Source: Exiguobacterium artemiae 255-15 (GTDB lineage Bacteria > Bacillota > Bacilli > Exiguobacteriales > Exiguobacteriaceae). Taken from it: a stretch of DNA of 64,000 bases. The translations under genes and the position numbers were made by a program. The notes under the pieces were generated by a model. The model saw only the letters and a program-made list of their open reading frames with translations, was not told the DNA's origin and searched no databases. The stretch lies in NCBI RefSeq assembly GCF_000019905.1, contig NC_010556.1:336001-400000 (forward strand). Direction: 5' to 3'. Below, one piece after another: positions 1 to 64,000 of the stretch. The first letter of the stretch is position 1. Every line of letters starts with the position of its first letter.

Positions 1-855
1 ACGTTTAAAGGGAAACGCGTTGTATATATTTACCACGACACAATTGATGCGATGGGCGATAAAGCTTCTACTGAAATTTATACGTTCAATGCGGTTGAAA
101 CATCCCTAAATCAGTTAAAGGCATTAGTTAAAATGATTCGCGATGACTTAGGTGGAACGAACATCTACGTCACTGCTGACCATGGTTTTTTATATCAACG
201 TGATGCCTTAGAAGACAGCGATAAAATAAGTAATGAAGTATTAAATGCGGTCGAAGTAAAACGTCGTTATGTATTGTCGAAAGAAAAACGCAAAATTTCT
301 GGACAGCTTGGTATTAACTTGTCTTCAATTGTGGATAATGAAGAGCAACTGACAGCCTATGTACCAAATGGGACGATTCGAAATCGCATGCAAGGAACTG
401 GCGTCAACTTTGTTCATGGTGGTGCAAGTTTACAAGAAGTTGTGGTTCCGTTAGTTGTCTACAAAAACAAAAGAGCTGGTCAAAAGGGATCTTATGCTCT
501 CCAAAAAGTAGACATTAAACTCACAAGTTCGACACGCAAAATTACGAATAGTATTTTCAATTTGAATTTTTTCCAAACAGAAAAAGTTGAAGATAAGATG
601 ATTCCGCGTACAGTGGTTATTTGTATCGAAGATATCGATGGAACGGTGTTGTCCAATGAAGAAACAATTATTGGAGATCGTACATTTGATAACCCTGGAG
701 ATCGTATATTTAAGCTTCAATTTGTCTTAAAAAGTATTTCGTATGATCGTAACAAAATGTATTATTTACTTGTAAAAGATTTAGAAACAGGAGTTGTAAC
801 AGAGAAGATACCATTCTCCATTAGTCTAGGAATTGTCAGTGATTTTGACTTTTAA
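1..855 (+). CDS. pglZ: BREX PglZ, C-terminal part (5' end outside window)
   Basis: This is the 3' part of a PglZ-type protein of the alkaline phosphatase superfamily; the frame is open from base 1, so the true start lies upstream. Visible superfamily hallmarks are YIYHDTID at the very start of the window and YVTADHGF about 55 codons in, where Asp and His would bind metal. The remainder is a beta-rich C-terminal domain. PglZ is a core BREX component together with the methylase PglX. The gene stops 16 bp before brxL, which matches the pglZ-brxL order of type 1 BREX. Codon use is AT-rich like the next three genes and unlike the rest of the window. The family call is confident; the exact BREX type rests on brxL next door. 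Confidence 0.88.
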   Translation, partial: TFKGKRVVYIYHDTIDAMGDKASTEIYTFNAVETSLNQLKALVKMIRDDLGGTNIYVTADHGFLYQRDALEDSDKISNEVLNAVEVKRRYVLSKEKRKISGQLGINLSSIVDNEEQLTAYVPNGTIRNRMQGTGVNFVHGGASLQEVVVPLVVYKNKRAGQKGSYALQKVDIKLTSSTRKITNSIFNLNFFQTEKVEDKMIPRTVVICIEDIDGTVLSNEETIIGDRTFDNPGDRIFKLQFVLKSISYDRNKMYYLLVKDLETGVVTEKIPFSISLGIVSDFDF

Positions 856-871
856 TTGAGGAGGTGTACTT

Positions 872-2929
872 GTGGCAGAAGAAACAGATGGGACTTCGAC
901 ATTAGATCTTGATAAGAAATTAAATGATATATTTGCTGGGCGAGTTGTTCGTAAAGACTTAACTAAACTCATTAAAGAAGGTGCAAATGTTCCTGTATAT
1001 GTACTTGAGTATTTGTTAGGAATGTATGCAGCGACTGATGATGAGCAGAGCATTCAAGAAGGTGTGGACCGGGTAAAAAAAATCTTGACTGACAACTTTG
1101 TTCGTCCAGACGAATCAGAAAAGATCAAATCTAGAATTCGTGAATTGGGACAATATTCAATTATTGATAAAGTGACAGTAGCTTTAAATCCGAAGATTGA
1201 TACGTATGAAGCAGAGTTTTCGAATCTTGGATTAAAAGGTGTTCCGATTCCTTCTAATTTTGTAAAAGAGTTTGATAAACTTCTTGTCGGTGGCATTTGG
1301 TGTATGGTCAAGATTGATTATTATTACGATGAAGAAGGGCGAGCTTCAAATCCATTTAGTGTTAGCAGTCTTCAGCCAATTCAAATGCCGAATATGGACA
1401 TGAATGAGGTATTTGAAGGGCGCAAGCAATTTACAAAAAATGAATGGATCGATGCATTGATTCGATCGACTGGGATGGAACCGACACAATTAGAGGAACG
1501 TGTAAAGTGGCATTTACTTTTACGACTGGTACCTCTCGTAGAAAACAACTACAACATGTGTGAACTTGGACCTCGTGGAACAGGAAAATCACATGTATAC
1601 AAAGAAATTTCACCTAACTCCATCTTAGTATCGGGTGGACAGTCAACAGTAGCCAATTTGTTCTATAATATGTCTACTCGAAAAGTTGGACTGGTTGGAA
1701 TGTGGGATTGCGTCGCATTTGATGAAGTCGCAGGTATTCGATTTAAAGACAAAGATGGCATTCAAATTATGAAGGATTACATGGCTTCAGGATCGTTTGC
1801 CAGAGGTAAAGAAGAAAAAAATGCTTCGGCCTCTATGGTGTTTGTTGGTAATATCAATCAAAGTTTAGATGTCTTATTAAAAACCTCACATTTATTTGCA
1901 CCATTCCCTGAAGAAATGGCAAATGATACGGCATTTTTTGATCGAATGCATTATTATATGCCGGGCTGGGAAATTCCCAAAATGCGACCAGACTTCTTTA
2001 CTGATAAATACGGATTCATTGTAGACTATATCGCTGAATTCTTTAGAGAAATGAGAAAGCGCTCGTTTGCAGATTCAACAGATCGCTATTTTAAATTGGG
2101 TAATAACTTAAACCAACGAGATACTATAGCCGTTCGTAAAACAGTATCAGGGATGGTAAAGCTCATCTATCCAAATGGAATTTATACGAAAGAAGATATT
2201 GAAGAAATTTTGCGTTATGCATTAGAAGGACGTCGCCGAGTCAAAGAACAATTAAAGAAAATTGGTGGTATGGAATTTTATGATGTGATGTTCTCTTATA
2301 TCGATAAAGAGACGCTGGAAGAAGAGCATGTTTCAGTCCCAGAACAAGGTGGCGGAAAGCTCATTCCTGAAGGTATGGGTAAGTCTGGACATATCTATGT
2401 CGTAGGGCATGGTAACTCAGGTATGATAGGCGTTTACAAACTCGAAAATCAAGTTGTCAGTGGAACGGGTAAGTTTGATAAATCGGGTGTTGGTTCTTCT
2501 CGAGAGACAAAAGAAAGCTTAGACACAGCTTTTCGTTTCTTCACAGCTAACAGTAAAAGTATTAGTAATACGATTAGTACCAAAACAAAAGATTATTTGA
2601 TGCATATTAGTGATCTTCAAGGAATTGGACTAACGAATGAACTTGCGATTGCGGAACTAATTGGCTTATGCTCAGCAGCATTGGACAAATCGGTTCAAGA
2701 AAGTACAGTCGTTATTGGTAATATGACTGTTGGGGGAACAATCGCAAAGGTTGAAGAATTTGCAAGTGTCTTACAAGTCTGTGTCGATGCGGGAGCGAAA
2801 AAAGTATTAATCCCTGCATCATCTGTTATGGATTTACAAACTGTTCCACCTGATTTATTAGTCAAAGTACAACCAGTGTTTTATGCAGATCCGACAGATG
2901 CTGTGTTTAAAGCACTTGGTGTGAATTGA
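872..2929 (+). CDS. brxL: BREX BrxL, AAA+ ATPase with Lon-like C-terminal domain
   Basis: 685 aa, GTG start placed by the GAGGAGGTG ribosome binding site just upstream. A central AAA+ domain shows Walker A GPRGTGKS (residues 233-240) and Walker B VAFDEVAG (281-288); the last ~180 residues resemble the Lon proteolytic fold (MTVGGTI, AGAKKVLIPA). BrxL is the last gene of type 1 BREX phage-defence systems and acts as an ATP-dependent DNA-associated ring. Aligned by eye to Lon, the catalytic Ser (GPSAG) and Lys (GGLKEK) are both replaced, so peptidase activity is unlikely. It is co-directional with pglZ (16-bp gap), consistent with one operon. Identification is strong. Confidence 0.93.
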   Translation: MAEETDGTSTLDLDKKLNDIFAGRVVRKDLTKLIKEGANVPVYVLEYLLGMYAATDDEQSIQEGVDRVKKILTDNFVRPDESEKIKSRIRELGQYSIIDKVTVALNPKIDTYEAEFSNLGLKGVPIPSNFVKEFDKLLVGGIWCMVKIDYYYDEEGRASNPFSVSSLQPIQMPNMDMNEVFEGRKQFTKNEWIDALIRSTGMEPTQLEERVKWHLLLRLVPLVENNYNMCELGPRGTGKSHVYKEISPNSILVSGGQSTVANLFYNMSTRKVGLVGMWDCVAFDEVAGIRFKDKDGIQIMKDYMASGSFARGKEEKNASASMVFVGNINQSLDVLLKTSHLFAPFPEEMANDTAFFDRMHYYMPGWEIPKMRPDFFTDKYGFIVDYIAEFFREMRKRSFADSTDRYFKLGNNLNQRDTIAVRKTVSGMVKLIYPNGIYTKEDIEEILRYALEGRRRVKEQLKKIGGMEFYDVMFSYIDKETLEEEHVSVPEQGGGKLIPEGMGKSGHIYVVGHGNSGMIGVYKLENQVVSGTGKFDKSGVGSSRETKESLDTAFRFFTANSKSISNTISTKTKDYLMHISDLQGIGLTNELAIAELIGLCSAALDKSVQESTVVIGNMTVGGTIAKVEEFASVLQVCVDAGAKKVLIPASSVMDLQTVPPDLLVKVQPVFYADPTDAVFKALGVN

Positions 2930-3206
2930 AGTATATTGTTTGTATCATTTCCACGTTCTAACTTGTGGAATATCAATATTATTTATAGCTAAAAATACGT
3001 AGTTATTAAAGTTATTTTTAAAAATAGTGTAGAAAAACTGAATAACCTACTATTTTAAAAAATCTTAGTTTTTATTGAATTGGTTTTTGGGGAATTTCCT
3101 TAATAAATGTTTTTTTAATTTTGGGATGTTTTAAATTGATTAGAAAAATCATAAAAAAATGAAAATAAGTAATCTTAAAAAGAAGGTTACTAGAGGAGTG
3201 ATTTAC
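2930..3206. other. AT-rich gap between brxL and the Septu pair
   Basis: 277 bp without a supportable gene. An imperfect inverted repeat (AAAATAGTGTAG near 3020, CTACTATTTT near 3048) may be a weak transcript end for brxL, but no T tract follows. No reverse transcriptase or recognisable retron msr-msd is next to it, so the following pair looks like a stand-alone Septu system with its own promoter somewhere in this gap. Confidence 0.5.
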
Positions 3207-4520
3207 ATGATTATCAAAGAAATCACAATGAAAAATTTTCATGGATTTAAAGAAAGGCATATTACTTTTTCAGATCAATTTACTGTCTTAGTAGGGAATA
3301 ATGGTACGGGAAAAACAGCAGTACTGGATGGATTAGCAGTAGCACTAGGATCCTATTTAAGTGGGTTAAACGGTGTCCACTCTAGACACATTAAGCGTGA
3401 TGAAATATACCGTGAAATATATATACATGGTGGTTTGTCTGATATACAAATGCAATTTCCAGTCACAGTTTCCTGTAGAGGATATGTTGAAGGAGAATAT
3501 TTAGAGTGGTCTAGATCTGTGAATTCGGAAAAGGGATCGAATACTAGTAAAGAAGCAAAACCAATAATGGAGTACGCATCAAAAATTCAGTCGATGGTCA
3601 GCAAAGGACAATCTGCTATTTTACCAGTGATTTCTTATTATGGGACTGGACGTCTATGGGTACAAAAAAAAGACCAAAATGAAAAGCAAAAAAAGAGTAA
3701 CAGATTAGAAGGTTATTCGTATTGTTTAGACCCTGCTTCCCATGAAAAACATTTCTTGAAGTGGATTGAGAAAATGACTTATATAGAATTGCAAAGAAAG
3801 GAAGCACCTACCGTACTTAGTGCGGTTAAGAAGGCAATTTCTACTTGTATGAAAGATTGGGAAACGCTTGAATTTGATGTTGACTCTGAAGAACTGAGAG
3901 TAATCGGAAAAGATAATAATGCAATCCCTTTTAGATTACTTAGTGACGGTATACGTAATACGATAGGTTTGGTTGCAGATCTTGCACACCGAATGGCACA
4001 ATTGAACCCTGCTTTAAAAGAATCAGTTGTGGAGTTAACACCAGGTGTTGTTTTAATAGATGAATTAGATTTACATCTACATCCAAGTTGGCAGCGTAGA
4101 ATTATTAGTGATTTAAAGCGTACATTTCCTAAAGTTCAATTTATAACTACTACTCATTCTCCATTTATCATTCAGTCACTTGAAGAGGGTGAACTAAGAA
4201 GATTACATGAGGAAGATGATGATGAGGTTGTTAGTAGAGAAGAGTTTGTGAACAGAAGTATTGAAGATATAACTGAAAATGTTATGGAAATTCCGTATGT
4301 TCAAAGAAGTCAAAAACAAATTGAAATGTATAATGTAGCTCAGCAATACTATAAACTTTTAAAAGAAGGGAAAAATATTTCTAGCGATGAAGTAGAGAAT
4401 ATAAAAAACAAACTGGATGATCTAGAATCATTATATAGTGAAGATATAGCGTACTACGCATTTTTACAAATGGAAAGAAAGGCAGCTGGATTGGAGAGAG
4501 AAGAAGATGAGACCAATTGA
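3207..4520 (+). CDS. ptuA: Septu ATPase PtuA
   Basis: 437 aa ABC/SMC-like ATPase. The start at 3207 is chosen over an upstream ATG at 3159 because GAGGAG lies 8 bp before it and the protein then opens with the typical IIKEITMKNFHGF strand. Walker A is GNNGTGKT (residues 30-37), the signature region is LSDGIRN, Walker B is VVLIDELDLHLHP, and the switch His lies in TTTHSPF. The LHLHP block and the following HNH gene are characteristic of PtuA of the Septu anti-phage system, in which the ATPase assembles with and controls the nuclease PtuB. A charged C-terminal tail of ~90 residues is probably helical. It overlaps ptuB by 14 bp. OLD or other AAA_15/21 ATPases are the alternative, made less likely by the partner gene. 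Confidence 0.85.
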   Translation: MIIKEITMKNFHGFKERHITFSDQFTVLVGNNGTGKTAVLDGLAVALGSYLSGLNGVHSRHIKRDEIYREIYIHGGLSDIQMQFPVTVSCRGYVEGEYLEWSRSVNSEKGSNTSKEAKPIMEYASKIQSMVSKGQSAILPVISYYGTGRLWVQKKDQNEKQKKSNRLEGYSYCLDPASHEKHFLKWIEKMTYIELQRKEAPTVLSAVKKAISTCMKDWETLEFDVDSEELRVIGKDNNAIPFRLLSDGIRNTIGLVADLAHRMAQLNPALKESVVELTPGVVLIDELDLHLHPSWQRRIISDLKRTFPKVQFITTTHSPFIIQSLEEGELRRLHEEDDDEVVSREEFVNRSIEDITENVMEIPYVQRSQKQIEMYNVAQQYYKLLKEGKNISSDEVENIKNKLDDLESLYSEDIAYYAFLQMERKAAGLEREEDETN

Positions 4521-5214
4521 AAGAGGATCTATTCCTTTAGATAGAGACCAGAATGAGATCGAGTTCAATTTTTATCAACAATCCAGAGGGCATTTACTAA
4601 CTAGATTAGGAAGCTACTGTTCCTACTGTGAGAGATATCTTGGTGGAAATATCGCAGTAGAACATGTACGCCCTAAATCAAAGGAATCCAACTTAGAATT
4701 AGAATGGGACAATTTTCTAATTGCATGTAATAACTGTAATTCAATTAAAGGCGATAGATCCATTGAATTGGATAAATATTTATGGCCAGATAAAGATAAT
4801 ACAACTTTAGCGTTTATTTATATTACAGGTGGATTAATTAATGTTTCTCCGAATCTGAATCCAGAGGTTATTGAAATAGCTGAAAATACAATTAAATTAA
4901 CAGGCTTAGATCGTGTTCCGAGTGATGATCCATTTCTAAATCCAGAAATGAAAGATAGGCGTTGGAGCGAGAGAAGAACAGCCTTTGAAAAAGCTGAACG
5001 CGCTAAGAGAAATTTATTTGTGAATAACACCGAATCAATGAGAGAACAAATCGTTGATACAGCACTTTCTACGGGTTTTTTTTCAACTTGGATGACTGTC
5101 TTTCTACATGATATAGACATGCTTAAAAGGTTTATTGATGCTTTTCCAGGGACAAGTAAAGCTTGCTATAATTCTTCATACACTCCAATAACAAGAGTGG
5201 GAGGAACTTTGTAA
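4507..5214 (+). CDS. ptuB: Septu HNH nuclease PtuB
   Basis: 235 aa with an HNH endonuclease domain near the N terminus: zinc-type cysteines C38-x2-C41, the catalytic EH pair at 52-53, Asn 69 and a second CNNC at 74-77. The first 30 residues (RGSIPLDRDQ...) resemble PtuB-type HNH proteins. The start ATG sits inside the end of ptuA behind a GGAGAGAGAAG site, so translation is probably coupled. In Septu, PtuB is the DNA- or nucleic-acid-cleaving effector held by PtuA. The C-terminal ~130 residues are helical and not recognised. Composition is AT-rich like the rest of the island. Confidence 0.85.
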   Translation: MRPIERGSIPLDRDQNEIEFNFYQQSRGHLLTRLGSYCSYCERYLGGNIAVEHVRPKSKESNLELEWDNFLIACNNCNSIKGDRSIELDKYLWPDKDNTTLAFIYITGGLINVSPNLNPEVIEIAENTIKLTGLDRVPSDDPFLNPEMKDRRWSERRTAFEKAERAKRNLFVNNTESMREQIVDTALSTGFFSTWMTVFLHDIDMLKRFIDAFPGTSKACYNSSYTPITRVGGTL

Positions 5215-5320
5215 AATACATTTTAAAAAGGGAAAAACAACTATTGAGTGTTATGATATAAAATTTAAAAAATACAACATATTTATATAAATTCTGATAA
5301 TTTAATTGTATAGTTTTCAT

Positions 5321-5361
5321 AAAAAGTAAGCTCTGAAGAAACCTGTCAGAACTTACTTTTT
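5321..5361 (+). terminator. Terminator after ptuB
   Basis: Inverted repeat AAAAGTAAG..CTG / CAGAACTTACTTTTT ending in a T run, about 110 bp downstream of ptuB and before the convergent VOC gene. It also roughly marks where composition switches from AT-rich to the window average. Confidence 0.7.
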
Positions 5362-5417
5362 GCAATAAAGTTGTTACTATAAATCGCCTTTAAAAAATTT
5401 ATAATAATGAAAGCAGC

Positions 5418-5846
5418 TTATTCCGCTATTTCACTCACCTCATGGTTGAGCTGCCATTGCACACCAAACGGATCTTTGACAATGCCGTAGGCTTCACTCC
5501 AAAACGTTTTTTGAATCGGCATGATAATATTGCCGTCTTGCGCGAGCTTATCGAATGTCTCGTGAATGACTTGGATGTCCGGCAGATGCAGAGCCAGCGT
5601 GACATTTTGTCCGATCGCCACCGGATCATGCGGCATAGCATCGGAAAACATGACTCGTGTGCCGTGAACAATCAATTGCGAATGTAGGACAAGCGACTGG
5701 ACGTCTTTTTCAAACGGTTGACCGTCCGGACCATTGCCGGGACCAAATTCCATGATATCGGGAACGTCTTGCCCAAAGACTTTGGCATAATAATGGATTG
5801 CCTCGCGGGTATTGCCGTTGAACACAAGGTAGGGAGTAATCGGCAT
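5418..5846 (-). CDS. VOC-fold PhnB-like protein
   Basis: 142 aa. The start at 5846 is preferred to a longer frame because GAGAGGAG precedes it and the protein then begins MPITPYLVFNGN, the usual opening of PhnB/YjdN-type vicinal-oxygen-chelate proteins (often mis-annotated as 3-demethylubiquinone methyltransferase). Conserved features are EAIHYYAKVFG, a central MFSDAMP strand, and FWSEAYGIVKDPFGVQWQL near the end. Substrate and metal are unknown. It is convergent with ptuB and divergent from the lacI-type gene; it is the first gene with host-like composition. Confidence 0.8.
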   Translation of the reverse strand: MPITPYLVFNGNTREAIHYYAKVFGQDVPDIMEFGPGNGPDGQPFEKDVQSLVLHSQLIVHGTRVMFSDAMPHDPVAIGQNVTLALHLPDIQVIHETFDKLAQDGNIIMPIQKTFWSEAYGIVKDPFGVQWQLNHEVSEIAE

Positions 5847-5937
5847 ATAGATGCTCCTCTCAATTTTAAGCACGGTTGGCTGATACTTATAGTATACCAA
5901 ACGTTTGTTCTTATTTAAAGGTTTTCGGGATAAATAA

Positions 5938-5951
5938 TGAAAGCGGTATCA
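5938..5951 (+). promoter_or_regulatory. cre box upstream of the LacI-family gene
   Basis: TGAAAGCGGTATCA fits the CcpA-binding consensus TGWAANCGNTNWCA at every defined position. It lies about 40 bp upstream of the -35 of the LacI-type gene, in the region shared with the divergent VOC gene. Confidence 0.65.
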
Positions 5952-5989
5952 TTTATTTTTCGAATTCCGATTAAATTCTAAAAAAATGG

Positions 5990-6040
5990 TTGTATCTTTC
6001 CAAATCACCGTCTATACTAAATTTATCGAAAGCGCTTTCG
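5990..6040 (+). promoter_or_regulatory. Promoter and LacI-type operator of the repressor gene
   Basis: -35 TTGTAT (5990-5995), 17-bp spacer, -10 TATACT (6013-6018). A perfect palindrome CGAAAGCGCTTTCG lies at 6027-6040, at or just after the expected start point. The same 14-mer recurs at 7195-7208 before the damaged transport operon, so it is probably this repressor's own site and gives autoregulation. Confidence 0.8.
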
Positions 6041-6058
6041 GTGAAATGGAGTGGTTAC

Positions 6059-7072
6059 ATGGGTACAATTTATGATTTAGCGAAAATAACCGGTTTTTCG
6101 ATCACCACGGTCTCAAAAGCCTTAAATAACTATTCCGACGTCAGTGAGAAGACAAAAGCGAAAATCGTTCAGGCGGCAGCCGATATGGGCTACCTGCCAA
6201 ACGCCCACGCTCAGTCGCTCTCGACGAAACGATCTTGGACGATCGGGGTCATGTTCTCGGAAGCAAACGAAGTCGGGATGATGCATCCATTCTTCAACGC
6301 GATTATCGAAAGTTTCCGGAAAGCAACGGAACAGCAAGGCTATGACTTGATCTTCGCCTCGCGGAATCTGCGTAATCGGGACATGAGTTACCTCGAGCAT
6401 TTCCAGCATCGGGCGGTCGACGGCATCGTCGTCATCTGTTCCGATCAAATGGACAAGCATGTCCAGGAACTGATTCAAAGTTCGATTCCAATCGTTGTCG
6501 TCGACATGGACAGCACCGATTGCAGTGTCGTCTTCTCGGATAACTTATCCGGCGGGACACTCGCCGTCAACCATCTCTACGAACTGGGACATCGTTTGAT
6601 TGCCCATATTGCCGGGGATATGACGATCGATGCGGGACTCGCACGAATCGAAGGATACAAACAGGCGATGGATCGACTGGCGTTACCGATTCCGGACGGC
6701 TATCTGATCAACGGAGGATTTTTCTCGGTCGAAGAAGGAAAACAAGCAATGCAGACGTTGCTTGCTTTACCGAAACGTCCGACCGCAGTCTTCGTCGCAG
6801 GTGACCAAATGGCGATCGGCGCGATGGAAGCGATTCATGAAGCGGGCCTCCAGGTGCCGCACGACATTTCTGTCGTCGGTTACGATGATATCGAGATGTC
6901 GAAATACGTTACACCCAAGCTAACGACGGTCCGGCAAGACACGGAACGGATCGGGCAGCATGCAGCAGAACTGTTAATCGAACAGATCGTCAATAAAAAG
7001 CGGGTCATGACGACGGATATCATTCCGGTCGACTTGATCGTCCGCCAGTCGACGGGACCTGTCAAAGCATAA
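6059..7072 (+). CDS. LacI-family transcriptional repressor
   Basis: 337 aa. Residues 2-25 (TIYDLAKITGFSITTVSKALNN) are a LacI HTH with hinge helix, followed by a periplasmic-binding-protein-like effector domain (IGVMFSEAN, VVDMDST, GYDDIEMSKYVTPKLTTV). The start is the ATG behind GAAATGGAG rather than an upstream TTG that would run through the promoter and operator. The effector is probably a sugar or oligosaccharide; the downstream remnants (binding protein, permease, GH16-like hydrolase) suggest a beta-glucan oligosaccharide. Since those targets are broken, the regulator is now partly orphaned unless it acts elsewhere. Confidence 0.9.
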   Translation: MGTIYDLAKITGFSITTVSKALNNYSDVSEKTKAKIVQAAADMGYLPNAHAQSLSTKRSWTIGVMFSEANEVGMMHPFFNAIIESFRKATEQQGYDLIFASRNLRNRDMSYLEHFQHRAVDGIVVICSDQMDKHVQELIQSSIPIVVVDMDSTDCSVVFSDNLSGGTLAVNHLYELGHRLIAHIAGDMTIDAGLARIEGYKQAMDRLALPIPDGYLINGGFFSVEEGKQAMQTLLALPKRPTAVFVAGDQMAIGAMEAIHEAGLQVPHDISVVGYDDIEMSKYVTPKLTTVRQDTERIGQHAAELLIEQIVNKKRVMTTDIIPVDLIVRQSTGPVKA

Positions 7073-7080
7073 TACCTTTT

Positions 7081-7129
7081 CGAAATCGCTCTCGCAGGTT
7101 GTCTTCGAGAAAACGCGAGAGCGGTTTCG
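7081..7129 (+). terminator. Hairpin after the LacI-family gene
   Basis: A 15-bp stem (7081-7095 with 7115-7129, one G-T pair) begins 8 bp after the stop codon. The T run comes only later (7145-7150), so its strength as a terminator is uncertain. Confidence 0.55.
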
Positions 7130-7158
7130 AAATCCATACTATATTTTTTTGTACGTTT

Positions 7159-7208
7159 CCGAAAGGGCTTTCGGAACTTTTTTCAGACCATTTACGAAAG
7201 CGCTTTCG
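7159..7208 (+). promoter_or_regulatory. Two LacI-type operators before the damaged operon
   Basis: CCGAAAGGGCTTTCGG (7159-7174) and CGAAAGCGCTTTCG (7195-7208) have centres about 35 bp apart. The second is identical to the operator at 6027-6040. They would have controlled the sugar transport operon that starts at 7277; no convincing -35/-10 pair could be assigned. Confidence 0.75.
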
Positions 7209-7276
7209 ATATTTTTGAATAATAAATGAGACCGCTTACTTAGGGGGCTACTAAAACCAGACAAGGATGGGATGAC

Positions 7277-7399
7277 ATGAAGAAGAAGTTAGTCAGCGTA
7301 TTAACAGTCGGCGCATTAACAGCAAGCGTTTTAGCAGGATGTTCAGGCGGCGAAGAGGAAAAAACGAGCGGTGGCAATCGCCACAATGTGGATCTTTAA
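7277..7399 (+). pseudogene. Truncated sugar-binding lipoprotein (N-terminal 40 codons)
   Basis: Starts MKKKLVSVLTVGALTA and continues to the lipobox LAGCSGG, then ends at TAA after 40 codons. This is a classic lipoprotein signal peptide of an ABC carbohydrate-binding protein, with nothing of the mature domain left. From about codon 30 the DNA is already permease sequence read in another frame, so an internal deletion has joined the first gene of the operon to its last permease. About 400 mature residues, all of the first permease and most of the second are missing. Confidence 0.85.
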
Positions 7400-7629
7400 A
7401 TTCATCGGTTCGTGGAAGAACTACATCATGCCGCTCGTCCTGTTTTTCTCACCGAAAAAAATACACATTACCGGTCTTGATGGGCTTCCTTAAAGAATCA
7501 CAAGTCGCAGAAAATCTCGGCTCGTTTTATCTTGGGATCGCGATTTTCGCCGTACCGATTATGATGGCTTTCTTGTTTCTATCGAAATACATCGTCAGCA
7601 GCATCTCAGCTGGTGCCGTCAAAGATTGA
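7374..7629 (+). pseudogene. C-terminal remnant of a sugar ABC permease, frameshifted
   Basis: Conceptual translation in two frames gives ATMWIFKFIGSWKNYIMPL and, after one frameshift, KKYTLPVLMGFLKESQ through to SAGAVKD. This is the last ~85 residues of a MalG-type inner-membrane permease, similar in kind to the intact permease at 58739. The switch occurs in a run of seven A (around 7455); removing one A restores the reading frame. Its current TGA stop seems to belong to the adjoining tnpB element (see findings). It is not functional. Confidence 0.85.
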
Positions 7630-7790
7630 ACTACCTCCACCTACGCTGCGCTTAGATGTGGAAGATTCCTGATTTATCCGACCTATCGATCGAAACTTGA
7701 TCAGGCTAACCCCGTCGTCCCGACGGTTGAAGAAGCCAAGATACGCTCGGCCTCTTGTTTGAGATTCAGTCCTGCGTTCACATCACGGTC
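7630..7790 (-). ncRNA. Probable TnpB omega RNA
   Basis: TnpB nucleases use an RNA made from the 3' end of tnpB and the right end of the element, with the guide taken from the flank just beyond it. Here the candidate spans the tnpB tail, the sequence after its stop and the right-end hairpin at 7635-7664. The guide would be read from the permease remnant below position 7626. Placement is by analogy only; the ends are approximate. Confidence 0.4.
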
Positions 7791-8873
7791 GTGATGGATC
7801 CCGCAACTCGGGCATGTCCATTCACGCAAGCCAAGATGTTTCACGTCCTTGTGTTGATGGCCGCAACTCGAGCACAGTTGGCTCGAGGCGAACGTCTTCC
7901 CGACCTTCACGACGGTCTTCCCGTACCAATCTGCCTTGTACTCGATCATACGGAAGAACTCCGACCAACTGACCTCAGAGATGGACTTGCTTAACTTGCG
8001 GTTCTGCTGCATGTTCTTCACCTGCAAGGTCTCGATGCCGATGATGTCGTGGTTTTTGACGATTTCGGTCGAAACCTTGTGCAGGAAATCGGTCCGCTTG
8101 TTGACGATCTTCTCGTGGATACGGGCGACCTTCCGCTTTTGTTTTTGATAGTTATTCGCCTCGGACAGCTTCACTTTCTTGTTCAGGGCGATGAGCTGAC
8201 GACGGGACAACTTACGTTGTTCACGCACTAGTCTCTTCTCGAGCGTGCGGAAGTAGCGGTCGTTCTTGTACACCGTGCCGTCCGACAGGATGGCAAAGTT
8301 CTTGAGTCCGACGTCGACTCCGACGGATGAGCCCGTCTTCGGCATTTCGTTGATTTCCTGCTCGACGAGCAGGGAGACGAAGTATTTTCCTGAAGCATTA
8401 CGGCGTATGGTGGCGTTCAAAATGCGTCCTTCGACCTGCTTGGAGTGGGCGAAACGAACCCATTTAAGCTTAGGAAGTTTGAGTCTGCTTGCATGAATCG
8501 AGATTTCAGGAAGTTGAGACTTTCCTTGGATATTCGTCTTGTAGGATTGAACAGGTTTTCGCTTCGACTTGAATCGAGGTCGTTCGTTCTGTTTCTTGAA
8601 GAAGCGATCATACGCATCAGCCAGATGCTTGACGCTAGTTTGCACGGAAGTGCTGTCTACTTCCTTCAACCAGTCGAACGCTTCCTTTAACATCGGAATT
8701 TCTTTGGAACAAGAACCATAAGATAGTCCTTTCCCTGTCGCTTTGTAGGTTTCTTCCCACTTCGCTAAGAAGTGGTTAAAGACGAAGCGTGAACAACCAA
8801 TCGTTTTGGTAATCAGAATTTTTTGCTCTTTTGTCGGGTATATTCTGAATTTGTAAGCCTTGTATTTCAACAT
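7701..8873 (-). CDS. tnpB: RNA-guided nuclease TnpB (IS605 OrfB)
   Basis: 390 aa. The start ATG at 8873 is 7 bp behind GGAGGT; a GTG three codons upstream overlaps that site. Features in order are the N-terminal [11 protein letters not shown] motif, a RuvC-like domain with Asp in GVDVGLKNF, Glu in [10 protein letters not shown] and Asp in [11 protein letters not shown], and a four-Cys zinc finger (CSSCGHQ, CPSCG) between the last two. All expected catalytic residues are present, so the protein may be active. TnpB cleaves DNA at the donor site with an omega RNA, favouring retention of its element. It sits between remnants of a sugar operon. Confidence 0.92.
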
Positions 8874-8989
8874 GATTTTCACCTCCTTAAAGAGAATATA
8901 CCCGAAATGAAAGCTGGTGATTCATCTCCCGCTTTCATTTGGGCTTCGCCCTTAACGCTTAGAAGTGAGAGTATCCTCACCTGATTTTA

Positions 8990-9912
8990 ATAAATACACC
9001 GGTAAGGACTACCACTTCCCGGACAGCGGACAGCTTGAACAATGGCATACGTATGCTGTCGATTATGTCCGGGTCTATGATTTGACGAACCGCGACTACC
9101 GTGAACCGGTCGACCCGGTGACACGTGACTTTACGTTCAAGGCAAAGGCACAGATGAAAAAGGGACAAACGGCGACGCTGACGCAACGTGGTGTCCAACT
9201 GCAAGAAGACCATCAGTATGTGCTTCGCTTCAAGGCGGACAGCAAGCGAAGTAAACAGATTCAAGTCAAGGCGAAAAATGCGGACGGAACAACAGCCTAC
9301 TTGCCGACGCATGACGTGCCGTTGACCAAACAAACAACGACCGTTGATATTCCATTTACGATGACACAAGCGACGGATTTAAACAGCCAACTTCAGTTCA
9401 ACTTCGGAACGGCAAAAGGCGAAGTGACGCTCGATGACGTTGAGTTGATGGATGTCACACCGATCGAAGTCGATCGGTCACCGCTCAAAAATGGTTCGTT
9501 CACGGACGGACTGAACTTCTGGAGTTCATACGTCCATTATGATGCGCAAGCGGTCGTTTCAACGGTCAATGACGCCGCGAAACTCGCCATCGCATCAGAA
9601 GGACAGGAACCATGGAGCGTTCTGCTCGAGCAAGGGAACTTGCAGCTCGTCAAAGGGCAGACGTACCAACTGACATTTAAGGCATCGTCGACAGTTGCCC
9701 GACCACTTGAAGTGACGGTCGAAAATGCAGCGTACACACGTTACTTCAGTCAAATCGTTGAACTCGGAACGGAAGCAAAAACGTATCAGTTTGACTTTAC
9801 GCTCGGTCAAGACGATACAGCCGGACTGAAATTCCTGCTTGGGAAAGCAGCCGGTTCTCCGTTTGCGGCCCATGACGTAACGATTGATGATGTAAAACTG
9901 GAAGTGAAATAA
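8990..9912 (+). pseudogene. C-terminal remnant of a GH16-like beta-glucanase with two CBM domains
   Basis: The open frame starts inside the tnpB element and has no ribosome binding site of its own. Its first family residues (QWHTYAVDYVRVYD) match the C-terminal edge of GH16 laminarinase/lichenase domains, so the catalytic part is lost. Two beta-sandwich repeats of CBM4/9 type follow, roughly 9120-9460 (ending TLDDVELMDV) and 9480-9912 (NGSFTDGLNFW to TIDDVKLEV), each closed by a (L/I)DDV motif. The intact enzyme would be a secreted endo-beta-1,3 or 1,3-1,4-glucanase feeding the lost transporter. GH16 is the best guess from a short stretch; the CBM part is firmer. Confidence 0.72.
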
Positions 9913-9934
9913 CACGAATTAAATTTCTTTATAC

Positions 9935-9993
9935 AAAACGTCCAGAATAACTTCCTCGCTTGTTGAAGGGGAAGAGAATTCTGGACGTTTTTA
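9935..9993 (+). terminator. Terminator after the glucanase remnant
   Basis: A 14-bp perfect inverted repeat (AAAACGTCCAGAAT / ATTCTGGACGTTTT) is followed by more T; it marks the original end of the sugar operon. Confidence 0.85.
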
Positions 9994-10069
9994 TTTTCAT
10001 GTAAAAAAGGAATTTAAATCCAATTCGGAGAAAGGATATACCATGCAATTTTAGAGGGGGAACACCATC

Positions 10070-10543
10070 ATGGTTCGTTCGACGAAACAGTATGTCGCGT
10101 TGTTTGTCGTGCTTTTGATCGCAATAATCAGTATCAATGCCTGGCCGGCGAGTCTTTATCCGGACGGTTCGATTGGTCTGCTTCAAATCGCAGCATCCTT
10201 TGTTTGGCTGATCTTTTTGACGGCTTCCGTTGTTCTTATTCGGGAAGAAAAGACGCTTTTGTTTGTTTTCTATTATCTAAGCTTCGGGTTTGTTGCCGGC
10301 ACCGTGGTCTATTTGATCACGTTCTTTGAGCGGTACTGGTTAGGGGACTTTTGGTTTGATATCGTATCCGCTATTCAATATCCGTTTTATTATCTGTTTG
10401 CGGTCCCGCTGTTTGGGTTCAATGCCTGGTTTGACGTCTTGTATGGACAGTTTGCGCTGTTTGCCGGGTTTGCTTATATCGTGCTGGCGATTGGCGTAAG
10501 TGTCCAATCTAAAAAAATAGAGGCGAAGCGGTTGCGGTACTGA
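10070..10543 (+). CDS. Multi-pass membrane protein, unknown function
   Basis: 157 aa starting behind AGAGGGGGAA. Four probable membrane helices are visible: residues ~8-25 (ALFVVLLIAIISINAW), ~38-57 (LLQIAASFVWLIFLTASVVL), ~64-86 (LLFVFYYLSFGFVAGTVVYLI) and ~127-146 near the C terminus, plus an aromatic-rich loop. No family motif is recognised. It is flanked by terminators on both sides, so it is a single-gene unit. Confidence 0.7.
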   Translation: MVRSTKQYVALFVVLLIAIISINAWPASLYPDGSIGLLQIAASFVWLIFLTASVVLIREEKTLLFVFYYLSFGFVAGTVVYLITFFERYWLGDFWFDIVSAIQYPFYYLFAVPLFGFNAWFDVLYGQFALFAGFAYIVLAIGVSVQSKKIEAKRLRY

Positions 10544-10557
10544 TTGCCAGATAGTTG

Positions 10558-10583
10558 AAAAGCGCGCCGCGGCGCGCTTTTTT
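10558..10583 (+). terminator. Terminator after the 157-aa membrane protein
   Basis: GC-rich stem AAAAGCGCGCC / GGCGCGCTTTT followed by T. It lies between convergent genes and may serve both directions. Confidence 0.85.
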
Positions 10584-10603
10584 CGGTTACTTCTGTAAGA
10601 TGC

Positions 10604-11875
10604 TCAGGTACGGAGCGGAATGAGCTGATGGTGTAGGACAGATTCAATCAAAGTGACCGTCTCGAAGGTTGCTGCGTAATCAACCGTTTCGTGTTCGGTA
10701 TGCTCATGCGTGTATCCGACAGACAGATTAACAGAAGGGATGCCGAAGCCGGCAAACACCTTGGCATCACTTGATCCGCCGTTCGTTGTCGTTTGCCAGT
10801 CGGTCATTCCAGCGAGACATCCGGCTTCCTCGAACAGCTGACCGAACTCTTGTATGCAGAACGGTATTTGATTTCGGCAGGCCGTGACAATATCGCGTGT
10901 TCCGCGGCGGTCGACAACGATGGCGCCATCCACATCATGGAGGAATTCAGGATCAATTCCTTCCGCGCCGCGGCATCCGATTTCTTCCTGAACGGTAAAC
11001 GCGAGTTTCAGCGTTCCGGAGAAGTTTGTATTTTGAACGCGGTCAAGGACTTCAAGGATCGCTGTGATGCCGGCCCGGTCGTCGGCTCCAAGGATGCCGC
11101 TTGAACTGCGGAGTGTCGTCCCGTCTTCAAGAATTGTACGGTCTTCTTCGATTAATTCCACGGTGTCCATATGAGCAGACAACAGTACGGTCGGACCAAC
11201 GCCGCACTGGATGGTCGCCAGTACATTTCCACGCTTGTCGGTGTAGAGGAAATCTGTGCTCGATCTTAAATGATTGCGGAGGTGCATTGCGACCAATCGT
11301 TCCCGTTTGCTGACGCCCGGGATATCGAGCCATGTCAACAAACGGTGCTTAAATTGTTCTAGTCGTAAGGTTTCGAGATAAGTCCGGTCTTCGGTCAACC
11401 GGTAAAGACGTTCAGCCAACAACAATAAAGAAGGAAATCCGCTTTTCCGGTAGTCAAGATGTAACGTCAGTTGCGTTAATCCCATCGTCATCTGATAGGG
11501 CAGGGCAAGCTGAAGAAGTTGCCACTGCTTAAGCGACGGGGCTTGTTTCAACACAACTGATGCCCGCCCCCGACCATGGCCGTCACAACAAGACAACGTT
11601 GGGATATCGAGTGCGTTCAGCCAACGGACGATTCCCCGAATGTATGGATCAAAGGATTGATACGGTAAATCATTCGTCGAGGGATCAATCATTGCTTCAC
11701 GACCGGGTAGGTTCTCGAAAGGGACCTGCTGAATCCACTCGATCAGCTGACGGTCGTTCCAGTCTACTACCGGATATTGTAAAATGGAGTCAGTCAAACA
11801 AGCGACGTGTGTTTTATTGAATTGATCGTCCCGGCTCAGACCATGTCGTGCTAACAGAATCGTTGCGTTTGTCAT
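10604..11875 (-). CDS. M20-like metallopeptidase with an N-terminal extension
   Basis: 423 aa. The start at 11875 is set by AAGGAG nine bases upstream. The C-terminal ~240 residues have the di-metal aminoacylase/peptidase pattern: SAHMDTV (His, Asp), ILGADDRAG (Asp bridging the metals), QEEIGCRGA (catalytic and ligand Glu), VVDRRG (Asp) and HTEHETVD (His). This resembles peptidase T or M42-type enzymes acting on short peptides. The first ~185 residues are extra: LLARHGLSRD, then LDIPTLSCCDGHGRG and a helical region, not recognised. It is a one-gene unit, divergent from the TPR gene with ~90 bp between. Confidence 0.8.
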   Translation of the reverse strand: MTNATILLARHGLSRDDQFNKTHVACLTDSILQYPVVDWNDRQLIEWIQQVPFENLPGREAMIDPSTNDLPYQSFDPYIRGIVRWLNALDIPTLSCCDGHGRGRASVVLKQAPSLKQWQLLQLALPYQMTMGLTQLTLHLDYRKSGFPSLLLLAERLYRLTEDRTYLETLRLEQFKHRLLTWLDIPGVSKRERLVAMHLRNHLRSSTDFLYTDKRGNVLATIQCGVGPTVLLSAHMDTVELIEEDRTILEDGTTLRSSSGILGADDRAGITAILEVLDRVQNTNFSGTLKLAFTVQEEIGCRGAEGIDPEFLHDVDGAIVVDRRGTRDIVTACRNQIPFCIQEFGQLFEEAGCLAGMTDWQTTTNGGSSDAKVFAGFGIPSVNLSVGYTHEHTEHETVDYAATFETVTLIESVLHHQLIPLRT

Positions 11876-11964
11876 ATAAAAACAGCTCCTTGTTGGATAA
11901 GTTGTTTTCAGTTTAGCAAGGGAGCTGTGACAGGCTGTCACACGTCAAAAATAGGAGGAAAAGC

Positions 11965-12909
11965 ATGGAACAATCCGAACATCTCAAAGAAAAACGGCCT
12001 GGACACAGATTTCCGAGAAGGACAGTTGAAGAGATGGAACTCCGACGTAAGATGAGACTTAACCATTTTGTCCGGCAAGCCGAGTTTTTTAAGCTGTCGG
12101 AAACACCGGATTTTGTTCAAGCAAAGAAGTGGTTGTTACAGGCACTACGTATAGAAAAGAATCATCCGATCGCCAATTATCGACTGGGATATCTTCTTTA
12201 TCGTGAGCACCAGTACGAACTGGCGGTTTATCATTTTAAGACGGCGCTTGACGGAACGGAGACCGATGTCTTGAGTGAGACACAGTTGATGTTAGCCAAT
12301 ACCTTTCTCGTTAATTGCGGAATGGCGATTACACGGGAGGCCTTGCGTGAGTTAGAGGACTTGGAATTTCGGATCGAAGGAGAGATAGACCAGGAACGCA
12401 TTGAACGCTACCGGGCTGAAATGCTTGTCCAGGAAGAAAATATGTTAGACCGTTTGTATTATCGGAAAATCACGGCAGCCCATGAAACGATTATCAATGA
12501 AGAACAGTTTTACGACATCCGTCCGGATAAAGGAGAGCTGTTACTCCGAAGTTCGGATGATGGGAAAACATTGCAGGTGTTCGGAAAACCAGCTGAATCA
12601 TTAAACCTACATATGTTCTTGACCCTCGTGTTACTGAATCAAAAATCATTTCAACCGTATCCGGTTTTACAGGATGCCTTGTCTGAATTAGGGGGACAAA
12701 GGATTTCTTACAACTATATGCGTCAGTTAATCCGGAGAATTCGTGATCAGTTTGTTACGTTGAATTTGATTGAATCGACATCTATTTCTTCTCCTGATTC
12801 TTCGCGTCCTGTCCAAGGATTCCGGATTCACCCGAACTGGTCGGTGACGATTCTTTGCCGGGCAGATGATTTCATTCATCCGATTCAAAAGGAGAGAAGC
12901 GATGTTTAG
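11965..12909 (+). CDS. TPR protein with C-terminal OmpR-like winged helix
   Basis: 314 aa, start behind TAGGAGGAAAAGC. Residues ~45-110 hold TPR-like repeats (AKKWLLQALRIEKNHPIANYRLGYLLYREHQYELAVYHF is the region). Residues ~210-300 resemble an OmpR/PhoB DNA-binding domain: a beta start (LQVFGKPAESLNL), a helix (LHMFLTLVLLN), the recognition-helix-like YNYMRQLIRRIRDQF, and a closing hairpin VQGFRIHPN. The order TPR then winged helix suggests a stand-alone regulator; the targets are unknown. It overlaps the next small gene by 8 bp. The domain call is by pattern only. Confidence 0.65.
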   Translation: MEQSEHLKEKRPGHRFPRRTVEEMELRRKMRLNHFVRQAEFFKLSETPDFVQAKKWLLQALRIEKNHPIANYRLGYLLYREHQYELAVYHFKTALDGTETDVLSETQLMLANTFLVNCGMAITREALRELEDLEFRIEGEIDQERIERYRAEMLVQEENMLDRLYYRKITAAHETIINEEQFYDIRPDKGELLLRSSDDGKTLQVFGKPAESLNLHMFLTLVLLNQKSFQPYPVLQDALSELGGQRISYNYMRQLIRRIRDQFVTLNLIESTSISSPDSSRPVQGFRIHPNWSVTILCRADDFIHPIQKERSDV

Positions 12910-13084
12910 TCCAGTCAGTGAACGTGAGGAAAAAAGCGGGGAACGAAAAGCAAAGTCCCGGAAGACGATTTGATTACGTGATTCGGGTGCTTTTGCATTA
13001 GGGTTGTGGTTGACGCTTTTGATCCTCTTGGTAACCCCGTTAATCTTGATGTTTGTCATCATGTATTTAGCAGGAACACGATAA
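12902..13084 (+). pseudogene. Small membrane protein gene interrupted by an in-frame TGA
   Basis: ATG at 12902 overlaps the end of the TPR gene and has AAAGGAGAG before it. The frame reads MFSPVSEREEKSGERKAKSRKTI, meets TGA at 12971-12973, and then continues in the same frame as LRDSGAFALGLWLTLLILL.. to TAA at 13082-13084. Without the TGA it would be a 60-residue protein with a basic head and one membrane helix. A single change from TGG (Trp) would explain the stop. It could otherwise be a 23-residue peptide. Confidence 0.6.
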
Positions 13085-13102
13085 TTCAATTGGATGTTCA
13101 AG

Positions 13103-13138
13103 AGAGGTCTGTCGCGAAGCGATGGATCTTTTTTTGTT
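13103..13138 (+). terminator. Terminator after the TPR operon
   Basis: GGTCTGTCGC / GCGATGGATC stem with several G-U pairs, loop GAA, followed by seven T. Confidence 0.6.
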
Positions 13139-13148
13139 CGACGGTTTG

Positions 13149-14087
13149 TCAAATTAAGTGCAACACTTCTTCCGTGAAGACCTCGTATGCAGTTTTCCAG
13201 TTAAGACATTTTCGTGGTCTCCCATTAATCCAGGCGAGCGCTTGAGCGATTTCAGAACGACTGACCTTTCCGAAATCTGTCCCCTTCGGGAAAAATTCAC
13301 GGAGAAGACCATTGGCGTTCTCGTTACTACCACGCTGCCAAGAAGAATACGGATCTGCAAAATACATGGGTAAGCCTAACGTGTCACGAATTCGTTCATG
13401 ACAGCTAAACTCTTTTCCACGATCTGTCGTCGCAGTTTGGAACGTTCCCAACGGGAAGGAAAGATGTAATGCTTGAATCGCAGACTCCATCGATTGAGCG
13501 GACCGATTTTCCATCGGTACAGCGAGATAAAAACGACTCTTTCGCTCGACGAACGTTGCGACACAGGCTTTTGACGTTCCTCTACCCGATACAACAGTAT
13601 CAAGCTCCCAATGTCCAAACGTTTGACGCCCTTTGACGTCGGACGGACGTTTACTGATTGGCAGTCCGACGTTGAAGCGTCCGCGCGTCTCACGTGGTTT
13701 CTGACGCTTTCCCTTTTGCCGAAGAAGTCCAGAATCGGCCTCGACGAGGCCACTATAAATCCAACGATAAATTGTCTTGAACGAGAGTCCTTCTTCTTGG
13801 AATAATCGTCCGGCAATTTGTTCAGGGGACCACGTCTCCCGTAATTTTTCGAGGATGCAGATTCCTTTTTCGAGCGTAAACTTCGTACGTGCACCGCACT
13901 TCTTCTTTCGCTCCACATAACGCTGGTCAGCATGAGAAGAATCGTAATGAGGATTTCGTTTCAATTCTCGTGAAATCGTAGAAGGTTGACGCCCCAGGCG
14001 TCCCGCAATCTTTCGGACAGAGAAACCTAGCTCGAGATACGTCTCTATTTTGACTCTTTCTGATATGGTAAGATGAATATAGCTCAT
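13149..14087 (-). CDS. IS30-family transposase
   Basis: 312 aa, full length for the family. An N-terminal HTH (LTISERVKIETYLELGFSVRKIAGRLGRQPSTISREL region) precedes the DDE catalytic core: Asp in HWELDTVVSGRG, Asp in TTDRGKEFS and Glu in SNENANGLLREFFPKGTDF. No frameshift or stop is visible, so it is probably active. It fills the element between two 14-bp inverted repeats. The stop codon overlaps the left inverted repeat region. Confidence 0.93.
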   Translation of the reverse strand: MSYIHLTISERVKIETYLELGFSVRKIAGRLGRQPSTISRELKRNPHYDSSHADQRYVERKKKCGARTKFTLEKGICILEKLRETWSPEQIAGRLFQEEGLSFKTIYRWIYSGLVEADSGLLRQKGKRQKPRETRGRFNVGLPISKRPSDVKGRQTFGHWELDTVVSGRGTSKACVATFVERKSRFYLAVPMENRSAQSMESAIQALHLSFPLGTFQTATTDRGKEFSCHERIRDTLGLPMYFADPYSSWQRGSNENANGLLREFFPKGTDFGKVSRSEIAQALAWINGRPRKCLNWKTAYEVFTEEVLHLI

Positions 14088-14181
14088 AACGAATCCTCCG
14101 TTGAATTTTGTGTGGTAACTCTATTCTACACGAGGCCGTTATGGGTTTTTTTTGTGTTTTCAGCTAGGTGTTGCACTTAAT
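13153..14181. mobile_element. IS30-family insertion sequence
   Basis: About 1,029 bp bounded by perfect 14-bp inverted repeats ATTAAGTGCAACAC (13153-13166) and GTGTTGCACTTAAT (14168-14181). An AT dinucleotide flanking the inner 13-mers could be part of a 2-bp target duplication, but exact tips cannot be fixed by eye. It landed between the TPR operon terminator and the Excalibur gene, with no gene visibly broken by it. Confidence 0.88.
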
Positions 14182-14319
14182 ATTACAATTCGTCGTTCAT
14201 AAAAACTGTCTGACAAATCATCCCTCTAAAAATCAAAAATTAAAAACAAATTCTAATGAAAATCGCTATAATCAAATTATCGCTAAAATTTGGTATTTTA
14301 AAAACAAGGAGGAATGGAC

Positions 14320-14619
14320 ATGAACAAAGCAGTGAAACTCATCATTACAGGTGTACTTAGCCTTTCTTTGATCAGCGTGACATCGGCTGAAAGCCATGCA
14401 GCAACCAAAGCGAAGGCATTCCAAAACTGTACGGAGATGCATAAGAAATACAAAGGCGGCGTTTCGAAGAAAGCTGGACTCAAAAACCGGACGGGGTACG
14501 ACAAAAAAGGTAAGGCGATCTACAAAGATACGAAATACAAAGCCTATGTCAGCTTAGCGATATACAAACTGAATACGAAAAGCGACCGTGACAAAGACGG
14601 CATCGCCTGCGAACGTTAA
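14320..14619 (+). CDS. Secreted Excalibur-domain protein
   Basis: 99 aa. The start at 14320 gives a 7-bp gap to AAGGAGG; the ATG six bases earlier is too close. A signal peptide (VKLIITGVLSLSLISVTSAESHA) is followed by a compact Excalibur domain: CTEMHKKYKGGVSK, YVSLAIYKLN and the calcium-loop-like DRDKDGIACE at the very C terminus. Two cysteines (in NCTEM and IACE) probably form a disulfide. Such proteins are extracellular; the role is unknown. It is flanked by IS30 upstream and a shared terminator downstream. Confidence 0.85.
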   Translation: MNKAVKLIITGVLSLSLISVTSAESHAATKAKAFQNCTEMHKKYKGGVSKKAGLKNRTGYDKKGKAIYKDTKYKAYVSLAIYKLNTKSDRDKDGIACER

Positions 14620-14622
14620 AAA

Positions 14623-14656
14623 AAAGACCCACTTCCAATTTGGAAAGCGGGTCTTC
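14623..14656. terminator. Bidirectional terminator
   Basis: AAGACCCACTTCCAA / TTGGAAAGCGGGTCTT stem with A and T runs on its two sides, between the convergent Excalibur and thioredoxin-like genes. Confidence 0.8.
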
Positions 14657-14662
14657 GTCTGT

Positions 14663-14986
14663 TTAGTTGAAGTTTTTTTTGAGGAAGTCCGTGACTTCTT
14701 CCGGTGTTTTTGCGTTAGCACTGTGCAAGTGACCGAGTTTCTCGTTGTTTTGGAAGACGAGTAAACTTGGAATCCCCATGACGACATTGTCAGAAGCGAT
14801 TTCCGGGAATTCATCCTTGTCGATCGTATAGATCGGCAGTTCGCTGAATTGTGATTCGACGTCCGGCATGAAGTAGTCCATCCGTTTGCAGTCCGGGCAC
14901 CAGTCAGCTTCGAACTTAATGATGACCGGTGTTTCACTTGCGATTAACTCTTTGAATGTATCTTCACTCTTAATGTAGTTACTCAT
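14663..14986 (-). CDS. Thioredoxin-like protein with CPDC active site
   Basis: 107 aa. Thioredoxin fold with active-site motif FEADWCPDCKRMD and cis-Pro segment GIPSLLVF, resembling YtpP-type thioredoxins of Bacilli rather than TrxA (WCGPC). GGGGGAACT lies before the start. It is cytosolic, with no signal peptide, and probably a thiol-disulfide reductant or bacilliredoxin-like partner. Single-gene unit. Confidence 0.85.
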   Translation of the reverse strand: MSNYIKSEDTFKELIASETPVIIKFEADWCPDCKRMDYFMPDVESQFSELPIYTIDKDEFPEIASDNVVMGIPSLLVFQNNEKLGHLHSANAKTPEEVTDFLKKNFN

Positions 14987-15287
14987 GTGTTAGTTCCCCC
15001 TGTTGTTGGTGTGTATCTTTAGTCTACTGATTCCAAGCACAAGATGCACGGATTATGATTGAAGAAGGTCCGCGTTCTGCAAAAATGTTGTAGAAGAAAA
15101 TAGCAAAAGTATGCGCAAATTGCACAAGAAGCGCCAATAAAAGATTAAATATGATTTGCCTTAAGTAAAAACTATTGGTCTTTTGTTAATTAACTAGTTT
15201 TAAGCAAAATGATTTCTATAGACCCACTTGATTTTGACCTGTTACGATGAGGTTTGCTAATCGACAGAGCGAGTGGGGGCGACAGAA
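14987..15287. other. 301-bp divergent intergenic region
   Basis: Region between the thioredoxin-like gene and the cation exporter. It holds the two MntR-like boxes listed separately and a possible -10 TATAGA near 15217. I see no small gene and no sequence resembling the Mn riboswitch. Confidence 0.6.
15155..15210 (+). promoter_or_regulatory. Two MntR-like boxes upstream of the CDF exporter
   Basis: TTTGCCTTAAGTAAAA (15155-15170) closely matches the Bacillus MntR box (TTTGCCTTAAGGAAAC). A second site, GTTTTAAGCAAAAT (15197-15210), is the same motif in reverse (ATTTTGCTTAAAAC). Bacillus MntR with manganese is known to activate CDF manganese exporters (mneP, mneS), which fits this position about 80-130 bp before the start codon. 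Confidence 0.7.
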
Positions 15288-16157
15288 ATGGATCAGCAAA
15301 AATACGATAATTTAAAGCTCGGTGAGCGTGGTGCAATCATCAGCATCATTGCCTATATTGTTTTATCAATTATTAAATTAGTTGTCGGCTACACGGCGGA
15401 TTCAGCGGCCTTACGGGCGGATGGTCTAAACAATACGACCGATATCATCGCTTCGATTGCCGTTTTGATCGGATTACGGATTTCAAGACGTCCGGCAGAT
15501 GATAATCATAAATACGGACACTGGAAAAGCGAGACGATTGCCTCGATGGTCGCTTCCTTCATTATGATGGCAGTTGGACTACAGGTATTAATCGATACGG
15601 TTTCGACGTTGTTCGAAGGAAAGCAGGAGTCGCCGGATATCGTCGCAGCTTATGTCGGAATTGGTTCCGCTGTCGTGATGTATTTCGTCTATCGTTACAA
15701 CCGGAATCTGTCACGGAAAATTAACAGTAAAGCGGTCATGGCAGCGGCGAAAGATAACTTATCCGATGCCTGGGTCAGTATCGGAACAACGATCGGGATT
15801 ATCGGTTCCCAGTTCGGGATGCCGTGGCTCGATATTGTAACAGCGATTGTCGTCGGATTCTTAATCTGTAAAACGGCGTGGGATATTTTCTCGGAAGCCT
15901 CCCACGAATTGTCGGATGGGTTTGATGAACAGAAGCTGAAGATGTATGAAGATGTGATTTTTGATTTAGAAGGTGTCAAAGGAATCAAGTCGATCAAGGG
16001 ACGGAATTATGGAAATAATGAAGTCGTTGATGTCGTGATTCTCGTCAACTCGCAATTGAACGTCCATCAAGCCCATGATATCGCGACGAAAGTCGAAGAT
16101 ACGCTGACGAATGAATATGGTGTCTACGATATTCATGTCCATGTTGAGCCGGAATAA
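15288..16157 (+). CDS. CDF-family cation exporter, probably manganese
   Basis: 289 aa. The ATG at 15288 is preferred to a GTG at 15273 that forms part of the GTGGGGG ribosome binding site. Six membrane helices (residues ~20-200) are followed by a cytosolic ferredoxin-like domain. Metal-site motifs are ADGLNNTTD in helix 2 and AKDNLSDAW in helix 5. The Asn-containing pattern resembles manganese-type CDFs (MneP, MneS, MntE) rather than the HxxxD of zinc transporters. The MntR-like boxes upstream support manganese efflux. Iron or other divalent cations cannot be excluded. Confidence 0.85.
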   Translation: MDQQKYDNLKLGERGAIISIIAYIVLSIIKLVVGYTADSAALRADGLNNTTDIIASIAVLIGLRISRRPADDNHKYGHWKSETIASMVASFIMMAVGLQVLIDTVSTLFEGKQESPDIVAAYVGIGSAVVMYFVYRYNRNLSRKINSKAVMAAAKDNLSDAWVSIGTTIGIIGSQFGMPWLDIVTAIVVGFLICKTAWDIFSEASHELSDGFDEQKLKMYEDVIFDLEGVKGIKSIKGRNYGNNEVVDVVILVNSQLNVHQAHDIATKVEDTLTNEYGVYDIHVHVEPE

Positions 16158-16200
16158 CAGAAAGCGACCGTCCTTCACTGAGGGGCGGTCGCTTTCTGTT
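16156..16200. terminator. Bidirectional terminator
   Basis: A perfect 15-bp stem AACAGAAAGCGACCG / CGGTCGCTTTCTGTT overlaps the end of the ASCH gene and separates it from the convergent exporter gene. Confidence 0.85.
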
Positions 16201-16540
16201 ATTCTATGATTTCGATCGTCAAGGCCAGTGCACCAAATTGTTGTTCGGCTTCCTTCAAGTAAATGGCATACGTACTTTTCAATAACTCTGGCATCGACCA
16301 GCCAATACAATCGATCGCTTCAAGTGAAATTTTTTCATAGAGAGATTGAAAGTCTTTGAACGTTTCGCGTTTTGTGACCCGAACAGTAAGCTGTTCACCG
16401 TTAGACAAATTTTTAAATTCAATCAGGTCATCGACCTTGATAGCTTGACGCTTCTGATCGTTCAGGCGAATTTCGATAACTTTTTTGCCTGTTTGGATGG
16501 AATGGAAGGGTTCTTCATATAGCCCCATGTTATGTAACAT
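16199..16540 (-). CDS. ASCH-domain protein
   Basis: 113 aa covering one ASCH domain: MGLYEEPFHSIQTGKKVIEIRLND (with the usual EIRLND beta turn), KVDDLIEFKNL and the strand QLTVRVTKRETFKDF. ASCH domains have a PUA-like barrel and are thought to bind RNA; some are nucleases or deaminase-like. The product is a small cytosolic protein, and its stop codon lies in the terminator stem. Function unknown beyond the fold. Confidence 0.8.
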   Translation of the reverse strand: MLHNMGLYEEPFHSIQTGKKVIEIRLNDQKRQAIKVDDLIEFKNLSNGEQLTVRVTKRETFKDFQSLYEKISLEAIDCIGWSMPELLKSTYAIYLKEAEQQFGALALTIEIIE

Positions 16541-16648
16541 CTGCCTGACTCCTTTCTGATAATTTCTTGATTATGGAAAAGCTTTATCATACCTTAAGAC
16601 GGAAATTTCCATTTAAAATACTATGTGCGTTTTCACATTGTTTCTGCG

Positions 16649-16702
16649 TTGACATTCGGTCTGAATGGGCGTAATTTTAGTTTACATAGATAATCGTTCG
16701 AT
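16649..16702 (+). promoter_or_regulatory. Promoter and possible MarR operator
   Basis: -35 TTGACA (16649-16654), 17-bp spacer, -10 TAATTT (16672-16677). A palindrome ATCGTTCGAT (16693-16702) lies some 15 bp downstream of the -10 and is a candidate site for the MarR protein encoded next. Confidence 0.6.
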
Positions 16703-16738
16703 ATGGAATGATTCAAAATGGAACACGGAGGTGGAAGG

Positions 16739-17227
16739 ATGGAAACAGAGCAAAAAGAGCCGGTTCGTTCAACGGCCATGATGCAGTCGTTTTGGAATGT
16801 GCAGCGTCATCTTGTCCGCGCGGCGCATCAGACAGCGCAGGAAAATGGACTCAGTTTACCGCAATTTCACAGCTTGATGACGATTGCCCCAAGAAGTCCA
16901 ATCACACAAAAGGAACTTACCGCGCATACGCATTTACCGAAAAGCACCCTCAGTCAATCGATAGAAGGGTTGGTGCAAGCGGAGTGGGTCATCCGGGAAA
17001 CGAATCCGGACAACCGGCGGGAAGTCGTTTTACGTTTGAGTGATCACGGACGGCAATTCGTCGAAACGATCAAACAACAGGAGGCCGGGATGCAACAACG
17101 GCTCGAGCAGGTCCTCGATCAGATCGATCCCGCCGTCTTTGAACAGATGTTGCAGACCCATGCGCAGATTGCAGAAGGATTAAAAGAAATTTTGTCACCA
17201 GGAAACGGAGGCTGTACAGATGATTAA
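16739..17227 (+). CDS. MarR-family regulator of the ABC pair
   Basis: 162 aa, start chosen behind GGAGG (7-bp gap). A winged-helix MarR domain lies at ~55-115, with recognition helix THLPKSTLSQSIEGLVQAEWV and wing PDNRREVVLRLSDHG. It overlaps the first ABC gene by 8 bp, so it is almost certainly the local repressor of the two-gene exporter, released by a drug-like ligand. The same layout is common for YheHI/BmrCD-like exporters in Bacilli. Confidence 0.88.
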   Translation: METEQKEPVRSTAMMQSFWNVQRHLVRAAHQTAQENGLSLPQFHSLMTIAPRSPITQKELTAHTHLPKSTLSQSIEGLVQAEWVIRETNPDNRREVVLRLSDHGRQFVETIKQQEAGMQQRLEQVLDQIDPAVFEQMLQTHAQIAEGLKEILSPGNGGCTDD

Positions 17228-18944
17228 GCTACTCAAAAATCTGACGACCTATAAATGGGCAGTTTTTGCTGTCTTGATCCTCGTCTTCGCCCAGTCGATG
17301 TCAGATTTATATTTACCGACGTTGATGGCCGACATCATTGATAAAGGAGTCGTGACGGGGGATACGGCATACATTTGGAAAATCGGGGCCGTCATGCTCG
17401 GGATTACTGGACTTGGCGCGCTCGCGGCGATTGCTGCCAGCTACTATTCCTCGAAAGCCGCGATGGGACTCGGCCGCGACATTCGCCGGAAAGTCTTTAA
17501 CCACGTCGAACGGTTTACGCTACAGGAGTTTGATCAACTCGGAACGGCTTCATTGATCACACGGACGACAAACGATATCACCCAAGTCCAGCAGGTCGTC
17601 ATCATGATGCTGCGGATGGTCGTCAGTGCGCCGATCATGTTCGTCGGTGGACTGATCATGGCCGTCTCGAAAGATGCCAAACTGTCGCTTGTCATTGTCG
17701 CGGCGATGCCGGTGTTGGTCATTTCGATTTTATTGATTCTTTGGAAAGGGGTCCCGTTGTTCGGCCAAGTCCAAAAACGGCTCGACCGCTTGAATCTCGT
17801 TTTGCGGGAAAACCTGACCGGGATTCGTGTCATCCGGGCCTTTAACCGGGAATCCCAGGAAAAAGTCCGGCTGACAAAAGCGAATGCCGATTTGACGGAC
17901 GTCTCGATCAAGGTCAATAAAATCATGGCCTTTTTGATGCCGGTCATGATGCTCGTGATGAACTTGACGGTCGTCGGTGTCATATGGTTCGGCGGTATCC
18001 GGATTAATAACGGCGGGATGCAAATCGGGGATTTGATGGCGTTCATTCAATACGTCATGCAAATCATGTTTGCTCTCGTCATGGCGTCCGTCATGTTCGT
18101 CATGATTCCCCGGGCGGCCGTCTCGGCGAAACGGATTAATGAAGTCCTTGAAATGGAGCCGACGATGGTCGATGCCGGAACGGCTTCTGCGGATCAAGAA
18201 CGCGGTACGCTTGTCTTTGACGGGGTGACGTTCAGTTATCCGGGAGCCGAGGCACCGGTCCTGTCCGATATCAGCTTTACTGCCCGACCTGGTGAAATCA
18301 CGGCTGTGATTGGTGGAACCGGTTCCGGAAAATCAACGCTCGTCAATTTGATTCCGCACTTTTATGACGTGACGGAAGGCAGCATCCAAGTCAACGGCGT
18401 CGACAGCCAAGCCGTCCCGCAGGAAGAATTGCGTTCGAAAATCGGCTTTGTCCCGCAAAAAGCGTTGCTGTTTACGGGAACAATCGCGGAGAACATCCGG
18501 TTCGGAAAAGAGGATGCGACGGACGAAGAAATCCGGCATGCGGCACAAGTCGCTCAAGCAACTGATTTCATTGAACGGATGCCGGACCGATATGAATCAA
18601 TGATTGAACAAGGCGGTTCCAACGTCTCCGGTGGTCAAAAACAACGCTTGTCGATTGCTCGGGCACTGGTCCGGAAACCGGATATTTATGTCTTTGATGA
18701 CAGCTTCTCGGCGCTTGATTTCAAAACCGACGCGACGTTACGGAAAGCTTTGAAACAGGAAACGCAAGACGCAACCGTTCTGATTGTCGCGCAACGCGTC
18801 AGTACCGTCATGGATGCCGATCAAATCATTGTCCTGGAAGAAGGACGTGTGGCCGGAATCGGGACACACGATGAACTGTACGAAACGAACGAAGTCTATC
18901 AGGAAATCGTTAAATCTCAACTGTCCGAGGAGGAAATCGCATGA
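17220..18944 (+). CDS. ABC exporter half-transporter, degenerate ATP site subunit
   Basis: 574 aa: six transmembrane helices (residues ~1-315), then a nucleotide-binding domain. Walker A is GGTGSGKS (365-372), the signature is VSGGQKQ, and Walker B is DIYVFDDSFSALD. The residue after Walker B is Asp instead of the catalytic Glu, as in the non-canonical half of heterodimeric exporters such as BmrC, YheI and LmrC. It overlaps the next gene by 4 bp. The pair should export hydrophobic drugs or lipids from the membrane. Confidence 0.9.
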   Translation: MIKLLKNLTTYKWAVFAVLILVFAQSMSDLYLPTLMADIIDKGVVTGDTAYIWKIGAVMLGITGLGALAAIAASYYSSKAAMGLGRDIRRKVFNHVERFTLQEFDQLGTASLITRTTNDITQVQQVVIMMLRMVVSAPIMFVGGLIMAVSKDAKLSLVIVAAMPVLVISILLILWKGVPLFGQVQKRLDRLNLVLRENLTGIRVIRAFNRESQEKVRLTKANADLTDVSIKVNKIMAFLMPVMMLVMNLTVVGVIWFGGIRINNGGMQIGDLMAFIQYVMQIMFALVMASVMFVMIPRAAVSAKRINEVLEMEPTMVDAGTASADQERGTLVFDGVTFSYPGAEAPVLSDISFTARPGEITAVIGGTGSGKSTLVNLIPHFYDVTEGSIQVNGVDSQAVPQEELRSKIGFVPQKALLFTGTIAENIRFGKEDATDEEIRHAAQVAQATDFIERMPDRYESMIEQGGSNVSGGQKQRLSIARALVRKPDIYVFDDSFSALDFKTDATLRKALKQETQDATVLIVAQRVSTVMDADQIIVLEEGRVAGIGTHDELYETNEVYQEIVKSQLSEEEIA

Positions 18945-20803
18945 GTACCAGTAATACGAAACGACCTGCCGGCGGCCCTCCCGGTGGAGGTCCCGGCGGC
19001 GGGAACATGATGATGATGGGCGAAAAACCGAAAAACTTTAAAGCGACGTTCCGCCGGTTACTCGGTTACCTGAAACCACGCCGGAACGCTCTCATAGCGG
19101 TCTTTGTCGCGGCGATTCTCAGTACGATCTTCATGATTGCCGGACCGAAAATCATGGGGACGGCGATCACGGAACTGTTTGAAGGCGCCTATGCCAAGTT
19201 CCAGGGTGTACCGGGAGCAGCAATCGACTTTACGAAAATCGGACAGATCCTGTTGTTGCTCGCGGGACTGTATGTCGTCAGCAGTCTGTTCAGTTATCTG
19301 CAACAGTATCTGATGTCGGGCATCGCGCAAAAAACAGTCTATGATTTACGGGAAGATGTAAATCAGAAGCTCGAGCGGTTGCCGCTGAAGTATTATGACG
19401 GCCGACCGAACGGGGAAACGCTCAGCCGGGTCACGAATGACATCGATACGATCGGAAGTACATTGCAACAAAGCGTGACGTCGTTCATTACGTCGATCGT
19501 GACGATCGTCGGCATTTTAATCATGATGCTGACGATCAGTCCGCTATTGACGTTGATCTCACTTGTCTCTTTACCAATCTCGATTTTTGCGATTCGTCCG
19601 ATTTTGAAACGGTCGCAAAAATATTTTGCTGATCAGCAACGGACACTCGGACAACTGAATGGTCATGTCGAAGAGATGTATACCGGTCATCCGGTCGTCA
19701 AAGCGTTTGGTCATGAACGCAGAGCGGTCGAACAATTTGATGCCGTGAATGAAGAGTTATATGAAGCGGGACGAAAAGCCCAGTTCATCTCCGGAATCAT
19801 CATGCCGATGATGATGTTCATCGGGAACATCAGCTATGTTCTGATCAGTGTCGTCGGCGGGATTTTAGTCACCCAGCGCAGCATCTCGATCGGGGACATT
19901 CAGGCGTTCATCACCTATACACGCCAATTCACACAACCGATCACACAAACGGCCAATATCGCGAACATCGTTCAGTCGACGGTCGCAGCTGCTGAACGGG
20001 TCTTTGAATTGTTGGATGAAGAAGAGGAAGTCAAGGAAGTGACGACGCATCACTTAACAAAAGCCGACGGAGCCGTTGCGTTCGAGCATGTCGACTTCGG
20101 TTACGGCGAACAGTTGTTGATTGAAGACATGAACATCGATGTCAAACCGGGACAAACGGTGGCGATCGTCGGTCCGACCGGTGCCGGGAAAACGACACTG
20201 ATCAATCTGTTGATGCGCTTTTACGAGTTGAACAGTGGTGTCATCCGAATCGACGGGATCGATACACGGAAGATGTCACGCGAAGATTTACGGACAACGT
20301 TCGGTATGGTCCTGCAAGATACGTGGCTCTTTAACGGTACAATCCGTGACAATCTCGCGTACGGAAAAACCGGGGCAACAGAAGACGACATCGTCGAAGC
20401 CGCGAAAACAGCCCATGCGGATCACTTCATCCGGACATTACCGGACGGCTACGATACCGTCCTAAACGAAGAAGCGTCGAATATCTCGCAAGGGCAAAAG
20501 CAACTGTTGACGATTGCCCGGGCAGTCCTCGCCGATCCACCGATCATGATTCTCGATGAAGCAACGTCAAGCGTCGATACGCGGACGGAGATTTTTATTC
20601 AACAGGCAATGAAACGTTTGATGGAAGGACGGACAAGTTTCGTCATCGCCCATCGTCTGTCGACGATTAAAGATGCGGATTTGATTTTGGTCATGGATCA
20701 AGGGCGGGTCATTGAACAGGGCACACATGAAGCCTTGCTCGAAGCAAACGGCTTTTATGCCGATCTTTACAACAGTCAGTTCTCGGAAAAAGAAGTCGTG
20801 TAA
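18941..20803 (+). CDS. ABC exporter half-transporter, canonical ATP site subunit
   Basis: 620 aa. The N-terminal tail is rich in Gly, Pro and Met (RPAGGPPGGGPGGGNMMMMG), as in BmrD/YheH-type subunits. Six membrane helices follow, then an ATPase domain with Walker A GPTGAGKT (411-418), signature ISQGQKQ and Walker B PIMILDEATSSVD, which keeps the catalytic Glu. It therefore supplies the hydrolytic residue of the heterodimer. The start ATG overlaps the partner's stop (ATGA), with GAGGAGG just inside the upstream gene. Confidence 0.9.
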   Translation: MSTSNTKRPAGGPPGGGPGGGNMMMMGEKPKNFKATFRRLLGYLKPRRNALIAVFVAAILSTIFMIAGPKIMGTAITELFEGAYAKFQGVPGAAIDFTKIGQILLLLAGLYVVSSLFSYLQQYLMSGIAQKTVYDLREDVNQKLERLPLKYYDGRPNGETLSRVTNDIDTIGSTLQQSVTSFITSIVTIVGILIMMLTISPLLTLISLVSLPISIFAIRPILKRSQKYFADQQRTLGQLNGHVEEMYTGHPVVKAFGHERRAVEQFDAVNEELYEAGRKAQFISGIIMPMMMFIGNISYVLISVVGGILVTQRSISIGDIQAFITYTRQFTQPITQTANIANIVQSTVAAAERVFELLDEEEEVKEVTTHHLTKADGAVAFEHVDFGYGEQLLIEDMNIDVKPGQTVAIVGPTGAGKTTLINLLMRFYELNSGVIRIDGIDTRKMSREDLRTTFGMVLQDTWLFNGTIRDNLAYGKTGATEDDIVEAAKTAHADHFIRTLPDGYDTVLNEEASNISQGQKQLLTIARAVLADPPIMILDEATSSVDTRTEIFIQQAMKRLMEGRTSFVIAHRLSTIKDADLILVMDQGRVIEQGTHEALLEANGFYADLYNSQFSEKEVV

Positions 20804-20835
20804 CAACAGCTGATTTCAACTGCAAACAAATCAAC

Positions 20836-20869
20836 GGCAGCATCCTGATGGGGATGCTGTCTTTTTTTG
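20836..20869 (+). terminator. Terminator after the ABC operon
   Basis: GGCAGCATCC / GGATGCTGTC stem followed by seven T. Confidence 0.85.
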
Positions 20870-20880
20870 AATCTTTTTTC

Positions 20881-20909
20881 TTGCACTCGTATACCTAAGG
20901 GGGTATATT
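20881..20909 (+). promoter_or_regulatory. Promoter with CstR-type operator in the spacer
   Basis: -35 TTGCAC (20881-20886), 17-bp spacer, -10 TATATT (20904-20909). The palindrome ATACCTAAGGGGGTAT (20891-20906) fills the spacer and enters the -10. It matches the 16-bp sites at 32623, 32986 and 34221, so this gene pair should belong to the CstR regulon. Confidence 0.85.
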
Positions 20910-20945
20910 AATGGCAGAAACTTATTCAGTAAAGGAGCCAACAAG

Positions 20946-21245
20946 ATGAAAAACATGTCAACAAACGAATTAGAAGAGATATTGCAACAAGAAAAAACGA
21001 TTCAACTGATTGATGTCCGCGAAACGGATGAATACGCAGTCGGTCATATCAAGCAGGCCAAAAATCTTCCGTTATCCGAACTGTCAGAGCGGACGGATGA
21101 ATTGGATGCAGGACGGCCGTTACATGTCATCTGCTTGTCCGGGGGACGCAGCATGAATGCTTCAACCTATCTCGAACAAGCCGGTTTTGATGTCACGAAT
21201 GTCGACGGCGGCATGATGAGCTGGGAAGGCGACGTTACGAAATAA
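20946..21245 (+). CDS. Single-domain rhodanese sulfurtransferase
   Basis: 99 aa, one rhodanese domain with active-site loop VICLSGGRSMN (catalytic Cys) and the usual LIDVRETDEYAVGHI and NVDGGMMSWEG ends. AAGGAG lies 8 bp before the start. It carries persulfide sulfur from low-molecular-weight persulfides or protein donors. It is the first gene after a CstR-type operator and lies 30 bp before the CstB-like gene, so the two are probably co-transcribed. Confidence 0.9.
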   Translation: MKNMSTNELEEILQQEKTIQLIDVRETDEYAVGHIKQAKNLPLSELSERTDELDAGRPLHVICLSGGRSMNASTYLEQAGFDVTNVDGGMMSWEGDVTK

Positions 21246-21275
21246 TTCATTTCAACAATTTGAGGGGGAACTTCC

Positions 21276-22682
21276 ATGTTATTACGTTACTTTTACGATG
21301 AAAAATTAGCACAAGCTTCTTATATGGTCGGTTGTCAGATGACGGGTGAAGCGATTGTCATTGATCCGTCGCGTGACATCGAAGGATATCTTAAAGAAGC
21401 GGCAAAAGAAGGATTACACATCGTCGCGACAGCGGAAACGCATATCCATGCGGATTTTGTATCCGGCACACGGGAATTTGCTGAACGGTTTGATACGACG
21501 GCTTATCTGTCTGACGAGGGTGATGCCGACTGGAAATACGAATTTGCAGCTGACATCGATGCCAAACTTGTGACGGATGGAAATCGTTTTAAAGTAGGGA
21601 ACGTGACATTTGAAGTCATGCACACGCCGGGACATACGCCGGAACATGTCTCATTTTTACTGTATGACCGCGATCAAACGGTTCCGATGGGCATTTTTAC
21701 AGGAGACTTTGTTTTTGTAGGCGACATCGGTCGCCCGGATTTACTCGAAGAAGCAGCCGGTATTCAAGGGACGACAGCTGTCGGCGCAAAACAGATGTTT
21801 GAATCACTTAAACGATTCAAAGCGTTACCGGACTTCGTTCAAGTATGGCCGGGTCATGGAGCCGGCAGTGCGTGCGGGAAAGCCCTCGGTGCGGTTCCGA
21901 CGACGACAGTCGGGTATGAAAAACAGACCAACTGGGCTCTTCAAGTCGAAGACGAAACGGCGTTCGTCAAAGAGTTGACGACAGACCAACCGGAACCGCC
22001 GAACTATTTTGCGATGATGAAGCGGGTCAACAAAAAAGGAATTGTCGCCACACCTACGCTTTCGAAACCACGTGTCGCCGAGGCGACTGAACTGGAAACG
22101 CTTGTCAATACGATGCAGGTCGTTGACACACGTAGCGGAAAATCGTTTGCTTCGGGACATGTGCCGGGGGCGCTCAACATTCCGTACAATTCAAAATTCG
22201 TCACGTGGGCCGGCTGGCTACTGGACTTTGATCATGATATTGCCGTGATTGCCGAGTTCCGTTTACTGGAAGAAATCCAGACCGATTTACAGTCGATCGG
22301 TCTCGACCGGTTCGTCACATTGGTGGATATAGCGGATTTGTCACCCGAACAATTGACGGAACAGTATCCGGACTGGAGTGCCGAACAAGCAATTGAAGCA
22401 GCGGAAGCCGGTGAAGTGGTTGTCCTCGATGTCCGCAATAAGACAGAATGGGATGCGGGCCATTATGAGCAGGCGAAACGGATTTTACTTGGTAAACTGT
22501 CCTCGCGTTACAAAGAAATTCCGGTCGATCGTCCGATCGCAGTCCACTGTGCCTCCGGTGTCCGGTCACGAATGGCAGTCAGTGTCTTACAATCACTGGG
22601 CATGAAGAATGTCATCAATATTGACGGCGGGTATGCTGCTCTTCAGCCGGTTCTTGACCGACAGGCGTTAACAGAAAAATGA
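21276..22682 (+). CDS. CstB-like persulfide dioxygenase-rhodanese
   Basis: 468 aa. An N-terminal metallo-beta-lactamase fold of the ETHE1/persulfide dioxygenase type (residues 1-240) has HIHADF (H56, H58, D60), HTPGHTPEH and a GDFVFVGDIGRPDL loop. Two rhodanese domains follow: the first (~265-350) lacks a catalytic Cys, the second (~365-460) has it at C425 in VHCASGVRS. This MBL plus pseudo-rhodanese plus rhodanese order is that of Staphylococcus CstB, which oxidises persulfide and yields thiosulfate. It lies downstream of a CstR-type operator and should detoxify sulfide-derived persulfides. Confidence 0.88.
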   Translation: MLLRYFYDEKLAQASYMVGCQMTGEAIVIDPSRDIEGYLKEAAKEGLHIVATAETHIHADFVSGTREFAERFDTTAYLSDEGDADWKYEFAADIDAKLVTDGNRFKVGNVTFEVMHTPGHTPEHVSFLLYDRDQTVPMGIFTGDFVFVGDIGRPDLLEEAAGIQGTTAVGAKQMFESLKRFKALPDFVQVWPGHGAGSACGKALGAVPTTTVGYEKQTNWALQVEDETAFVKELTTDQPEPPNYFAMMKRVNKKGIVATPTLSKPRVAEATELETLVNTMQVVDTRSGKSFASGHVPGALNIPYNSKFVTWAGWLLDFDHDIAVIAEFRLLEEIQTDLQSIGLDRFVTLVDIADLSPEQLTEQYPDWSAEQAIEAAEAGEVVVLDVRNKTEWDAGHYEQAKRILLGKLSSRYKEIPVDRPIAVHCASGVRSRMAVSVLQSLGMKNVINIDGGYAALQPVLDRQALTEK

Positions 22683-22713
22683 CACCACGATACTAAAAAA
22701 AATAGCTTTTCCA

Positions 22714-22748
22714 AAATGGATGGTTCTAATCAGAATCATCCATTTTTT
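22714..22748 (+). terminator. Terminator after the CstB-like gene
   Basis: A 14-bp stem (AAATGGATGGTTCT / AGAATCATCCATTT) with one G-U pair is followed by T. Confidence 0.85.
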
Positions 22749-22865
22749 TAAATACTATTCACAAAATGCCACTTTCAGGTTAAAAGTGGTTTAGCAATTC
22801 CTTTAGCTGGGGAAATTAAAGAAGTGTCGGAAATATACTATTTAGAGATGAAGGAGTGTGGCAGG

Positions 22866-24671
22866 ATGAAAAACTTTTGGAACACGACGTCATTTGACGT
22901 CAACGGGATTCTAGGGACTCTCGGAAACATTTTAGGAGCACTTATCGTCTTCCTGATTGGATGGCTGATTGCGAAACTGATCGCAAACGGTATTCAAAAG
23001 GCATTAGAAAAGTCTGGTGTCGTTAATAAGTTGTCACCACAAAAAGAAGGTACACCACCACAAAAGAAAAAGTGGACACCTGAAAAAATTATCGGGACAG
23101 TCATTTTCTGGGTCTTGATGGTATTTGTTCTTATCCTAGTCTTTAACATCTTGAACTTGAACATCATCGCAGGACCACTTGCGGATACGATGAGCACATT
23201 GCTCGCAGCGATCCCGAATATCCTGAAAGCAGCATTGATTCTTCTTTTTGCTTACGTCATCGCGGTTGTACTCCGCATGATCATCGTCAAAGGCGGAACG
23301 AAGTTGATGTCGAACGAAAAAGTCCGTTCGAACAAAATGCTTCAAGGTCAAACGGATCTTTCGAACTATCCGAAGATCGCAGGCGAAATCGTCTTCTATC
23401 TTGTCTTGTTACTGTTCCTACCAGGTGTACTTGGTGCGCTCAACATTGAAAGTGTTTCTGAGCCGTTCAGCCAATTACTCTCGTCGTTCCTTGGATTCAT
23501 TCCGCGTCTGATTGCTGCAGCAGCGATCTTCTTCGTCGGATTCCTCGTTGCGAAAATCGTTCGCGATATCGTCACGAACTTCCTGCATGCAGTCGGTACA
23601 GACAAATTTGCTTCACGCTTCAACATCGGTACAAACGAACAAAAAGATACAAAATCACTTTCTTCAATCTTAGGGACAGTCGTCTTCATCCTGATCTTAA
23701 TCCCGATCACGATTTCGGCACTTGACCAGCTCAACATCAAAGGTATTACAGGACCAGCCATCAACATGTTAAACGATGTTCTTGGTATGATTCCGAACAT
23801 CATTATCGGTGTCGTCTTGATCCTTGTCGGTCTTTATGTCGGTCGTTTCGTTAAGAAATTCGTTGCAGATCTCTTGTCACGTCTCGGTTTCAACAACTTA
23901 ACACGTCACTTGAAAATCGGTAACTGGGATGCAAACAATGCATCGACATCACCATCATCAATCGTTGGATCACTCGTTGAAATCGTCATCGTCGTCTTGT
24001 TCGTCGTTGAAGCCTTCAACTTAATCGGTCTTGACTTCATGGTTGATCTTGGTCGCGCGGTTCTTGCTTTCCTTCCAAGCGTCTTGACAGCGATCATCAT
24101 CTTGGCCATCGGTATCATCATCAGCAACTTGGTGAAACGCACGATGGACAGCCTGTTTGCTAACTCGGATTTAAAAGTTCTTTCAAGCGTCGCGAAATAT
24201 GCCATCCTTGCTCTTGCTGTCTTCATGGCACTTGATCAACTTGGTGTTGCTGCTACAATCGTTAACTCAGCGTTCATCTTGATTCTCGGTGCTGTTGCTC
24301 TTGCTTTCGGACTCGCGTTTGGTTTAGGTGGCCGTGATAATGCATCACGTTACCTCGACCGTCTCCAGAAAAAAGCAGAGAATGCAGATATCGACACATC
24401 GAACCTGCCGTCAAACAACACATCGTCTGCTTCGACGAAGCCAAGCTTAAAAGAAGCAGCAAAAGGTGCAGCGTCAAAAGCAGCAGATGACGTCACACCA
24501 GATCAAGCACCAAAAGCGTCTAAACCATCATCTTCTTTGAACGTGAACCCGACACACGGTACACCAAAAGGGGCACTTCCTAAAAATGATTTAGCACAAC
24601 AAGACGATTACCCGATCGGTCCGGACACGAACCGTGGTCCGAACTTAGATCACCCGAATGATCGTCCGTAA
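22866..24671 (+). CDS. CmpX-like membrane protein built of TM-helix repeats
   Basis: 601 aa, start placed behind AAGGAGTG. It consists of about six repeats of a 'conserved TM helix' unit related to the first helices of small mechanosensitive channels. Each has an amphipathic stretch, a hydrophobic helix and a basic end (for example IPNILKAALILLFAYVIAVV, IPRLIAAAAIFFVGFLVAKI, IPNIIIGVVLILVGLYVGRF, LPSVLTAIIILAIGIIISNL). The last contains GLAFGLGGRDNASRYL, a motif typical of MscS-like proteins. A low-complexity, Ala/Ser/Pro-rich tail of ~100 residues (510-601) is probably cytosolic. It may be a stress-related channel-like protein; no full MscS domain is present. Confidence 0.8.
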   Translation: MKNFWNTTSFDVNGILGTLGNILGALIVFLIGWLIAKLIANGIQKALEKSGVVNKLSPQKEGTPPQKKKWTPEKIIGTVIFWVLMVFVLILVFNILNLNIIAGPLADTMSTLLAAIPNILKAALILLFAYVIAVVLRMIIVKGGTKLMSNEKVRSNKMLQGQTDLSNYPKIAGEIVFYLVLLLFLPGVLGALNIESVSEPFSQLLSSFLGFIPRLIAAAAIFFVGFLVAKIVRDIVTNFLHAVGTDKFASRFNIGTNEQKDTKSLSSILGTVVFILILIPITISALDQLNIKGITGPAINMLNDVLGMIPNIIIGVVLILVGLYVGRFVKKFVADLLSRLGFNNLTRHLKIGNWDANNASTSPSSIVGSLVEIVIVVLFVVEAFNLIGLDFMVDLGRAVLAFLPSVLTAIIILAIGIIISNLVKRTMDSLFANSDLKVLSSVAKYAILALAVFMALDQLGVAATIVNSAFILILGAVALAFGLAFGLGGRDNASRYLDRLQKKAENADIDTSNLPSNNTSSASTKPSLKEAAKGAASKAADDVTPDQAPKASKPSSSLNVNPTHGTPKGALPKNDLAQQDDYPIGPDTNRGPNLDHPNDRP

Positions 24672-24691
24672 CCAAAACGAAAACGAAAACG

Positions 24692-24725
24692 AAAACTCCT
24701 TCACCGAGCGGTGGAGGAGTTTTTA
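24692..24725 (+). terminator. Terminator with upstream CGAAAA tandem repeat
   Basis: ACTCCTTCACC / GGTGGAGGAGT stem and T run. It is preceded by about four copies of the hexamer CGAAAA directly after the stop codon. Confidence 0.85.
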
Positions 24726-24906
24726 GTACGTTAATGCATATCTACATATTTGTATTGTAGTAAAATAACAAAACTGGTTTGACCAATTTGTGAAAAAAAA
24801 CAGAAACTTTTGCTTATAAAAGCTGACATCCTTTGTTATGATGAAAAGGTCAATTAGAAAAATGATTTGAATATTCAGAAAAAAGAGAAATTTCGGAGGG
24901 TGTTTT

Positions 24907-26295
24907 ATGAGTTTGCTTCGTAAGAAAGATGTCAGTGTGATGATGGATCAAAAGAGCCATTCTAAACTGGCACGGCATTTATCAGGCTTTGATTTAGTGT
25001 TACTTGGGATTGGTGCAATCATCGGAACAGGGATTTTTGTCCTGACCGGAACAGGAGCATTGTATGCAGGACCCGCATTACCGGTTGCCTTTATTATTTC
25101 TGCTATCGTCTGTGCATTAGCTGCTCTCTGTTACGCTGAGTTTTCATCGATGATTCCCGTCTCAGGCAGTGTGTACACGTACACGTATGCCACGATCGGG
25201 GAACTGGTCGCCTGGATCATCGGTTGGTGTTTGATCCTGGAATACGGGTTAGCATCAAGTGCCGTTGCAACAGGTTGGTCCGGTTATTTCCAATCACTAT
25301 TATCCGGATTCGGAATCAGTCTGCCGACAGCGTTAACGGCAGCGCCGGGTGCTGTACCGGGAAGCGAAACATTCTTCAACTTACCGGCGTTCTTGATCTT
25401 GATGGTCATCACGCTGTTGCTCTCAATGGGTATTAAAGAAACAAAACGCGTCAACAATATCATGGTTCTTGTAAAAGTAGCCGTCGTTGTCTTGTTCATC
25501 GTCGTCGGGATCTGGTATGTCGAGCCGGGCAACTATACACCGTTCGCACCGTTCGGTATCAGTGGTGTCCTGCAGGCTTCAGCCATCGCTTTCTTCGCTT
25601 ACCTCGGTTTTGATGCCGTTACGTCAGCAGCAGAAGAAGTAAAAGATCCGGGCCGTAACTTACCGATCGGGATCTTAGGATCACTTGCCATCGTTACCGT
25701 ATTATACGTCGTCGTATCCGCCATCATGGTCGGAATCGTACCATTCAAACAGTTTGAAGGGGTCGACAGTCCGGTTTCGTTAGCTTTAAAAGTAGCCGGT
25801 CAAGACTGGGTTGCAGGTTTCGTCGACTTAGGTGCCATCGTTGGTATGACAACGGTTATCCTCGTTATGACATTTGGTCTGGTACGTCTCTTGTTCGCGA
25901 TGAGCCGTGACGGATTATTGCCGAAAATCTTCTCGGACGTGAATGAAAAATCACATACGCCTGTCAAAGCAACATGGATTCTTGGAACGACAGCCGGTTT
26001 AATCGCAGGTTTCGTGCCGCTCGGTACATTGGCAGAATTGATCAATATCGGAACACTCGCAGCATTCGCTCTGATTTCAATTGCCGTCGTCATCTTACGG
26101 AAAACGCGTCCTGATCTGAAGCGGGCGTTCAAAGTGCCATGGGTTCCATTCTTACCGATTCTTTCCGTCCTTGCCTGCATCATGTTGATGTTGAACCTTC
26201 AAACATTCACATGGATTGCTTTCTTCATCTGGACAGCGATCGGTCTGCTCGTCTACTTCGGATACGGAAGATCACGTTCAAAATTACAACAATAA
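24907..26295 (+). CDS. APC-family amino acid permease
   Basis: 462 aa with about 12 membrane helices. The N-terminal LGIGAIIGTGIFVLTG is the substrate-binding unwound helix of APC transporters, and AIAFFAYLGFDAVTSAAEEVKDPGRNLP is the conserved helix 6 to loop segment of the YfnA/CAT group. It probably imports a neutral or cationic amino acid. GGAGGG precedes the ATG. The upstream 180 bp shows no T-box or other leader motif that I can recognise. Confidence 0.9.
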   Translation: MSLLRKKDVSVMMDQKSHSKLARHLSGFDLVLLGIGAIIGTGIFVLTGTGALYAGPALPVAFIISAIVCALAALCYAEFSSMIPVSGSVYTYTYATIGELVAWIIGWCLILEYGLASSAVATGWSGYFQSLLSGFGISLPTALTAAPGAVPGSETFFNLPAFLILMVITLLLSMGIKETKRVNNIMVLVKVAVVVLFIVVGIWYVEPGNYTPFAPFGISGVLQASAIAFFAYLGFDAVTSAAEEVKDPGRNLPIGILGSLAIVTVLYVVVSAIMVGIVPFKQFEGVDSPVSLALKVAGQDWVAGFVDLGAIVGMTTVILVMTFGLVRLLFAMSRDGLLPKIFSDVNEKSHTPVKATWILGTTAGLIAGFVPLGTLAELINIGTLAAFALISIAVVILRKTRPDLKRAFKVPWVPFLPILSVLACIMLMLNLQTFTWIAFFIWTAIGLLVYFGYGRSRSKLQQ

Positions 26296-26304
26296 ACACT
26301 CATG

Positions 26305-26335
26305 CCATCCAGGATTATTTTTGGATGGTTTTTTT
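26305..26335 (+). terminator. Terminator after the permease
   Basis: Short stem CCATCC / GGATGG with a long T run. Confidence 0.7.
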
Positions 26336-26400
26336 GTTTGCTGCCGGCAGGAATGAACACCGGAAAAGGCGAACGGTTGTAAAGAAAGGGGCGATCCGAA

Positions 26401-27186
26401 ATGATTCATATTAAACGGGCACCTGATACAGAAACAGCATATTTAGTCATGAAGGAAGGTTTCAGCGATTACATGATTCCACTAGGTCTTTCACCTGAAG
26501 TGTTTCAGGAACGAATCTTAGAACGTGACGGCAACCAACTGGAACATTCGTTCATTGCCTATCACGGGGAACGACCGGTCGCGATTTGGTTGAACGGGCT
26601 GAAGACGATCAAGAAAAAAACGGTCATGCGTTGTGGCGGACTGGCGGTCGATCCACAGTACCGGCGTCTTGGAATTGCCAAAGCCTTGTATGATGCGCAA
26701 CTGAGTTATGCCAAGTCGTTAAATGTCGACTGTTTGATGCTTGAAGTCATTCAAGGAAATGAGCCGGCGATTACCTTATACAAGAGTTTCGGTTATCAAA
26801 CTGTCAGTGAACTCGGTTATTTTCATAAAGAAGAATCGGGACAGGTTGAACCGCTTGTTGAAATTGATCAAGTGGCTTTTGAACGGCGGTACATACAGCA
26901 GGACGAATACATTTGGCAACAGGATCCGGGTGTTATGAAACTGGCGAAAGCCCGTTACTACGAACTTGATGGTGCCTTTATTGCCGCAGTCAATGAATCA
27001 ATTTTTGCCATTTTGACAGATGAGGAAGAAGTGGCCCGTGTCGCGACCGAAGCGACACGCCGATTGGCAGGCGAACTCTACCATCTACAATCAACGAATC
27101 AGCAGGTGTGGGAAGAATTACTTAAAGCCGGGTGGCAACAACGGGACCTCAAACAATTCATCATGCAAAAACCAATCAGTGTCTAA
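26401..27186 (+). CDS. GNAT-family N-acetyltransferase
   Basis: 261 aa. The GNAT core lies at ~50-145 with the acetyl-CoA loop VDPQYRRLGIAKALYD and the motif B strand-helix NEPAITLYKSFGYQTVSE. The C-terminal ~110 residues form an extra helical and beta domain without a recognised family. AAAGGGGCG precedes the ATG. The substrate is unknown; neither neighbour helps. Confidence 0.85.
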   Translation: MIHIKRAPDTETAYLVMKEGFSDYMIPLGLSPEVFQERILERDGNQLEHSFIAYHGERPVAIWLNGLKTIKKKTVMRCGGLAVDPQYRRLGIAKALYDAQLSYAKSLNVDCLMLEVIQGNEPAITLYKSFGYQTVSELGYFHKEESGQVEPLVEIDQVAFERRYIQQDEYIWQQDPGVMKLAKARYYELDGAFIAAVNESIFAILTDEEEVARVATEATRRLAGELYHLQSTNQQVWEELLKAGWQQRDLKQFIMQKPISV

Positions 27187-27188
27187 AC

Positions 27189-27240
27189 AAACGGGATCTT
27201 CAGAACGGCCTTTGAGGCGACTCTGTAGATCCCGTCTTTT
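27189..27240 (+). terminator. Terminator after the GNAT gene
   Basis: ACGGGATCT / AGATCCCGT stem followed by CTTTT; it lies directly beyond the end of the small minus-strand ORF. Confidence 0.75.
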
Positions 27241-27241
27241 G

Positions 27242-27334
27242 TTACATCCATAAGCTGATCATGACGATGACGGCAAAGATCGCAAATAAGATCCCTGTAC
27301 CACCAAGCATGACGAGCATGATTTTGTTCATCAT
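27242..27334 (-). CDS. Very small membrane protein (30 aa)
   Basis: The ORF reads MMNKIMLVMLGGTGILFAIF and continues AVIVMISLWM to TAA. It is one strongly hydrophobic helix with a single Lys at the head. TTGAGG lies upstream. It sits between the GNAT terminator and the end of the secreted protein gene at 27364, in the same direction as the latter. A small single-span peptide is plausible; there is no homology evidence. Confidence 0.5.
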   Translation of the reverse strand: MMNKIMLVMLGGTGILFAIFAVIVMISLWM

Positions 27335-27363
27335 TAAAAAAACCTCAATTCTTCCCCTAACAG

Positions 27364-28050
27364 TTATTTTACAAAATAACTCAATGAATTTTGATATTTT
27401 TTCATTTCGCTTACACCATTTTTATATCTTTTACTGTTTGGATCTTGTGAGATGTAATCGTGTGAACGTTCATCAATCCATTTTGTACCGCTTACTGTAA
27501 GGTCATTAAAGACGTAACCGAATCCATAACCACCATTATCATAAATAGGAGCCTGTACTAAATTGCCGTTCATCTTTGGTTTGATTGCATACGACGTTAG
27601 AGTGTTACTTTGTTTTGTGAGTTTTTTATTTAAAACTGTGTATGTTTTTAGGTTAAGAAACGAATAAGTTTCTTTGTTTGTCAGCGAAAAAACAGTAGGG
27701 TATCCTGTTTTGTTTTTGAGAACGGCACTTGTTTTGGCATCTGTCGTACTGAATACATAAGGATTTGATTTGGTATACGTATATTTGTAATTGGTAGATT
27801 TCCCGTTCAAATAAAGAACAAATTTTCCGCTACATAACTCGTCCTTACCTTTAATCCACCAAATATCATTTGAAGTAGCTTTGTGGCAACTTGCTTTAGA
27901 TGAACGCATTGAAACAGTATACTTTTTCTTAGCCTGATCATAGATAGTAAAGTCTTGTTTGATTTTTTTAGAGTAAGAGGCAGCTTCAGAATGTAGAGGT
28001 TGAATACTCAAAACCGAAAATAAGCAAGCGGATACAAGTAATTTTTTCAT
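27364..28050 (-). CDS. Secreted protein of unknown function, AT-rich
   Basis: 228 aa. The start at 28050 is placed 7 bp after GGAG, skipping an ATG 21 bases earlier. A signal peptide (KKLLVSACLFSVLSIQPLHSEA) is followed by a Lys/Tyr/Thr-rich, probably beta-rich domain with two cysteines (KASCHKAT, DELCSGKF) and a repeated K(T/S)xxYTxxK style. Base composition is lower in GC than its neighbours, which hints at acquisition. No domain recognised. Confidence 0.7.
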   Translation of the reverse strand: MKKLLVSACLFSVLSIQPLHSEAASYSKKIKQDFTIYDQAKKKYTVSMRSSKASCHKATSNDIWWIKGKDELCSGKFVLYLNGKSTNYKYTYTKSNPYVFSTTDAKTSAVLKNKTGYPTVFSLTNKETYSFLNLKTYTVLNKKLTKQSNTLTSYAIKPKMNGNLVQAPIYDNGGYGFGYVFNDLTVSGTKWIDERSHDYISQDPNSKRYKNGVSEMKKYQNSLSYFVK

Positions 28051-28172
28051 AATACATCTCCAAGTCATCATATTTTAATTCCATTTTATAACATATGAAG
28101 CTGTTGAGAAATTAAAAAATAAAAATTAAAACCAAAAACGCCTTTCTTTCGTTTACTGAAGAAGGTGTATGG

Positions 28173-28643
28173 TCATTTACTCAATGAAAATTTAGGTCGA
28201 TTTTGGTTTAAATAGTCCTCAATCATCACCCGATGCGAACCGACGATTTGCTCCGGTAAATCTTTCAAAGAGAAATACGTTAACGCAACACTTTCTGCGC
28301 TAATCCGCAACGTTCCGGTCGTTTCGGAAGCAACGTAAGCGAGCGAAACGCTTTGAAAGACATCGCCGTTCGCAAGCGTCGTGACATAATTTTTTCCGGA
28401 ATAGACACCAAGCAAAGTCAGTTTTTCGGCGATAAGTCCCGTCTCTTCTAGCAATTCACGGCGTGCGGTTTCATCTGTTGATTCAGCCCATTCCATCAGA
28501 CCCCCCGGCAGTCCGAACCGGGCCTGTGTTTCATTCCGTTGCTCGAGCAAAATATGTCCGTCCTTGACGACGAGAACGACGGCACCGACGAGAATTAGCG
28601 GGGTATGTCCAACCTGTTTACGGAGTGTTTCCACGTAGTTCAT
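28173..28643 (-). CDS. Nudix hydrolase
   Basis: 156 aa. The start ATG at 28643 overlaps the stop of the NO synthase gene (ATGA). The Nudix box is complete: GGLMEWAESTDETARRELLEETG region with the REL(L)EE core. The protein removes nucleoside diphosphate-linked groups; the exact substrate is unknown, with an ADP-sugar, NAD-like or oxidised nucleotide possible. Its tight coupling to the NO synthase gene suggests co-expression. Confidence 0.88.
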   Translation of the reverse strand: MNYVETLRKQVGHTPLILVGAVVLVVKDGHILLEQRNETQARFGLPGGLMEWAESTDETARRELLEETGLIAEKLTLLGVYSGKNYVTTLANGDVFQSVSLAYVASETTGTLRISAESVALTYFSLKDLPEQIVGSHRVMIEDYLNQNRPKFSLSK

Positions 28644-29740
28644 CGGGACACCTCCTGATGAAACGGACAGCCGCTTGGAACGCTTGGTTCTTCCGCAGGA
28701 GCAGAACGGGCGAAGAAATTCGGTCGTTTGACGGTCGGATCGAAATCTTTGTGGAAGACATGCGTCGCGGCACCGCTCATGGGCGGTACGAGCCAGGACC
28801 ATTCTCCGGTTACGTCCCGTTCACAGGCCGCTTCATTTTTTTCGAACCGGGCAAATTGTTTCGTTGCCGTATGATGATCGACGATTGTCACACCGCTCCG
28901 TTCAAACGAATCAAGAACGGCATAATTGAGCTCGACGAGTGCTCGGTCCTTCCATAACGACCGCTCCCGTGACGTATTCAGTCCAAGTTGTTTGGCGACC
29001 AGCGGCAAAAGATCGTAGCGGTCAGTATCGGCCAAATTTCGGGCACCGATTTCTGTTCCCATGTACCAACCGTTGAATGGAGCACACGGATAGGAAATAC
29101 CGCCGACTTCAAGCCGCATATCGGAAATCATCGGCACGGCATACCATTTGATTGTCCGGTCCCCAAACAGATTTTGCTCGGGATGTTGAATCGTGACTTC
29201 CAGCACCAGTTCATCCGGAATCGGATGCAGACTGACTTGGCCGTCAAGTTCAATCAGTAACGGTAAGATATCGAAATCGGTTTTAGATCCGCTCCATCCG
29301 AACGACTCACACAACTGAGTGAAGGCGATTGAAGCCGAATCCCCAATGATACCGTCCGGGGTGTCGTAACCGGCATAACGGATTAATTGATGGTTCAAGA
29401 TGCGGACCCGGTCGGGATCAAAAATCGTAATCGTCGAACGGATCCGTCCATCGTTGGTCGCGTACTCCATATGATGAAACAAGGTGTCGCGGATCGATTC
29501 CACAGTCAGGGCATCCCGGGCGTCAATGACGTGAAGTTGCTCCCAAAAGAGGCGCCCGATACAGCGGTTGCTGTTCCGCCAGGCGAGTTTTGCTCCATAC
29601 GTAAGTTCTTGAAGCGTTTGCGTATACGTACCTGTCCGCAAAATTTCTTCGCGGACTTCATGCAGGCGATGTGCCTCTTGCGGGTATTGTTCTATATAGT
29701 CATGAAAAAAGCGTTCGGCTTCAGTGAGTAAAGTAGACAC
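28640..29740 (-). CDS. nos: Bacterial nitric oxide synthase, oxygenase domain
   Basis: 366 aa, the usual length of bacterial NOS (oxygenase domain only, no reductase). GTG start at 29740 behind AAAGGA. Family motifs are WRNSNRCIGR with the heme-ligating Cys60, FDILPLLIEL, the substrate-binding region PFNGWYMGTEIGARN, and WSWLVPPMSGAATHVFH near the C terminus. It makes NO and citrulline from arginine using a cellular flavodoxin-type reductase; in Bacilli NO protects against oxidative stress and antibiotics. Divergent from the YihY gene. Confidence 0.95.
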   Translation of the reverse strand: MSTLLTEAERFFHDYIEQYPQEAHRLHEVREEILRTGTYTQTLQELTYGAKLAWRNSNRCIGRLFWEQLHVIDARDALTVESIRDTLFHHMEYATNDGRIRSTITIFDPDRVRILNHQLIRYAGYDTPDGIIGDSASIAFTQLCESFGWSGSKTDFDILPLLIELDGQVSLHPIPDELVLEVTIQHPEQNLFGDRTIKWYAVPMISDMRLEVGGISYPCAPFNGWYMGTEIGARNLADTDRYDLLPLVAKQLGLNTSRERSLWKDRALVELNYAVLDSFERSGVTIVDHHTATKQFARFEKNEAACERDVTGEWSWLVPPMSGAATHVFHKDFDPTVKRPNFFARSAPAEEPSVPSGCPFHQEVSR

Positions 29741-29923
29741 GGCGTAAATCCTTTCTTTATCCAACACGACGATGGTTCTTGCTTCAGTGTACCGTTTGCT
29801 TGCGCTTTGTGCCAAACGATAATCGTTAAACGCTTACTTACAAGTTCAAAAGACGTTAAAAGTTTAGGAAGTGTATGGAAAGGGGGATAGAGGAGAGAAC
29901 TATTCGAAAGTGAGGAAATTGTT

Positions 29924-30781
29924 ATGTCATTATTAAAACCTGTATTTGCCCGATTTTTTGGCGAAGCCTTTTTTGATAAATCGGCTCAGCTTGCTTATTA
30001 TCTGATGTTGTCCTTATTCCCATTTTTATTATTCGTAGTGGGCCTTGTGTCTTTTTTACCGTTCACATCGGGTGACGTCCTCGATTTGATCCGTCCGTTT
30101 GCTCCGGCGGAAACCTATGATTTAATCCGGAAAAATGTCGTCGGGATTTTTGATAACGGGGGCCTGAAACTGGCCTCGATCAGCTTCCTGGCAGCCTTTT
30201 GGCTCGCTTCGATGTCGGTCCAGTCACTGGTCCGTTCGTTAAATGATGCGCTAGAAGTCACGCGGAAAGTGCCGTTTTGGAGAGGGTTACTGCAGGACTT
30301 TGGTTTTACGGTCGGAATGATGATTATCTTACCGATGTCGCTTCTCGTTCCGGTTGCTGAAAAGTTAACGCGGCGTTTCATCACGCATTTTGCGATCGTC
30401 AATGATGTCGTCACGAACTACTCCTGGATTTGGTTTTTATTCCGTTGGGGACTCGGATCACTGTTCCTGTTGGTCTTCTTCATTCTGCTGTATCGTGTTC
30501 TACCGAGTGTCCGGTTAACAGTCCGTCAAGTCTTACCGGGTGCATTGTTTGCGACAATCGCCTGGCAGGCTGTTTCTGAATTCTTCTCGTATTACGCGGA
30601 ATTCGGCAGTTACGACCGTCTGTATGGACAACTGGCCGGAATTATCGTCCTGATGACGTGGTTCTATTTGTCATCTGTCGTCCTGATGCTCGGTGGATTG
30701 ATGAACGCCGAACGGATGCGTCAAAAGAAAGAAGCGAAAGTCTTAAAACCTGAAAAAATCAAACAAGAGACTGTCCGTTAA
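29924..30781 (+). CDS. YihY/BrkB family membrane protein
   Basis: 285 aa with six probable membrane helices and the family pattern KSAQLAYYLMLSLFPFLLF near the N terminus, SVQSLVRSLNDALEV, FWRGLLQDFGFT, PGALFATIAWQAVSEFFSYYAEFGSYDRLYGQLAGIIVLMTWFYLSS in the second half (region 195-245). Long mis-named ribonuclease BN; the true role is unknown, possibly membrane or lipid transport. Its stop overlaps the convergent TauE gene's stop by 4 bp. Confidence 0.85.
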   Translation: MSLLKPVFARFFGEAFFDKSAQLAYYLMLSLFPFLLFVVGLVSFLPFTSGDVLDLIRPFAPAETYDLIRKNVVGIFDNGGLKLASISFLAAFWLASMSVQSLVRSLNDALEVTRKVPFWRGLLQDFGFTVGMMIILPMSLLVPVAEKLTRRFITHFAIVNDVVTNYSWIWFLFRWGLGSLFLLVFFILLYRVLPSVRLTVRQVLPGALFATIAWQAVSEFFSYYAEFGSYDRLYGQLAGIIVLMTWFYLSSVVLMLGGLMNAERMRQKKEAKVLKPEKIKQETVR

Positions 30782-31644
30782 GGGCAGTCTTTTGTTTGAC
30801 GTTGAATTACTTTTTGATAGAAGAATACACCGATCAAACCGGTCGTAAACAAGGCGAGCAGAAGTAACGAGAGTTGTTCATAGTGCGTAGTTTTTAAGAA
30901 CACGCTGGCTGCAACGGCGGCATAAAAACTGCCCAGACTCTTTTTGACGAATTGACTGCTGAAGAGATTGAGGAATGATGCGCCAAGCGGCGAGCCGATG
31001 AGTGCTCCGATGATTAAAGCAATCCCTAAAGCAAGCGGAGCCTGTGTACCTGACATGAAATAACTCGTAACGCCGCCGAGTACAATCAACGTAGCTGCCG
31101 CAATACTTGTTCCGATTGCTTGCTTCAGCGGGAAACGCACCCATCCCATCAAAAGCGGTGTCAATAAAAATCCACCGCTGACGCCCATCAAGGACGACAG
31201 GATTCCGGCAGCGGCACCGATTGCGACCAGTTTATAGAACGAGGCGTGCGGCACAGGTGTCTCCTGAACCACTTTTTTAGCCGGTTTCAAAAACTGGATG
31301 GCAAACAACAGGAGCAGGACGATGTAAAGGGTGGAGATGACCGTATCGGCACCGCTGTGCCGTTCCATCCAAAAGACGACAGGCGTAATCGCAGCGGAGC
31401 CGATGATACCGGAAACGCCAATCGTGACAGCATCCCGAAGGTGAAAGTTATTTTGACGGAGATGGGCAAAGGTGCCTGTCACCGTCGAACCGAGTGTCAA
31501 AAGTAAACTTAAGACGATTGCGGTGCTCGGAGTGTATCCTAATATCAATAAAAGAGGGGTCAGGATGATGCCCCCGCCGATTCCGAAAAAACCGGATAGA
31601 ATGCCGATTGCGGCTCCGAGTACAAGAAAAAGTAATAAATCCAA
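30778..31644 (-). CDS. TauE/SafE-family anion exporter
   Basis: 288 aa with about eight helices and the duplicated GIGGG(I) and MGVSGGFLLTPLL glycine motifs of the TSUP family (residues ~18-35 and ~150-170). These carry sulfite, sulfonates or related C2 compounds. It is divergent from a LysR gene 111 bp away, which is the likely regulator. It differs from the second TauE protein at 36303, which sits in the persulfide operon. Confidence 0.88.
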   Translation of the reverse strand: MDLLLFLVLGAAIGILSGFFGIGGGIILTPLLLILGYTPSTAIVLSLLLTLGSTVTGTFAHLRQNNFHLRDAVTIGVSGIIGSAAITPVVFWMERHSGADTVISTLYIVLLLLFAIQFLKPAKKVVQETPVPHASFYKLVAIGAAAGILSSLMGVSGGFLLTPLLMGWVRFPLKQAIGTSIAAATLIVLGGVTSYFMSGTQAPLALGIALIIGALIGSPLGASFLNLFSSQFVKKSLGSFYAAVAASVFLKTTHYEQLSLLLLALFTTGLIGVFFYQKVIQRQTKDCP

Positions 31645-31697
31645 GAGTGTTCCTTCTTTCTATAAAGTGATACAGATGACTCTACGGGGAAAGTAAT

Positions 31698-31744
31698 GAT
31701 TAGGAAAATGAATTATACTGATCGTAACGATTAGAAAAATAAAT
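31698..31744 (+). promoter_or_regulatory. Paired direct repeats in the TauE-LysR intergenic region
   Basis: GATTAGGAAAATGAAT (31698-31713) and GATTAGAAAAATAAAT (31729-31744) are 31 bp apart, about three helical turns, and bracket a -10-like TATACT (31714-31719). They are candidate LysR binding sites. Confidence 0.5.
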
Positions 31745-31755
31745 GAGGTGAATCT

Positions 31756-32604
31756 ATGAATTTTAATGAACTGAAGACCTTTGTCGCGTTGGTCGAAACA
31801 AAACATTTTACGAAAACAGCGGACCGCCTATACATTTCACAGCCGACGGTCAGTCTCCATTTAAAACATTTGGAAGAACATTTTGGACAAAGTTTAATTC
31901 ATCGCCATACCTTTAATAAAACGATTGAAATCTCGGAAGCGGGATGGATTGTGTACCGGCATGCTAAGGAAATTTTGCACCAAGCGATCCGGCTCGAGCA
32001 GGAAATCGATGAGTTGGAAGGCATTACACGCGGGACGCTCAGAATCGCGGCCACACATACGATCTACGAAGCGATGTTAGAAGAGATGATTCACGACTTT
32101 TTGCTGGTCTATCCGGATGTTTCCGTCGATGCGCGCGTCATGAATCAGGAACAAGTCGAACAGGCCTTGCTCCATTACGAGATTGATTTAGGTATGGTAG
32201 AAGGACTGCATCGCTCGCACCAAATCGAAGCCATTCCTTTTGCGACAGATCGACTGCGCATCATCGGTCATCATCATCTGGTTCCGGAACAGGCAACCTG
32301 GATTTACCGGGAAGAGGGATCAGCCGCACGTTTAGCACTGGAAACGTGGCTGCAGACACAAGCAATTGTTCCGAAGCGGATAATCACGGTATATTCCAAC
32401 CGGTTAATTAAACAGTTAATCAAAAATGGAACGGGAATCTCGATTCTTTCGGAACGTTTGGCGGGAAGCCTGCTCGAATCAGAACGGTTTCAGACATATG
32501 ATGATTCGCAGATTGATCCAAGGATGTTTCAATTCATTACGCTTAAAGGAGAGACAACCCGTCTGTCCCAAAAATGGATCAATCAACACGGTGGATCCGA
32601 CTAA
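31756..32604 (+). CDS. LysR-family regulator
   Basis: 282 aa, start behind GAGGTG. An N-terminal winged HTH (FNELKTFVALVETKHFTKTADRLYISQPTVSLHLKHLE region) is followed by the LysR substrate-binding domain (~85-280). It resembles CysL/YtlI/YwfM-type regulators of sulfur metabolism in general form. Placed head to head with a TauE exporter, so it is likely to switch that gene in response to a sulfur compound; that link is an inference. Confidence 0.85.
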   Translation: MNFNELKTFVALVETKHFTKTADRLYISQPTVSLHLKHLEEHFGQSLIHRHTFNKTIEISEAGWIVYRHAKEILHQAIRLEQEIDELEGITRGTLRIAATHTIYEAMLEEMIHDFLLVYPDVSVDARVMNQEQVEQALLHYEIDLGMVEGLHRSHQIEAIPFATDRLRIIGHHHLVPEQATWIYREEGSAARLALETWLQTQAIVPKRIITVYSNRLIKQLIKNGTGISILSERLAGSLLESERFQTYDDSQIDPRMFQFITLKGETTRLSQKWINQHGGSD

Positions 32605-32615
32605 AAACTTTTTCG

Positions 32616-32644
32616 TTGACATATACCCCTGTAGGTATTATTGT
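32616..32644 (+). promoter_or_regulatory. cstR promoter with operator in the spacer
   Basis: -35 TTGACA (32616-32621), 17-bp spacer, -10 TATTGT (32639-32644). Operator ATACCCCTGTAGGTAT occupies 32623-32638, almost exactly the spacer. A repressor bound here would block RNA polymerase and its own synthesis. Confidence 0.88.
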
Positions 32645-32703
32645 ATGGAATGTAGCCAACAGATATGACACAGGTCACACGGAAAAAGGAGAGTGTTCTT
32701 CGC

Positions 32704-32967
32704 ATGGAAAAAGTGTATGAAGACAAAATCATTCACCGGATGAACCGGATTGAAGGTCAGCTTCACGGTATTATCCGGATGATGAAAGAAGAAGCGTCCT
32801 GTAAAGATGTTGTCACTCAACTCAGTGCGACACGAAGCGCCATTGATCGTGTCATTGGACTTGTCGTCAGTGAAAATCTAATTGAGTGTGTCACGAATGA
32901 CGAAACCGACGATAACCATGAACAGGCTGTAGCAGAAGCGGTTCAACTATTACTGAAAAGTAGATAA
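32704..32967 (+). CDS. cstR: CstR-type persulfide-sensing repressor
   Basis: 87 aa, all-helical CsoR/DUF156 fold. The start at 32704 follows AAAGGAGAG. Two cysteines, C33 (EEASCKD) and C62 (ENLIEC), fit the pair used for sensing. The His that copper-binding CsoR has four residues before the second Cys is Asn58 here (SENLIEC), pointing to persulfide sensing (CstR) and not copper. It heads the sulfur operon and its promoter and at least three others carry matching palindromes. Equivalent in position to B. subtilis yrkD. Confidence 0.88.
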   Translation: MEKVYEDKIIHRMNRIEGQLHGIIRMMKEEASCKDVVTQLSATRSAIDRVIGLVVSENLIECVTNDETDDNHEQAVAEAVQLLLKSR

Positions 32968-32985
32968 AAAAATTTACAACGATTA

Positions 32986-33001
32986 ATACCCCTTAGGGTA
33001 A
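32986..33001 (+). promoter_or_regulatory. CstR-type operator before the DsrE gene
   Basis: ATACCCCTTAGGGTAA, a 16-bp near-palindrome. A -10-like TAAAAT (32999-33004) overlaps its right end; a -35-like TTTACA lies at 32973, with a long gap of 20 bp. Confidence 0.75.
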
Positions 33002-33023
33002 AATAGATGGAGGAATTTTTCAG

Positions 33024-33503
33024 ATGTCAGAGATTAAAAAAACAATGATTGTCTTGTTCAGTGGAGATTACGATAAGGTCATGGCAGCGTATATCATCGC
33101 CAACGGCGCAGCCGCTTACGACCATGAGGTGACGATTTTCCATACATTCTGGGGATTAAACGCAATGCGTAAAGATGAACCGATTCAACCGGATAAAACA
33201 TTACTTGAAAAAATGTTCGGCAAATTCATGCCGCGCGGTGCCGACAAAATGCCGCTCTCCAAAATGAACTTCGGTGGCGCCGGCCAGAAGATGATCAAAA
33301 ACGTCATGAAAAAACACAACGCAATGCCGCTTCCCGATTTAATTGAACTGGCAAAAGAACAAGACGTGAAGTTGGTTGCATGTACGATGACAATGGATCT
33401 GCTCGGTTTAAAGCAAGAAGAATTGCATGATGGGATCGAATATGCCGGCGTAGCAGCGTATCTTGCTGATGCTGAAGACGGAAACGTCAACCTGTTCATC
33501 TAA
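33024..33503 (+). CDS. yrkE: DsrE-family sulfur carrier (YrkE-like)
   Basis: 159 aa DsrE/DsrF-like fold: KTMIVLFSGDYDKVMAAYIIANGAAAYDHEVTIFHTFWG region at the N terminus and the conserved Cys in VKLVACTMTMDLLGL. A Met/Lys-rich middle loop (~60-100) is typical of this YrkE subgroup. It probably relays persulfide sulfur between rhodaneses and TusA. First structural gene after cstR and behind its own operator; GGAGGA precedes it. Confidence 0.85.
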   Translation: MSEIKKTMIVLFSGDYDKVMAAYIIANGAAAYDHEVTIFHTFWGLNAMRKDEPIQPDKTLLEKMFGKFMPRGADKMPLSKMNFGGAGQKMIKNVMKKHNAMPLPDLIELAKEQDVKLVACTMTMDLLGLKQEELHDGIEYAGVAAYLADAEDGNVNLFI

Positions 33504-33518
33504 TTTCGAGGAGGATTG

Positions 33519-33884
33519 ATGCAAGTGGATATCTTGAACATCGTATTTCTAGTGATTGTCGCTTTTCTCGCTTACCGGATGTTCGCCCCGACAAAAGGTG
33601 TCAACAAATTGTCGGCGTCCGACTTAAAGCAACGGTTAGGCGACCGGACCCGGTTTTATTTGGATGTCCGGACACCGGGTGAGTTCAAAGGAAATCACAT
33701 TAAAGGATTTAAGAACATTCCGCTCCAAGTCTTGCCGACGCAACTCGATAAGATTCCGAAAGACAAAGAAGTCATCGTAATCTGTCAAAGCGGAATGCGC
33801 AGTAAACAAGCGGTCAAACAATTAAAAAAAGCCGGATATACGCAAGTAACGGAAGTGTCAGGCGGAATGAATGCTTGGCGTTAA
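33519..33884 (+). CDS. Membrane-anchored rhodanese
   Basis: 121 aa. A single N-terminal membrane helix (ILNIVFLVIVAFLAYRMF) is followed by a rhodanese domain with active loop VICQSGMRSKQ and the ending VSGGMNAW. The ATG at 33519 sits close behind GAGGAGG; a GTG at 33525 is an alternative with better spacing. The anchor suggests sulfur handling at the inner face of the membrane. Second gene of the sulfur operon. Confidence 0.85.
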   Translation: MQVDILNIVFLVIVAFLAYRMFAPTKGVNKLSASDLKQRLGDRTRFYLDVRTPGEFKGNHIKGFKNIPLQVLPTQLDKIPKDKEVIVICQSGMRSKQAVKQLKKAGYTQVTEVSGGMNAWR

Positions 33885-33906
33885 AAAACACGAGGAGGAA
33901 TAACAA

Positions 33907-34203
33907 ATGAAACGATTCACAGCAAAAGAAGTACAGGAAAAGCTAGAGAACGGAGAACAACTTAACATTATTGATGTCCGTGAAGTGGATGAAGTCAAAG
34001 AAGGTAAAATTCCAAATGCGATTCATATTCCACTCGGTCTCGTCGAATTCAAAATGAACGAACTCGATAAGAAAAAACAATACGTCATGGTTTGCCGTTC
34101 CGGTGCCCGCAGCGGCCGTGCCGCAACGTATCTTGAAGGACAAGGCTATGATGTCATCAATATGGATGGCGGGATGATGGCGTACGAAGGTAAAACCAAC
34201 TAA
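33907..34203 (+). CDS. Single-domain rhodanese
   Basis: 98 aa with the complete rhodanese pattern: NIIDVREVDEVKEGKI, active loop MVCRSGARSGR and NMDGGMMAYEG. Similar in size to the rhodanese at 20946 but with a different active loop. GAGGAGG precedes the ATG; the gap to the previous gene is 22 bp. Confidence 0.88.
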   Translation: MKRFTAKEVQEKLENGEQLNIIDVREVDEVKEGKIPNAIHIPLGLVEFKMNELDKKKQYVMVCRSGARSGRAATYLEGQGYDVINMDGGMMAYEGKTN

Positions 34204-34220
34204 TTTTTTTAATTTTAATT

Positions 34221-34236
34221 ATACCCCTAGAGGTAA
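34221..34236 (+). promoter_or_regulatory. CstR-type operator before the TusA-rhodanese gene
   Basis: ATACCCCTAGAGGTAA lies between the rhodanese stop and the TusA-rhodanese ribosome binding site, inside the operon. It suggests a secondary promoter or an extra repressor contact. Confidence 0.75.
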
Positions 34237-34251
34237 AAGGAGCGAATACTT

Positions 34252-34818
34252 TTGCAGACAATCAAAACAGATATCGTACTTGATGCACGTGGTTTAGCAT
34301 GTCCGATGCCGATTGTTCGGACGAAAAAAACGATGAAGACACTGGAACCGGGTCAAGTCGTAGAAGTTCAAGCGACAGATAAAGGATCGACGGCTGATCT
34401 TCGGGCCTGGGCCAACAGTACAGGCAACCAATACCTTGGAACGATTGAAGACGGCGATGTTCTACGTCATTACGTCCGGAAAGCTTCCGGTAATGATCAG
34501 GAAGCGCCGGCATTTCAAAAAGTCGTCAACAACGAGACGGTCGAAGCCGTTTGCGGCAACGCGGATATAATGATTCTGGATGTTCGGGAAACGGCGGAAT
34601 ACGCCTTTTCACACATCCCGAGTGCCGTCAACATTCCACTCGGTGAACTGGAAGAACGTATCGAAGAACTCGACTCGTCGAAAACAATTTATGTGGTCTG
34701 CCGGACAGGAAACCGCAGTGACTTAGCTTGCCAACAACTCGACGCTAAAGGATTTAACGTTCAAAACGTCGTTCCGGGTATGAGTGACTGGAAATACGAC
34801 ACAAATCAAACCGTTTAA
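34252..34818 (+). CDS. yrkF: TusA-rhodanese fusion (YrkF/CstA-like)
   Basis: 188 aa, TTG start behind AAAAGGAG. An N-terminal TusA domain with Cys17 in GLACPMPIV accepts and hands on sulfur; a C-terminal rhodanese domain (~90-185) has Cys150 in VVCRTGNRS. Domain order matches B. subtilis YrkF and part of Staphylococcus CstA, which also carries a DsrE domain; here DsrE is encoded separately upstream. Confidence 0.9.
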
Positions 34819-34850
34819 TTCGTAAATTACGATCAGGAGGAATCAGACAG

Positions 34851-35987
34851 ATGGCACAAGCAATGACTACAAAAGAAGTCACCCAAAAAATCATTCGCCG
34901 TGAAAAAATGTTTATCTTGGACGTCCGGAATGAAGACGCGTTTCAAGACTGGAAAATTGAAGGCGAACAATTTTCTTATCTGAACGTTCCATACTTTGAT
35001 TTACTTGATGGTGTGGAAGACATACTGGATCAACTGCCGACCGATCAAAACGTACTCGTCGTCTGTGCAAAGGAAGGATCGTCGATTTTCGTTGCGGATT
35101 TGTTGGAAGAAGCAGGGCGGACGGTCTCGTATCTCGCAGGAGGAATGAAAGCCTGGAGCGAACACCTCGAACCAATCTCACTTGGATCATTAAATGAAAC
35201 CGGTGCAGATCGTGGAGAAGTCGTTCAGTTTGTCCGCATCGGGAAAGGCTGCCTGTCTTACATGATTATCTCGGAAGGCGAAGCCGTCCTCGTGGATGCA
35301 ACGCGTATGACAGATGTTTACCTCGACTATGCAAAAGAACGTCAGCTTGAAATCACACATGTTTTTGATACACATCTTCATGCCGACCACATTTCAGGTG
35401 GACGTGAAATTGCGGAAAAAACAGGCGCGACATATTGGTTGCCACCAAAAGACGCGCCAGACGTCACATTTGATTATGCAGCGCTCGAAGATGGAAGCCA
35501 CGTTCAGGTAGGAGATACACAAATTGATGTACGGGCACTTTATTCCCCGGGACATACGATCGGATCGACTTCGTTCGTTGTCGATAATCGTTATCTCCTG
35601 ACGGGCGACATTTTGTTTATTGATTCAATCGGGCGTCCTGATTTAGCCGGTCTCGCAGAAGACTGGGTCGGTGACTTAAGAGACTCGCTCTACAACACGT
35701 ACCGTGAACTGTCGAAAGATCTGATTGTTCTGCCTGCTCACTTCATGTTAATCGAAGAATTAAACGAAGACGGCAGCGTCGCAGAAAAACTGGATGTATT
35801 ACTTGCCAACAATCATGGCTTGAACATCGAAGACGAAGAAACATTCCGGAAAATGGTGACAGAAAACTTGCCGCCGCAACCGAATGCGTACCAGGAAATC
35901 CGTGAGACGAACATGGGGAAACAGACACCGGATCGCGAAGCACAACGTGAGATGGAAGTCGGTCCAAACCGCTGTGCCGTTCGCTAA
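34851..35987 (+). CDS. yrkH: Rhodanese-MBL fusion (YrkH-like)
   Basis: 378 aa. An N-terminal rhodanese domain (~1-115) has Cys72 in VVCAKEGSS, an unusual active loop. A metallo-beta-lactamase fold follows with HLHADH (H175, H177, D179, H180), [24 protein letters not shown] and LPAHF. This is a persulfide-dioxygenase-like hydrolase in the reverse domain order to the CstB-like protein at 21276. AGGAGG precedes the ATG. It probably oxidises or hydrolyses protein- or thiol-bound persulfide. Confidence 0.88.
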
Positions 35988-36020
35988 ACTAAAAAAATCA
36001 CTTCAGGAGGAATTACAATT

Positions 36021-36248
36021 ATGAAATCAGAACTCGTATTAGATGCAAAAGGACTTGCATGTCCAATGCCGATCGTTAAAACAAAAAAAGCAATCGCGGG
36101 ACTCGAATCCGGTCAGATTCTTGAAATCCACGCAACCGATAAAGGGGCTAAAAACGATTTACAGGCATGGGCAAAATCAGGCGGCCATGAGCTCGTCAAA
36201 CACGAAGAAGATGCCAGCGTTTTAAAATTCTGGATCCAAAAAGGGTAA
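36021..36248 (+). CDS. yrkI: TusA-family sulfur carrier (YrkI-like)
   Basis: 75 aa, one TusA domain with the sulfur-accepting Cys14 in GLACPMPIV and the ATDKGAKNDLQAWAKSGGHEL second half. It closely resembles the TusA domain of the fusion at 34252, suggesting duplication. AGGAGG precedes the ATG; part of the sulfur operon. Confidence 0.92.
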   Translation: MKSELVLDAKGLACPMPIVKTKKAIAGLESGQILEIHATDKGAKNDLQAWAKSGGHELVKHEEDASVLKFWIQKG

Positions 36249-36302
36249 TTCAAGTTGAAGGAGGGCTGGCGACAGTCCTCCATTTTTAAAGGAGTGAATC
36301 GA

Positions 36303-37079
36303 ATGGAAATCGGATTTATCGTAACCATCTTCCTGATCGGTTTTGTCGGATCATACATTTCCGGAATGCTCGGAATCGGCGGTTCAATCATCAAATATCC
36401 GATGCTGTTATACATTCCGCCGTTGCTCGGATTCGCTGCCTTTTCGGCCCATGAAGTGGCGGGAATCAGTGCGATTCAAGTCTTTTTTGCGACGATTGGC
36501 GGCGTTTGGGCTTACCGGAAAGGCGGTTATCTCAACAAGTCATTAATCGTAAGTATGGGTGGCGCCATTTTAATCGGAAGTTTTATCGGTGCCTACGGAT
36601 CAAATGTCTTGGCGGAAGATACCATCAATATCGTCTACGGAATACTGGCGTTAACGGCAGCGGTCATGATGTTCGTTCCGAAAAAAGGACTGGATGATAT
36701 TCCGCTCGATCAGGTTCGGTTCAACAAAACAATTGCGGCGAGTAGCGCGTTCATCGTCGGAGTCGGGGCCGGAATCGTCGGTGCGGCGGGAGCATTCTTA
36801 CTTGTTCCGATTATGCTCGTCGTTTTAAAAATCCCGACCCGGATGACGATTGCTTCGTCGCTCGCGATTACCTTTATTTCGTCAATCGGCGCAACGGTCG
36901 GAAAGATTACGACAGGGCAGGTCGATTGGGGACCGGCGGCTGTCATGGTCGTCGCCAGTCTGATTGCGGCACCGCTCGGCGCAATCGCCGGGAAAAAGAT
37001 GAACACGAAAATACTGCAAATCATTCTCGCTGTCCTGATTTTAGCGACAGCCGTCAAAATCTGGCTCGATATTTTATGA
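36303..37079 (+). CDS. yrkJ: TauE/SafE-family exporter of the sulfur operon (YrkJ-like)
   Basis: 258 aa; start chosen behind AAAGGAGTG, not the upstream ATG at 36255. Eight helices and the TSUP glycine motifs [13 protein letters not shown] and [17 protein letters not shown]. As the last gene of the persulfide operon it probably exports sulfite or thiosulfate formed by the dioxygenase-type enzymes. Confidence 0.88.
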
Positions 37080-37087
37080 AAGAGTAC

Positions 37088-37134
37088 AAAAAAGCGATAC
37101 TTTGCCTGTACGTCAGCAAAGTATCGCTTTTTTT
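37088..37134 (+). terminator. Terminator of the sulfur operon
   Basis: A strong perfect stem AAAGCGATACTTTGC / GCAAAGTATCGCTTT is flanked by A and T runs; it may serve both the sulfur operon and the convergent DUF302 gene. Confidence 0.9.
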
Positions 37135-37141
37135 GATGAAG

Positions 37142-37528
37142 CTACAAACGGCTTTTTTCAATGACATCGACAAGTTGCCGTTCGACATCGAGTGCGACTT
37201 GTTTTAACTCGTCTTCTTCCACCAGACCAATCAGTGAGGTCGGGCGCGGCATGCCGATTTTCGTTTGTCCATCTTCCGTATAGACAGCGAGTTTACACGG
37301 CAAAAAGTAGCCGGCCCGCCGTTCCGCCGACAAGACACGATGGGCTTCTATCGGGTTACAAACTTCAAGGATATGATACTGGTCGTCAAACGGTAATTCT
37401 TTTTCAGCGAATTTCTTCGCCAAATCAAACTCCCATAAGACACCGAACGAAATCTCAGCAAGTGCTGTCTTCAGACGTTCAATCGTTTCTTCCGTTGAAT
37501 GATTGGAACTGACCGTGTAGTCAAACAT
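37142..37528 (-). CDS. DUF302-family protein
   Basis: 128 aa, whole length DUF302: FDYTVSSNHSTEETIERLKTAL region at the start, VLWEFDLAKKF, HILEVCNPIEAHRVL and LPCKLAVY. Two cysteines are conserved in the last two motifs. The function is not established; the family often lies next to sulfur or redox genes, as here. Confidence 0.85.
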   Translation of the reverse strand: MFDYTVSSNHSTEETIERLKTALAEISFGVLWEFDLAKKFAEKELPFDDQYHILEVCNPIEAHRVLSAERRAGYFLPCKLAVYTEDGQTKIGMPRPTSLIGLVEEDELKQVALDVERQLVDVIEKSRL

Positions 37529-37715
37529 GAATACCCCTCCCGGTTTTTTGATGTCTTAAATTTATTTCCCTCTTTTGACAGGATGAATCGTCTTTTTTTG
37601 AATGTGCCGAATGAGAGCAGACCGGGCGACAAACTGTGGGAAATCAAGGTACATTAGAAAAAAGACATCCGTCAGACAATGAACGACGTAAGCTTAAAAA
37701 AGGAGGCGGAGGGAG

Positions 37716-38816
37716 ATGAAGAAACGAATGTTGACGATTGTATCAGTCGTAGCATTGATTGCGATCATGATTGGCGGCTACTTTGTTTTCCAGCAACAAC
37801 AGGCAAAATCGAGTGGGAGCAAAGAACTAACCTATGCCAAAGAAGAAACGGCGATTCTCGCCGGAGGATGTTTCTGGTGCATGGAGCCGCCGTTCGAAGA
37901 GTTAAAAGGGGTCAAATCCGTAATTTCCGGATATACCGGTGGAGATGTGAAAAATCCGACGTATAACCAGGTATCCGCAGAGACGACCGGTCACCGGGAA
38001 GCGGTTCTGATTACGTTTGATCCGGCTGTTATCTCCTATAAACAGTTACTTGATGTCTATTGGCGCCAAATCGATCCGACCGATCCGAATGGTCAATTCG
38101 TCGATCAAGGCGAATCATATACGACGGCAATCTTCTATACGAATGCGGAACAAAAACAGATTGCGGAACAGTCGAAGAAAAATTTGGCCGAGAGCGGCAT
38201 CTTTGACAAAAAAATTGTCACGCCGTTGATTGAAGCCGGTCCGTTTTACGAGGCGGAAGCGTATCATCAAGATTATTACTTGAAGAGCGAAAAGAAATAT
38301 AAATTCTACCGCTCTGCATCCGAACGTGATGAATTCATTAATCAGTATTGGAATGATCAGCCCAAACTGGATGTACCAAAGTATTCGAAATTGACCGATG
38401 ATCAAATCAAAGCGAAATTGACGGATATTCAGTATAAGGTCACCCAGGAAGACGGGACGGAGCCGGCTTTTGATAATCCGTACCACGATTTGAAAGCGGA
38501 CGGGATTTATGTCGATCTGATTTCCGGCGAACCGCTGTTTTCTTCTAATGACAAATATGATTCGAAAACCGGCTGGCCGAGCTTCAGTCGACCGTTAGAA
38601 AAAGGAAATATCATTGAGAAAAGTGATTTTGCGTTAGGGATGAAGCGGATGGAAGTCAGAAGCCGGCACGGGAATGCCCATCTCGGTCATGTCTTTAACG
38701 ATGGTCCTGAGCCGACTGGTTTACGTTATTGTATGAATTCAGCTGCTTTACGGTTTGTGCCGAAAGCCGACCTCGAAAAAGAAGGTTACGGTCAGTATGC
38801 TTCCGAATTTAAATAA
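37716..38816 (+). CDS. msrAB: Membrane-anchored MsrA-MsrB fusion
   Basis: 366 aa: an N-terminal helix anchor ([20 protein letters not shown]), MsrA domain with catalytic [11 protein letters not shown], then MsrB domain with [24 protein letters not shown] and catalytic Cys in RYCMNSAAL. The MsrB part lacks the zinc CxxC pairs seen in many forms. The enzyme repairs both epimers of methionine sulfoxide, here on the outer side of the membrane, so it protects surface and secreted proteins. AGGAGGCGGAGGG lies upstream of the ATG. Confidence 0.93.
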
Positions 38817-38822
38817 TCAGCT

Positions 38823-38862
38823 AAAAAGGGATTTTTCACTTTCGTGAAAGTCCCTTTTCTTT
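38823..38862 (+). terminator. Terminator after msrAB
   Basis: AAAAGGGATTTTTCAC / GTGAAAGTCCCTTTT stem followed by C and T. Confidence 0.8.
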
Positions 38863-38961
38863 CGAAACTGTAAGGTGACCGCATTAAAAATAACTATCCA
38901 TTTTATCCAAATATTGTTTATACTAGACACAATGTAAGATCATATCTTGAGGAGGAACATT

Positions 38962-41874
38962 GTGAAAAAGTTAACGATTTGGCTCATGCTTAGCTGTTTG
39001 ATTCTGACGCTCGGAATCGGACCATCAGCTGTTAAAACAGCAGCGGCAAATGAATTGTCGGAAGCTGTCTTATTAAAGGCAGGACAGGAAACGCTTCTGG
39101 AAACAGGAACGAATAAAACGAATACATATTGGTATAAGGTCGATCATCAAGCCGGAATTGAAAAAACGGCGACACATTTTGAATTATCGATTGATACGGA
39201 TCAGCCGATCGAAGTAACGGCTTACCCGAGTCAAGAGATGGCATCAAAAGATGAGACATTTGACCGTTACCGCGGATATGCAGAACCAAACGATAAGGAC
39301 GTCACGAAAATCGCTGTTCCGTATGCATGGGACGGACCATATTACGTCAAAGTCGATTATTATCCGGAAATCGAAGAAGATAAGACGGTCAAACCAGCAA
39401 ACGTCAACTTGACGTACAATAATGTCAAACTGGCTGTCGAATATGAGCCAATCAGCGATATCAGCTGTATGGCGGAAGAAGCACTGAAACAAACATCGGA
39501 CGAAAAGCCGATGCTTGCCTTGATGCATGCGATTCAAAAACAAGTGTTGAGCCAGTCGGAACAAGGACGCAGTTTAACGTCGTTGTACTACAAGGCATCA
39601 CCATACGTCGTCAAAACCTTGTTGTTCAACAAAGACAAACGGACACAAGCATATGAAGATTTAAAATCACTGAAGCCGGCTATGTCTGCTCTTGTCAACG
39701 GTACATCATACACATTGACGAAAACCGATCAAGCAGCGGTCAACCGTTTATACGCGTTGACGCGTGACGCGTCACCGGAAGTCATCGCAACGGAAATCAA
39801 TCAAGTCGCAAAAACGGCGAACATTGAAAGCATCGGCGGTTCAGATTTAACAGAAGCATTCAAACCGTTCGGGATTCAAGTGAAGTCAGAAGCGAAAACA
39901 CGGTTCATCGTTAAGTTGAAACCGGGTCACACGCAGCGGACGATGAAAATCGCCGGCACACAGGCAACAGACGTTGAGAAGTTATCGCTTGGTAAAACAG
40001 GTCAGTTTGTCATCGTCACGGAAGATCCGACGGTTAAAAATCAGTCGGCAGCAGTCCTGAAACAATCGTTGAAAAAATCAAGTGCTGTTGAGTATGTCGA
40101 AGAAGTTCAGACATACCGTGCAACTGGTGACATCAACTATGACTACCAATGGTCGCTCAACCAAAAATCGAGCGTCGAACAGTTCCCGGATGCGGGAATC
40201 GGATTCGAAAAATTCCTGAAAAATAATGCCGGTCAAAAGTTAAAACCAGTCACGATTGCAGTTATTGATACAGGGGTCGATTACCGCCTGAAGGATTTAC
40301 AAGGGAAAGTTGATATTGCCCAGGAAAAGAACTACGTCGATGTGAACGGGAACGGAAATGCACTTGACGATAACGGTCACGGCACACACGTTTCAGGTGT
40401 CATTGCAGCAGCTCTTGAAAATGATTACGGCATTCGCGGTATCCATCAGTCGGCGAAAATTCTTCCTGTTAAGGTTTTGAACGCTAACGGTGAAGGGGAA
40501 ACAGATGCGATTGCACTCGGAATTAAGTATGCAGTTGATCACGGGGCAAAAATCATCAATATGAGTCTTGGCGGCGGGGAAAGCCGGACGATGGCATATA
40601 TGATGAAATATGCGGCAGATCACGGTGTAACGGTCGTCGCAGCGTCAGGTAACGAATACGATATGTCCATTGGTTTCCCGGCCAGTTCAGAATATGCCAT
40701 TTCCGTCGGAGCGACAAACCCGCTCGGTATGGTTGCTGATTATTCGAACTACGGCATCGGACTCGATGTTGTCGCACCAGGTTCAAAAATTGCAAGTCTT
40801 GTTCCGGACGGTAATACCGTCTACATGGACGGAACAAGCATGGCGTCACCGCACGTCGCAGCAGTTGCGGGGATTCTGGCGTCACTCAATTCCAAATTGA
40901 CACCAAAACAAATCGAGTCGATCTTACGGACAAGTGCTGAACCGCTTGCCTTTGAGAATCCAAATGATTGGGATGATGATGAAGACGATATGGAAGATGA
41001 GTATCCACCGGGATATGAAAAAGAAATGACACCGGACTTCCCGGCATTCGTCAGCCCGGTATCGGGATATGGAAAAGTCAACATCACACGTGCGATCTCG
41101 CAATTACACCTAAACGGAAAAGTAAACCCGGTTTATGACAACCAGCTTGTTGTCAGCGGACAAGTTAAAACGGGTACAAAAGTTGAAGTTTGGTCGACGA
41201 AAAAGTTGACGGATACAAAAGATACGGCAAAAATGTTGGCAAAAACAACAGCAACAGCCGGTAAATACAGTGTGGCGATTCCCCGTCAGGAAAAAACATC
41301 TGTCTTGACGATTCGTTATGCGAACGGTCTTGACGTGACATCGGAACGGACGGAAGTCTTGCCAGGAAAGGCGCCGGCTGCACCGAAAGTCAACCGTGTG
41401 TTGGCCGGAGCAACGAAAGTAACCGGTACCGCGATTGCGAACGGTAAGATTACGATTAAAGATGCGAAAAACAAAGTGGTTGGAAAAGGTGTTGTCGACA
41501 GCAAAGGGAAGTTTACGGTCAAAGTTAAAGCATTGCAACCAAACACCCGTATTGCAGTTACGGTAACAGACATTGCCAACCGTTCAAGCAAAGCGACTGT
41601 CGTGACGGTCCTTGCGCCACCGGCAGCACCAAAAGTGAAGCCGGTGACAGCCGGTCAAACGAAAGTAACCGGTACAGGTGAGAAAAAAGCGCATGTGTAT
41701 ATCCAAAATGCGAAGAAAAAAGTCATTGCCAAAGGAACGATCACTTCTAAAGGAACGTTCTCTGTAAAGATTGCGAAACAAAAAGCAGGAGCGAAGTTGT
41801 ATGTCTACCTTAAAAATGACTTGAAACAAACGAGTCCTAAAACAGCAGTTGTCGTCAAAAAAGCGAAGAAATAA
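38962..41874 (+). CDS. Large secreted subtilisin-like protease with Ig-like repeats
   Basis: 970 aa. GTG start at 38962, 6 bp after AGGAGG (an in-frame TTG overlaps that site). A signal peptide is followed by a long pro-region of ~400 residues that ends in an I9-like segment (RFIVKLKPGHTQ..VEYVEEVQTYRA). The S8 domain has the triad Asp436 (VIDTGVD), His473 (NGHGTHVSG) and Ser626 (GTSMASPHVA). After it come an acidic insert (DWDDDEDDMEDEYPPG) and, from ~740, three beta-sandwich repeats, the last two starting APAAPKV and PPAAPKV. No LPxTG; the Lys-rich tail may bind the wall. Confidence 0.92.
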   Translation: MKKLTIWLMLSCLILTLGIGPSAVKTAAANELSEAVLLKAGQETLLETGTNKTNTYWYKVDHQAGIEKTATHFELSIDTDQPIEVTAYPSQEMASKDETFDRYRGYAEPNDKDVTKIAVPYAWDGPYYVKVDYYPEIEEDKTVKPANVNLTYNNVKLAVEYEPISDISCMAEEALKQTSDEKPMLALMHAIQKQVLSQSEQGRSLTSLYYKASPYVVKTLLFNKDKRTQAYEDLKSLKPAMSALVNGTSYTLTKTDQAAVNRLYALTRDASPEVIATEINQVAKTANIESIGGSDLTEAFKPFGIQVKSEAKTRFIVKLKPGHTQRTMKIAGTQATDVEKLSLGKTGQFVIVTEDPTVKNQSAAVLKQSLKKSSAVEYVEEVQTYRATGDINYDYQWSLNQKSSVEQFPDAGIGFEKFLKNNAGQKLKPVTIAVIDTGVDYRLKDLQGKVDIAQEKNYVDVNGNGNALDDNGHGTHVSGVIAAALENDYGIRGIHQSAKILPVKVLNANGEGETDAIALGIKYAVDHGAKIINMSLGGGESRTMAYMMKYAADHGVTVVAASGNEYDMSIGFPASSEYAISVGATNPLGMVADYSNYGIGLDVVAPGSKIASLVPDGNTVYMDGTSMASPHVAAVAGILASLNSKLTPKQIESILRTSAEPLAFENPNDWDDDEDDMEDEYPPGYEKEMTPDFPAFVSPVSGYGKVNITRAISQLHLNGKVNPVYDNQLVVSGQVKTGTKVEVWSTKKLTDTKDTAKMLAKTTATAGKYSVAIPRQEKTSVLTIRYANGLDVTSERTEVLPGKAPAAPKVNRVLAGATKVTGTAIANGKITIKDAKNKVVGKGVVDSKGKFTVKVKALQPNTRIAVTVTDIANRSSKATVVTVLAPPAAPKVKPVTAGQTKVTGTGEKKAHVYIQNAKKKVIAKGTITSKGTFSVKIAKQKAGAKLYVYLKNDLKQTSPKTAVVVKKAKK

Positions 41875-41880
41875 GTCTTG

Positions 41881-41926
41881 AAAGCAGCCTTTTTCGGGTA
41901 AAACGAAAAAGGCTGCTTTTTTTTTG
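41881..41926 (+). terminator. Terminator after the protease gene
   Basis: AAAGCAGCCTTTTTCG / CGAAAAAGGCTGCTTT stem and nine T. Confidence 0.9.
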
Positions 41927-42001
41927 AGGGGTTGTCTTACTTTTAAAGTATTTTTTTTGAAAATATGCTATTTTTAATTGATTCTATTATTTTTAGAAAA
42001 G

Positions 42002-42028
42002 CATCATTCTAATCGAATGATGAGGAGG
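42002..42028 (+). promoter_or_regulatory. Hairpin abutting the histidine kinase ribosome binding site
   Basis: A perfect 8-bp inverted repeat CATCATTC / GAATGATG (42002-42009, 42015-42022; 5-base loop) ends one base before AGGAGG (42023-42028). It could be an RNA hairpin that limits ribosome access or a DNA operator. Confidence 0.5.
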
Positions 42029-42035
42029 ATATTTC

Positions 42036-44573
42036 ATGATTAATTGGATTCGGAGACGAATCGGGCGGCAATTATTGGCAGTATTTTATGTCTTACTGTT
42101 TTTGGTTTCGATGACTTCCTTTTTGGTTTATGGTTACATGGAAAATCGAATCGAATCATCACGCGATAACTTGGAAGTCATCAGCGAACAAAATCGTCGT
42201 GCGGATCATTTATGGGATAACTGGCAGAATGTCCAGTTTGGTTTGCGGGGATTTGTTATTTTCGGTAACCAGGAACGTTTTGATGAAATCCAGGAGCTGC
42301 GGACAGAAATCAAAAGTGAAACGGATTGGTTTACCCGTAAAGCCAAAACGGATGAAGAAGAAGAATTTGCCGCTCAAATGACGAATATGTACAACTTATA
42401 TTATGGGGCCTTGTTTCCTTTGACCCAGTCATACGTAAATGAAAAAAAGGCGAATCAAATCAATGAAGATTTTTTACAGGGTGACAGTCTGTTCTCTTTA
42501 CCGATTGCCAAACGATTGGTGGAACAAGGTCAATTAAAACAAACAGCGGACGGTTCGATTGATGTCGAACCGGATATTGAAAAAGCCTCTTCGGCATTAA
42601 ATGAATACCGGAATAATTTACAACAACAGCAGGATACGGCCGTTGCCAACCTCCGGAGTGAAGTCGCAAAAACGAAATGGATCTGGATTTCGAGTATCTT
42701 TGTCCTGATTATCTTTATTTTACTGTTTGTTCATCCGTTCCTGAAACGAATGACGAAACAGTTATTACGCCTGATTGAGGACAATCGAAAGCTGTCGCGG
42801 AACGAGCCGATTGAGATGGATGTTATGGAGCGGCGGGCAGATGAGATTGGCATGTTGCGTTCTTCCTTTAATCAGATGGCTGTGACAACCGGTCTGCATA
42901 AAGAAGAGATGCAAAATAAAAACGAAGAATTACAGGCGCAGAGTGAAGAATTACTGGCCCAACAAGAAGAATTGCAATCGCAACAAGAAGAACTCGAAGA
43001 GGCGTATCAGGCGACGAAACAAAACGAAGAGAAGCTGAAGATGCGCAGCGAATTAACGGAAGCACTCGCTGTCCGGGAAACAGTCGAATCGTACCCGGCG
43101 ATTGTTCAAAAAATGTTGGATATCACTTCATCCGAATATGGAGCCTTGTTGTTGTATGACGATGGCGTTTACATCGGTGCGACGACGAACGGCATGAAGA
43201 TACAACAGGTTCAATCCTTACTGGATGATGAGAATTCCTTATTGAACCGGATGCGGTTAGGGACAAAAGTCGTTCAGTCGGAAAAACGGGTTTCGCGGAC
43301 AAACGACACACCATACAGCTTCAGTACGTATGAAGTTGCTTTGCCGATTTATGATCCATCGACGCATCAGTTGATGGCTGCCGTCTACATGGTTCGTTAT
43401 CAGTCTCCATACCAGTCGCAACAGTTGGCGGATATGCGTGAGTTCTCGCAACAGATGACTTTATCCCTGTTGCGGACGCGTTCATATGACGAGATGAAGC
43501 AGGAAAAACAAAAGACCGAGCAGGTACTTGACTCAATCCGGGAAGCAATTATTTATCTGGAAGACGGAAATGATGAATTATACGTCAACCGTCCGTTGTT
43601 CGAACTGATACCGGAGCTGCAATCCGAATTTACGAGGGACCGGACTTTATCGTCGGCCAGTTATGTGATTGAAGTGATGCGTAATATCGTCGATGATGTC
43701 GAACGATTTAACGATTATTTGGACTTGATCCGGTCCGGGGAAGTTTCTCCGGATAAAGTTCAATTTGATGTCCGTGGTAATTCCGCACATCTTGAAGTAT
43801 ATGCAGAACGAATCGATATTGAAGGTGGTTGGAAAGGGGTCATCCTCGTCATCCGTGATATTACCCGGGAAACAGAAGCAGACCGTCTGAAGACCGAACT
43901 TGTTTCGACGGTGTCTCACGAATTGCGGACTCCCTTGTCTTCGATTTACGGATTCACGGAATTGATGCTCAATCGGGAGATTGATGCGATAAAACAACAG
44001 AAATATTTGTCGACGATTCATAATGAAACGGAACGGCTGTCGAATTTGGTGACCGATTTCCTCGATGTTCAACGGATGCAATCGGGTGGACAACGTTACC
44101 AAATGGCTCATCTTGATTTGTATTCGATTGTCGATCAAGTGATTGGTGTCTATAAGGCGTCAAACGGACTTCACGATATTCAGCTTCACTTGTTGAGTGT
44201 AGAACGACCGGCGATTATTGGAGACGAAACACGGATTAAGCAGTTGCTGAACAATTTAGTCAACAACGCCATCAAGTATTCACCGGACGGTGGACAGGTT
44301 GACATTACAGTCAGCACGGATCAGGAAAATGCGACGATTCAGATTACCGATCACGGTATCGGGATTCCACAATATGCCTTTGCCCATCTGTTTGATAAAT
44401 TTTATCGTGTGGATAATTCAGATACACGACGAATCGGGGGTACGGGACTTGGTCTTTCGATTTGTAAGGAAATCGTCAAAGAACATGACGGTGTGATTCA
44501 TGTCGAATCGACTGTCGGAAAGGGAAGTACCTTTACGGTCGCCCTGCCGTTGCACGCATTGGAAAATGTCTAA
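42036..44573 (+). CDS. Sensor histidine kinase, orphan, multi-domain
   Basis: 845 aa. Order: membrane helix (~12-34), extracellular CHASE3-like helical domain (~40-205, with NVQFGLRGFVIFG), second helix (~213-235), HAMP (~240-290), a Glu/Gln-rich coiled coil (EELQAQSEELLAQQEELQSQ region), GAF-like domain (~335-490), a short PAS-like domain (~495-610), HisKA with His628 in VSHELRTPLS, and HATPase_c with N box NNLVNNAIKYSPDGG, G1 DHGIGIPQ, F FDKFYRVD and G2 GGTGLGLSI. No response regulator is adjacent; the next gene is a diguanylate cyclase. The signal is unknown. Confidence 0.92.
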   Translation: MINWIRRRIGRQLLAVFYVLLFLVSMTSFLVYGYMENRIESSRDNLEVISEQNRRADHLWDNWQNVQFGLRGFVIFGNQERFDEIQELRTEIKSETDWFTRKAKTDEEEEFAAQMTNMYNLYYGALFPLTQSYVNEKKANQINEDFLQGDSLFSLPIAKRLVEQGQLKQTADGSIDVEPDIEKASSALNEYRNNLQQQQDTAVANLRSEVAKTKWIWISSIFVLIIFILLFVHPFLKRMTKQLLRLIEDNRKLSRNEPIEMDVMERRADEIGMLRSSFNQMAVTTGLHKEEMQNKNEELQAQSEELLAQQEELQSQQEELEEAYQATKQNEEKLKMRSELTEALAVRETVESYPAIVQKMLDITSSEYGALLLYDDGVYIGATTNGMKIQQVQSLLDDENSLLNRMRLGTKVVQSEKRVSRTNDTPYSFSTYEVALPIYDPSTHQLMAAVYMVRYQSPYQSQQLADMREFSQQMTLSLLRTRSYDEMKQEKQKTEQVLDSIREAIIYLEDGNDELYVNRPLFELIPELQSEFTRDRTLSSASYVIEVMRNIVDDVERFNDYLDLIRSGEVSPDKVQFDVRGNSAHLEVYAERIDIEGGWKGVILVIRDITRETEADRLKTELVSTVSHELRTPLSSIYGFTELMLNREIDAIKQQKYLSTIHNETERLSNLVTDFLDVQRMQSGGQRYQMAHLDLYSIVDQVIGVYKASNGLHDIQLHLLSVERPAIIGDETRIKQLLNNLVNNAIKYSPDGGQVDITVSTDQENATIQITDHGIGIPQYAFAHLFDKFYRVDNSDTRRIGGTGLGLSICKEIVKEHDGVIHVESTVGKGSTFTVALPLHALENV

Positions 44574-44578
44574 TCTAA

Positions 44579-44618
44579 ACAGGTATCGGATTGCTTCGGC
44601 AATCGGTACCTGTTTTTG
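44579..44618 (+). terminator. Terminator after the kinase gene
   Basis: AACAGGTATCGGATTGC / GCAATCGGTACCTGTT stem with TTCG loop and T run. Confidence 0.9.
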
Positions 44619-44764
44619 TTTTACAATAATTTTTCAAACGCTGAGAAAAAACACAAGACGTTCAGCGAATATTTAAATATAATGAAGAGATAGTTAAAAA
44701 ACAGAAAGATTTGCCGATAAACATATAGGACAAACGAACTAGGACAAAAGAAAGGGCGTGGACG

Positions 44765-46285
44765 ATGCATAAACTAATCTATACCATCATCGGCGGATGG
44801 GTGATGTCTCATTTGTTATGGTTAGGAATCATCGGCACATCATCGGATCTTTCGAGAACAGGGAACAGCCTGTTCATGATTCTAGGCGCGGTCCTTTCGA
44901 CGATCATGTTGGTAGCGGCGGCGCGGCGTCATCCGAATCGTCCCATTACGCAACGTCTATTTTTACTGCTCTTATTCGGAAATATGTCGCTGGCGATGGG
45001 CGAAACGGCAGAATTGATCGTGTCCCAACAGCACTTGGAACGTTCCGGAATGTTTGATGGAATTGATTTAATATTCAGTCTGCAAATCGGATTTTATTTG
45101 CTGGCTTTTTGTTATTTTTTAATCAGTCGCCGTTCAGAAGTGAATTTACGATTTTTCCTATTTGATGAACTCATCATTTTGATTGTGACAGGGGCGATTT
45201 CCTGGCATTATCTCGTCACGCCGTATTTGGAACAGGCGGAACTGTTCAGCATGGAAACACTGTTATTACTCCGTTATCCATTAGGAGATCTGTTGTTACT
45301 GGGTGGGATGCTGATCCTGTTCTTTGGTGTCATGAAACGTGGAAACAGTATCCCGCTTCTGATGATATTGATTGGTTTTCATCTGCAGTTGATTGCGGAT
45401 TTATTATACGTCATTTTGGATCGAACCAGTTTTCCGATTTCTTTGATGTGGTTGGATCCGATTTGGATTGCGACCGTCTTATTAATTGGCGGGGCAGGAC
45501 TGTTATTTGATGTCGATGAACGACCGATTGGATTTAACGTCAACCGGCGGATTCTGGACGGGATTCGTCTCGTGACACCGTATGTCTTCCTGTTGATTTT
45601 GTTTGTGACAATGGCACGTCAAGCCGTCAGTTGGAATGGTTTAACGATTGGTTTAATGATTGCCATTCCTTTATTGATTTCAAGGCAGGTTCGGATCGTG
45701 ATGGACAATCAACGGTTGCGGGAAAATCTTGAGGCGAAAGTCGAGGAGCGGACGGCAGCACTCGAACAGGCATTGGAAGAGATGGAGCATATGGCTTATC
45801 ATGACGCACTGACGAATTTACCGAACCGGTATTTGTTTGCCCGCTTGTTCAAGGAGGAACTTCGCCGGGCGGAAATTCATCAACGATTTGTCGGTCTGTT
45901 TTTCATCGATATTGATCATTTTAAACAAGTGAACGATACATACGGCCATCAAATTGGAGATCAGTTGATCATTGATATCGCCAACCGTCTTGAAAAAAAA
46001 TTGCCGCATAATACGGTCATCTCCCGACAAGGTGGGGATGAGTTTGTTTTACTATTATTTGATGTCAAAGACGAATCGGACATCGAAGCATGTGGCCGAC
46101 AGCTGGTTCAGTTATTCGAACGACCGTTCATTCTGAAGGACACGCCTGTCTTCATGACGGCAAGCATTGGCGGCGCTGTCTATCCGACGCATGCGACTTC
46201 CCGGACGGCATTAATCGAACAGGCGGATGTCGCGATGTATGAAGCGAAGCGGCGCGGGAAAAATCAATTTCATGTGGAAGTCTGA
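44765..46285 (+). CDS. Membrane diguanylate cyclase
   Basis: 506 aa. About eight to nine membrane helices occupy residues 1-310, then a coiled coil (NQRLRENLEAKVEERTAALEQALEEMEH region) and a GGDEF domain with FIDIDHFKQVNDTYGHQIGD and the active GGDEF at 423-427. No RxxD inhibitory site is found in the usual place five residues before the motif, so product feedback may be absent. It should make c-di-GMP in response to a membrane or extracellular signal. GGGCGTGG lies upstream. Confidence 0.9.
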   Translation: MHKLIYTIIGGWVMSHLLWLGIIGTSSDLSRTGNSLFMILGAVLSTIMLVAAARRHPNRPITQRLFLLLLFGNMSLAMGETAELIVSQQHLERSGMFDGIDLIFSLQIGFYLLAFCYFLISRRSEVNLRFFLFDELIILIVTGAISWHYLVTPYLEQAELFSMETLLLLRYPLGDLLLLGGMLILFFGVMKRGNSIPLLMILIGFHLQLIADLLYVILDRTSFPISLMWLDPIWIATVLLIGGAGLLFDVDERPIGFNVNRRILDGIRLVTPYVFLLILFVTMARQAVSWNGLTIGLMIAIPLLISRQVRIVMDNQRLRENLEAKVEERTAALEQALEEMEHMAYHDALTNLPNRYLFARLFKEELRRAEIHQRFVGLFFIDIDHFKQVNDTYGHQIGDQLIIDIANRLEKKLPHNTVISRQGGDEFVLLLFDVKDESDIEACGRQLVQLFERPFILKDTPVFMTASIGGAVYPTHATSRTALIEQADVAMYEAKRRGKNQFHVEV

Positions 46286-46291
46286 ATCAAG

Positions 46292-46326
46292 CAAAGAGTC
46301 CCTGACAACTGTCGGGGACTTTTTTT
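46292..46326. terminator. Terminator between convergent genes
   Basis: AGTCCCTGACA / TGTCGGGGACT stem plus T run, between the cyclase and the FusB-like gene. Confidence 0.85.
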
Positions 46327-46329
46327 GAC

Positions 46330-46962
46330 TCATTTCATCTTACTCAGTAGTTTCTCCAAAGCGATCGGGTCAGTCACCTGCTCATTGCAATGGTCACTGT
46401 CGATACAAATATAATTTCCGATTGCCCGGTATTGATCAGCTGATTGATTCGTCCGGGCGGAGACAAGGGTGACATCACTGTATTGATTGCAGATGGTACA
46501 GATGCCTTTTTGAATCGTCGGAAGATACGTGCCTTCGATTCCAATCCATTCTCCTTTTAAAGGATAGACAAAAAATTTCTTTTTATTCCCGGTGTCGTTC
46601 CAACTTAAATAGGTCGTCTTAAGAAAATCGATTGAGTGAAGGGGCGGGTGCCGTAACTTCTTCGTTTTTCGAAACAGTTGCTGCAGTTGCTGTTCGGTAA
46701 TCGACGGGAAGGATTGGACGAATGGTTGGATATCCTCAAGGTACCGGGCGAAATCCGCCTCGGTTTGAACGGTTCGAACGACCATCAATAACGCCTCCTG
46801 TTCGGCAGTCAAAACCGGAAGCAAATCAAAGATTTTTTTAGAAGCGCTGTAAATGACGGCGTCCCGGACGTCCGGATCATGGACAGCGCTTAACTGTTGA
46901 ATCATCGAGTCGATCTGGCTGCGGATAAAATTATACTGAAATGGCTGAATGAAAGGTTCCAT
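46330..46962 (-). CDS. FusB-like EF-G-binding zinc protein
   Basis: 210 aa. An N-terminal helical bundle (~1-80) is followed by a C-terminal treble-clef-like domain with four cysteines: KGICTICNQ and YICIDSDHCNEQ, the FusB/FusC pattern (C-x2-C, then C-x5-C). FusB proteins bind elongation factor G and release it from ribosomes, giving fusidic acid resistance in staphylococci; many Bacilli carry chromosomal relatives. The Phe/Trp content around LKTTYLSWND and LKGEWIGIEG also fits. Resistance itself is not shown by sequence. Confidence 0.8.
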   Translation of the reverse strand: MEPFIQPFQYNFIRSQIDSMIQQLSAVHDPDVRDAVIYSASKKIFDLLPVLTAEQEALLMVVRTVQTEADFARYLEDIQPFVQSFPSITEQQLQQLFRKTKKLRHPPLHSIDFLKTTYLSWNDTGNKKKFFVYPLKGEWIGIEGTYLPTIQKGICTICNQYSDVTLVSARTNQSADQYRAIGNYICIDSDHCNEQVTDPIALEKLLSKMK

Positions 46963-47076
46963 TTTCCATCGCTCCTTTATAGTTCTGTATTCACGAAAAC
47001 ACTTTCATCGAAACGGCATTTTTTTGTTTTCTTCAAGCAGTGCACGGGAAATAAATACCTGAGGAGGTGTACAGGA

Positions 47077-47805
47077 ATGCAAGCATTGACCGGACTACGC
47101 CTGTTAAATTTAATCAGCTTTTTATTTGTCCTTTTAGCACGTGTCTTCTGGTATGAGGCACCGACCGGAGAACCTCTTGCTATTGTGCCGGCATCGTTTA
47201 CGGATGCGGTGTTTGGTGTTGTCTATACGACTTTGCTGATTTGGTGTATCCGGCCTGTACAAGCCTATCCCGCTGACCGGACGTTGATTTTTGATATCAG
47301 CGGCTGGTTTGTGCTGACGATGCTCGGGTACGGGGCGGGCAGTATCGTCGGTCCGCCGTGGGAACTGGTGTTGACGACGATTTCGTTCATCAGTTTATGT
47401 ATCATCTATATGAAAGTACAACATCATCCGAACCGTTCCCCGTGGATGCGATCCCCATTTTCCGTATTTCTCGCCTGGTCGAGCATCCAGATTCTAATCT
47501 TACCATTTCGTATTTTGCGTGACTTCCGGTTTGAAGATTTGTTTGGACTGATGACGTCGGAGTGGGTGACGATCATGTTGATTTTATTTGCCTGTGGCAT
47601 CGTATTTTTTATTTTCGTCCACACCGATTGGGTATTTGGTCTCGTCATGATTTGGTATTACGTCGGTCTGTTCTTTAATGGTCGGTTGACGGACTTTCAG
47701 CAAGGCGTGGCGGTCTTTAGTCTGATTGCCGTTCTGGCAGCGGTCATTCTGGTCTTTCGGAAACGCGACCGGCTGTTTGCCGAGGAAAAAAGACCGGTTT
47801 CATAA
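47077..47805 (+). CDS. Multi-pass membrane protein, unknown function
   Basis: 242 aa; start at 47077 chosen because GAGGAGGTG lies 8 bases ahead, giving a membrane helix straight from the start. Seven to eight helices cover the length, with LISFLFVLLARVFWYE first and VFSLIAVLAAVILVF last, then a basic tail RKRDRLFAEEKRP. No family recognised. Confidence 0.7.
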   Translation: MQALTGLRLLNLISFLFVLLARVFWYEAPTGEPLAIVPASFTDAVFGVVYTTLLIWCIRPVQAYPADRTLIFDISGWFVLTMLGYGAGSIVGPPWELVLTTISFISLCIIYMKVQHHPNRSPWMRSPFSVFLAWSSIQILILPFRILRDFRFEDLFGLMTSEWVTIMLILFACGIVFFIFVHTDWVFGLVMIWYYVGLFFNGRLTDFQQGVAVFSLIAVLAAVILVFRKRDRLFAEEKRPVS

Positions 47806-47883
47806 GAAAGCGGCAGTTGGTGTCATTGCTTTTCGGTTTTTGGGGTATATCCCTTATAGAAGTATAAAAGGGGGAAATGACCA

Positions 47884-48333
47884 ATGGGGAAAAAACAGTT
47901 GATCGGAACATATGAGAATGAGACGGATTTGATTCGCCAGATTGAAGATTTACACTTTGCCGGATACCTGGAAGAAGATTTATATGTCGTTCTGCAGGAT
48001 AAAACCGATATGGCGATGTTGCGTGGCCAATCGGCAGCCCAGCTTGTTTCGGGAAAACGGACATTATTTGAACGGTTTACAGGGAAGCCGGTGACAGAGG
48101 AAGAGACCCGTGAAGCGTTCGAATCTTTAGGTTTGCCGGAAGGTGACATGGAACAACATGTAGCAAGCGTCAAACACGGGGCTTATGTTCTGTTGGCGGA
48201 TGAAGAAGGGGCAAGACGCCCTAAACCAGAACCCCAAAGTATTTTAGAGAGTGAACCGGAAGGCATTGAGGCTGAGCGGAAGCTTGACCATGAAAACCGG
48301 GCACTTGAGAACGAAAACGACCGGATGTTGTAA
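47884..48333 (+). CDS. YflT-type general stress protein
   Basis: 149 aa. An N-terminal heat-induced/general stress 17M-like domain (LIGTYENETDLIRQIEDLHFAGYLEEDLYVV region) continues with TLFERFTGKPVTEEETREAF and the strand HGAYVLLADEE. The last ~35 residues are a charged, Glu-rich helix. Proteins of this family are SigB-controlled in Bacillus; no convincing SigB promoter was found here. Followed 30 bp later by a universal stress gene. Confidence 0.8.
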   Translation: MGKKQLIGTYENETDLIRQIEDLHFAGYLEEDLYVVLQDKTDMAMLRGQSAAQLVSGKRTLFERFTGKPVTEEETREAFESLGLPEGDMEQHVASVKHGAYVLLADEEGARRPKPEPQSILESEPEGIEAERKLDHENRALENENDRML

Positions 48334-48362
48334 CCGTGCCAGAGTGGAAAGGGTGAACGACG

Positions 48363-48812
48363 ATGGATAGCCATTATCACACGATTTTAGTAGCAGTCGA
48401 CGGCTCCAAAACAGCAGACTTAGCTTTTGAAAAAGCCGTCCAGTTCGCAAAGCTCGATCAAGCGAAACTCGTCATCACACATGTCATCGATATTCAAACC
48501 TTTGCGAATGTCCGGGCGAACCAGCGCTTCATCGATCAAAATGTCACGGAATACGCCCAGGAACTGCTTGATAAATATCAAAAACGGGCGGTCGAGGAAG
48601 GCGTAGCGGAAGTTGAACTGGTCATCGAAAGCGGGTCGCCGAAAACGCTGATTCCGAAAGTCATCGCACCGCGTGTCGGGGCAGGGCTGATCGTCTGTGG
48701 TGCTGTCGGAATGAATGCAATGGAACGAATCATGATCGGGAGTGTCTCTGAAAACATTGCCCGATATGCGAAGTGTGATATCTATATCGTTCGTCCGAAA
48801 ACACTCAAGTGA
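48363..48812 (+). CDS. Universal stress protein (UspA family), ATP-binding type
   Basis: 149 aa. The UspA fold starts HTILVAVDGSKTADLAFEKA and the ATP-binding motif G-x2-G-x9-G-S is complete in CGAVGMNAMERIMIGSVSENI (region 118-138), so it belongs to the nucleotide-binding branch. GAAAGGGTG precedes it. It probably forms a stress operon with the YflT-type gene. Confidence 0.92.
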   Translation: MDSHYHTILVAVDGSKTADLAFEKAVQFAKLDQAKLVITHVIDIQTFANVRANQRFIDQNVTEYAQELLDKYQKRAVEEGVAEVELVIESGSPKTLIPKVIAPRVGAGLIVCGAVGMNAMERIMIGSVSENIARYAKCDIYIVRPKTLK

Positions 48813-48821
48813 ATACCACAC

Positions 48822-48860
48822 AAACAGGCTGTTTCGATGAAGAATCGAAGCAGCCTGTTT
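48822..48860. terminator. Terminator after uspA
   Basis: AAACAGGCTGTTTCGAT / ATCGAAGCAGCCTGTTT stem, near-perfect, between convergent genes; it probably works both ways. Confidence 0.85.
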
Positions 48861-48877
48861 GATGTTCAGTGATCTTT

Positions 48878-49069
48878 TTAAGTTAATAAATAATAAAAAA
48901 TGCCTAAGATGATCAAAATGACTGGCAACAAGACTAAATACATCCAGGACATGTTTTTGGCTGTCTGGCTGTTGCTGTACGTTTCTTCGTTTCGACTCTG
49001 TCCGACCATTACTGTAAAAATAAGTCCAAGTACACAGATTACTAAAGCAATCCAAAATAAGACGGTCAT
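48878..49069 (-). CDS. Small membrane protein (63 aa)
   Basis: Start at 49069 behind AAGGAGG. Two hydrophobic helices (VLFWIALVICVLGLIFTVMV and MYLVLLPVILIILGIFYYLL) flank a polar loop GQSRNEETYSNSQTAKNMS. Function unknown. Divergent from the MarR-MMPL operon. Confidence 0.75.
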   Translation of the reverse strand: MTVLFWIALVICVLGLIFTVMVGQSRNEETYSNSQTAKNMSWMYLVLLPVILIILGIFYYLLT

Positions 49070-49157
49070 GTTTAGCCCTCCTTCAGTAATATAAATCCTC
49101 TCTCCCATCATAACGAAAATTGGATTTACATGTCAGAATAATTGTGACAGTTTGGAG

Positions 49158-49211
49158 TTGACGCCATCTGGTTTAGGGGCTAAACTACTGATATGAGTTT
49201 AGGGGGTAAAC
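49158..49211 (+). promoter_or_regulatory. MarR-MMPL promoter with two palindromic operators
   Basis: -35 TTGACG (49158-49163), 17-bp spacer, -10 TAAACT (49181-49186). Palindromes GTTTAGGGGCTAAAC (49171-49185) and GTTTAGGGGGTAAAC (49197-49211) are 26 bp apart. The first covers the -10, the second covers the transcript start and the ribosome binding site of the MarR gene. Confidence 0.85.
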
Positions 49212-49216
49212 TAATC

Positions 49217-49660
49217 ATGAAAGAAAATCTGAGGGAAGCCGTTCAATTATTTGAAGAGGTGATGATTCACGGGACGGAACGTGTCTTGAAATCAGTTGAT
49301 TCACCGGTGTGGCGTCTCTATTCACCGGAGCAGCTGCATTTGTTAAAGCTGGTCGATAAATATGGACCGATTGCTTCCGGGCGGATTGCCGTCATCCAAG
49401 GAGTTCATAAAAGTGCGATTTCCAATCGTCTGAAAAAGTTAAATGAACACGGCTTGGTCGAAGTCGAACGTTCAGAAGATGATCACCGGACCAAGCGGAT
49501 TATTTTGACGGATGCCGGAAAAGAAGTTGTCGAAGCATCCGATCAAGCGATTTACAGTTATTTGGAACAGTTGATTGATGGCAAGGTCGACGATGACGAA
49601 ATTAAACAATTCATCGAGACGTTCCGAAAAGTCAAAGCCATTTTAAAGATTGAAGATTAA
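49217..49660 (+). CDS. MarR-family repressor of the MMPL exporter
   Basis: 147 aa; start at 49217 behind GGGGGT (an upstream ATG at 49193 would put the operators inside the gene). Winged helix at ~40-105 with recognition segment IQGVHKSAISNRLKKLNEHGLV and wing DDHRTKRIILTDAG. It lies 35 bp before the MMPL transporter gene and behind two matching palindromes, so autoregulation and control of the exporter are very likely. Confidence 0.9.
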   Translation: MKENLREAVQLFEEVMIHGTERVLKSVDSPVWRLYSPEQLHLLKLVDKYGPIASGRIAVIQGVHKSAISNRLKKLNEHGLVEVERSEDDHRTKRIILTDAGKEVVEASDQAIYSYLEQLIDGKVDDDEIKQFIETFRKVKAILKIED

Positions 49661-49695
49661 GTCAGAAAAACAGACACAGAAGAGGTGGAACGGGA

Positions 49696-52365
49696 ATGCG
49701 ACAAATCGTCAAATGGCGTTGGCCGATCGTAATCGTCTTGTTGCTTGCGACAGTCGGATTATTTTTAGCGGCACCAAACTTATCAAAACAGGCGGAAGAT
49801 GCGGGTGCCATTCAGCTCGCGAGTGACACGGATTCACAACGGGCAGCCGATATTTTAAAGGCAGCCGGTGCAAGTGAAGAAACGATTTCGCTGGTTATTC
49901 CGTTAAAGGAAGCCGTCACGAAACAAGATCGGACCGAAATCGGTCAAATCGTCAAAGATTTGGAGAAACTGGATCAACCGGTGACGGGAGTTCTCGATCC
50001 GTTTGAAAGTAAGGAAACGGAAGGACAATTGATTTCAAAAGATAAAAAAACGGTCCTCGTTCCGATTACCGTTGATGGTTCGCAGGAAGAAATCACGGCA
50101 CTCGCCGAGGACATCCGGAGTGATCTCTTACCGGACGACCGGACGATTTATCTGACCGGTGAATCGTTGATTAATGCCGATGTTAATAAAAGTTCACAAG
50201 AAGGATTGAAACGAACCGAATTGATCACAGTCGGTCTGATTTTTGGACTGTTGTTAATCGTGTTCCGTTCGATTGTCACACCATTCGTTCCGTTATTTGC
50301 GGTGGGTGTCACGTATTTAATGAGCCAATCGTTTGTGGCCTTTTTCGTTGATTGGTTCGGATTCCCTGTCTCGAATTTCACGCAGATTTTCCTTGTTGCG
50401 ATTCTCTTCGGGATCGGGACGGACTACTGTATTCTGCTTCTCAGCCGGTACAAAGAAGAATTGACTGCCGGACACGATGTCGAGACAGCCATCGTCAACA
50501 CCTATAAAACAGCGGGACGGACCCTGCTCATCAGTGGTCTTGCCGTCCTCGTCGGCTTCTCGGCGATCGGTTTCGCTGATTTCCCGATCTTTAAATCATC
50601 GGTCGCCGTTGCGGTCGGGATTGCAGTCTTGTTACTGGTTCTCTTTACACTGGTACCGTTTTTCATGGCAACGTTAAAAGAGAAACTGTTCTGGCCGTCT
50701 AAAAATGCGGCGAGTCACCAAGACAGTCGTTTGTGGGCCCGCTACGGCGGATTATCGATTCGTCGTCCATTACTTGCGATGGCCATCGTCGCTGTCGTGA
50801 CGATTCCAACCTTGTTCACGTATGATGACGATCTGTCGTTCAACACTGTCGATGAGATTGGTGCGAAATATGAAACGGTCAAAGGATTAAATGCCATTTC
50901 AGACGGCTTTGGTGCCGGTGAGTCATTACCGGTCAATATTATCCTGAAGGACGATCAAAATATCGTGACTGAAAAAACGGTTCCATATGCAGAACAGTTG
51001 AGCCGTGAACTCGTTAAACTGGACGGGGTCAAAGCCGTTCGCTCGATTTCGCGTCCGACGGGCGAAGTCATTGACGATTTATACGTCGATCAACAACTGA
51101 AACAAGTCGCATCCGGTCTGACGGATGCCAAAGACGGGCTCGGTGAAGTCGGCCAAGGTCTACAGACTGTGGAAGATAATCTGAAGACAATCAGCGGTCA
51201 GCTTCCGGCCGGTGACCAGGCGTCAGCAGGTGCAGCACAATTGCAGCAGGCCGCAGACGGTCTCGGTCAAATTAATCAGCAGTTAACGCTTGTCGGTCAA
51301 GGATTACAGTCAGCGGAAAACATTCCGCAAACTGTCGGGACATTGACAGCGTTATCCGGTCAATTGACACAAGTGCAAACGGGAATCGCACAAGCGGCAA
51401 CCGGAATTGAAACGCAAGGCGCACAAGCCGGTCAACTGGGTAACGGATTAACCCAACTGGCTGATGGTGTCGGATCTGCTAACAATGGGCTTGGTAAAAT
51501 CGAAGACGGTTTAAAAGAAGCAGCCGATTTCCTAAAAGAGATGGGCAACTCGAAAACGATTCGCGGTACCGGGATGTTCATTCCGAAAGATACCTTATCA
51601 AGCAAGGACTTTGAGCCTGTCATCGACCGCTATACGATTGATGACAAGACCGGTCTGAAATTCGAAGTGATTCTGGATGATGATCCCTATTCACCGGAGG
51701 CGATCGAAACGGTCGCTGCGATCAAGAAAACGACAGCGAGTACACTGAAAGATACGCCGCTTGAACAGGCACAGGTTGCTTACGGCGGAATCTCAAGCAT
51801 CAACAGTGACTTAAATGATACGTCAAAAGCCGATTTCTCTCGGACGGTCGTCATCATGATCATCAGTTTGTTCATCGTTCTTGCGATCATGTTCCGTTCA
51901 TTGATCATGCCGCTGTTTATGATCGGTTCGCTCCTGTTGACGTACTATACGTCGGTGTCGATTGCTGAACTGATCTTCGTCAACGGTCTTGGTTATGACG
52001 GCATCAGCTGGGCCGTTCCGTTCTTCGGATTCGTTATGCTCGTCGCTCTTGGTATCGATTACTCGATCTTCCTGCTCGACCGGTTCCGGGAAGAAACGAT
52101 TAATGGACTCGAGACGAATGAAGCGATGTATGTTTCGATGAAGAAAATGGGATCTGTCATCATCACGGCTGCCATCATCCTTGCCGGAACGTTTGGTGCG
52201 ATGATGCCGTCGGGTGTCCTGAGTCTGGTTCAGATTGCAACAATCGTCATCACGGGTCTGCTCCTGTATGGATTAATTGTCTTACCGCTCCTGATTCCGG
52301 CAATCACGGTATCGTTCGGACCGGGTGTCTGGTGGCCGTTCCGTCAAAAGCAAAATAAGAAGTAA
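49696..52365 (+). CDS. MMPL-family RND-type transporter
   Basis: 889 aa with the usual duplicated arrangement: helix 1, an extracellular domain, five to six helices (with FGIGTDYCILLLSRYKEE at ~238-255), a second long extracellular region, and five to six helices (LGIDYSIFLLDRFREE). The second extracellular region (~470-620) is rich in Gln, Gly and Leu with heptad-like repeats (LGEVGQGLQTVEDNL, LGNGLTQLADGVG), resembling the YhgE/Pip coiled region. Similar to B. subtilis YdfJ. It probably exports lipids or amphiphilic drugs using proton motive force. Confidence 0.9.
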   Translation: MRQIVKWRWPIVIVLLLATVGLFLAAPNLSKQAEDAGAIQLASDTDSQRAADILKAAGASEETISLVIPLKEAVTKQDRTEIGQIVKDLEKLDQPVTGVLDPFESKETEGQLISKDKKTVLVPITVDGSQEEITALAEDIRSDLLPDDRTIYLTGESLINADVNKSSQEGLKRTELITVGLIFGLLLIVFRSIVTPFVPLFAVGVTYLMSQSFVAFFVDWFGFPVSNFTQIFLVAILFGIGTDYCILLLSRYKEELTAGHDVETAIVNTYKTAGRTLLISGLAVLVGFSAIGFADFPIFKSSVAVAVGIAVLLLVLFTLVPFFMATLKEKLFWPSKNAASHQDSRLWARYGGLSIRRPLLAMAIVAVVTIPTLFTYDDDLSFNTVDEIGAKYETVKGLNAISDGFGAGESLPVNIILKDDQNIVTEKTVPYAEQLSRELVKLDGVKAVRSISRPTGEVIDDLYVDQQLKQVASGLTDAKDGLGEVGQGLQTVEDNLKTISGQLPAGDQASAGAAQLQQAADGLGQINQQLTLVGQGLQSAENIPQTVGTLTALSGQLTQVQTGIAQAATGIETQGAQAGQLGNGLTQLADGVGSANNGLGKIEDGLKEAADFLKEMGNSKTIRGTGMFIPKDTLSSKDFEPVIDRYTIDDKTGLKFEVILDDDPYSPEAIETVAAIKKTTASTLKDTPLEQAQVAYGGISSINSDLNDTSKADFSRTVVIMIISLFIVLAIMFRSLIMPLFMIGSLLLTYYTSVSIAELIFVNGLGYDGISWAVPFFGFVMLVALGIDYSIFLLDRFREETINGLETNEAMYVSMKKMGSVIITAAIILAGTFGAMMPSGVLSLVQIATIVITGLLLYGLIVLPLLIPAITVSFGPGVWWPFRQKQNKK

Positions 52366-52378
52366 GTCGATTCGACTG

Positions 52379-52410
52379 GTCCATTCGGAAATCATCCGGA
52401 TGGACTTTTT
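52379..52410 (+). terminator. Terminator after the MMPL gene
   Basis: GTCCATTCGG / CCGGATGGAC stem with T run. Confidence 0.85.
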
Positions 52411-52439
52411 CGTTATACTACAAACAGGAGGCGATGGAA

Positions 52440-53291
52440 ATGCAACAGTTTAAACAATTAACGGACCGGATCTGGTATCAAACGCCGGTCAGTGAAACGG
52501 ATCGGCCGATCGTTGCCGTCATTACGGGCGACGACCGGAGTCTTGTAATTGATGCCGGAAACTCAAGTCAGCACGCGACACTCTTTTTAGAGGAGATGAA
52601 GAATCAGGGGCTCGGACGTCCGGATCTCGTCGCATTGACGCATTGGCACTGGGATCATATTTTCGGTATAAAACAGATGGCGGTACCGACGATTGCGACG
52701 CACCGGACAGTCGAAGAAATTCAGAAAATGCTGGACTACGAATGGACGGATGAGGCGCTCGAGGAACGGATTCGTCAAGGCATTGAAATTCCGTTTTGTG
52801 CGGATGCGATCAAACTGGAGTTCGGGAAGGACCGGGAGATTGAAGTCATCTTGCCGACGATTCGTTTCACGGGAGAACTTGCAATCGACCTCGGGGGCGT
52901 GACGTGTCTGTTACGACAAGTCGAGAATGACCACTCACCAGGGAGTGCTCTTGTCTATATTCCGGAAGAACGGGTTTTATTTTTAGGAGATGCCATGTAT
53001 GCGGATATTTTCTCCGACAAGTGGAATTATACAGTCAATCAAACAACGCGGCTGTTAGATACGATTGCTGAATACGAGGCGGATTATTATGTCTGGTCTC
53101 ACGGCGAAGCGATGGCGAAAGACGCGTTTGAGCAAGAGGTACACGTCTTACGCCAAATCATCGAAGTGACAAAACAAGCAGAAGGACATGTATCGGAGAT
53201 GCGCCGGCTGTATCGTGATCTGGTCGGACGGGACTTGACGACAGACGAAGAAGAAACACTCGTATTTTTTGCGAATGGTGCGAAAAAATAA
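52440..53291 (+). CDS. MBL-fold metallohydrolase
   Basis: 283 aa; the second ATG (52440) fits the CAGGAGG site better than the one at 52434. Metallo-beta-lactamase motif THWHWDHIFG, later ENDHSPGSALVY and LFLGDAMYAD. Trp replaces the usual residue in HxHxDH (HWHWDH), as in some quorum-quenching-like and YobT/YtnP-like hydrolases. The substrate is unknown. The C-terminal helix may be dimerising. Confidence 0.85.
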   Translation: MQQFKQLTDRIWYQTPVSETDRPIVAVITGDDRSLVIDAGNSSQHATLFLEEMKNQGLGRPDLVALTHWHWDHIFGIKQMAVPTIATHRTVEEIQKMLDYEWTDEALEERIRQGIEIPFCADAIKLEFGKDREIEVILPTIRFTGELAIDLGGVTCLLRQVENDHSPGSALVYIPEERVLFLGDAMYADIFSDKWNYTVNQTTRLLDTIAEYEADYYVWSHGEAMAKDAFEQEVHVLRQIIEVTKQAEGHVSEMRRLYRDLVGRDLTTDEEETLVFFANGAKK

Positions 53292-53377
53292 TTAAAACAG
53301 CAGGTGCTGAACCGTTCATTCGAGAATTCCTTAAGTATAAGATGGAAAAAACGGATTTTAGCAAAGGGGTTCTCGCA

Positions 53378-53506
53378 ATGGATCGTAAGCCTGAAGATCG
53401 GAATGAAACGGCCAATCGTGTATTTTTTGGAACAACTAACATTTTCACGATCCTTGTAGTGATTGGCTTTGCCTTATACCTGCTGTATCAATTTTTTGTG
53501 AAATGA
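53378..53506 (+). CDS. Small membrane protein (42 aa)
   Basis: ATG with AAAGGGG 9 bp before it. Polar head MDRKPEDRNETANRVFFG, then one helix NIFTILVVIGFALYLLYQFF. The stop is followed at once by a terminator. Tail-anchored single-span peptide, unknown function. Confidence 0.65.
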   Translation: MDRKPEDRNETANRVFFGTTNIFTILVVIGFALYLLYQFFVK

Positions 53507-53509
53507 CTG

Positions 53510-53538
53510 ATCACCCTGTAGCTCAGGGTGATTTTTTT
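53510..53538 (+). terminator. Terminator after the 42-aa gene
   Basis: ATCACCCTG / CAGGGTGAT stem and seven T. Confidence 0.85.
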
Positions 53539-53627
53539 CGTTTTAGGGGAGTGCAAGCGAACCAGATATTGGGTAATCCTTAACTGAGGGCACAAAGAAA
53601 ACTCACTTAAAAGGAGGCACTTCAACA

Positions 53628-54332
53628 ATGAAACGCATCCAGATTGCCGACTTTGATCGTCGAATGCCACCACTTGAACTACGAGAGATGGATGACTATT
53701 ACGAAGCGGTATTGGTATCAAACTATGATGAATTGTATCCTTCGACCCAAGTACGGACGATACAGTTGGCAGATATTTATGTCAATCTTGTGATGACTTC
53801 TGAAGGGGCGCATCTCGTATCCGCGCTCTTTTTAAAACCGGTCGAAGTACCGGATATCGTCGCCTGGATGCAACTCTATACGATAGGTTTTGCGACAGCG
53901 GATGCAACAGGTTACTACGTGGAACAAGCAGATGAAATTTTAGAAATCGTTTTATATCAGGGAAATCCGATTGTCATTGCGACGAGAGGAACCGATCGAT
54001 TGTACTATGAGACGGAAGGAGCAATTGAGATGCGGCGGGAATCAAGCGAAGTGATCGGGAAAAAACCATTGTTGTATTTGAATGGAGAAGCCCGGTTTGA
54101 GGTTCCTCATCTTGAGTTTAATCCGAATCAGGATGAGATTCATATTAACGGTACCTTTTTATTTGCAGACTATATGGATACGTATCAGGGACGGGTCGGA
54201 TTTTTCCGGAAAACGGATTCGAATCTGCCGATTGTCTTATTGGTCGGTAAAGCCATTATCGAAATGGAACTGACAGAAAATCCGGATGGAAGCCGGATCC
54301 TTGTCATTGAGCAGCCATACGATGAAGCTTAA
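53628..54332 (+). CDS. Conserved-looking protein of unknown function (234 aa)
   Basis: AAAGGAGG lies upstream of the ATG. The protein is soluble, acidic and predicted largely beta (many alternating strands such as ARFEVPHLEFNPNQDEIHING). No signal peptide or membrane helix and no motif known to me. A single-gene unit between a terminator and the ROK gene. Confidence 0.65.
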   Translation: MKRIQIADFDRRMPPLELREMDDYYEAVLVSNYDELYPSTQVRTIQLADIYVNLVMTSEGAHLVSALFLKPVEVPDIVAWMQLYTIGFATADATGYYVEQADEILEIVLYQGNPIVIATRGTDRLYYETEGAIEMRRESSEVIGKKPLLYLNGEARFEVPHLEFNPNQDEIHINGTFLFADYMDTYQGRVGFFRKTDSNLPIVLLVGKAIIEMELTENPDGSRILVIEQPYDEA

Positions 54333-54465
54333 TTTTCCCATGAGGATACCGGGGATTTTTTCTGAGAAAAGTTAAAAGGGACGAATCTTTAGCTAATCAT
54401 GAAATCCCTTACAAAATATGCGAGAATAGGAATAGAGACAAAAAGGGAAGGGATGCGGGACGAAC

Positions 54466-55626
54466 ATGGTGAAAGAGATGCCACGAAATTCAAAGTGGAT
54501 GCGTTCCTACAATCGGGCACTTGTATTACGTTTGATTCGGATGCATCAACCGATTTCACGGGTGGAACTGGCACAACAGACAAAATTGACGAAACCGACC
54601 GTTTCGAATATCGTCGGAGAATTGATTGCGGATCAACTCGTGATGGAGCGTGAACTCGGTGTCTCAAACGGAGGACGGAAACCGATTTTACTCGAACTCG
54701 TGGCGAAAGAACAATACGTCATCGGGATCGATGCAACCAGTCACCGTTTTATCGGCGTCATCGCGGATTTAAGCGGGAATACGATTCACGAAGTGGAAAC
54801 GATGGGGAAATTTGATACGAATGAAGAATTAATGGAAGCTGTCGTTCAATTGTGTCAACAATTGATTGACGCAACCGATCAGGTCGGAACGATTCATGGA
54901 ATCGGTATATCCGTTCACGGGATGGTTAATCCGGAGACCGGGGTCATTCTGTTTGCTCCCCGTTTTCACCTCCATGATGTCGCCTTAAAAGAACATTTGG
55001 AACAGCGTTTTGCGTATCCGGTGTTCATTGAAAATGATGTCCGGGCACTCGCTTCGTTTGAATTGTTATTCGGAGAAGGCGTCGGGGTCGACCAATTTTT
55101 CTATTTGTATGCCGGAGAAGGAATTGGGGGAGCATATGTCCTTGACGGGAAACTGATTGACGGCGAAAATCATATTACCGGTGAGGTCGGACATATGCGG
55201 CTTGATTTGGACGGACCAATCTGTTCCTGCGGTAACCGTGGCTGCCTTGAAGCATTAGCCGGTGAGAAAGCGTTATTACGTGATTTTGAAGCTGTTGATC
55301 CGCAAGTCAAGACGTTAACGGAACTCCGGCGACGCTTGACGGACCAGGATCCGCATGCGACGGCGGCATATCACAGGGCGGGCGAGTATATCGGAATCGG
55401 TGTCCTGAATACGATTCATCTGATCAATCCGAAACGTATTTTACTCGGGGGCCCGATGTTCGAACTGGCACCATCCATTGTCGATCAAATTAAAGAACGG
55501 GTCGAGCACACGGCTTTGACGACCGCTTCACGTGAAACCGACGTCAAGATGGTTCCTTGGAGTGAAAAACAAGGGGCACTCAGTGCAGCAGCACTCGCGA
55601 CAAACAGTATTTTTCAAACGATTTAA
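54466..55626 (+). CDS. ROK-family repressor (NagC/XylR type)
   Basis: 386 aa. An N-terminal winged HTH (SRVELAQQTKLTKPTVSNIVGELI) is followed by a ROK sugar-kinase-like fold with the sugar site ENDVRALASFE and GIGGAYV, the zinc motif CSCGNRGCLEAL, and GEVGHMRLD. It should bind a galactoside or galactose-like sugar and release DNA. It faces the galactoside operon, whose promoter contains a ROK-type inverted repeat, and so is the likely local regulator. Confidence 0.9.
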   Translation: MVKEMPRNSKWMRSYNRALVLRLIRMHQPISRVELAQQTKLTKPTVSNIVGELIADQLVMERELGVSNGGRKPILLELVAKEQYVIGIDATSHRFIGVIADLSGNTIHEVETMGKFDTNEELMEAVVQLCQQLIDATDQVGTIHGIGISVHGMVNPETGVILFAPRFHLHDVALKEHLEQRFAYPVFIENDVRALASFELLFGEGVGVDQFFYLYAGEGIGGAYVLDGKLIDGENHITGEVGHMRLDLDGPICSCGNRGCLEALAGEKALLRDFEAVDPQVKTLTELRRRLTDQDPHATAAYHRAGEYIGIGVLNTIHLINPKRILLGGPMFELAPSIVDQIKERVEHTALTTASRETDVKMVPWSEKQGALSAAALATNSIFQTI

Positions 55627-55630
55627 AATC

Positions 55631-55677
55631 AGCTTGTTGGATGACGGTGTTATTTACCGGATTCAACAAGCTTTTTT
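55631..55677 (+). terminator. Terminator after the ROK gene
   Basis: AGCTTGTTGGAT / ATTCAACAAGCT stem followed by T. Confidence 0.85.
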
Positions 55678-55708
55678 GATGGGAATAAATGCCGAAAAAA
55701 ATATTTTT

Positions 55709-55781
55709 TGAAACCGTTTACAAAACAAAACAGGATGTGCTATAGTTTTCTTAAAGTTAGATAATAAATTTAATTTACTAA
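55709..55781 (+). promoter_or_regulatory. Galactoside operon promoter with cre and ROK operator
   Basis: -35 TTTACA (55717-55722), 18-bp spacer, -10 TATAGT (55741-55746). The cre box TGAAACCGTTTACA (55709-55722) fits the CcpA consensus completely and includes the -35. A 25-bp imperfect palindrome (55757-55781) starts TTAGATAATAAA and ends TTTACTAA, the shape of ROK operators, just after the expected start point. Glucose repression plus substrate induction is predicted. Confidence 0.85.
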
Positions 55782-55861
55782 GTTTTCATCAACTAGTGGA
55801 GGTGGATGCAGACCGGCAGGGACCGGTTAAGCTGAAACAGAAAGAAGGGGGCGTCGCGCAG

Positions 55862-56323
55862 ATGGAAACAGAGGATTTATGGGTTTCCTACCGTGAAGCT
55901 TTCGGGCGTTACGGAGCAATCCGTGGCTTTTACGTGAACCGTTTGACAGGAGATATGACGGAACAACAGCCGGGAGATAAGCGGTCTGCAGATCAGGACG
56001 GCGTTCTCGTTCGGCCACGACAAGATGGAGTCTTTCAATTTCGAATGTCGTCCGTACAAGGGGTACTGACGATTCGGTCTTCAGAACTTCATCTTCGAAA
56101 AAATGAGAACGGATACATCGAGTTACGGGTGTTGATGCAACATATGCGCACAGCCGGTTGTTTGACGCTCGGTGGAGAATTTTATCTGTTCGTGACACCG
56201 GAAGTGGACACGCTCGACTATCGTCTACGACTGATTGCACGGGTCTTGATTCAACTCCAACGGATGCCGATTGGCATGGAAGTCATCGAACAATGGTGTC
56301 AACACGCACAGCTTGAAGGGTAA
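55862..56323 (+). CDS. Unknown protein, first gene of the galactoside operon
   Basis: 153 aa; start at 55862 behind AAGAAGGGGG (a GTG at 55796 lacks a site). The protein is soluble and mixed alpha/beta: WVSYREAFGRYGAIRGFYVN, a basic beta segment (VFQFRMSSVQGVLTIRSSELHLRK) and a C-terminal helix (MEVIEQWCQHAQ). No family recognised. It lies between the operon promoter and the binding protein (50-bp gap), so it should be co-expressed with galactoside uptake; it could be a regulator or adaptor, which is a guess. Confidence 0.65.
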   Translation: METEDLWVSYREAFGRYGAIRGFYVNRLTGDMTEQQPGDKRSADQDGVLVRPRQDGVFQFRMSSVQGVLTIRSSELHLRKNENGYIELRVLMQHMRTAGCLTLGGEFYLFVTPEVDTLDYRLRLIARVLIQLQRMPIGMEVIEQWCQHAQLEG

Positions 56324-56373
56324 CAGCTTAGAAAGTACGCTTGACCACTCACATACAAAAGGGGATCACTCAC

Positions 56374-57684
56374 ATGAAATTCAAAAAAACCAAAGTACTT
56401 GCAGCCGCATCAGTTCTGACATTATCGGCACTTCTCGCTGCTTGTGGCGGCGAAGATGAAAAACAAGCCACAACCAAAGACGGCAAAACAATCATTTCCT
56501 GGTGGGGTTGGGCACCTCAGCCTGAAGCCGGTAAGGAAGTCGTCGATGCCTTCAACAAATCACAGGACAAATACGTCGTCGAATTCAAACGGTACAGTGA
56601 AGATTACGAAAAGCAACTTCAAGTCGCGATGTTATCTGGTAAGGGACCAGACATCATCGGCTTAAAAGAACCAATGATTCAACAATACAAAGACCGTGTC
56701 GTACCGGTCGATTCTTACATGGATAAAGCAGCCGGCAAAGGATGGAAAGATAAATTCGTTGAGCTCGGAATTGATCAAACGACGATTGACGGCAAACAAT
56801 ATGCAGTTCCAATCGGATTTACGGGGCAAGCCTACTTGATGTACAACAAAACGATGCTTGATAAATACGGCGTAACACCACCGAAAAACTACAAAGAAAC
56901 AGTCGACGCTGTCAAGAAAATCAAAGCGTCCGGCGATAAAGTCATTCCATTGATGCTCGGTGCAAAAGATGCTTGGATCGACATTGATGTCTACAACGTA
57001 TTAAGCCACCAGGTAGCACCTGGTTACATCCAAAAGGTCTTATCTGGCGAAGCGAAATGGACAGACGACGAGATGGTCAAGACAGCGCAAATCTGGCAAG
57101 ATCTGTTTGAAAAGAAAGTCTTCCAAGAAGGGGCACTCGGACTTGCGACATACAATGACGGGATGAACCAATTCTTCGATAAAAAAGCAGCGATGTGGGT
57201 CATCGGTTCGTGGGAAGCCCACTCGATGACGACAGCTGAGAAAAAAGACAAATGGAAAATCAAAGACGAGCTTGGCTTCACACCACTTCCAAACCTTGCA
57301 GGCGGAACAGAACAGCCGATCATCGCTTCCATCGATATGGCGCTTGCCGTCAACAAAGAATCAAAACAACAAGAAGGTGCAGCTGAATTCGTTGCCTTCA
57401 TGAGCCAAGGTAAAGGACAAGAAGTTTACATGGGCGAGTTCGAAATGGCACCGGGAATCAAGGATGTCAAAATTGATTCAGATGCAGCCTTCACATCTGA
57501 AGGGGAAAAAGAGTCGTACAAAATGCTTAACGAAACACTTTCTAAAGCTGTAGCAAGCCGTGGTATCCGTGATACAAAACTGAACGATATCCTCGGTAAG
57601 GAACTTCAAAACATCGCGACGGGTCAAAATCCGAAAGAAGCACTCCAACGTGTTCAGGATGCAGCCGATCAATCGAAAAAATAA
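56374..57684 (+). CDS. Sugar-binding lipoprotein of an ABC importer
   Basis: 436 aa; start behind AAAAGGGGA. Lipoprotein signal with lipobox LLAACGG (Cys at ~26), then a family 1 extracellular solute-binding domain (ISWWGWAPQPEAGKEVVDAFN, GPDIIGLKEP, VPIGFTGQAYLMYNK, AAMWVIGSWEA). It binds the sugar outside the membrane and delivers it to the two permeases encoded next. No ATPase gene is in the operon; a shared MsmX-type ATPase elsewhere is likely. Ligand: probably galacto-oligosaccharides or raffinose-type sugars, from the downstream hydrolases. Confidence 0.92.
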   Translation: MKFKKTKVLAAASVLTLSALLAACGGEDEKQATTKDGKTIISWWGWAPQPEAGKEVVDAFNKSQDKYVVEFKRYSEDYEKQLQVAMLSGKGPDIIGLKEPMIQQYKDRVVPVDSYMDKAAGKGWKDKFVELGIDQTTIDGKQYAVPIGFTGQAYLMYNKTMLDKYGVTPPKNYKETVDAVKKIKASGDKVIPLMLGAKDAWIDIDVYNVLSHQVAPGYIQKVLSGEAKWTDDEMVKTAQIWQDLFEKKVFQEGALGLATYNDGMNQFFDKKAAMWVIGSWEAHSMTTAEKKDKWKIKDELGFTPLPNLAGGTEQPIIASIDMALAVNKESKQQEGAAEFVAFMSQGKGQEVYMGEFEMAPGIKDVKIDSDAAFTSEGEKESYKMLNETLSKAVASRGIRDTKLNDILGKELQNIATGQNPKEALQRVQDAADQSKK

Positions 57685-57759
57685 GAACGATACAGTGAAG
57701 TGGTGCGCCTAGCGTGCCACTTCCTGATTTTTAAAGATCAAGAAAGTGGGGAAATCGTT

Positions 57760-58725
57760 ATGCAGACAGAGCAACAAGAATTGCCGATCAAACCGAAAGC
57801 GGAAACGCTGAAAGCAGCACCACGTCCGAACGTTCCGAAACAGAAGAAAAAAGGCAAAATGAAGCAAAACATGGTCGGTTGGGCCTTCGTAGGTCCCATC
57901 GTCCTGTTTGTCGTCGCGTTTATCTATTACGGCATTTTCTATAACGCCTATAACTCGTTCTTCTCGTGGGACGGCATTTCGTTTGATAAAGTCTTCGTCG
58001 GGTTTGAAAACTACGCGGAAATGTTCCGTGATCCGGATTTCTACCTCTCGCTTAAAAATACATTCATCTTCACGATCTTGACGGTTACGATTCAAGCTTT
58101 CATCGGTTTGGTTCTCGCGTACTTCCTGCACACACAGGGACCGTTGCGGACGGCGATGAAATCGGTCTTCTTCTTCCCGGTTGTCCTGAGTCCGGTTGTT
58201 CTTGGAGCCGCGTTCTCACAAATCTACGACTTCCAGTTCGGATACATCAATGAGTTTCTCCGTGCAATCGGTCTCGGCAGCCTGGAGCAAAACTGGCTCG
58301 GCGACCCGGATATCGCGCTTTATTCGGTCATCGCCATCAACATCTTCCAGTGGACAGGTTCATCGATGGTCATGTACTACATGGCGATGCTGACGATTGA
58401 AAAAGAAATCTTTGAAGCTGCTAAAATCGACGGAGCCGGATTCTTCCGGACGCTTTGGAGCATCGTCTTCCCGAACTTAAAAGGAACGACATTTACGTTA
58501 TCAATTCTCGGAGTCATCGGTGGTCTGAAGACGTTTGATTTAGTCTGGATCACGACAGCCGGCGGACCCGGTTCTTCAACGGAATTCATCTCGACGTACC
58601 TGTTCCGTAAATCGATGCTGCAACAAGAAGTCGGTTTTTCAAGTGCCGTTGCCATCATCCTGCTGACAATCGCTTTACTGATCACGTACTTCCAGTTACG
58701 TGTGCAAAAGAAAATGGATAACTAA
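57760..58725 (+). CDS. Sugar ABC permease 1 (MalF/UgpA type)
   Basis: 321 aa; start at 57760 behind GTGGGGA, which gives a polar Lys-rich head of ~45 residues before the first helix. Six membrane helices and the EAA loop EAAKIDGAGFFRTLWSIVFPNL that docks the ATPase. Partner of the next gene, 13 bp away. Confidence 0.92.
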   Translation: MQTEQQELPIKPKAETLKAAPRPNVPKQKKKGKMKQNMVGWAFVGPIVLFVVAFIYYGIFYNAYNSFFSWDGISFDKVFVGFENYAEMFRDPDFYLSLKNTFIFTILTVTIQAFIGLVLAYFLHTQGPLRTAMKSVFFFPVVLSPVVLGAAFSQIYDFQFGYINEFLRAIGLGSLEQNWLGDPDIALYSVIAINIFQWTGSSMVMYYMAMLTIEKEIFEAAKIDGAGFFRTLWSIVFPNLKGTTFTLSILGVIGGLKTFDLVWITTAGGPGSSTEFISTYLFRKSMLQQEVGFSSAVAIILLTIALLITYFQLRVQKKMDN

Positions 58726-58738
58726 GGAGGAACGTCCC

Positions 58739-59524
58739 ATGAATGTAGAATCTAAAAGAAGTCGTTGGGTCATCAACCTTGTCCTGATGCTCGCTTCGAT
58801 CGTATGGCTGTTCCCGATCTTCGTCATGTTCAAGGAAAGCTTACGTGTCAACGGATTTGAAAACTATATCGCAACGCTGCAAAACCCGAATTTCCCGACA
58901 TTCGTCTTTAACAGTTTCTTTGTCGCTTTCTTCATGATCATCATTTCGATCACGATTCTTGCGTTTGCCGCATTCGCGTTCTCAAAACTCGAATTCGCCG
59001 GAAAACGTCTGTTGTTCAACATGGTACTTGCCGGTCTGATGTTACCGGTCGCTTCCATGATCGTTCCATTGTTCTTCACATTACGGTCGTTTGACGGTCT
59101 GAATAACCACTGGGGCTTGATCGGGGCGGAAGTCGCGTTCTTCCTGCCGTTCGGTCTGATGCTGATTAAAGGATATTTTGACGAGCTGCCAAATGAGTTA
59201 ATGGAAGCCGCGTACATTGACGGCGCGACGATTCTGGAAGTCTTCTTTAAAGTCATGTTGCCGCTTGCGAAACCGGCACTGGCAACAGCGTTAATCTATG
59301 CTTTCCTCAACTCGTGGAATGAGTATTTGATGGTCTTGACGTTCATGACGGATCCGGCTTATCAAACGGTCACGATGGCACCAAGCTTCTTCAAAGATGC
59401 GCTCGGCGGTGATCCGGGGAAAATCTATGCGTCACTCGTATTAATCAGTTTACCGACAATGGTCTTCTATATCTTCTTCCAACGTTTCTTCCAAAAAGGA
59501 ATGACGGCAGGTGCAGTAAAATAA
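58739..59524 (+). CDS. Sugar ABC permease 2 (MalG type)
   Basis: 261 aa; start behind AAGGAGG. Six helices, EAA loop EAAYIDGATILEVFFKVMLPLAKPA, and the C-terminal end QKGMTAGAVK typical of MalG-like subunits; compare the related end (SAGAVK) of the permease remnant at 7374-7629. Confidence 0.92.
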   Translation: MNVESKRSRWVINLVLMLASIVWLFPIFVMFKESLRVNGFENYIATLQNPNFPTFVFNSFFVAFFMIIISITILAFAAFAFSKLEFAGKRLLFNMVLAGLMLPVASMIVPLFFTLRSFDGLNNHWGLIGAEVAFFLPFGLMLIKGYFDELPNELMEAAYIDGATILEVFFKVMLPLAKPALATALIYAFLNSWNEYLMVLTFMTDPAYQTVTMAPSFFKDALGGDPGKIYASLVLISLPTMVFYIFFQRFFQKGMTAGAVK

Positions 59525-59549
59525 TTTGTTTTGAGTCAGGGGGAGCACA

Positions 59550-61544
59550 ATGTATTTAGGCGTCGATTATTACCCGGAACAAACTCCACGTGCGTTATGG
59601 GAGGAAGACTTCCGATTGATGAAAGAACTTGGTGTCAACGTCGTTCGGTTGGCGGAATTTGCCTGGACGATGATGGAGCCGGAAGAAGGAGTTTACGATT
59701 TCCGGTTTTGGGACGATATCATCGAACGCTTGAGTGCCGCCGGTTTTGACATCGTCCTCGGGACACCGACGGCAACACCACCGGCCTGGATGTGTCACAA
59801 GTATCCGGAGATTCTTCCGGCAGACGAGCACGGCGTGACAATCAGTTTCGGAGCCCGTCGCCATTATACGGTTCACAGCGAAACGTACCAACGTTTTTCC
59901 GTTGCCATCACGACAGAAATGGCGAAACGCTATGGAAAACACTCGCGTGTCATTGGTTGGCAGACGGACAACGAATACGGTCATGAGAAATCAGACCGTT
60001 CCTACAGCGATGTCGACCGGGCTGCTTTCCAGGTCTGGCTCAAAAACCGTTACGGCACGCTCGATGCGTTAAATGAAACATGGGGAACCGTCTTCTGGAG
60101 TCAAATCTATACGGCATGGGAGCAAATCCCGGTGCCGCGGAAAGTCTATCAGGAACACAATCCATCGTTACTTGTCGACTTCGACCGTTTCTGTGCCGAC
60201 GGTTACAACCATTACAACAAACTGCAAGTCGATGCGCTCCGGGAACACATCCATCCGGAGGCCTTCATTACCCATAACCTCGTGTACAGCGACATGGCCG
60301 TCAATCAGCAGCAGATGGCACAGGATCTTGATTATGTCGCCTTTGATAACTATCCGGTCTGGGGCGGTTTGCCGGAACCGAACCGTTTCGAGAAGATGGC
60401 GAGCGATCATGACCTTTGCCGCTCCTCAAAACAAGGGAAAGGTTTTTGGGTGATGGAGCAGCTCAGCGGAGCGCAAGGCTGGAGCAAAATCGGTTACTTG
60501 CCGCGCCCGGGACATATCCGGTTGTGGACGTATCAGGCTGTCGCGCGCGGTGCCGAAGCGATCGTCTATTTCCGTTTCCGGGCGGCGTTGTTCGGAACGG
60601 AAGAGTTTTGTCATGGGATCATCGATCACGACGGAAAACCGAAGCGTAAATTCAACGAAGTCAAACAAATCATGACCGAACTGAACACGTTTGGTGACGA
60701 GATTAACGCGAGTAGCTATCGGGCGGAAGTCGGCGTGTATTTCGATCAAGAAAACGTCTGGGCCTGGACCCATCAGCCGCACAGTGATGCGTTTGATTTC
60801 CGGACCGAGTTCGTCCGTTTCTACGGTGGTGCCGTCCGGCGTCAAGCGTCGACGGATATCGTCTTCCCGGGAGACAAACTGGATCAATATAAATTAATCA
60901 TCGTTCCGCTGTACTTCCTGACGAATCCGACATTCGATCAAGCGTTAATCGATTACATGGAGCAGGGCGGACACGTCATCTTCACGTACCGGACCGGCGT
61001 CAAGGATCCGCACAACAATGTCCTGCCACTGACGTTGCCTGGTCAGTTCGCAACGTATGCCGGGATTGAAATCGATGAGTACGAATCGTTGCAAGCCGTG
61101 CAGGAAAACCGGGTGGAAGGGATCGGAAAATTCGCGGGACAAGGCTCACCGGCCCGTCTCTGGTGTGATTTGATTACACCGACGACAGCCGAACCGCTTG
61201 CTGTCTACCGCGATACGTTTTATGACGGCGTCGCTGCCGTGACACGCAACGAATACAAAGGAATGATTACCTATATCGGCGCATCGATTGACGATGCGAT
61301 GATCGATACGATTTACCGTCAAGCGTTTCTCGATGCCGGTGTTCAAACGTTTGAAGCACCGGATCAAGTCGAGATTGTACGCCGTCATGGTGAGACACGT
61401 GATTTCCTCTTCCTGATGAATCACGATACGAAAGCAAGCCGGGACGTTGTGCTCGATGCTGCCTATCAAGAGTTGAATACGAACGAGACATATAGTGGAA
61501 CAGTGACGCTCGCCCCACTCGAGACGCTGATTCTGACAACGTAA
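59550..61544 (+). CDS. GH42 beta-galactosidase
   Basis: 664 aa, full length for GH42. TIM-barrel start YLGVDYYPEQ, acid/base Glu142 in WQTDNEYGH, nucleophile Glu303 in FWVMEQLSG; trimerisation domain (~385-600) and C-terminal beta domain follow. No signal peptide, so it acts in the cytoplasm on imported galactosides, releasing galactose. The similar B. subtilis enzyme GanA works on galactan oligosaccharides. AGGGGGAG precedes the ATG. Confidence 0.95.
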   Translation: MYLGVDYYPEQTPRALWEEDFRLMKELGVNVVRLAEFAWTMMEPEEGVYDFRFWDDIIERLSAAGFDIVLGTPTATPPAWMCHKYPEILPADEHGVTISFGARRHYTVHSETYQRFSVAITTEMAKRYGKHSRVIGWQTDNEYGHEKSDRSYSDVDRAAFQVWLKNRYGTLDALNETWGTVFWSQIYTAWEQIPVPRKVYQEHNPSLLVDFDRFCADGYNHYNKLQVDALREHIHPEAFITHNLVYSDMAVNQQQMAQDLDYVAFDNYPVWGGLPEPNRFEKMASDHDLCRSSKQGKGFWVMEQLSGAQGWSKIGYLPRPGHIRLWTYQAVARGAEAIVYFRFRAALFGTEEFCHGIIDHDGKPKRKFNEVKQIMTELNTFGDEINASSYRAEVGVYFDQENVWAWTHQPHSDAFDFRTEFVRFYGGAVRRQASTDIVFPGDKLDQYKLIIVPLYFLTNPTFDQALIDYMEQGGHVIFTYRTGVKDPHNNVLPLTLPGQFATYAGIEIDEYESLQAVQENRVEGIGKFAGQGSPARLWCDLITPTTAEPLAVYRDTFYDGVAAVTRNEYKGMITYIGASIDDAMIDTIYRQAFLDAGVQTFEAPDQVEIVRRHGETRDFLFLMNHDTKASRDVVLDAAYQELNTNETYSGTVTLAPLETLILTT

Positions 61545-61558
61545 GGAGGAGAACGACC

Positions 61559-63691
61559 ATGGCCATTCTTGAACTGCCGAATCAGCGTTTCGTCCTCGAA
61601 GGACAACACGTCGCGCATGTCGTGACAATCGGACAGCACGGCAAAGTGTTGCATACGTATTTTGGAGCGCGTCTGCCGTACCCATCCGACTATGAAGCCT
61701 TACCGAATCCGGTCCTGGCACACAGCTCATTTGAATCGCCGGACGGGGTTGCGGTCTATGACTTCATTCCATTTGGTGAGATGGTCTACACAGAACCGAC
61801 TTTAAAATCAGAACGGGAGGACGGGCAACGAATCAGTCAGTTCGTTTTTGAACGCGCCGAACAATCCGGCAATGGATTGATCTTATGGTTGTTTGATTCG
61901 TTACAGGAACTCCGGGTCGGTATCAAATACGACCTGTACGAAACGTACGATATGATCGGGCGATCACTCGTGATTGAAAACACAGGAACACAATCCGTCC
62001 GGTTGACGACGGCCCAATCGTTTGCGATGGGGATTTTACAACGACCGGACTTGAACTTACACCACTTCGCGGGAACATGGACCGGTGAATTCCAAAAACA
62101 AGTCACACCGCTGACATCGGGACGTAAGACAATTGACAGCCGACGGGGTGTGACGAGTCACCAGGCGAATCCGTGGTTCGCTTTGGAACACGGCGCAACG
62201 GAATCAGCCGGCGAAGTCATTTACGGACATTTCGCTTATTCCGGCAACTGGTCGATGCACTTCGAGCAGGATGCCTTCGGATTCGTCCAGCTATCGGGCG
62301 GGATGAATGAGTTTGATTTCAGCTGGCGACTTGAAGCCGGTCAGCATCTTACGACACCGGAATTTTATATCGGATACGCGCCAGACGGCTTTGCCGGGAT
62401 GAGTGCCCGCGCCCACGATTTCCAGCGGGACGTCATCATGCCGGAATCGGACCGGAACAAGGTTCGGCCGGTGCTCTATAACTCCTGGGAAGCGACCTAT
62501 TTTGACGTGACGGAACACGGTCAACGAACACTGGTGGATCAAGCCGCTGCCATCGGCTGTGAACTGTTTGTCGTCGATGACGGCTGGTTCGGTGAACGGA
62601 ACTCCGACCAGGCCGGTCTTGGCGACTGGGTCGTCAATCCGGAGAAGTTTCCGAACGGATTAACGCCGTTGATTGATTATGTGAAACAACAAAACATGTC
62701 ATTTGGACTTTGGGTCGAACCGGAGATGGTTAATCCGGATTCAAATTTATACCGGACCCATCCTGACTGGATTTATCACAGTCCGGGTGCCCGTCGGACG
62801 ACATCACGCAATCAGTTTGTCTTGAATATCGGCTTGCCGGAAGTGGAACAATTCGTATTCCGGATGATGGATGAACTGCTCGCAACCCACGCCATTGATT
62901 ACATCAAATGGGATATGAACCGTGCATTTTCGGAACCGGCTCTCCCGGGTGCGACACCGGCAGAACAACAGGAATTATGGAAGCGGCATGTCGATGCGCT
63001 GTACCGGATTTTTGACAGATTGCGCGTCTGTCATCCGGAAGTTGATTTTGAAGCGTGTGCCGGAGGCGGCGGACGGATTGATCTCGGAATTCTCAAACGG
63101 ACGGAACAAGTCTGGACGAGTGACAATACGGATCCACTGGATCGCTTGACGATCCAACACGATTTCTCCTTTGCCTACAATGCGAAGATGATGAGTTGCT
63201 GGGTGACGGATGGTCCGAACTGGCTCAACGGTCGGAACTTACCGCTTGCAACACGCTTCGTGTCTTCGATGCAGGGAACACTCGGCATCGGCGGTAACTT
63301 AAGCGAATGGACAACGGAAGAATTGGCGGAAGCAGCTGAATGGATTGCGACGTACAAGACGATTCGGGAAACCGTTCAATTCGGTCGTCAGTACCGGTTG
63401 AAGGCGGACCGCGTGGCGGCTTCCCTCATGCAATATACTTCAAACGATCAAACGGTGATTCTGGCGGTCGCCCCGATGCGTAAACACGGAATCGGTCACT
63501 ACCATTTCCGGTTAGCCGGCCTTGAGGAAACCACACTCTATCAGGTTGAAGATCGTCAACTGAGTGGTGCTTACTTGATGCAACAAGGTCTGACCTGGAA
63601 CTACACGAACGATTATGAAGCACGTTGCCTGCGGATCCAACCGGTTCATCGCAGCATACCTACATCAGAGTCAAAGGAGCCGATCGTATGA
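61559..63691 (+). CDS. GH36 alpha-galactosidase
   Basis: 710 aa. An N-terminal beta-sandwich (~1-300) precedes a catalytic barrel with VVDDGWFGERN, nucleophile Asp452 in KWDMNRAFSEP and acid/base Asp522 in WTSDNTDPLDR, plus the CAGGGGRIDLG loop. It removes terminal alpha-galactose from raffinose, stachyose, melibiose or galactomannan oligomers. No signal peptide. AAGGAGGAG precedes the ATG; it overlaps galK by 4 bp (ATGA). Confidence 0.95.
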   Translation: MAILELPNQRFVLEGQHVAHVVTIGQHGKVLHTYFGARLPYPSDYEALPNPVLAHSSFESPDGVAVYDFIPFGEMVYTEPTLKSEREDGQRISQFVFERAEQSGNGLILWLFDSLQELRVGIKYDLYETYDMIGRSLVIENTGTQSVRLTTAQSFAMGILQRPDLNLHHFAGTWTGEFQKQVTPLTSGRKTIDSRRGVTSHQANPWFALEHGATESAGEVIYGHFAYSGNWSMHFEQDAFGFVQLSGGMNEFDFSWRLEAGQHLTTPEFYIGYAPDGFAGMSARAHDFQRDVIMPESDRNKVRPVLYNSWEATYFDVTEHGQRTLVDQAAAIGCELFVVDDGWFGERNSDQAGLGDWVVNPEKFPNGLTPLIDYVKQQNMSFGLWVEPEMVNPDSNLYRTHPDWIYHSPGARRTTSRNQFVLNIGLPEVEQFVFRMMDELLATHAIDYIKWDMNRAFSEPALPGATPAEQQELWKRHVDALYRIFDRLRVCHPEVDFEACAGGGGRIDLGILKRTEQVWTSDNTDPLDRLTIQHDFSFAYNAKMMSCWVTDGPNWLNGRNLPLATRFVSSMQGTLGIGGNLSEWTTEELAEAAEWIATYKTIRETVQFGRQYRLKADRVAASLMQYTSNDQTVILAVAPMRKHGIGHYHFRLAGLEETTLYQVEDRQLSGAYLMQQGLTWNYTNDYEARCLRIQPVHRSIPTSESKEPIV

Positions 63692-64000
63692 CAGACCAGA
63701 CATTAGAACAGATTTTCGAACAACAATTCGGTCAATCGTCGACCCACCGTTTTTTTGCACCGGGCCGGATTAACTTGATCGGAGAACATACAGATTATAA
63801 CGGTGGTCATGTCTTTCCGTGTGCCTTGACGCTCGGCACCCATGCGGTCGCCCGAAAACGGGACGATGTGGTCTTTCGGTTTTATTCGCTGAATTTTGAA
63901 GATGACGGGATCATTGAAGTCGCAGGTGATGACTTGACGCCTCAATCTGCCCATGGCTGGGCCAACTATGCCAAAGGAATGATTCATGTCTTACGGGAAG
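63688..64000 (+). CDS. galK: Galactokinase, N-terminal part (runs off the window)
   Basis: The first 104 codons of a GHMP kinase. The galactokinase signature FFAPGRINLIGEHTDYNGGHV is present at residues ~22-42, followed by the usual PCALTLGT strand. The ATG overlaps the GH36 stop; AAAGGAG lies 12 bp before it. It phosphorylates the galactose released by the two galactosidases, so Leloir pathway genes probably follow outside the window. Confidence 0.93.
   Translation, partial: MTDQTLEQIFEQQFGQSSTHRFFAPGRINLIGEHTDYNGGHVFPCALTLGTHAVARKRDDVVFRFYSLNFEDDGIIEVAGDDLTPQSAHGWANYAKGMIHVLRE

Follow-up and report, generated by a model that had tools for sequence, protein, structure and literature searches.

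Twin palindromes at the promoter of a marR-MMPL operon in Exiguobacterium: probable operators of the adjacent MarR, their spread in Bacilli and their concerted change in one family

Upstream of a marR gene of Exiguobacterium artemiae 255-15 lie two 15-bp palindromes of closely similar sequence, and the question raised by this locus is which protein reads them and what the pair does to the genes that follow. The window in this study is the whole stretch of 64,000 nucleotides that was analysed (NC_010556.1, positions 336,001 to 400,000, forward strand). Our analysis makes it highly likely that the twin palindromes are operators of the downstream MarR, which would repress the operon formed by marR and an MMPL-family exporter gene and is probably released by a long-chain fatty acid or lipid. 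The initial annotation was right in its main reading of the locus and wrong in its claim of cooperativity; the element is a further member of a described kind, notable for its breadth and for the concerted evolution of the operators in the family coded f3.

Sequence and conservation agree on the arrangement first described for this locus, that is, two 15-bp palindromes with starts 26 bp apart, which overlie the -10 of a marR-MMPL operon and its Shine-Dalgarno (Table 1). A 22-nt direct repeat with 86% identity encloses both sites, and five of the six bases of the -10 (TAAAC) fall inside site 1. The promoter is the sole plus-strand promoter-like match in 48800-49300; the scan of this interval found 2 matches over the two strands, where shuffled sequences gave 1.3, and is no proof when taken alone. 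The AGGGGGT in site 2 was read as the Shine-Dalgarno; the AGGAGGT of the relative L021 at the same place fits this. A longer marR reading frame beginning at the ATG at 49193 has no visible Shine-Dalgarno. The window has no excess of loose matches to the motif (21 with up to three mismatches, where shuffles give 24.6), and palindromes with 5-base arms and five bases between them number 89, against a mean of 76.8 (sd 9.7) in 30 Markov sequences. Two of these palindromes lying no more than 40 bp apart and differing by at most one base were found a single time in the window; the 30 Markov sequences contained no such pair. Conservation of the twin sites among relatives is far stronger evidence that the sites are real than these chance counts.

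Table 1. Positions of the features of the marR-MMPL operon in the window.
Feature	Position	Strand	Basis and remarks
Sigma-A-type promoter TTGACG-17-TAAACT	49158..49186	+	TTGACG 49158-49163, TAAACT 49181-49186; 9/12 consensus positions; TTGAC and TAAAC recur 5' of marR in relatives (by eye)
Operator 1 (site 1) GTTTAGGGGCTAAAC	49171..49185		Overlaps spacer and -10; sequence, conservation in relatives
Operator 2 (site 2) GTTTAGGGGGTAAAC	49197..49211		From just past the expected transcript start through the Shine-Dalgarno; sequence, conservation
Shine-Dalgarno AGGGGGT in operator 2	49201..49207	+	9 nt 5' of ATG 49217
marR-type repressor gene, 147 aa, PaMarR ortholog	49217..49660	+	Domain matches, structure match, alignment
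MMPL-family (RND) exporter gene, 889 aa	49696..52365	+	PF03176, 395.5 bits against a cut-off of 20.5
Terminator-like hairpin 3' of the exporter gene	52378..52406	+	12 pairs, T tail; consensus match only

The regulator encoded in the window passes the cut-offs of the MarR family (37.2 bits against 24.6 for PF01047 and 37.0 against 27 for PF12802). The best NCBIfam match was TcaR (NF053814, PDB 3KP2), with which the window protein has the MarR family in common; with 50.7 bits against a cut-off of 170 it is not a member of the TcaR group. The same MarR is encoded in eight named Exiguobacterium records (71-99% identity), and no plasmid match to 49100-49700 was found. The MMPL gene follows marR on the same strand after a gap of 35 bp, which bears out the operon layout as annotated. 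The nearest solved relatives of the exporter are the mycobacterial MmpL4/5 siderophore exporters. Terminator-like matches such as the one behind the exporter gene number 7 in the stretch, against 2.8 in shuffles.

The sites follow this MarR gene through a large number of genomes. The gene is present in all 19 genomes of the genus and in 37 of the 38 genomes of the order, and all 37 have twin sites; G021, the sole order genome without MarR at E 1e-20, has no match to GTTKAGGNNNTAAAC. Within the genus the spacing is 26 bp in 18 of 19 genomes, the other locus (L031) having 22 bp and one mismatch in site 1, and the left half of site 1 is GTTGA instead of GTTTA in 11 of the 19. In the sister genus twin sites with 27 bp spacing occur in 18 of 18 genomes with the gene. 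A sample of 398 genomes of the class gave a MarR match at 1e-20 in 58, of which 19 and 18 belong to the two genera of the window's family, 19 to f3 and one each to f15 and f41. A search of family f3 found MarR in 95 of 261 genomes at 1e-25, and both sites were identified by pattern in 94 of these, 23-29 bp apart (26 bp in 45 of 94). The 95th locus, L163, has twin sites by eye with one extra base in site 2 and was left out of the f3 site counts (n = 94). Automatic pairing misplaced sites at L073, L110, L121 and L080; the three f3 rows among these were corrected by regular expression, the expression for site 1 being loose. In f15, which we guess to be Bacillus-like, MarR occurs in 18 of 80 genomes. 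Two 16-bp sites (GTTTA-N6-TAAAC) were found at 16 of these 18 loci, one with one mismatch, at 31-36 bp from each other; downstream and apart from them lies a stretch that by eye resembles a Shine-Dalgarno. The other two loci have a single site. At the f41 locus the two sites, one of them with a mismatch, have a spacing of 22 bp, and the f56 relative L226 has one 16-bp site and no MMPL match within the 2.1 kb examined. A same-strand MMPL match was present at 133 of 134 loci, the exception being L130. Overall, the half-site (GTTTA/TAAAC) is conserved, while the length of the spacer, the distance between the sites and their overlap with the Shine-Dalgarno vary.

The exact core of the motif is also largely confined to this locus. 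A search of the window's genome with GTTKAGGNNNTAAAC returned the twin sites only, as did a search with TAGTTTAGGGGGTAAACTA allowing up to three mismatches, which upholds the earlier description of the motif as distinctive. The proposed genome scan for GTTTAG-N3-CTAAAC gave three additional places with no more than one mismatch to GTTTAGNNNCTAAAC, none with a G-rich centre (control pattern, 21 per strand). In the 38 order genomes GTTKAGGNNNTAAAC had 77 matches, 73 of them at the marR locus; the 4 elsewhere, compared with 68 for the reversed control pattern, rule out a regulon with the exact core. MarR is probably a local autorepressor with one target operon.

Comparison with solved structures connects the locus to a regulator with published binding data. 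The closest solved relative of the window MarR is 7DVN (E 2e-47; the next match is at 4.7e-08), which is PaMarR of Paenisporosarcina sp. TG-14 (PMC8420766). As described in that publication, pamarR adjoins an MMPL gene in the same direction and has two putative palindromic sites in its promoter region; in EMSA one site was filled at low protein and both at higher protein, and binding was lost with a randomised probe (PMC8420766). The crystal had palmitate in the pocket, yet protein carrying palmitate retained its DNA binding, and an effector role is regarded there as unproven (PMC8420766). The window MarR and PaMarR are identical at 79 of 144 alignment columns, and VHKSAISNRLKKL is the same in both. 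Among the 18 lipid-pocket residues named in PMC8420766, 13 are identical and 5 conservative in the window MarR. The window locus therefore has in common with the PaMarR-MMPL operon an orthologous MarR in which recognition helix and lipid pocket are conserved, a same-strand MMPL gene downstream and two palindromes over the promoter, and judged from these sequences it is an ortholog of the described regulator-operator pair. The MarR of L085 is identical to PaMarR at 141 of 144 positions, and its sites, GTTCACCCCCTAAAC and GTTTAGGGGGTGAAC, are 26 bp apart; for these two reasons the sites of the published EMSA probe very probably correspond to the L085 twin sites, a match that we infer. Since L085 MarR is near-identical to PaMarR, f3 contains the Paenisporosarcina lineage. 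In this lineage (L085, L064) site 1 is inverted with respect to site 2, whereas both sites of the window are G-rich on the same strand. DNA binding has been observed by EMSA for PaMarR and is predicted for the Exiguobacterium protein; our literature search did not find binding or expression data for Exiguobacterium MarR.

With this evidence the twin palindromes are very probably the docking sites of MarR itself. A MarR dimer on site 1 would cover the -10 and a second dimer on site 2 would cover the transcript start; both together would exclude RNA polymerase, so that marR and the MMPL gene would be repressed as one operon. DNA binding is probably weakened when a long-chain fatty acid or lipid occupies the dimer's pocket, and lipid build-up would then lead to production of the exporter. 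Autorepression, as first proposed, draws on the conservation of the sites with this MarR, on their absence from G021 and on the binding of PaMarR to two promoter palindromes (PMC8420766); for the window operon we infer the repression itself, its release by lipid and lipid as the cargo of the exporter. That a ligand of the exporter releases the repressor, as suggested, is a plausible reading, weakened by the DNA binding of palmitate-containing PaMarR (PMC8420766). FarR-FarE of Staphylococcus aureus is similar in that fatty acid resistance comes from an inducible RND/MMPL-type exporter under the control of a regulator, but FarR belongs to the TetR family, another regulator family than MarR, and farE is divergently transcribed, as reported in PMC10019231, PMC12671165 and PMC8844917.

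Whether the two dimers act cooperatively is a separate matter, because the initial annotation held that the layout strongly predicts cooperative autorepression. Strong cooperativity would mean that the two dimers touch at the same operators and repress only jointly, and the nearly constant retention of two sites speaks for it. However, the starts of the sites are 22-29 bp apart for 15-bp sites and 31-36 bp apart for 16-bp sites. Helical phase between the sites is not kept, since the window's family has spacings of 22, 26 or 27 bp, f3 of 23-29 bp and f15 of 31-36 bp. Shifts of 4 bp occur among near relatives (27 bp in L070, 23 bp in L071), and two of the 18 f15 loci show a single site. In the PaMarR gel, furthermore, single occupancy precedes double occupancy (PMC8420766). 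A spacing that varies over 22-36 bp, together with this gel, does not carry the prediction, and we consider strong cooperativity unlikely.

A function of the repeat in RNA is less likely by a clear step. Here site 2, plus site 1 in read-through transcripts, would fold and hide the Shine-Dalgarno. At the f3 loci L064 and L066 the arms, if co-transcribed, would give a very stable hairpin (-32.6 and -41.7 kcal/mol, z -5.7 and -9.7). In the window, folding is no better than that of shuffles (z 0.76 for the leader and -0.19 for the longer RNA), which rules out an RNA switch there, and site 1 holds the -10 and hence lies outside the operon's own transcript. It is least credible of all that the sites belong to another regulator and that the adjacent MarR is incidental, a reading that has in its favour only that direct binding was shown for PaMarR and is predicted within Exiguobacterium, and against it the co-occurrence of the sites with this MarR in families f1, f3, f15 and f41, the published binding of the ortholog (PMC8420766) and the 73 of 77 order-wide matches at the marR locus.

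The preferred reading, operators of the operon's own MarR, takes a regulator-operator pair that was described in a single Antarctic Paenisporosarcina and shows it to be part of an operator code of two sites, recurring across several Bacilli families (f1, f3, f15 and one f41 genome). The defined half-site GTTTA/TAAAC makes these MMPL operons findable and testable.

Comparison of the two sites within f3 revealed that they change together. In 93 of 94 genomes the coding strand is C-rich at the centre of site 1, opposite to site 2, and together the two sites form one inverted repeat. Because the two sites face the same way in f1, f15 and f41, the inversion of site 1 is probably derived in f3, the position of the root being assumed. 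The two sites of the same genome have matching bases at position 12 of the oriented operators in 80 of 94 genomes and at position 13 in 87, where shuffling gives 40.8 and 34.3. Across the f3 loci (L054, L055, L063-L079, L083-L163) the outer half-site dinucleotide agrees between the sites in 75 of 94 genomes, and the whole outer half in 74 of 94, including 49 of the 69 in which it is not GTTTA in both. On a tree built quickly from MarR and exporter fragments (support below 80 on 32 of 90 inner branches; L130 and L121 long), the dinucleotide changes 26 times in site 1 and 21 times in site 2, and the joint state 31 times, which gives 16 shared changes. Independent simulation gave means of 5.6, 7.0 and 9.0 shared changes with largest values of 11, 12 and 14 (150 draws each), a result that depends on the rate, the three rates giving mean site-2 changes of 18.0, 22.5 and 28.1 and so bracketing the observed 21. 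Simulated dinucleotide agreement did not exceed 37 of 94, against the 75 observed. Over positions 12-13 the 188 cells comprised 167 Watson-Crick, 12 G-U, 4 A-C and 5 other combinations. Other positions behave differently: position 4 of site 2 is G in 49 of 94 genomes and that of site 1 is T in 94 of 94, with 10 changes and none shared, and positions 7, 9 and 10 drift in site 1 but not in site 2. In those 49 genomes the inner half of site 2 is GTTGA or similar, with G at position 4, and the counterpart T in site 1 pairs with a -10 base.

It is possible, and we propose it tentatively, that in f3 the centre of operator 1 was inverted, which made a 15- to 19-bp inverted repeat with the operators as its arms and a short spacer between them, and that polymerase template switching then repeatedly copied the free outer half-site dinucleotide between the arms with no matching helix change. 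Template switching between inverted repeats is described as homogenising arms and inverting spacers (PMC8604942; PMC8794818), with a yeast case in which a 5-bp arm with a 5-bp spacer became a 16-bp arm (PMC8604942). Among the causes considered, homogenisation of the arms by this route fits the concerted change best; it accounts less surely for the inverted centre of site 1. In the yeast study spacer inversion occurred only with arms above 9 bp (PMC8604942), and the site-1 arms alone are 5-7 bp, which counts against a one-step inversion. The unshared changes at position 4 of site 2 and positions 7, 9 and 10 of site 1 count against simple homogenisation.

Coevolution of repressor and operator is disfavoured as the cause of this pattern. 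Among the 94 f3 MarR proteins no recognition-helix residue consistently follows the dinucleotide class. Within helix residues 61-75 (L064 numbering), residues 61, 63, 65, 66, 67 and 71 are invariant, 64, 69 and 73-75 are nearly invariant, and 62, 68, 70 and 72 vary. In favour of coevolution, 6 of the 12 changes of residue 70 coincide with changes of dinucleotide class, a high ratio that yet yields no consistent code. The operators of L123 (AT/AT) and L075 (AA/AA) differ although the two MarR proteins are identical at residues 54-92. Selection might also maintain the pairing of the arms, as RNA or as a cruciform; the excess of G-U at positions 12-13 leans towards RNA, but six of the G-U genomes are from one clade. 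Family f3 offers a natural test of what keeps copies of an operator alike, selection acting through the repressor or template switching between inverted repeats. If the latter is true, template switching would be a mutational route that matches repeated operators, where covariation is usually taken as repressor-operator coevolution. No report of concerted change in MarR operators was found among the open-licence papers listed in our searches.

Several features were observed in the neighbourhood of the operon. On the minus strand at 48878-49111 lies a 77-aa ORF resembling a small membrane protein, pointing away from marR and with no Pfam match above cut-off, with a promoter-like match CTGACA-18-TATGAT at 49136-49107. 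Upstream of marR on the plus strand (47884-48812) are genes for a YflT-domain heat-stress protein and then a universal stress protein, the latter followed by an 18-bp inverted repeat at 48821-48861. The minus-strand gene at 46330-46962 encodes a protein with an EF-G-binding N-terminal domain (PF07299) and an FBP C-terminal zinc-finger domain (PF16571), the combination of domains that marks FusB-type proteins, which give EF-G protection against fusidic acid.
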